Positions 1-22,748 of a stretch of DNA of 22,748 bases are shown piece after piece. A model generated the notes under the pieces. The model had not been told where the DNA came from. It worked only from the letters and a program-made list of their open reading frames with translations, and ran no database searches. Position 1 is the stretch's first letter; every line of letters starts with the position of its first letter. This DNA comes from Pseudomonadota bacterium (GTDB lineage: Bacteria > Desulfobacterota > Desulfobacteria > Desulfobacterales > Desulfobacteraceae): positions 1-22,748 of the forward strand of contig JAHIVS010000675.1 of assembly GCA_018816605.1 (NCBI GenBank), read 5' to 3'. The translations under genes and the position numbers were made by a program.

Positions 1-1076
1 AGATCATGGGCCACTCCGCCCGCCAGCATACCGATGGCTTCCATTTTCCGGGACCGGTTCAACCGTTCTTCCAGATCTTTTTCTTTCTTTGCCATGGCGA
101 TCTGTTCGGTAATATCCCTGAAAATACCGATGATTCTTTCCGGATTGTTGTTTTTGTCCCGCAGGAGCCGGGCATTAATAGAACAGATTCGCATCTGGCG
201 GGTCTTATCCAAAAGATGGATTTCGTAGTTTTGGATATGCTCGTACCGGAACAATGTTTCCAAAAGGTCGTTTCTTTTGCCGGGGTCTTTGTAAACCGAT
301 TGAATCGGTTTCCCTTTGAGGCCTTTTTGCGAATAGGAAGAGATTTGCTCTATGGAGGGGCTGATTTCCAGGACAATGCCCTCCAGACTGGTTTCAAAAT
401 AGACATCCAGAATATTTTCAAAGATTTGGCGATATTTTTTTTCCGAGACGCTCAGTTCTTCCAGGGAATTGTGGAGACCGTTTAATATGGTGGTAACCGA
501 AAGCGTGGCAAGGATGTTCAACAGCATGAAATTAAAACAGATGACCACCCATTTTTCCATTGGATTCTCGATGGCCAGATGCCACGCCTTGAAGTTTGCC
601 TGGGACAAGATATTTGTGAGATTCAGCTGGATGAGACCTCCGATGAGGGCGATGGTTACGGCATTGAGCACCAGAGCCCTGTAAGCGGATTTTGGTCCCA
701 AAAGCACCCCGGTCAGGATGGGAAAGAAGAAAAGCCAGGCCGGGCCGGCCCCGAAGGGACCCAGGGTCAGGATCAGTATCATTCCCAGAAGATAGGAGAT
801 GGTCGGGATGCTCACTGCCCGGAAGGTATAGGAGAGACCGGGGCTGAGGAACAGCACCAGAACCCATCCCAGCATCAGGGTGTCCGCAACCGCCACCACC
901 CACAACCCCTCCTTTATGGAAAGGGCCACACTGGGTATCCAGGTGATAAATCCCAGCACCCCGCTGACAAACAGCAGGTTTAAAAGAACCTTTTCCTGCC
1001 AAAAACGGATACCGTCTTGGGGGGTAAGATTCTTTGGGGTTGTGAGGGTTGAAATAAGGGTTGTTATTTTATTCAT
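1..1076 (-). CDS. Membrane-bound PAS sensor histidine kinase, C-terminus cut by window edge
   Basis: I translated this frame directly; it is open from an ATG at 1076 to base 1, giving about 358 residues. The first half holds roughly five to six hydrophobic segments (about residues 25-45, 48-68, 78-130, 133-160 and 178-200), so it is an integral-membrane sensor. A PAS-like domain follows at about 210-330 (it begins SEKKYRQIFENILDVYFETS and ends GIFRDITEQ), then a coiled linker and the start of a HisKA domain, RKMEAIGMLAGGVAHDL, which contains the phospho-acceptor histidine in AHDL. The ATPase domain must lie outside the window. The GGVAHD-type H-box is typical of stand-alone or hybrid proteobacterial kinases. 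The gene starts 3 bases after the stop of the propeller kinase, so the two are almost surely co-transcribed. The signal is unknown and no response regulator is visible. Confidence 0.9.
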   Translation of the reverse strand, partial: MNKITTLISTLTTPKNLTPQDGIRFWQEKVLLNLLFVSGVLGFITWIPSVALSIKEGLWVVAVADTLMLGWVLVLFLSPGLSYTFRAVSIPTISYLLGMILILTLGPFGAGPAWLFFFPILTGVLLGPKSAYRALVLNAVTIALIGGLIQLNLTNILSQANFKAWHLAIENPMEKWVVICFNFMLLNILATLSVTTILNGLHNSLEELSVSEKKYRQIFENILDVYFETSLEGIVLEISPSIEQISSYSQKGLKGKPIQSVYKDPGKRNDLLETLFRYEHIQNYEIHLLDKTRQMRICSINARLLRDKNNNPERIIGIFRDITEQIAMAKKEKDLEERLNRSRKMEAIGMLAGGVAHD

Positions 1077-1079
1077 AGT

Positions 1080-4000
1080 CTAGGCATCATGAACCAATTG
1101 AAACAGTTTTTCAATCATCTCCGGAAAATAGTTGAGGCTGTCAGGCAGGTTTTCCATATCAAAATTGCGGGCCTGGTGTTCAAGGGTTTTTCCGTATGTG
1201 TGGAGGGGGCCGTATTCGTATTGGGTTGCAAGCTCTTTCAGCTGACCGCCGAATGTTTTGATTTCGTCAATGATGATGGCTTCTTTTAAATTTATCCAGG
1301 TCGTTTGCCCAAGGTGTTCTAAAATCGTTAAAAGAAGTTTAAGTCTCTCTTTTTGCTTCCAGGTCAATTTGTCGGCTTTTATGGGGTCAACAGATTTTGG
1401 ATCCAATAAAGGATGGCCCATGGAAGGTTTGCAGGATGGATCATCCGTTTTTCTGTCTCTGCTGATCTCAAGGGAGGATGATGTTTCAACATGCTGAAAA
1501 ACAATGCAAAACAGGCTTCCCTGCTCTGTTTTCGACTGTACAAAAATTTTCCCGTCCATTAATTCCACCAGACGTTTGGAGATGGGGAGACCGAGTCCCG
1601 TACCTCCGTATTTACCCGGGTCCTGCCCTTTTTGCTGGGAGAATAGGCCGAATATTTCATCCCTTTGATCATCGGCAATGCCGATTCCGGTGTCTTCAAT
1701 GACGAACGCCAGATTTTTTTTCCCCGGCAGGGTATCGCTGACAGGAAAATCAACCTGGAGTTTTACAAACCCTGTTTCGGTAAATTTAATGGCATTCCCC
1801 ACGATATTCAATAGAATCTGCCTTAAACGGGCTTCATCCAGAATAAGGATATCGGGCAGGGAGGGGGAGATGTCGAGTATAAAATCAAGGTGTTTGTTTG
1901 CAAGCTTGTTTGCAAATATCTGCTGAATCTCAAACAAGAGGGTTCTGATATTAAAGGCTCCATAGTGAACCGCCACTTTGCCGGCCTCAATCTTTGAAAG
2001 ATCAAGAAGATCATTCAGCAGGGTTAAAAGGGATTTGCCGCTGGAGCGAATGGCGGCGAGCAATTGTGTCTGGTGAACCTCTTTGATTTCACGTTCCAGG
2101 GTCTCTGAAAAACCCAGTATCAGATTCAGCGGGGTTCGGATTTCATGGCTGATATTTGCCAGAAAATTGCTTTTGGCCTGGTTTGCGCTTTCAGCTTTTT
2201 TCTTTGAAATTTCCAATTCCTTTGTCCGCTGCCGCACCTTTTGTTCAAGGGTCTCTTTGTGTTTTCTCAGCTCTTGTTCAACGGTTTTTTGCTGTTGAAA
2301 CAATTCCGTGCGAATGCGATCGATCTGTCTTAGGGATTCATTTGTTTTTTTTTCTTGTGTGAGCTTTTCTGAAATGCGCCGGGTGGTATGCTTCAGAAAA
2401 AAAAATGCCGACCCGCCAAGAAGGATTGCATACAGGCAATAGGCGAAGACCGTCTTATAGGGCGGTCGCTGCACCCGAATCTTAATGGACCGTCCTGCCG
2501 TATTCCAGACACCATCGTTGTTTGAACCCAACAATTGCAGCTCATATTCCCCACCCGGGATATTGGTATATTTTCCATACCTGCGGGTTTTGGTATGATT
2601 CCACTCCCGGTCAAAGCCTTTTAGAAAATAGGCATACTGGTTTTGTTCGGGCTGGGTATAATTTAAGGCTACAAATTCAAATTCAAAGGAATTGTTTCTC
2701 CAATCCAGATTTACCTGTTCGATCAGTTCAGTGCAGCAGCCTGCGGACGGGGAGTGCCCCGGATGTTTAAAGGCGGTTACGGCAATGGGGGGAACGATGG
2801 GGTTATTTGTGATCTGTTCAGGATAAAAACAATTCACCCCGTTGAGGCCGGCAAACCACATCTGGCCGGTTCTTGTTTTATGGGCACTGGTGGAATAGGG
2901 GCTGAAGGCATTTCCCTGGAGACCGTCCTGCTTTGTAAAAACCCGCAGCACCTGTTTTTGGTTTATATCAAATTTGATGATGCCAGCATCAGAGCCCAGC
3001 CAGAGATTCTGGTGACCATCCTCCAGGATGGACCGGATGGACTTGGTTTGAAATCCGTGGGTTTTCCCGAAGTGCTCAAATTTGCCCGTGGCCTTGTTAA
3101 ATCGATTCAAACCGCCGTCGCCTGTAGATACCCAGAAATTTTTCAAACTGTCAATATAACAGTCTGTGACGGTATTCCCGCTTATGGAATAGGGATCTGA
3201 CGGATCTTTTCTGTGGTGGACAAAGATATTTTTTCCCCTGACAAACCGGTCAAGTCCGCCGCCCTGGGTGGGGACCCAGAGGGTGCCCTCATTGTCCTGG
3301 AAAAGGCTTAACACCACATTGTTGCTCAGGCTGGTTTCATCCCCGGGCTTGTTTTTAAATTGTACAAAGCTGCCTGTTTTTTTGCTGAACCGAAAGAGTC
3401 CGTCTGTTTCCGTGCCAAACCAGAGGGTATCCGTATCCAGCCTGTCTTGTATCATTCCCCTGGCAACCCCGGTGGTGACGGGATTTTGATACCGGTTTTT
3501 AAAGGTGCCGGTTTCAGGATCAAATATCCCGTGGACACCATCATTCATGGATATCCAGAGATTTTTTGAGCTGTCCTCCAGTACGGAAAAAACATAGTCA
3601 TCGGAAATGGAGTTCAAAACCCCGGGTTTTTTTTTATAGGCCCGGAATTTACCGGTCTTGGGGTCAAATCTATTGAGTCCGCCCAGTTGGGTGCCCAGCC
3701 ATATATTGCCCTTATGGTCCTCGACAATGGTGGGAACAATATTGGAGTTCAGACTGTATGGGTCGTCGGAACGGTGCTGATGCAGATCAAAGGGTTTCAT
3801 GTTCGGGTCATATTTATCAATGGCCCCGGTATTTTCAACCACCCATAAAATGCCGGCTCGGTCTTCGTAACACCCCATGATAATGTTTCCGGAGATGCTG
3901 GAAGGATCTTCGGATGAATGTTTGAAAACAGCAAATTTTTCTGTTTTTGGGTCAAACATTTCAAGGCCGGCTGCAACCGCATAGGACCTGCCGAGCCATA

Positions 4001-4859
4001 GGCGATTGTTCCGGTCGATTGTAATGGAATAGACTTCGTTGTGAACAATGCTTTGTGGGTCTTGGGGATCATGCTGGAAACGCACAAAGCGGCCTGTGGT
4101 TCGGTCCAGCTTGTTTAATCCGCCTGCGGCGGTTCCAACCCACAGAATGCCATCCTTTCCTTCCTGGGCGGCATAGACTCTTCCGGCGCCGATAGTGCCG
4201 GGTTTTTCCGGATCATGCTGGTAACGGGTAAATGTTTTTGTGCCGGGATCATAGGAATCCAAACCTGCATCGGTACCGATCCAGATCAGGCCGTCTTTGC
4301 CTGCCATAAGGGTCCAGACCGAGTCATGGCCCAGGCTGTTTGCATCTGCCGGATTGTGCCGAAAGCTTTGAAATCGGTTTGTCTTTTTGTCAAAACGGTT
4401 GATACCGGCCTGGGTCCCGAGCCACATTGCCCCCTCCCGGTCCTGGGCAATGGTTTTGGGTGCCCAGTTAAAATGGTCTGAATTCAGGCTGTTTGCATCC
4501 CCTGGATCATGTTTATAATAGGCAAAAGAATCGCTTTTTTTATCAAAGACATTCAGGCCGCCGGAAGTTCCTATCCACAAAAGACCTTCGTCATCCTCGA
4601 ATATTCCCGGTGCGATGGAAGAGGACAAAAGGCCGCTGCCGGCCTTGTAAACCTTGGTTTCATATCCGTTATACCGGATGATCCCGTTGGTACAGCCCAC
4701 CCAGAGAAACCCGTCTCTGTCCTGGATCACGGAATTGTTATATGCGCCTGTATTTATCGGATGCTGGAATTTCACCTGGTCCATGGCGTGGACAGGAGAC
4801 CCAAGAAGCCCTATCAGTCCGAGGCACCCGGCAAAATATTTTATGAAAGAGTTCAGCAA
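1080..4859 (-). CDS. Two-propeller (Reg_prop/Y_Y_Y) sensor histidine kinase
   Basis: This is a periplasmic-sensing histidine kinase of about 1259 residues. A signal peptide ending SPVHA is followed by 14 propeller repeats of the type LWIGTxxGLNxFD, enough for two seven-bladed propellers (to about residue 690), then a Y_Y_Y domain (about 710-795), one membrane helix (about 803-823), a coiled coil, and a HisKA domain with SHEIRTPLN (His about 905). The ATPase domain has an N-box (NIVGNAIKF), DTGIGIA and GGTGLGL. The core resembles Bacteroides hybrid two-component systems, but no receiver and no DNA-binding domain follow; instead there is a roughly 100-residue helical C-terminal region of the kind found after receivers in other hybrids. 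Start: the frame is open upstream to 5036, but that would overlap the previous gene by 146 bases. I chose TTG 4859 because AGGA lies 11 bases upstream and a clean signal peptide results; GTG 4910 is an alternative. Ligand unknown. Confidence 0.9.
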
Positions 4860-4890
4860 TAGCGCTTTTTTCCTGGTGATTTTATCATCT

Positions 4891-6369
4891 TCATTCTGGA
4901 AATTGCGCACCTGCCATAGTTCCGGGCAACCCGTCTTTATGAAAAATCCTGGCCCTGATATGTTTTCCGGCAAGAACGGACCAGGGTATGGCGTGTGTAT
5001 ATTCTGCCGAATTTTTGTCCGGCTCGGACCCGTCAAGCGTATATCGTATCACCCCTTCTTCAACTGGGCCTGTGAGGATGAGATGGGTACCGCCCTGCTC
5101 GCCTTTTTTTTTTTGCATATCAAAGACGACCCGGGCGCCTTGCAATTGTTCAATGGGGATATAGTGTCCGTCATAGGCACCCCCAAAGGCGTCGATGGTG
5201 GCCTTGATTTCCCTTTTGAAATTGTTGATTAAATCCGGCCGCCGCAAGGTGGGCTCTGGAATCCCCACGATTTCAATTTCATGGCTTCTGAAAAAATCAG
5301 GATCGCCATAGGTCTGTGTAAAGGCTTCATTGGTAAAAGAGTAGCCGCCCCGATATTGGGCGGCGGTCAACAGATAGCAGATGGCATCCGGTCCGATGGC
5401 CAAAGGGCCCAGTTGAACGGGGGTTGGTACGCACCGGACCAGGACCCACAACAGAGAATAGGCGATCATATTTTCATTGGAATAATAGACCCTTGCGCCC
5501 AGACAGCTTTGGGGGTCTGAACTCATAAAATCGGCCACCCCGTAATCCTGGCTCTTGGTGACCTGTTTGGCCGTGACAAGCCGGCCTTTGAACAACCGAT
5601 AGGGTGAATATTGTGATCCCAGTCGATTTTGGACCGCCTGGAAAATTGCAGTCTCAAAATCGGGTTTTCGCATACAGGCTCCCAAATGCCTTGCATAGTC
5701 AAAGGTGTTGGGCAGTAAAAGGTTCTGATCATAATACTTTTTTAACTCGCTCCCTGTCATGGGATAGGTCGCAAACCCGGCCACGCCCTTTAATTCCGGA
5801 TGGGATTTCATTGCCTGGATGATATCCGTTTCAACGGCCATGGCATCCACGGCAGAAGGCGGGTATTCTTTTTGCAGGATAGGGTCACCTTTGTCATTGA
5901 GCATGTTCAGGCAACGGCAGGGCACATTGTTCTGGAACAATCCCATGTCCATCTCTGAAGTGGCCCTGTCTGTCTGGGTATCGGCAATAAGAAAGGATTC
6001 TGTCAGGCCAGCGACAATGGCTGGTACAATCCCGTTTATGGCACCCACTTCACCGGGAAGCACCCCCGTGGCTTTGCCCGGCCCGGGGTTTATTAATCCT
6101 TCATAGGACCTTAAGGCCGACTTGAAATCTCGTTTTACCTCAATGGCCGAAGGCGCAAAAACCTCTGCTGCACATGCAATCTGCATATCATCGGAAACAA
6201 GGGGAGAGGAGATCACATTGACCGATGACACCCTGCTGTCATCTAGAAAGGCGTGTGCCACATCCTTGGGGCCCCCGCCGCCTGTGGCAAGGAAGGTTGC
6301 CCCTTCAATGAAATCGTAAAGATCGGTATATGAATAAAGGATGCTCTGATCATTTGACTGGACGGGCAT
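4891..6369 (-). CDS. DUF917 family protein with C-terminal chitobiase-type (CHB_HEX_C/FN3-like) domain
   Basis: The protein has 492 residues. The N-terminal 360 or so match the DUF917 family: a GGGG loop ([10 protein letters not shown], about residue 30), a [13 protein letters not shown] segment and an [17 protein letters not shown] segment. Characterised DUF917 relatives act on hydantoin-like rings (for example S-methyl thiohydantoin desulfurase), so a small cyclic amide or amino-acid-derived substrate is possible but unproven. The last 70 or so residues ([10 protein letters not shown] and [10 protein letters not shown]) look like the beta-sandwich found at the C-terminus of chitobiases and in many surface proteins, an unusual partner for DUF917, which usually stops near 360-400 residues. 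I see no signal peptide. The start at 6369 is set by AGGAG six bases upstream; the longer reading to 6483 adds a compositionally poor tail. It lies between the sulfotransferase and the propeller kinase, on the same strand. Confidence 0.82.
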
Positions 6370-6375
6370 GGTCTT

Positions 6376-6380
6376 CTCCT
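6376..6380 (-). promoter_or_regulatory. Ribosome binding site deciding the DUF917 start
   Basis: AGGAG lies six bases before the ATG at 6369. It favours this start over the in-frame ATG at 6483, whose extra 38 residues show no DUF917 similarity. Confidence 0.7.
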
Positions 6381-6486
6381 GTTTCAGAAAGTAAAAATTG
6401 CCTGTTAGATCATGGGGATCCTGTGACTGGCACTGGGAGTTTCCTCGATTTCCACCTTGAGATGTGTCGAACCGGATACCCATTAT

Positions 6487-6515
6487 TAAATATCAATATC
6501 CGGTCTTGTTGTAAA
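6487..6515 (-). promoter_or_regulatory. Candidate sigma70-type promoter for the DUF917 gene
   Basis: On the minus strand TTTACA (6515-6510) and TATTTA (6492-6487) are separated by 17 bases, inside the 182-base gap between the sulfotransferase stop and the DUF917 start. Transcription would begin near 6480 and leave a leader of about 110 bases. The match is by eye only. If real, the DUF917 gene and the kinases can be expressed apart from the sulfotransferase. Confidence 0.33.
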
Positions 6516-6551
6516 GGTGAATTCAATCATATCGTCGGCATCCTTGCCGGT

Positions 6552-7454
6552 CTATTCACCTGTTTCGAGCCAGCGGGCGCATTCAGCTCCCAGTTTGGCT
6601 TCAGCCGTTTTAAGATATCTGTGGTTGTCTTCATGGGTGAGCGTATCCTTCCACCTGCCGTTGGTTCCCTTGTGTATAAAGGTTTTGGCGCCATGGGTCC
6701 AGAAGGCTCCTTCAATTGGCACAATTTTATTACCATTGTCCCGCATGTATTCCATGGAACTATGGGCCAGGATCAAGGGCCAGGTGTCTTTATCAATAGG
6801 GATATCGAGAAACCCTGCAATACGCCTGATTTCTCCCGGTGTGTCCTGCTTCAGGCGGGCATAGTGAAGCAAAAGGACATTGGGAAGGTTTCGGATATTC
6901 CACCAGGAGTAGATATTTTCCCAGAAAGGCCAGTAGGGGTGGCCGTCCCTGTCCAGCCAGTCCAGAAAATACTGCCTCGCGGAATCCGCCGGTTTTCCAA
7001 GGGGCGGGCCAATTCGGCCGGGGGTATCATTGACGGCTTCATAATAGTAGTCACTTGCATTTGTGTGATGGTTGTACAGGCTCCAGACAATATCCCGGCC
7101 ATCCCGGGCGATGTAGATGTATTTTGCCATGGGCGAAAAAACCAGGGCATCCACCGGCAGATGGGTTTTCATGAAGCGCCTGTGGGATTGGGCTTTTATT
7201 GCCGCCAGTTTTATCTTTTTTCCCGGAATGCGAAGATCGATCCAGGGAGACATCTGTGCAACGGGAAGGCCTGTTGCTCCCTTCCAGATCAATTGGGAAA
7301 CAATCTGCTGCACCCAGGTTGTACCGGATTTGATGTGTGTCCCGATAATGATGTCATCGGGCCTGAATTCAAAGCCGTTCCAAAATGTGGAATCCATATG
7401 ATGATTGTGAATCTCTCTGGTTTTTTGGGGCCAGGCAATTCCTGGAGTTACCAT
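6552..7454 (-). CDS. PAPS-dependent sulfotransferase (SULT-like, Sulfotransfer_1)
   Basis: A cytosolic-type sulfotransferase of 300 residues, the normal length. It would move a sulfuryl group from PAPS to a hydroxyl or amine on a small molecule. Visible motifs: the 5'-phosphosulfate loop KSGTTWVQ (residues 42-49), the catalytic histidine in KTHLP (His98), the 3'-phosphate site RDGRDIVWSLYNHH (Arg117, Ser125), and the C-terminal KGTNGRWKD, the counterpart of the RKGxxGxWK motif. All key residues appear present, so it should be active. The start is firm: AAGGAGG lies five bases before the ATG. The acceptor cannot be read from sequence; from context a product of the nearby peptide synthetase is a candidate. 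The gap upstream (7455-7819) separates it from the exporter operon, so co-regulation is not assured. Confidence 0.93.
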   Translation of the reverse strand: MVTPGIAWPQKTREIHNHHMDSTFWNGFEFRPDDIIIGTHIKSGTTWVQQIVSQLIWKGATGLPVAQMSPWIDLRIPGKKIKLAAIKAQSHRRFMKTHLPVDALVFSPMAKYIYIARDGRDIVWSLYNHHTNASDYYYEAVNDTPGRIGPPLGKPADSARQYFLDWLDRDGHPYWPFWENIYSWWNIRNLPNVLLLHYARLKQDTPGEIRRIAGFLDIPIDKDTWPLILAHSSMEYMRDNGNKIVPIEGAFWTHGAKTFIHKGTNGRWKDTLTHEDNHRYLKTAEAKLGAECARWLETGE

Positions 7455-7459
7455 ACGAT

Positions 7460-7466
7460 CCTCCTT
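7460..7466 (-). promoter_or_regulatory. Strong ribosome binding site of the sulfotransferase gene
   Basis: AAGGAGG, five bases before the ATG at 7454, is close to a perfect anti-16S match and one of the strongest sites in the window. Confidence 0.8.
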
Positions 7467-7485
7467 GCTGTAAAATAGAGGTTAG

Positions 7486-7764
7486 ATTGCTTCACAGTTT
7501 TTTTCCGACGACAATGTCAGGATTCCTGCCGAATACATGCGGGTGGATGAAGAAAGCGATGAAGCCATGCTGGACATTACCCTGTCCACAGCCAATGCCG
7601 CCATCGGCGCCATGTTTGCGGACCTGTCTCGGGCAGCCCATGAAGAGGCCCCGGACTGTGCAAAAAAACGGGTCCAGGGCGGAAAAGTTTTGTTTGATCA
7701 TCAACATGTCATCGGCATCGCCTGTTTACGGCACACCGGACAAATGATCGGCAATGGTGTTTAA
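7486..7764 (+). pseudogene. Acyl-CoA dehydrogenase fragment (gene relic)
   Basis: The plus-strand frame from the stop at 7483 to the stop at 7762 reads like a middle piece of an acyl-CoA dehydrogenase. It has DDNVRIPAEYM (the family's D-V-R-I/V-P-x-E-N stretch), then LSTANAAIGAMFADLSRAA, then CAKKRVQGGKVLFDHQ (the family's Y-A-x-x-R-x-Q-G-G-K-x-x-x-x-H-Q stretch). After HQ the similarity fades (HVIGIACLRHTGQ) and the frame stops. Intact enzymes have about 380 or more residues; only about 75 recognisable residues remain, without the N-terminal flavin region or a catalytic glutamate segment. It lies on the opposite strand to both neighbours and has no start with a good ribosome site. It is best read as debris from an insertion or deletion. 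It and its edges account for most of the otherwise gene-free stretch 7455-7819. Confidence 0.68.
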
Positions 7765-7791
7765 AGGCCCTTGGAACCCCCGGGAAAATAT

Positions 7792-7812
7792 CCGATTGTG
7801 TGACGCAATCGG
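7792..7812 (-). terminator. Possible terminator hairpin after the epimerase gene
   Basis: CCGATTG (7792-7798) and CAATCGG (7806-7812) form a 7-base-pair stem with a 7-base loop, 8 bases past the epimerase stop at 7820. On the minus strand the stem is followed by ATATTTTCCC, a weak T-tract, so termination efficiency is doubtful. It would mark the end of the exporter operon. Confidence 0.42.
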
Positions 7813-7819
7813 GTCTGAA

Positions 7820-8884
7820 TCATAAAAAGCAGATGTTGTCGCTGATCTGTTCCGGGTTCCCCGTGATTCTCCATAGGCCCTGTTGGGGGGTATGGGGGGT
7901 AAGGGTATAAAAGGAATCCGGATGATATCGGTTATACAAATAGGGAAATATAGGGGTTTGCTCGATTTTTGCCAGGTTCAGGGCCTGGGCCACGGCGGAG
8001 CACGCCAGGGCTGCTGTGCCGCAGGACAAGGTTTCCTTGTTGATGGCCCGTTCAAAGCACCGGTACTCGATGCAGGGCAGGCCGGACCCGGGGGCCTGGG
8101 ACATATGCACGAAAGTAAGGTTCAATCCCTTGGGGAAGAGATGCCCAAAGTTATTCTGGATTCTCATGCCCATGGCATGGATGAGCCGGTCGCCCAAAGA
8201 AGCGCGTCTGTTTTCGGAAGGGTCTTGGAAAACAAGGTTTGTCAGGCCGTGTTGATCTTTCATCTGGTCCGTGAAGACAACCAGATGGGGCTCTCCTGAG
8301 AAAACAAGGTATCCGGACAAACAGATTCTGGAATTGACGATGTCCAGACCGGCAATGTCGTCCTGGCGGAAATTGAGTTCAAGGGGGGTGATTTTATCGA
8401 TTCCCGGGAGAAAGGGCAGAATCACGCCCGGGTCTGCCAGACATTTGTCTGCCCGGGAGGTGTGCAATCCTTCCACAAAGGCACCTTTATGGTCATCCAC
8501 CCCCAGGCAGAGCACCTGGGGGGTTCTGGCATTGGTTGCAGCCAGCACAGAGACTCTGGGTTTATCCAAAAGCCGGGACAGATAGAGTCCGGTGACCAGG
8601 AGGCCGTTGAGACACAATAGGGATTCCGAACCATCGGGTTCAAAATGCCGGAAGATACAATCGATATTGTCAGGGGTGTGCCCGGAATCGTTTTTCTCTG
8701 CTTTCAAAACCTTTGGGGCTGAGAGGACCACCAGACCGTCTGCACCAATGCCGGTGTCCGAGTTTAGAATCCGTATGGAATAGTCTTTTTTTTCCGATTC
8801 AGCCACCATGATGTTTTGGGTTTCATCCAGTATGATGAAAGAATTTCCAAAATTGTGATATTTTCCGCAGGTTGTATTTTGCAT
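7820..8884 (-). CDS. DapF-like amino-acid epimerase (diaminopimelate epimerase fold) with altered substrate pocket
   Basis: A cofactor-independent two-cysteine epimerase of 354 residues, longer than DapF (about 275). Seen: KYHNFGNSFIILD at the N-terminus, TGIGADGL (44-51), first catalytic cysteine Cys91 in FEPDGSESLLCLNG, and second catalytic cysteine Cys288 in ERAINKETLSCGTAA. Both cysteines are kept, so racemisation or epimerisation chemistry is likely. Odd points: the DapF motif CGNG is CLNG here; the asparagine of the NADG motif, a substrate-binding residue in DapF, is Glu82; and there is an extra residue between ER and ETLSCG. The substrate is therefore probably not LL-diaminopimelate. 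A relative with a similar story is CntK, a DapF-fold histidine racemase in opine metallophore synthesis. It starts 6 bases after the GNAT gene and is probably the last gene of the operon. Likely role (inference): making a D-amino acid for a secreted product. Confidence 0.8.
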   Translation of the reverse strand: MQNTTCGKYHNFGNSFIILDETQNIMVAESEKKDYSIRILNSDTGIGADGLVVLSAPKVLKAEKNDSGHTPDNIDCIFRHFEPDGSESLLCLNGLLVTGLYLSRLLDKPRVSVLAATNARTPQVLCLGVDDHKGAFVEGLHTSRADKCLADPGVILPFLPGIDKITPLELNFRQDDIAGLDIVNSRICLSGYLVFSGEPHLVVFTDQMKDQHGLTNLVFQDPSENRRASLGDRLIHAMGMRIQNNFGHLFPKGLNLTFVHMSQAPGSGLPCIEYRCFERAINKETLSCGTAALACSAVAQALNLAKIEQTPIFPYLYNRYHPDSFYTLTPHTPQQGLWRITGNPEQISDNICFL

Positions 8885-8890
8885 CGCTTT

Positions 8891-9739
8891 CTATTCTTCT
8901 TTGCTTCTATTTTCAATTGAATAAATTCTTTTTCTTATGACCAGAAGTACGGCATCTTTTTCCGTAATCCCCAGGTCTTGTGCTAGGGTCGATTTTTTGT
9001 TGTTTTCATTCCATTTCAGGAAATTAAAATAGGTATTAACTTCCTTTCTGACAAGGTGGACCGTTAAATTATTTATCACGTCATCCAGTCGTCTTTGATT
9101 TTCTTTTACATGGCTTGCATAAATTCTTTTAAAGCATTTGAGAGTAAAATCAAGGTCTTTCTGGGGAAGGGGGATGGTTTTTCTCGTGTGTGCAACGGTT
9201 TCAACCCGTGGGAAAAACTCGTATGCATTTTGGATGTCCGCATCTTGTGTTTTGATCCAGGAATACAGAGAAGCCAGCTGGACGCAGGTGGTCATGAGGA
9301 TATCCGGTGACAGAAGGTGTAATATTTTTTCCGAGAAAATTCTGCCCAGACCATGGGTCTGGAATCCGGGGGCAACGGCCCGTATGTGGATGTAAATCAG
9401 GGAGGTCTCCTTTTCCTCTATCTGAAAAACACCATGGTCAAAGGCACACAGTGCAATCAGTTGCTCTTGTTCATTGCGTACAAAAATTGCCTGGCGGAGG
9501 GTGTTGCCTTTGGGGATATAAAAAAAATGCCGTACCATGTATTCCCAGTCATGTTTGTCCGCAAAGAGGGTCGGGAAAAAAAAGGTCAGGTCCTGTTCAA
9601 GGGCTTTTTGTTTTTCCCGGGGAAAGGCTGCGATCTGTTCGGTTGTCATTGATTCAAAGAACAGTCTTTTGGGGTCCTGTGCCGGAAGGGGTAAAAGCTG
9701 GTGAAAACTTTTCAGTGGTGTTGGAACGCTGAGGGTCAT
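8891..9739 (-). CDS. GNAT-like N-acyltransferase
   Basis: A 282-residue soluble protein. The clearest feature is a GNAT motif A at about residues 115-140, with two beta strands (SLIYIHIRAVAP) leading into the pyrophosphate-binding loop QTHGLG and a helix. This is the acetyl-CoA or acyl-CoA binding signature. The first 60 residues and the last 100 or so (helical, charged, with a basic KRIYSIENR end) are not recognisable to me. Its ATG directly follows the TAA of the sensor-MFS gene (TAAATG, no gap), so translation is coupled. With the epimerase it may form a two-enzyme unit that modifies an amino acid or its product. The acceptor is unknown, and acyl groups other than acetyl are possible. Confidence 0.7.
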   Translation of the reverse strand: MTLSVPTPLKSFHQLLPLPAQDPKRLFFESMTTEQIAAFPREKQKALEQDLTFFFPTLFADKHDWEYMVRHFFYIPKGNTLRQAIFVRNEQEQLIALCAFDHGVFQIEEKETSLIYIHIRAVAPGFQTHGLGRIFSEKILHLLSPDILMTTCVQLASLYSWIKTQDADIQNAYEFFPRVETVAHTRKTIPLPQKDLDFTLKCFKRIYASHVKENQRRLDDVINNLTVHLVRKEVNTYFNFLKWNENNKKSTLAQDLGITEKDAVLLVIRKRIYSIENRSKEE

Positions 9740-12142
9740 TTAAAGAGGGATATCCTTGTTTGAAAAATGGGTCAGCAAAAGAAAACCAATGCTCAGGAAC
9801 AGAAAAAATCCGCCCAGGCGCACGACGCCTTGGGTGGTGCTCCCGGAAACGGTAGCCCAGACAAAGGCCATGGGCCCCAATGCCTGGCCCAGTCTTGCCA
9901 GAAAGAAAATCAGGCTGGTGGCACGGCCTTCTCCAAATTGTTTGCTGATGGTAAGGTTCAGGGCATAGGCATTTCTCAGGGCATTGAAACTGGCGCCAAG
10001 CCCCAAAAAAAGAATGCTGATCACCACGGCCCTATAGCCGGAGGTGAAAAAAAAGGTTAAAAGGGTCATGCTGCACAGGATGCCGCCCGTGGTGATAGCG
10101 GCAATGCTGTGTTTCAGGGCATTGATTCTTCGGGTGATAAAGGGGGCAAGGTAAATCAGGCAGATGCCGTAGAGCATGAAAATTCTGCCGATGTCAGATT
10201 GGGAAATATTGTTTTTCTGGAGATAAATGGGTACAAAATAGTTGAGAAATCCCACAATGAGAACAGAAGCCGGAACAATATTCAGGAAAATCAGGCAAGC
10301 GATTTTTTTGTTGCCCAGAAATGCCGTTAAAGAAACCGGTTTTTCCTGGGTTTTGGAAAGAGCTGTTTTCCTGGAGTTTGGCAAATGGGATTTCAGAAAA
10401 AAGAAGACCCAGACAAACAGACAGATTAAAATACCAGACCCAACGAGAAACACCTGGGCAAATCCGATCTGTTCTGCCAGCATGCCGCCGGTGACAATCC
10501 CGCAAAGACTGCCGGCAATACATCCGGCATAATACTCGGACAGGCCCTGGGCTTTGTGTTCAGGAGGGGAATTGGTGGTCACAAAGTTCTGGCCCGCAAT
10601 ATAGGAGAGTCCGTATCCAAATCCGGCAATGGCAAGGGCGATAATAAAAAGGACCGGGGCGTTTGAGATGCCGGCGGCCAGAAATCCCAGTGCGGAGAAA
10701 ATCACCCCGATTAAAAAGGGCTGCTGCCAGCCTTTCCGGTCACACCAGGCCCCGACAATGAGAATGGAAATGGCGGAGAAAATCATTTGCACGGTGATGG
10801 GCAGGCCCAGGGAGATGTCCCGGAAGAGAAAAAAACCGGAGGCATTGGAATTGAGATTTTTCATATACAAAGGGACAAAGGAGACAACAATATCGATGGC
10901 AAAAAAATAGACAAAGGCAATGGGCCGGATGATCCGGGTGGATATATGGGATTTCCCTGACGGGGTGTGCTGTTTTTTCCGGAACCCGATAAAAAACAGA
11001 ATCATTATTTCCACACAAAAAAAGATGGAAATCACGATGGTGGTGGCGCTGTCCAGAAAGATTTTTCTCAAAAAAATGGTGAGGACGGTTTCGGAGATAA
11101 GCAGGGAAATCGCCCCTATCCTTTGATCCTTGTCCATTAAGGGCTTTGTTCTGACGTATTGGGGGGATTTGGTGACATCAAGTTTCCGCATGCCGGGTGA
11201 TCGATAATTTGTGCCGGATGTCTGGTCGGCATGGTACAGCACCTGGCCTTGGGGGTCTGTGATCATGATATCGCTAAATTCGGGGATATCCTTGATCATG
11301 TTGTGGATGGATCGTTCGGCCTGGTTCATCTGTTTCAGGTCGATCCCTTTTTTCACCAGGCCCTCCAGCTGATTTTTCATGAACTGGTTGATGACGTCCG
11401 CCTTGTCCTGGTTAAGGGTCAGGTAATGACGGCTGAAGTTGTGAATTTGTGAGGCGGAAAAAAGTATCTGGCACAGGACAATGATGCCGAAAATGCAATG
11501 GGAAAAGCCTTTGGTTTTGAGAAGGGTGGAAAGGGAATCCGCCTGGTTCCGGGCATGGCGCAAGCCCAGATAAAAAGTGAAAAAAAGCAGGACAAAAGAG
11601 AGCATCAGCACCCAGCACCAAGTGAAAAGGCTCTTTTTGATGATAAGGCCCAGATAGTCCAGAATCAATTTTTCAGGAAAAGAAATGACCTGAATTGCGG
11701 CCAGGGATTTGTCCCAGTTGTTGATGGGAAAGACGATAAAATAATGATGATCTTTGGTGAAAAAATTTTTTGAATCCCTTGAAAAGACCGGGGTATGGGT
11801 CAGGGACCCACGGGTGTCCAGGACAATTTCCAGGGATTGACCGGTTTTTTCGGTGGTGTATAAAATTTTTCCCTGGGGGGTGGTAATGAGCAGCTGTACA
11901 TCGGACCGGGCAGGCTGGATTGAATTTACATGGTTCAGGTAGGTGAGATTGCTTTCCATCAATGCGTCCATACCAAAGAAATTGTCGATTTTTTTCCCAA
12001 AACTCAAAGAGAGTTCTATTTTTTTTTTTAGAACGCCTCCGATGACATTGTATTGGGAAATGATGGAATTGACATAAATGGTTTTAAAGGCAAGGGTGCT
12101 TAAAAAGGTATTGAACCCCGTGGCAATGACGATGAGCAGCAT
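9740..12142 (-). CDS. MFS transporter fused to a duplicated Cache-like periplasmic sensor
   Basis: A membrane protein of 800 residues from ATG 12142. Order: a membrane anchor (about 1-20); a periplasmic Cache-like domain (about 22-165) with the typical start KKKIELSLSFGKKIDNFFGM; two membrane segments (about 172-195, 213-232); a second, weaker Cache-like domain (about 235-355; FSDIMITDPQGQVLYHADQ); a fourth segment (about 366-386); then a full 12-helix MFS carrier (about 400-795) with the inter-helix basic motif CDRKG. Cache domains normally sense small ligands for kinases or chemoreceptors, so a transporter gated or guided by an external ligand is suggested. Start problem: no ATG, GTG or TTG lies between 12319 and 12142. 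ATG 12319 would overlap the small upstream gene by 119 bases, ATG 12142 drops the charged segment before helix 1, and ATT 12205 overlaps the upstream stop. The N-terminus may therefore be up to 59 residues longer. Confidence 0.86.
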   Translation of the reverse strand: MLLIVIATGFNTFLSTLAFKTIYVNSIISQYNVIGGVLKKKIELSLSFGKKIDNFFGMDALMESNLTYLNHVNSIQPARSDVQLLITTPQGKILYTTEKTGQSLEIVLDTRGSLTHTPVFSRDSKNFFTKDHHYFIVFPINNWDKSLAAIQVISFPEKLILDYLGLIIKKSLFTWCWVLMLSFVLLFFTFYLGLRHARNQADSLSTLLKTKGFSHCIFGIIVLCQILFSASQIHNFSRHYLTLNQDKADVINQFMKNQLEGLVKKGIDLKQMNQAERSIHNMIKDIPEFSDIMITDPQGQVLYHADQTSGTNYRSPGMRKLDVTKSPQYVRTKPLMDKDQRIGAISLLISETVLTIFLRKIFLDSATTIVISIFFCVEIMILFFIGFRKKQHTPSGKSHISTRIIRPIAFVYFFAIDIVVSFVPLYMKNLNSNASGFFLFRDISLGLPITVQMIFSAISILIVGAWCDRKGWQQPFLIGVIFSALGFLAAGISNAPVLFIIALAIAGFGYGLSYIAGQNFVTTNSPPEHKAQGLSEYYAGCIAGSLCGIVTGGMLAEQIGFAQVFLVGSGILICLFVWVFFFLKSHLPNSRKTALSKTQEKPVSLTAFLGNKKIACLIFLNIVPASVLIVGFLNYFVPIYLQKNNISQSDIGRIFMLYGICLIYLAPFITRRINALKHSIAAITTGGILCSMTLLTFFFTSGYRAVVISILFLGLGASFNALRNAYALNLTISKQFGEGRATSLIFFLARLGQALGPMAFVWATVSGSTTQGVVRLGGFFLFLSIGFLLLTHFSNKDIPL

Positions 12143-12200
12143 GAAAGCAAGGATATATCCTTTGCTATCCTGCCAGGCAAGCTTATTTTCTTCCGGGTAC

Positions 12201-12359
12201 CTAATCGGTCGTTCTGTCCGAAGCCAGCACCAGTATAAGCCCGATGGCCGGAGTGAGCAGCAATGCTCCGAAAAAGTATCCCCAGAAACCGAATTTTCTG
12301 TTGGCGCCAAATATGGCAACAGCCAGGCTTAAGACAACATAGGGTATAAAAAGCGGCAT
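12201..12359 (-). CDS. Small two-helix membrane protein, function unknown
   Basis: A 52-residue protein with two hydrophobic helices (about 3-17 and 27-45) around a basic turn, ANRKFGFWGYFFGALLL, then TPAIGLILVLASD. The turn-plus-helix pattern (R-x-x-G-F-W-x-x-F-x-x-x-L-L-L-x-P-x-I-G-L) is familiar from small hypothetical membrane proteins of many bacteria, and I know of no assigned function. The start is ATG 12359 with AAGGAA about eight bases upstream; the longer frame to 12416 overlaps the SPFH gene and adds a lysine-rich tail. It sits 13 bases after the SPFH gene and just before the sensor-MFS gene, suggesting a partner or assembly role for one of these membrane proteins. Confidence 0.7.
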   Translation of the reverse strand: MPLFIPYVVLSLAVAIFGANRKFGFWGYFFGALLLTPAIGLILVLASDRTTD

Positions 12360-12372
12360 GGTAAGGTTTCCT

Positions 12373-13464
12373 TTATTCTTTTTGTTTGATGTCGCCATCA
12401 GGGTTCCTGTCCACAAAGGGATTCTGGCTTAATCGCTTGTTGAAGGTTTCCATGGCATCCCATATTTTTTTTGCGTCGGTGTATTCTTGATCCTGGGGAA
12501 CGCTTTCCGAGAGATTTTCACCATTTGGATCAAAAGTGGGCTCTTTTTTGGGTTCAGGCACCAGGGGGGCCTCCTGGAGAGGCGAAGGCTCTTTTGGAGG
12601 GACCGGGGCGTCGGGCGTCTGGACCCGGCCCGGACTGCCCTCTGTATTCAGAATAATGGGCAGCCCGTCTTTGCCGCCAATGACAATGATTTTGCTATTG
12701 GTGGATGTTGCAATCTCCTTTGTGGCCTGGATTCCCTGCCATTTTAGCAGGGGTTCTGAAAGGCTTTGGGCAATGATTTGCTGGTATTCTCTGATACCCG
12801 TGGCTTCGATGATGAGTCTTTCTTTCTCGGCAGTGGTTTTAAGGAGTTTATATTGGTATTCCAGATATTCCTGCTGATGTTTCAGCTTGGTTTCAATGGC
12901 CAGGTTGATCATGTCCGGCAATTTGATGAGTTCAATGATCATGTCCGAGTATATGATGGGAAGTCTTCCGGTCTCTTCAATGGTCCCCACCAGGATTTCA
13001 TCCTGGATAACATGGCGGGCCGTTGTGTACAGCTGTTCGGGCAGATATTTTCCGATCACTTCCCGGACAGATGAAATGGTGGAGGGAATGATCACCTTGT
13101 CCCTGTAATCTTCACCCACTTTCTGGTGCAGAAGGGGAACTTCATTCTTTAACAGGTAATACCGGACGGAAACAACCACCTTGATGGTCAAACCGTTCTG
13201 GCTCAGTACTTCCACCTCTTGTTTGAGTTTCTGGATTCTGACGTCGTAAACATACATCTTGTTCCAGGGAAGCAGAAAGTGAACCCCTTCCTTAAAACTT
13301 TTTTCAATCACCGTCCCTTTGTTGAAAAAACGCCTGAACTTGACACCGGTATGGCCCGGATACACCGTGACGATAATAGAGTCCCACAAATAAAAAACAG
13401 CAAACAGGGAAATCAGTCCAAAGACAATAAAAAACTCCAGGTTTCTTTTAAGAAATTTCTTCAT
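12373..13464 (-). CDS. SPFH/prohibitin (band 7) family membrane protein
   Basis: A 363-residue protein with one N-terminal membrane helix (about 8-30), a band-7/SPFH domain (about 33-230; VTVYPGHTGVKFRRFF, then FKEGVHFLLPWNKMYVYDVRIQ) and a helical stretch rich in Glu and Lys (about 195-250) that in the family mediates ring or cage assembly. A proline-rich linker follows (PVPPKEPSPLQEAPLVPEP), then a short charged tail. SPFH proteins organise membrane microdomains or cage membrane proteases. I see no FtsH, HflK or protease partner here; instead it sits in an export and sensing operon, so scaffolding of the exporter is plausible. Start ATG 13464 has GGA six bases upstream; a TTG at 13497 overlaps the previous stop and is less likely. 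A band-7 protein next to a SyrD-type exporter is not an arrangement I recognise as characterised. Confidence 0.88.
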   Translation of the reverse strand: MKKFLKRNLEFFIVFGLISLFAVFYLWDSIIVTVYPGHTGVKFRRFFNKGTVIEKSFKEGVHFLLPWNKMYVYDVRIQKLKQEVEVLSQNGLTIKVVVSVRYYLLKNEVPLLHQKVGEDYRDKVIIPSTISSVREVIGKYLPEQLYTTARHVIQDEILVGTIEETGRLPIIYSDMIIELIKLPDMINLAIETKLKHQQEYLEYQYKLLKTTAEKERLIIEATGIREYQQIIAQSLSEPLLKWQGIQATKEIATSTNSKIIVIGGKDGLPIILNTEGSPGRVQTPDAPVPPKEPSPLQEAPLVPEPKKEPTFDPNGENLSESVPQDQEYTDAKKIWDAMETFNKRLSQNPFVDRNPDGDIKQKE

Positions 13465-13493
13465 ATTCAATCCAATGCATGAAAGCCAAAATT

Positions 13494-14033
13494 TCAATTA
13501 TTTTTTTTATATATAAAATTATTTTCATCGGGAAAGGCCCCGCCCCGCCAATAATTATCAAGACAAAATTCAATGCACCTGGCTTCGGTTTTAATACAGT
13601 CCTGTTCATTGGTCCCCGGCTCTCCATTGCACAAGCTTCCCGCAATGGGGCATTCTCTTATGCACCTTATGAAAAGGCCGCGCATGGGAGCCGATTTGAT
13701 GGTGTCCCTGGCCAATTGAACAATGATATTTGTATAGGCTCTTTTACAGGTATTGTTTCTTTCACTATAGGCGACCTGGGATGAATAACAGTCTTTTCGG
13801 TCTTGTATGATTTTGAAAATCGGGTCCCGGAGTTGCTCGGACACTTCGGTTTTTTTCGCCAGTTCATATTTTTCAAGGGAGGATTCAATGGCCTTTTTAT
13901 CATAGTTGTCCTGGCGGTGGCCTTTATACTGGTAGCCGTACACAAGTGCACATATGAGCCCTGAAACAAAAAGAATACCAAAGGCTCTTTTTGTTATCCG
14001 TACAGGGGGGAGGCGTTTTTCTTTCTTGTCCAT
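13494..14033 (-). CDS. Membrane-anchored protein with symmetric six-cysteine helical hairpin, unknown function
   Basis: I do not recognise a family. The protein has 179 residues: a basic cytoplasmic N-terminus (KKEKRLPPVRITKR), one membrane helix (about 17-34) and an extracytoplasmic region by the positive-inside rule. After the helix come Cys82 and Cys96, then six cysteines at 124, 128, 135, 146, 153 and 157. Their spacing is C-x3-C-x6-C-x10-C-x6-C-x3-C, a mirror-symmetric pattern that fits two antiparallel helices joined by a short Gly/Pro turn (NGEPGTNEQD) and held by three disulfides (124-157, 128-153, 135-146). Twin-CxnC helical hairpins are known in mitochondrial CHCH and small Tim proteins, but I claim no homology. 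It lies 8 bases after the exporter gene and 29 before the SPFH gene, so it may be a periplasmic accessory of the exporter. Confidence 0.78.
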   Translation of the reverse strand: MDKKEKRLPPVRITKRAFGILFVSGLICALVYGYQYKGHRQDNYDKKAIESSLEKYELAKKTEVSEQLRDPIFKIIQDRKDCYSSQVAYSERNNTCKRAYTNIIVQLARDTIKSAPMRGLFIRCIRECPIAGSLCNGEPGTNEQDCIKTEARCIEFCLDNYWRGGAFPDENNFIYKKNN

Positions 14034-14041
14034 GGCTTGTT

Positions 14042-15658
14042 TTATTTGCTTCCTTTGCTGAATTTGCCATAATCCATTTTAATGACCCTGTCAGCCACAT
14101 GGAAGAATCGGTCATCATGGCTGACCACAATTATGGTTTTTCCTCTTTTCTGAAGCTCCTTTAAGAGAACCTCATAAAAGTACTTTCTGAATTCCGGGGC
14201 CTGGTCAGCGGCCAGTTCATCAAACACATAAATCTGGGAGTCAGACAGGAGGGCCACGATCATTGCAAGCCGCTTTTTTTGTCCGGTGGACAATTTGATA
14301 TTGGTAAACCCCTTGTCTGTAAAAGCGGTTTTTTCTTCCAATTCCATTTTTTCAAGGTAATACTGGATTTTATCCTGATCAATGACATCAATGCCGTAAA
14401 GCTTGTCAAACAAATGAAAATCGGTGAAAATAATGGAAAATAATTCCCGGTAAGCCTGATACCCTTCCGGGTGGAGTAATTCACCGTTTAATCGGATATT
14501 GCCCCCTTCTGGATAGTAAAGTCCGGTGAGAATTTTTAAGACAGTGGATTTGCCGCTGCCGTTACCGCCCACAATAAACAGCAGTTCTCCTTTTTTAATG
14601 TTCAGATTGATATTGTCCAGGGTAAACAAGGTGTTTTTGTATTGGTCCTTGTAGTGGAAGATGATATTTTCAAGGGATATTTCCCGGAAGCCTTCTGTTT
14701 TTATCCGGTCATTATTTTCCGGTCTGAAAGCTGCGTCCAATTGTTGCTCAAGTTGGTAAATTTCAGAAATGGCCAGGTTTGACCTGGTTATCATGGGCAT
14801 TACCGCAACAATGGTGATGATGGGTCCCATGATGAATAGAATGGAGGTGACCAGCCGGGGGACAAGTTCTACGTAATCCGCACCAAATCGGGGCAGAAGA
14901 AACACAATGCCGGCCAGAAGAGAATAAAAGGTGATTTCGGCAAGCACCATGACCGTTACAAATTTCAACTGGGCTTTTACCATCAGGTCTTCGCTTTTCC
15001 GGGCAATGATTTCAACATCCGAAAAATAGTCATCACTTCTTTTCTGGTTTATTTTTAGTTCTTTAAACCCCAGGAAAATGCCGTTGATTTTATCAAAAAA
15101 TTGTTCCTGAACGGTTATGGATTGTTTGAGAAACCCGTGTGCCTCCCTGCTTTTTTTGGCGAAATAGAAAATAGCCAGGGCGATCAGGCCGGCTGAGCCC
15201 AGAAACGCCGGCAGGGAGAGCCAGGCAATATAGATGGAGCAAAAAAACAGCATGATTACGGACTGGCAGACGGAAACCGCCATAAGGGCGGTTTCTGAAA
15301 TGGTATTGACATTGTAGGTCAGTTTTGTATGGATTTCTGCCTGGCCGATATCCTCTATCAGCTTTAAATCTGCCTTTCTTGACTTATCAAGGATGCGAAT
15401 CCTGACCTTGGCCAGAATCTTTTCTATGATCACCGAGGTGTGCTTTAAGGCATAGGTTTTGCCGATTAAAAAAATCAGAAAAACAATGACAAACAGCATC
15501 AGATATTTAAAGTTCAGATCGTCTGAAGAGGCGTTCATGGAGACTGAATTTATGATAAAAAGGATCAGGGCGTTGGCAATGCCGGACAGGGACGACATGA
15601 CCAGAATAGGCGTCGCAGATACGACCGATTCTTTTTTATACAGCTCAATTAAATTCAA
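14042..15658 (-). CDS. Cyclic-peptide export ABC transporter (SyrD/PvdE family)
   Basis: An export ABC protein of 538 residues, membrane domain and ATPase in one chain. The length matches SyrD and PvdE (about 550), which move lipopeptide or pyoverdine precursors across the inner membrane. The first 300 or so residues carry six membrane segments. The ATPase part has Walker A GGNGSGKST, a Q-loop region, the signature LSTGQKKR (LSxGQ-type, as in this family), Walker B IYVFDELAAD and the H-loop VVSHDD. All ATPase motifs are intact. Start: TTG at 15658 with AGGAG eight bases upstream. It begins 82 bases after the substrate-binding gene and ends 8 bases before the cysteine-rich gene. With a fatty-acyl ligase and an NRPS starting 2.4 kb away on the other strand, export of that peptide is the natural reading (inference). 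Confidence 0.92.
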   Translation of the reverse strand: MNLIELYKKESVVSATPILVMSSLSGIANALILFIINSVSMNASSDDLNFKYLMLFVIVFLIFLIGKTYALKHTSVIIEKILAKVRIRILDKSRKADLKLIEDIGQAEIHTKLTYNVNTISETALMAVSVCQSVIMLFFCSIYIAWLSLPAFLGSAGLIALAIFYFAKKSREAHGFLKQSITVQEQFFDKINGIFLGFKELKINQKRSDDYFSDVEIIARKSEDLMVKAQLKFVTVMVLAEITFYSLLAGIVFLLPRFGADYVELVPRLVTSILFIMGPIITIVAVMPMITRSNLAISEIYQLEQQLDAAFRPENNDRIKTEGFREISLENIIFHYKDQYKNTLFTLDNINLNIKKGELLFIVGGNGSGKSTVLKILTGLYYPEGGNIRLNGELLHPEGYQAYRELFSIIFTDFHLFDKLYGIDVIDQDKIQYYLEKMELEEKTAFTDKGFTNIKLSTGQKKRLAMIVALLSDSQIYVFDELAADQAPEFRKYFYEVLLKELQKRGKTIIVVSHDDRFFHVADRVIKMDYGKFSKGSK

Positions 15659-15666
15659 TTTGCAAG

Positions 15667-15671
15667 CTCCT
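15667..15671 (-). promoter_or_regulatory. Ribosome binding site supporting a TTG start of the exporter
   Basis: AGGAG with an 8-base spacer precedes TTG 15658. No ATG lies near by in frame, so the exporter uses TTG. Confidence 0.65.
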
Positions 15672-15740
15672 GTGGCGATGGGGGTGAAAATGTCTGCTGT
15701 AACCCAAATTCAATACATTTGTAAAAAAGACCATTCCGGT

Positions 15741-16919
15741 TCATTTGGGGGGGATCTCTCTGTATATTTCATCTGCCGAGCTTAAGATATCCAGACTGGG
15801 ATAAAAACCAATGGCTTCGGCAGTGGTCAGGTTGATGGCAATTTTTGAGGGATCTTCAAAAATTTGGTTCAATTCTCCCGGCATGGCGCCATTGAGTATC
15901 TTTGCCAGGGTTTGGGCATAAAAATTTCCCACATATTTAAATCCGACCTGGGAGATACTTAACAGCAGACCCGCTTTGACTTCATTGGATCCTGCCTGGG
16001 AAAAGGTCGGTGTTTTTGTCTGTTTCGCAATGGCAGCCATTATGGGGATTGTGGTAGGATTGACGGCTTTCTGGCTGGTTACGTAGATGGCATCCACTGT
16101 TCCTGTAAGCTGTTTAAAACACGCAATCAGGCGTTGTTCATCTTCCGCAAGTGCGGCAGAGGCTTCCAAAAAGCATGTCTGGAGGGTAAATCCTCTTTCC
16201 CTGGCCACTTTTTTTACCTTGTCCACCGCAGCATAGCTTCTTCCCTCAACGTCGTTCCGGTAGATCGTACCCAGGGTATTAAATCCGGTAATGGTATGAA
16301 AGATTCGAACCTGGCGTTCGTAACGGTCCGGGTCAACCCGGGCATGGATAAACCGGTTCCCGGAATCATGGATATCATTGATTATTCCGGAAGATACGGC
16401 ATCACTGACGGCAAGAACGATTGTCGGTATTTGATGGTCCCCCCGGGACATATCAATGCCGGACCATGTCCCCATGGCAATCATCAGATCCAGGTCTTTT
16501 TTCCCATTGAGCCGGGAGATGAGTTCTGCTTTGATGCTTTTTCTTTTTACCGGGTCCCAGTCGCTGGTATAAAATCCGTCCGGTACAAGCTCAATATAGT
16601 CGCTTTCCAGGTGGCGGGAATAAAAATCCCATAAAGATTTCCCCGTGGCACCTTCCAGGGGAGGCAATTTTTGTTCTTTTATCCACCCAAGGGTGATCAG
16701 GCCTTTTATGGTTGCATCGATGTTTGTATGATACTCGCCGTAGTCGCCCCCCTCAATATATCCGATCCGCCATTTGACATTGCCTTTCTTAACGGGTGTT
16801 GTGGGAAATTTCTTTTTTTCTTCTCCGGCCAAACAGATGGAGAAAAGGCAATTGACTCCAAAAAATACGGCTATCAGGATAAAAAACAGGGTTGTCATAT
16901 GGTTAGAATTTCTGATCAT
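15741..16919 (-). CDS. ABC transporter substrate-binding protein (ABC_sub_bind, PF04392-like)
   Basis: A 392-residue periplasmic protein. An N-terminal hydrophobic segment (about 9-30) looks like a cleaved signal peptide ending near CLAGEE; no good lipobox is present. The rest follows the ABC_sub_bind family: WRIGYIEGGDYGEYHTNI, LDLMIAMGTWSGIDM, IPTIVLAVSDAVSSGII, a central hinge (FNTLGTIYRNDVEGRSYAAVDKV) and SVSQVG-like (LLLSISQVGFKYVG). Members bind amino acids or other small ligands and normally work with a permease and an ATPase. No importer permease or ATPase is present here, so it may be a sensor or an orphan receptor, or work with distant genes. The start is uncertain: neither ATG 16919 nor ATG 16898 has a clear ribosome site. 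It is the first gene of the minus-strand operon, facing the divergent promoter region. Confidence 0.85.
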   Translation of the reverse strand: MIRNSNHMTTLFFILIAVFFGVNCLFSICLAGEEKKKFPTTPVKKGNVKWRIGYIEGGDYGEYHTNIDATIKGLITLGWIKEQKLPPLEGATGKSLWDFYSRHLESDYIELVPDGFYTSDWDPVKRKSIKAELISRLNGKKDLDLMIAMGTWSGIDMSRGDHQIPTIVLAVSDAVSSGIINDIHDSGNRFIHARVDPDRYERQVRIFHTITGFNTLGTIYRNDVEGRSYAAVDKVKKVARERGFTLQTCFLEASAALAEDEQRLIACFKQLTGTVDAIYVTSQKAVNPTTIPIMAAIAKQTKTPTFSQAGSNEVKAGLLLSISQVGFKYVGNFYAQTLAKILNGAMPGELNQIFEDPSKIAINLTTAEAIGFYPSLDILSSADEIYREIPPK

Positions 16920-16933
16920 GTTTAGAATTCTTT

Positions 16934-16962
16934 GTTAGAAATTTTTATGCCTGGGTTATCAA
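16934..16962 (-). promoter_or_regulatory. Candidate promoter of the minus-strand export operon
   Basis: On the minus strand TTGATA (16962-16957) and TCTAAC (16939-16934) are 17 bases apart, just upstream of the substrate-binding gene. The leader would be only about 7 bases, which fits the lack of a visible ribosome site at ATG 16919. By-eye match only. Confidence 0.3.
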
Positions 16963-17058
16963 TTTTACTGACAGGAACGCCGCAAAATACAGTAGAGCAA
17001 TAATAGGCAAAACACAAGGAAAAAATGCCGGATTCCTGGGGGTGTTAACAGACAAGCT

Positions 17059-17085
17059 CCCCCAGAGAAGGCACCCTTTTGGGGG
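17059..17085. repeat. Inverted repeat / hairpin in the divergent region
   Basis: CCCCCA (17059-17064) pairs with TGGGGG (17080-17085), and the loop holds a second short stem, AAGG-CAC-CCTT. No T-run follows on either strand, so it is not a classical terminator; it may be an operator or a structured transcript element. Confidence 0.5.
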
Positions 17086-17098
17086 GAATTATTCCAGG

Positions 17099-17126
17099 AA
17101 AACTAGTTTTAAAAAACTCCAGTTTT
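17099..17126. repeat. Two adjacent palindromes with the same half-site
   Basis: AAAACTAGTTTT (17099-17110, perfect palindrome) is followed at once by AAAACT-CC-AGTTTT (17113-17126). Both use the half-site AAAACT. The second ends 3 bases before the candidate -35 box at 17130, where an activator or repressor dimer could act. Confidence 0.55.
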
Positions 17127-17129
17127 CGG

Positions 17130-17158
17130 TTGACTTTAAAGGGTATTTTTTTTAAATT
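17130..17158 (+). promoter_or_regulatory. Candidate sigma70-type promoter for the DUF697 gene
   Basis: TTGACT (17130-17135) and TAAATT (17153-17158) are 17 bases apart. Transcription would start near 17165 and give a leader of about 100 bases that contains the tandem repeat. Confidence 0.42.
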
Positions 17159-17216
17159 GCATGTATACGCATGAAGTGTTCACCAACCAGTTTTCATCAT
17201 TTTCATTAAAATTTCA

Positions 17217-17250
17217 GGCAATTTATACGCAAAGGCAATTTATACGCAAA
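17217..17250 (+). repeat. Perfect 17-base tandem duplication upstream of the DUF697 ribosome site
   Basis: The unit GGCAATTTATACGCAAA occurs twice back to back (17217-17233 and 17234-17250), directly followed by GGGAGG and, 7 bases later, ATG 17264. The core TATACGCA also occurs at 17164-17171, near the candidate transcription start. Two units are too few and too short for a CRISPR. Confidence 0.9.
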
Positions 17251-17263
17251 GGGAGGTAGCAAG

Positions 17264-17758
17264 ATGACAAAGGAAACTGAAATGGATAAAAAAGAGGATG
17301 TTGTTGACAAGAAAGCAATTGCAAACGACATTATCCGAAAAAGAGTTTATGCATCCGTGGGTGCCGGTTTCGTACCCATCCCGATTTTTGATATCCTGGC
17401 TTTGTCCGGAATTCAGATCGAAATGGTGTCCAGGCTTTCACGGTTGTACGAAATACCCTTTAAAAAAGACATTGTAAAGACAGCCATTTCAGCCCTGGTG
17501 GGCGGTGTGCTTCCCGTGGCGGCAGCCCCCATGATTGCCGCTTTGGTGAAGCTTATCCCGGTTGTCGGGTATACCACCAGCGCCGTGACAATGAGTGCGG
17601 CAGGCGGTGCCAGCACCTATGCCATAGGAAAGGTTTTTGTCCAGCACTATGAATCCGGCGGCACCCTGCTTAATTTTAATGCCGAAAAGGTTAAAGAATA
17701 CTATGATGAAAAATTTAAAGAGGGTGAAAAAGTCGCAGCCGATGCAAAGGCCAAATAA
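17264..17758 (+). CDS. DUF697 family membrane-associated protein
   Basis: A 164-residue protein of the DUF697 (YcjF-like) type. After a charged N-terminus (about 1-25) the family core VYASVGAGFVPIPIFDILAL leads into GIQIEMVSRLSRLYEIPF, followed by two hydrophobic segments with Gly and Ala (about 70-93 and 95-120) and an amphipathic charged C-terminal helix (about 140-164). DUF697 domains are often found next to or fused with small GTPases; none is seen here. Function is unknown; a membrane-stress role is often assumed for relatives but is not shown. The start is firm: GGGAGG lies 7 bases before the ATG. The gene has its own candidate promoter and a strong terminator downstream, so it looks monocistronic and may be unrelated to the peptide genes. 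Confidence 0.85.
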   Translation: MTKETEMDKKEDVVDKKAIANDIIRKRVYASVGAGFVPIPIFDILALSGIQIEMVSRLSRLYEIPFKKDIVKTAISALVGGVLPVAAAPMIAALVKLIPVVGYTTSAVTMSAAGGASTYAIGKVFVQHYESGGTLLNFNAEKVKEYYDEKFKEGEKVAADAKAK

Positions 17759-18003
17759 ACGCGGTTTTTGTCTCTAGGTTTTCAGCCTTTTTGAATACCA
17801 TTGAAAACAATGCAGGGGCTTGTTTCCTGAAGATGTTGCCTGGGAACAGGCGGATATTTGCCGTGTCGGCTTCCCTTTTGAATCGCTTGTGCTCACCTTG
17901 GCAGAAACCGTCCCCTTCCCGGGGACGGTTTCTTTGTTTGATAAAACGCATGTTTCTGTTCTTTAAGCAAAAATCATTTTCATCTTAATTTTATTTGGAA
18001 TAT
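17759..18003 (+). other. Intergenic stretch with possible structured 3' RNA
   Basis: There is no convincing gene. From about 17812 the plus strand can fold into a chain of small stems, including GCCTG-GGAA-CAGGC (17838-17851, a GNRA-type tetraloop), ending in the terminator at 17904. After the terminator lies an AT-rich leader of the acyl ligase gene with a weak promoter-like TTGATA (17938-17943) and no clear -10 box. Confidence 0.35.
17904..17940 (+). terminator. Strong intrinsic terminator
   Basis: GAAACCGTCCCC (17904-17915) pairs perfectly with GGGGACGGTTTC (17921-17932) around a 5-base loop, giving a 12-base-pair stem followed by TTTGTTTG. It ends transcription 146 bases after the DUF697 stop, so the peptide genes downstream need their own promoter or read-through. 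Confidence 0.88.
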
Positions 18004-20136
18004 ATGGATAAATCCTTTACGTTGATTCACTTTCTGGAATCGGCAAAAAAATCAGGCAAAGGCATTACCTTCATCCAAGAGGGAGGGGGTGAGACTTACC
18101 TTTCCTATGGGGACCTTTTCAGGCAGGCGAAAGGCCTGTTGACAAATTTGAGGGATTCAGGCCTTTGTCCCGGCCAATCCCTGATTCTGCAGATTGCGGA
18201 CAACCAGAATTTTCTTGCCCTTTTCTGGGCTTGCCTCCTGGGGAAAATAATCCCGGTTCCCCTGACCCTAGCCCAGACAGATGAATATCGGCTCAAGCTT
18301 TTAAAAGTATGGGAGGTGCTCCAAACCCCTTATATTGCATTCGATGAAATCGTTTTTGACGGGTTTAAAACATATCTGGCCCGACAAGGGCGAACGGAAC
18401 TTTTGGCCAAGGTTATTGAAAACAAAATAGTCCCCACTACCTTTATCCCAATTTCCAAAGCCATGCCGGAACCGGAAATACTTGAAATGCCGGAGCCGGA
18501 TGATACGGCCTATATTCAATTTTCGTCCGGTTCCACCGGAGACCCCAGGGGAATTGTTCTTACCCATCACAACCTGGTGAACAATATTGGTTCCTTTCTG
18601 CTGGCAAAAAACGTCCAGCCGGAAGATTCCTATCTTTCCTGGCTGCCTTTGAGCCATGACCTGGGACTGATCGGATGGCATTTGAACCCCATGGCTGCCA
18701 GGGTCGATCAATACATCATGTCGCCGAAAACCTTTGTGAACGATCCTTGCATATGGTTTGACAAAGCCTGTGAACACAGGGTCAGCATTCTGTGTTCTCC
18801 CAACTTCGGGTTCAACCATTTCTTGAAATTTTTCCGGGGCACCCATGGCAAAGACTGGGACCTGTCCTGTGTCCGACTGATGCTGACAGGGGCTGAGCAT
18901 ATCAGTCACACCCTCTGCCATGCCTTTCTGGATGAATTGGCTGCCTTTGGTCTAAAGAAAACGGCTTTAATGGCGGGGTACGGCCTTGCCGAAGCAACCC
19001 TTGCCGTTTCCGTAAGCCCCAGGGGCGAAGCTTTTTCCACCCATTTTCTGGATGTGAATTCCCTGGGAGTCGGGGACAGGGCAAAGCGGGTTTTGCCCGG
19101 TGATGCCAATTGCGCGGCCTATGTGGACGAAGGCCCTCTTCTGCAGGGGTTTAAGGCTAAAATTTGTGATGACGGCGACCAGGAACTGCCAGAGGGGACC
19201 ATTGGACATATTCTGCTCAAATCTGAGAGTGTGTCCTCGGGGTATGTGAACAACCCTGTCGCCACAGCCGGAGCCTTTACCCGGGACGGGTGGCTTAAAA
19301 CCGGTGACCTGGGATTTGTCCTGAACCGGCGCATGGTGATCACGGGCAGGTCAAAGGAAATGATCATTGTCAATGGCGTCAATTTTTATCCCCATGACAT
19401 TGAGCGGGTGGTGGGAAAAGTAGAGGCAATCTCCAATCGGCCCGTGGTCGCCTGGGGAGAGGCGGATAAAAACGGGGCAACAGAAGAACTGATTGTATTT
19501 GTATCCCATAAAAAAGCTTTGGACGCATTTGTCCCCGTGATTCAAAAAATAAAAGAACAGGTGGCCAGGGAGTTCAATCTGCCCGTATCCCGGGTGATTC
19601 CCCTGGAATCCATTCCCAGAACCACCAGTGGAAAACTCCAGCGGGTTAAACTGGGTCTGCTTTACCGCCAGGGTTCGTTCGACCCTATTGTTCACCAGGT
19701 GAACCGATTGTGCCATGCCCGGCTCAAACGGCTGAATATCTTTGAAATAGTCCCCGAAAAAAGGGTCAGGGTGCTGACGGACTTTATCTGTGAGCAGGCC
19801 GGGTCTCTCATGGGTTCGGACCCGATTGATCCGGACCTGTCCCTTGTGGGCCAGGGATTTGACTCTCTCATGGGGATAGAACTGCGCAATATCATTGAAT
19901 GCGCCTTGGGAATCGGTTTGCCGATTTCCTGGCTCCGAAAAGAGGAAAGCCTGTGGCGATTTTCCGCAAGAATATTGGAAACCATCCTTGAAAAAGAAAA
20001 TCAGGGGCCCGGGTCTGAAGATATTCCCGGGGAAAAAGAAATCGCTGCCCCGTCATCCCTGCTTGAACAGATTAAATATATCGACCAGATGAGTGAAGAT
20101 CAGATCCTGGAAATGATCAAGGCACTTGAGTCTTAA
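18004..20136 (+). CDS. Fatty-acyl-AMP ligase fused to an acyl/peptidyl carrier domain (lipopeptide loading protein)
   Basis: A 710-residue loading protein. An adenylating domain of the FAAL type (about 1-575) shows the core motifs FSSGSTGDPRGIVLTHHNL (ATP loop), SWLPLSHDLGLIG (the FAAL counterpart of WLPLYHDMGLIG), GYGLAEATLAVS, KTGDLGF, RSKEMIIVNGVNFYPHDIE and the C-terminal lysine motif PRTTSGKLQRVKL. A carrier domain follows (about 590-665) with GQGFDSLMGIEL, where the serine takes the phosphopantetheine arm. A helical tail (YIDQMSEDQILEMIKALES) resembles docking ends of PKS/NRPS chains. The family activates a fatty acid as acyl-AMP and loads it on the carrier for a peptide synthetase. Start ATG 18004 has GGA 5 bases upstream; TTG 17995 is an alternative. 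The NRPS gene begins 24 bases after its stop. Confidence 0.9.
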   Translation: MDKSFTLIHFLESAKKSGKGITFIQEGGGETYLSYGDLFRQAKGLLTNLRDSGLCPGQSLILQIADNQNFLALFWACLLGKIIPVPLTLAQTDEYRLKLLKVWEVLQTPYIAFDEIVFDGFKTYLARQGRTELLAKVIENKIVPTTFIPISKAMPEPEILEMPEPDDTAYIQFSSGSTGDPRGIVLTHHNLVNNIGSFLLAKNVQPEDSYLSWLPLSHDLGLIGWHLNPMAARVDQYIMSPKTFVNDPCIWFDKACEHRVSILCSPNFGFNHFLKFFRGTHGKDWDLSCVRLMLTGAEHISHTLCHAFLDELAAFGLKKTALMAGYGLAEATLAVSVSPRGEAFSTHFLDVNSLGVGDRAKRVLPGDANCAAYVDEGPLLQGFKAKICDDGDQELPEGTIGHILLKSESVSSGYVNNPVATAGAFTRDGWLKTGDLGFVLNRRMVITGRSKEMIIVNGVNFYPHDIERVVGKVEAISNRPVVAWGEADKNGATEELIVFVSHKKALDAFVPVIQKIKEQVAREFNLPVSRVIPLESIPRTTSGKLQRVKLGLLYRQGSFDPIVHQVNRLCHARLKRLNIFEIVPEKRVRVLTDFICEQAGSLMGSDPIDPDLSLVGQGFDSLMGIELRNIIECALGIGLPISWLRKEESLWRFSARILETILEKENQGPGSEDIPGEKEIAAPSSLLEQIKYIDQMSEDQILEMIKALES

Positions 20137-20160
20137 CCCAAGAAGGGAGTCCGTTGTAAC

Positions 20161-22748
20161 ATGTCCGATTCCGGGATCAACCGCCACTCTTTTGGGGCCA
20201 AAAAGCAATTACTGGAAAAATTATTAAGACAAAAGGCCTATGAAAATCGGCAGATTCTACCCCTGTCCATGGGCCAGACATCTGTTTTCCTGGCCCACCT
20301 GGAACAGCCCCGAGGCCATGCCTATAACATCCTGTTTTCCTTTAAAATCTTAACCCGGGTCAGTCTGCCGGCACTGGAAAAGTCTTTTCAACTGCTGGTG
20401 GACCGCCACGAGATTTTGCGGACCACCTATGGGTTTGAAAAGGGGATGGCGGCCCAGACAATCCACGGTCATATGGATGGGGTTCTTGGGCACAAAAATG
20501 TTACGGGTCTGGATGAGGCCCAGATAAAACATAGGCTTATCATGGATTCCCGCCACCCCTTTGACCTTTTCTGCGGCCCTGTCATCCGGGCCTGCCTGTA
20601 TTCCAGGGGCCAGGCGCACCATTACTTTTTATTGGGGTTGCACCACATTGCCGGTGATGCCCGCTCCCTGCTGGGCATGGCAAAGGAATTGCTCGAAAGC
20701 TATGGCCGGTTGTCCCAAGGTCAGAAGATATCCTCCTTTGGCATGCCCCGGTCCCAGTACCGGGATTTTGTTCAATGGGAGCAGGATCTGCTGGCAGGCC
20801 CACAGGGGAAAATTCTGGAAACATATTGGGACAACGCCCTTTCTGGCAAGCTTCCGGTTTTGGAGTTGCCTGTGTCCATCCGGTCAGAGAAAAAAAAAGC
20901 GTTCAACAGCCTTTGTGTCGAGGTGGACAGGGATCTTTCAGACAGGCTTAGGGCTTTTGCCAGGCAGCGGGGAATCGGTTTTAACACCCTTATTTTCTCG
21001 GCATTTGCCCTTCTTTTACACGAATATGCAAACCAGGATGACGTTCTTGTGGGCATGCCGTCCAGCACCCTTCTTTCCCTGCCTTTGGACAAGGTGCACC
21101 CCGATGTTACCGGATACCTGGTAAATCCTGTGGTGATCAGAAGTGTTCTCCGGAAAAAGGTGTTGTCCTATTTGAAAGAGCTTGAAAACACCATTTCCAT
21201 GGCCCTGGACCACCAGGCATACCCATTTTATAAGGTTCAGGAGAAAAAATCCAAGGAACAACAAACCCCTGGGGCCGGCATTTTTACGGCAATGTTCAAT
21301 TACCTGGCCTTTCCTGAAACAGAGATCCTGGATCCCCTGGTGGCTCCGATACAAAAGGAGCAGATCGTTAGGGCCGGCGATCTCGTTTTGTCGAGTTTTC
21401 CTTTGCCCCAGCAGGAAGGGGTTTTTGACCTTTGCATGACCATTACCCGGGCCAGCGGTTCGGTCTATGCGTCCCTTTCCTTTGATGAAAACCGTTTCAG
21501 CCCGGAATCCATTGGCCAGAAGCTAACGGATTATACCCGGCTGCTGAATGCCATGACCCAGGATCCGGAATCCGATATCTGCGATCTGCTTGAAACCTGC
21601 GGCATATTCGGGTCCCCGGTTCTGGTGGAAAACACCCGGAGTTCAACGGATCTTTGCCGCAACGCCCACATGACCCGAAACCAGCTGTTAACCTGGATGG
21701 GACAAAAGCTTCGGCCGGACATCCCCTATTATAGTACCCCCCATTTGTTTTTCCTCACAGGCCCGGTTCAGGTGGCAAATTTTTTAGAGGCCTTTGACGC
21801 GATTGTAAGGAAAAGTTCGTCCTTAAGAAGTCTGTTTGTTGAAAAGGAGGGCCTGCCCGTAAGAATCGTGTCGGACAGCCCCAAGTCCTGCCGGTATTTT
21901 GATTTTTCCAGGATGTCCGATGCTGGCTTTTCCCGATGGACCCATAAAATGGTTCTTAAAAAATTCAATTTGCAAAAGGGAGCATACCGGTCTTTCCTGA
22001 TCAAGCGCAGCAGCAATGACCATATCTGGTTTTTGAATCTGCATCATCTGGTGGTGGACGGGTGGTCCTGCAACCAGGTGATTTTCCCCCTCATGTCCCT
22101 GTTTTATGAAAAGGCTGTTCAAAAGAAGGGTCTTGAAACCCCATGGGACCTGGATTACGAAACCTACCTGGCCTGGGAAACGGAGAACCAGGATACCCTG
22201 GAATTTAAAATAAGCCAAAGATTCTGGGCAAACCGGCTGAAAAATAAGCCGGATCCCATACGATTCTACGATGCCTATCCCGATTATCAGTCCACACGGG
22301 TGAAACGCAGGCGGTTTCATCTGGGCCCCCCCAGGACTGCAGGTCTTGTAAAAATGGCCGCACACAAGGAATTTTTCACCAAAAACCTGAACGTGTCCCT
22401 GGTCAATATATTTACCAGCCTTGTTTTTGTCCTTTTGCACAAAATCAGCGGCAATGGCAATCTGTCCGTGGGTGTCAACCTCCATCGCCGAAGGGATCTG
22501 CGGTTTAAAAAAACCATCGGGCTTGTCATGTACGAGCTGCCCATGGTGGTGACCCTGGCAGGGGACGAGACCTTTGTCAGCCTGAACCGGCAGGTGATCC
22601 GTGAAGGGGCCGCCATGGTCAGACACAATGATGTGACCGTGACCAATCCCCATGACACCCCCCATTATGATGTGGTCATCAATTTTATCAGCCTGAACCG
22701 GCCGGATTTTGCCAATGTCCAAATTTCGGGCGGATGGATTCATTCGGG
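20161..22748 (+). CDS. Nonribosomal peptide synthetase, N-terminal part with two tandem condensation domains (cut by window edge)
   Basis: I translated this frame by eye: it is open from ATG 20161 to the last base, 862 residues, so the gene continues outside. Condensation domain 1 (about 30-470) shows LPLSMGQTSVFLAHLEQP, DRHEILRTTY, active-site LHHIAGDARS (161-167; the usual DG is DA), RDFVQWEQDLL, TLIFSAFALLLHEYANQDDVLVGMP, GYLVNPVVIR and HQAYPFYKV. Condensation domain 2 (about 500-862) shows a weak RHExLRT (KSSSLRSLF), a complete LHHLVVDGWS (628-634), YETYLAWE, IFTSLVFVLLHKISGNGNLSVGV and IGLVMYELPMVV. No adenylation or carrier domain lies between the two. AAGGGAG is 11 bases before the ATG. 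The protein should accept the acyl chain from the upstream loading protein, making a lipopeptide (inference from the pair). Confidence 0.93.
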   Translation, partial: MSDSGINRHSFGAKKQLLEKLLRQKAYENRQILPLSMGQTSVFLAHLEQPRGHAYNILFSFKILTRVSLPALEKSFQLLVDRHEILRTTYGFEKGMAAQTIHGHMDGVLGHKNVTGLDEAQIKHRLIMDSRHPFDLFCGPVIRACLYSRGQAHHYFLLGLHHIAGDARSLLGMAKELLESYGRLSQGQKISSFGMPRSQYRDFVQWEQDLLAGPQGKILETYWDNALSGKLPVLELPVSIRSEKKKAFNSLCVEVDRDLSDRLRAFARQRGIGFNTLIFSAFALLLHEYANQDDVLVGMPSSTLLSLPLDKVHPDVTGYLVNPVVIRSVLRKKVLSYLKELENTISMALDHQAYPFYKVQEKKSKEQQTPGAGIFTAMFNYLAFPETEILDPLVAPIQKEQIVRAGDLVLSSFPLPQQEGVFDLCMTITRASGSVYASLSFDENRFSPESIGQKLTDYTRLLNAMTQDPESDICDLLETCGIFGSPVLVENTRSSTDLCRNAHMTRNQLLTWMGQKLRPDIPYYSTPHLFFLTGPVQVANFLEAFDAIVRKSSSLRSLFVEKEGLPVRIVSDSPKSCRYFDFSRMSDAGFSRWTHKMVLKKFNLQKGAYRSFLIKRSSNDHIWFLNLHHLVVDGWSCNQVIFPLMSLFYEKAVQKKGLETPWDLDYETYLAWETENQDTLEFKISQRFWANRLKNKPDPIRFYDAYPDYQSTRVKRRRFHLGPPRTAGLVKMAAHKEFFTKNLNVSLVNIFTSLVFVLLHKISGNGNLSVGVNLHRRRDLRFKKTIGLVMYELPMVVTLAGDETFVSLNRQVIREGAAMVRHNDVTVTNPHDTPHYDVVINFISLNRPDFANVQISGGWIHS

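Follow-up and report, generated by a model that had tools for sequence, protein, structure and literature searches.

Between a peptide exporter and an SPFH protein of a Desulfobacteraceae genome lies a small gene for a membrane-anchored protein with a mirror-symmetric run of cysteines, and the question is what such a protein does in such company. The window, by which we mean the whole stretch of 22,748 nucleotides analysed here (contig JAHIVS010000675.1 of assembly GCA_018816605.1), holds the features collected in Table 1, and the gene is named CYS here. A first-pass annotation had drawn attention to a six-cysteine mirror on the minus strand, and its coordinates proved exact, C124 through C157 running from 13664 down to 13563 with a spacing of 3-6-10-6-3. 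The translated open reading frame has cysteines at positions 28, 82, 96, 124, 128, 135, 146, 153 and 157. The count of six was right as far as it went, but it overlooked the conserved C82 and C96, with which the conserved extracytoplasmic cysteines number eight. C28 lies within the membrane segment and is unconserved (4/44 aligned rows).

Table 1. Features of the window around the CYS gene (aa, amino acids).
Feature	Position	Strand	Remarks
MFS transporter, long N-terminal part	9740..12319	-	Conserved in synteny
Prohibitin-type SPFH (Band_7) protein	12373..13464	-	PF01145, 76.7 bits (cut-off 23.6), 2.9e-21; starts 29 bases after the CYS stop
CYS gene	13494..14033	-	179 aa; membrane anchor at the N-terminus; extracytoplasmic domain predicted to be all helical; has homologues
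Six-cysteine mirror segment, residues 124-157	13563..13664	-	C-x3-C-x6-C-x10-C-x6-C-x3-C; predicted kinked helical hairpin
C82-x13-C96, second conserved (invariant) cysteine pair	13746..13790	-	Predicted helix-turn-helix 66-85 / 89-111
CYS membrane anchor (approximately residues 13-35) after a basic N-terminus	13929..13997	-	From hydropathy; N-in, C-out would be expected from the positive-inside rule
Cyclic peptide export ABC transporter	14042..15658	-	TIGR01194, 335.8 bits (cut-off 286.2); ends 8 bases upstream of CYS
ABC_sub_bind-type substrate-binding protein	15741..16919	-	Recurrent gene set
DUF697 protein	17264..17758	+	Recurrent gene set
Fatty acyl-AMP ligase with carrier domain	17995..20136	+	Putative lipopeptide starter
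NRPS with condensation domain	20161..22746	+	Cut by the window end

Judged by their sequences, the window genes around CYS may be read as a lipopeptide locus. The two neighbours that had been claimed, a peptide exporter and an SPFH scaffold, were both confirmed by domain matches. The exporter passes the cut-off of TIGR01194, which we take to comprise the SyrD/PvdE-type cyclic peptide exporters; its matches in PADLOC are to ATPase domains common to defence proteins. No FtsH was found among the scanned window genes. Other genes of the locus are of note in their own right. The MFS transporter carries some 460 extra N-terminal residues before its MFS_1 match, and a form of it at about 25% identity recurs in loci L034-L037. 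A DapF-like protein (7820-8884) scores 75.3 bits against an equivalog cut-off of 114.65 and is syntenic in L001; it is perhaps an epimerase that provides the peptide with a D-amino acid. Beside the DapF-like gene a 282-residue protein (8891-9739), which has no Pfam or NCBIfam match, is syntenic in L001 at 54% identity. The DUF697 gene recurs with the exporter in the window, L013, L020 and L034-L039, and also in the separate exporter loci of CYS genomes (L042-L045 and L048).

With the outer two cysteines fixed and the four inner ones placed at random, a mirror arises by chance with a probability of 0.0033. Shuffles of the whole protein gave any six-cysteine mirror run in 61/20000 cases, and one spanning at most 40 residues in 10/20000. 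The pattern had been picked by eye, so these figures are not compelling by themselves; conservation is the better evidence, and it settles that the pattern is real. A protein search found 18 relatives in addition to the query (E <= 0.001), and 39 were found with an enlarged profile; a third profile search returned 21 proteins, only P0047 and P0048 being new, and missed many of the earlier relatives. Scans of genome contigs gave no locus with the single-protein query and one with the first profile. CYS was found in 11/389 genomes of the class to which G001 belongs (the genome with L001), in 9/395 genomes of its phylum (a sample that overlaps those of the class and the order), and in 4/242 genomes of the order of G217, each of which was already known. 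The sources, where named, are Desulfobacteraceae, Desulfamplus and Deltaproteobacteria metagenome-assembled genomes, and the remotest members (L034-L041) share 22-28% identity with the window protein. The annotation had known of no bacterial family with this pattern in such a setting, and in the curated collections searched the window protein matched no family of Pfam, NCBIfam, PADLOC or PHROGs at E <= 0.01. Searches of CYS members against Pfam and NCBIfam gave scattered weak matches to unrelated families, one to three members each, which we treated as chance. The CYS profile found no relative among the IMG/VR viral contigs. Four matches of a PDB profile search (E 0.018-0.58) covered columns 14-113, outside the six-cysteine part, and were set aside.

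The fate of the individual cysteines was followed in a tree and alignment of 51 of 57 sequences, from which six contained duplicates had been removed; P0036 was excluded, and L006, L009, L014, L018 and L019 were included, five of ten distant locus rows that an earlier alignment had omitted because each has a near-identical protein record in it. The arm spacings of 3,6 and 6,3 are constant in 51/51 homologues, and the central spacing between C135 and C146 ranges from 9 to 16. The proposed exact mirror about a Gly/Pro turn thus stands for the arms, but neither the x10 loop nor the Gly/Pro turn is conserved, and a mirror that includes the loop was rejected on the strength of its variable length. 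Fixed arms joined by a variable loop are what one would expect if two rigid helices faced each other and the loop between them were free. All eight conserved cysteines are retained in 37/51 rows. C82, C96, C135 and C146 are invariant (51/51, with the C82-C96 alignment of L040 and L041 perturbed by a cysteine-bearing insertion), position 124 is altered in 13 rows and position 157 in nine, and in every row where 157 is missing 124 is missing as well. Joint absence of 124 and 157 occurs in three distinct parts of the tree (L034-L039; P0017 with P0019; P0015), that of 128 and 153 in one lineage (P0004), and no double loss of non-mirror partners was found among the 51 rows. On the unrooted tree the outer pair of L034-L039 may have been lost or never gained. 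Loss in mirror pairs only, which had been expected, describes the 124/157 and 128/153 absences, but 124 is lost singly in four of the 51 rows (P0005, P0006, P0007 and P0009), which speaks against the proposal in its strict form. The first three of these form a supported clade with P0015, which indicates that 124 was lost before 157 there. The direction of loss is nevertheless orderly, the outer rung going first and its 124 side before the other, and mirror pairing is favoured. The insertion in the variants of L040 (3244-3771) and L041 (8156-8830) is about 50 residues long, and its further cysteines include a CxxC; the SPFH gene comes next after CYS in both loci, followed in L041 by a TPR-like protein (by eye).

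The AlphaFold2 model of CYS, built with 44 sequences, has a mean pLDDT of 83 and a pTM of 0.68, and pLDDT reaches 92-96 over the block of residues 121-160. Besides the N-terminal helices, it predicts helices at 66-85, 89-111, 118-126, 128-136 and 143-162; an earlier model from 19 sequences was similar, the end of the middle helix differing (133-137). C124, C128 and C135 fall in the broken helix 118-136 and C146, C153 and C157 in the helix 143-162, and in each arm the three cysteines lie within 40 degrees of one helical face by arithmetic at 100 degrees per residue. The predicted helices therefore sit where the helical arms of the proposed hairpin need them. Searches with the all-helical model by Foldseek and VIA-align 2 gave weak matches only. 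Most members have a single hydrophobic N-terminal segment, whereas, as read by eye, those of L034-L037 begin like a signal peptide with an Ala-rich, cleavage-like end, and a lipobox-like motif stands at the start of those of L041 and P0046. That one domain is exported by three different kinds of N-terminus argues that CYS works outside the cytoplasm, the location first proposed for it from the window protein. The paired cysteines probably fasten two helices to each other on the outer side of the inner membrane.

Whether the hosts could make the proposed disulfides is a question in itself. Among the 19 CYS genomes, whose completeness is not reported, DsbB was found in two and VKOR in one, three different genomes, and DsbA in 11; in the other 16 both DsbB and VKOR were unfound. 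No canonical disulfide-making route is thus evident in most CYS hosts, and this makes a metal site a serious rival. Here the invariant C82, C96, C135 and C146, or a core six, would bind zinc or an iron-sulfur cluster in an anoxic periplasm, the outer pairs being accessory. Exactly these four cysteines are the ones never lost, and zinc is bound by the reduced twin CX3C small Tim proteins (PMC3759932, in excerpt). On the other hand, the remaining cysteines vanish mostly as mirror pairs, which is explained by pairing and not by a four-ligand site. The residues that replace them are mostly non-ligands (S, A, G, T, N, M, Y, F and V, with one H), and no metal family matched significantly, Fer4_10 appearing in 2/25 members with a best E of 0.087. 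We regard a metal site as a real, though less likely, possibility, and keep disulfide pairing as the preferred reading of the cysteines.

The most constant feature of the CYS loci is the neighbouring SPFH gene. CYS lies directly upstream of it on the same strand in the window and in 18/19 fetched loci, and in L036 four-base overlaps occur both at the exporter/CYS and at the CYS/SPFH boundary. The exporter shares the locus in 12/20 cases including the window (11/19 fetched). Three of the eight loci without it (L006, L009 and L040) are shorter than 4 kb and uninformative. The other five (L014, L015, L017, L018 and L019) have long flanks and keep the CYS-SPFH pair with the exporter on another contig, beside LPS-transport-type genes that were recognised by eye, except in L014, where LptC, an LptA-type protein and sigma-54 were confirmed by Pfam. 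The genomes of L006, L009 and these five loci have one exporter match each, on another contig. The expectation that homologues would stand next to SyrD-type exporters and keep all six cysteines was therefore borne out in part: the exporter is nearby in those 12 loci only, and most but not all homologues keep the six, while the near-constant neighbour is SPFH. The exporter was rejected as a fixed partner of CYS, because CYS and SPFH stay together where the exporter is elsewhere.

At the level of whole genomes the exporter is tied to both genes. It was found at E <= 1e-40 in 18/19 CYS genomes, the miss being G394, where CYS lies on a 3.9-kb contig. The exception with regard to SPFH is G751, the genome of L039, which has CYS and a 194-residue exporter match and gave no SPFH match at E <= 1e-10; it counts against a strict link. 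Of the 389 genomes sampled from the class of G001, 11 have CYS, 36 SPFH (E <= 1e-60) and 39 the exporter (E <= 1e-50), at most three or five first-look candidates being scored per genome in the SPFH and exporter scans, and the SPFH profile having been built from CYS-linked proteins, whose scores it favours. The exporter was present in 11/11 of the CYS genomes and in 36/36 of the SPFH genomes of this sample; three genomes (G201, G307 and G381) have the exporter and no SPFH match even at E <= 1e-10. As every CYS genome and every SPFH genome of this sample has the exporter, exporter and SPFH are the core pair, of which CYS marks a subset. The larger group of SPFH and exporter genomes, 25 of 36, works without CYS, which speaks against CYS as their partner. 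These 25 gave no CYS match better than E 0.5, and no convincing divergent CYS was found in exporter and SPFH loci that lack a recognised one. Ten exporter loci were fetched from CYS-less SPFH genomes; SPFH lies within the fetched stretch in seven, and an NRPS-like gene in four (L049, L050, L056 and L057; domains confirmed for L049 and L057). As an observation apart from CYS, the SPFH-exporter unit is general and wider than CYS, by its co-occurrence in all 36 genomes and the stretch shared in 7/10 CYS-less loci. Several CYS-less loci with both genes also have a lipoprotein-like protein of about 910 residues after SPFH (L050:11996-14722, L051:4930-7662, L053:1308-4034 and L055:12092-14848); that of L050 fuses Peripla_BP_6 and SBP_bac_5 binding domains, an unusual double binder.

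The SPFH proteins themselves carry the mark of CYS. A tree of 40 of them, that of the window and one from each of 39 loci, covers 19/25 CYS-less genomes (G062, G113, G122, G124, G211 and G243 being excluded), and a single branch with support 100/100 separates the 19 proteins with CYS from the 21 without. No label shuffle reproduced this split (0/500), and removal of the long branch of L038 left it the same (18 and 21). One event is enough to explain a single split, which therefore speaks for a lasting association with CYS and not for its repeated gain. The same reasoning leaves room for passive linkage, in which CYS and SPFH would be co-inherited in one operon without a common function, and the gene order is indeed common to related bacteria. 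Yet the pair has been retained among CYS proteins that share 22-55% identity with that of the window, and in differing neighbourhoods, NRPS/PKS loci as against the lptC/lptA locus of L014 and loci that resemble it, and we hold passive linkage to be improbable. Adjacency of the two genes is nevertheless not the same as binding of their products. As to the kind of SPFH protein, all seven distinct PDB sequences that matched that of the window at E <= 0.01 bear the name prohibitin (best 2.3e-16), with prohibitin 2 and 1 as its best solved relatives. Prohibitins are described as building bells that face the intermembrane space (PMC11991916, in excerpt).

Taken together, these results lead us to propose, at about even chances, that CYS is a helical protein of the periplasm, stapled by cysteines, and the partner of a prohibitin-like assembly that serves a nonribosomal-peptide exporter. 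The anchor, secretion signal or lipid would bring the CYS domain to the periplasmic side of the membrane, where prohibitin-like domes stand. Of its two predicted helical hairpins, the first would probably be stapled by C82-C96 and the second by nested pairs, 135-146 inside, 128-153 in the middle and a dispensable 124-157 outside. CYS would most likely join or cap the SPFH dome, and the dome would organise an export site for nonribosomal (lipo)peptides around the cyclic-peptide ABC exporter. A bolder version, which we consider unlikely, is a prohibitin-like dome around the exporter with a cysteine-laddered subunit of its own, by which it is capped or gated in response to redox or metal state; if true, this would be an exporter compartment of a kind absent from the literature matches listed.

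A plain redox switch, in which the ladder would be reduced or oxidised in a sulfidic periplasm and thereby open or close the SPFH-exporter assembly, could draw on the many cysteines, the partly dispensable outer rung, and host names (Desulfobacteraceae, Desulfamplus) that suggest sulfate reducers. It strikes us as quite improbable: the main CYS family has no conserved CxxC, and no recurring redox partner gene was recognised in the subset of neighbours searched. That CYS is cargo, an immunity factor or a precursor handled by the exporter with which it shares the window and 11 fetched loci is hardly credible, given that it stays with SPFH when the two part, is strongly conserved and usually anchored, and is followed by the SPFH tree.

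The exact functions of most bacterial SPFH proteins are still unclear (PMC12005517, in excerpt). Here one small gene marks a single subfamily of prohibitin-type SPFH proteins. This provides a concrete, testable case in which a bacterial relative of prohibitin is linked to the export of natural products and has a proposed cysteine-rich partner specific to its subfamily. It also raises the question of how hosts without an evident DsbB or VKOR would build a cysteine ladder. The literature matches listed, mostly open-access and seen as titles and starts of abstracts, contained no account of a bacterial SPFH protein with a cysteine-rich partner, nor of a locus of this type. In our view CYS is a new helical family with a cysteine ladder and may be a new partner of SPFH proteins, but it is not a wholly new sort of system.

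Several known systems invite comparison. The SPFH protein of the window stands closest to PHB2 and PHB1 among solved structures and is here tied to a peptide exporter; no partner of prohibitin is known to us that has a cysteine ladder of this sort, and neither cysteine nor disulfide is mentioned in PMC12624060. To our knowledge, the classical pseudomonad SyrD/PvdE loci have no SPFH or CYS gene. HflK/HflC offers the precedent of a periplasmic SPFH cage that encloses a membrane machine, its client FtsH (PMC12624060, in excerpt). The SPFH protein of the window scores far below the cut-off of the hflK model (17.1 bits against 159.4).

For the cysteines, the nearest parallels are known helical hairpins. 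CHCH or twin CX9C proteins are helical hairpins with nested disulfides; CYS resembles them in its predicted hairpin and nested pairs, but has no CX9C (spacings 3, 6, 9-16, 6 and 3), and no CHCH model was among the listed Pfam matches (E up to 10) of 25 CYS members. The small Tim proteins are soluble hexameric chaperones of membrane proteins. They have two CX3C motifs on a helical hairpin, joined by one outer and one inner disulfide (PMC3759932, in excerpt). CYS likewise has a twin CX3C (C124-x3-C128 and C153-x3-C157), whose spacing holds in 51/51 rows, although both outer cysteines are missing in nine, and it too is placed outside an energised membrane. It differs in that its motifs are separated by 24 residues, among them a further pair of cysteines, and in being bacterial and usually membrane-anchored. 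The small Tim model zf-Tim10_DDP (PF02953) stayed below its gathering score, with a match in 1/25 members (E 0.24) and none listed for the window protein. Small Tim proteins show disulfides and, when reduced, zinc, so both states are plausible for a layout like that of CYS. By its profile match CYS is not a member of the small Tim family, but it would work like a twin CX3C hairpin to which one further rung has been added.
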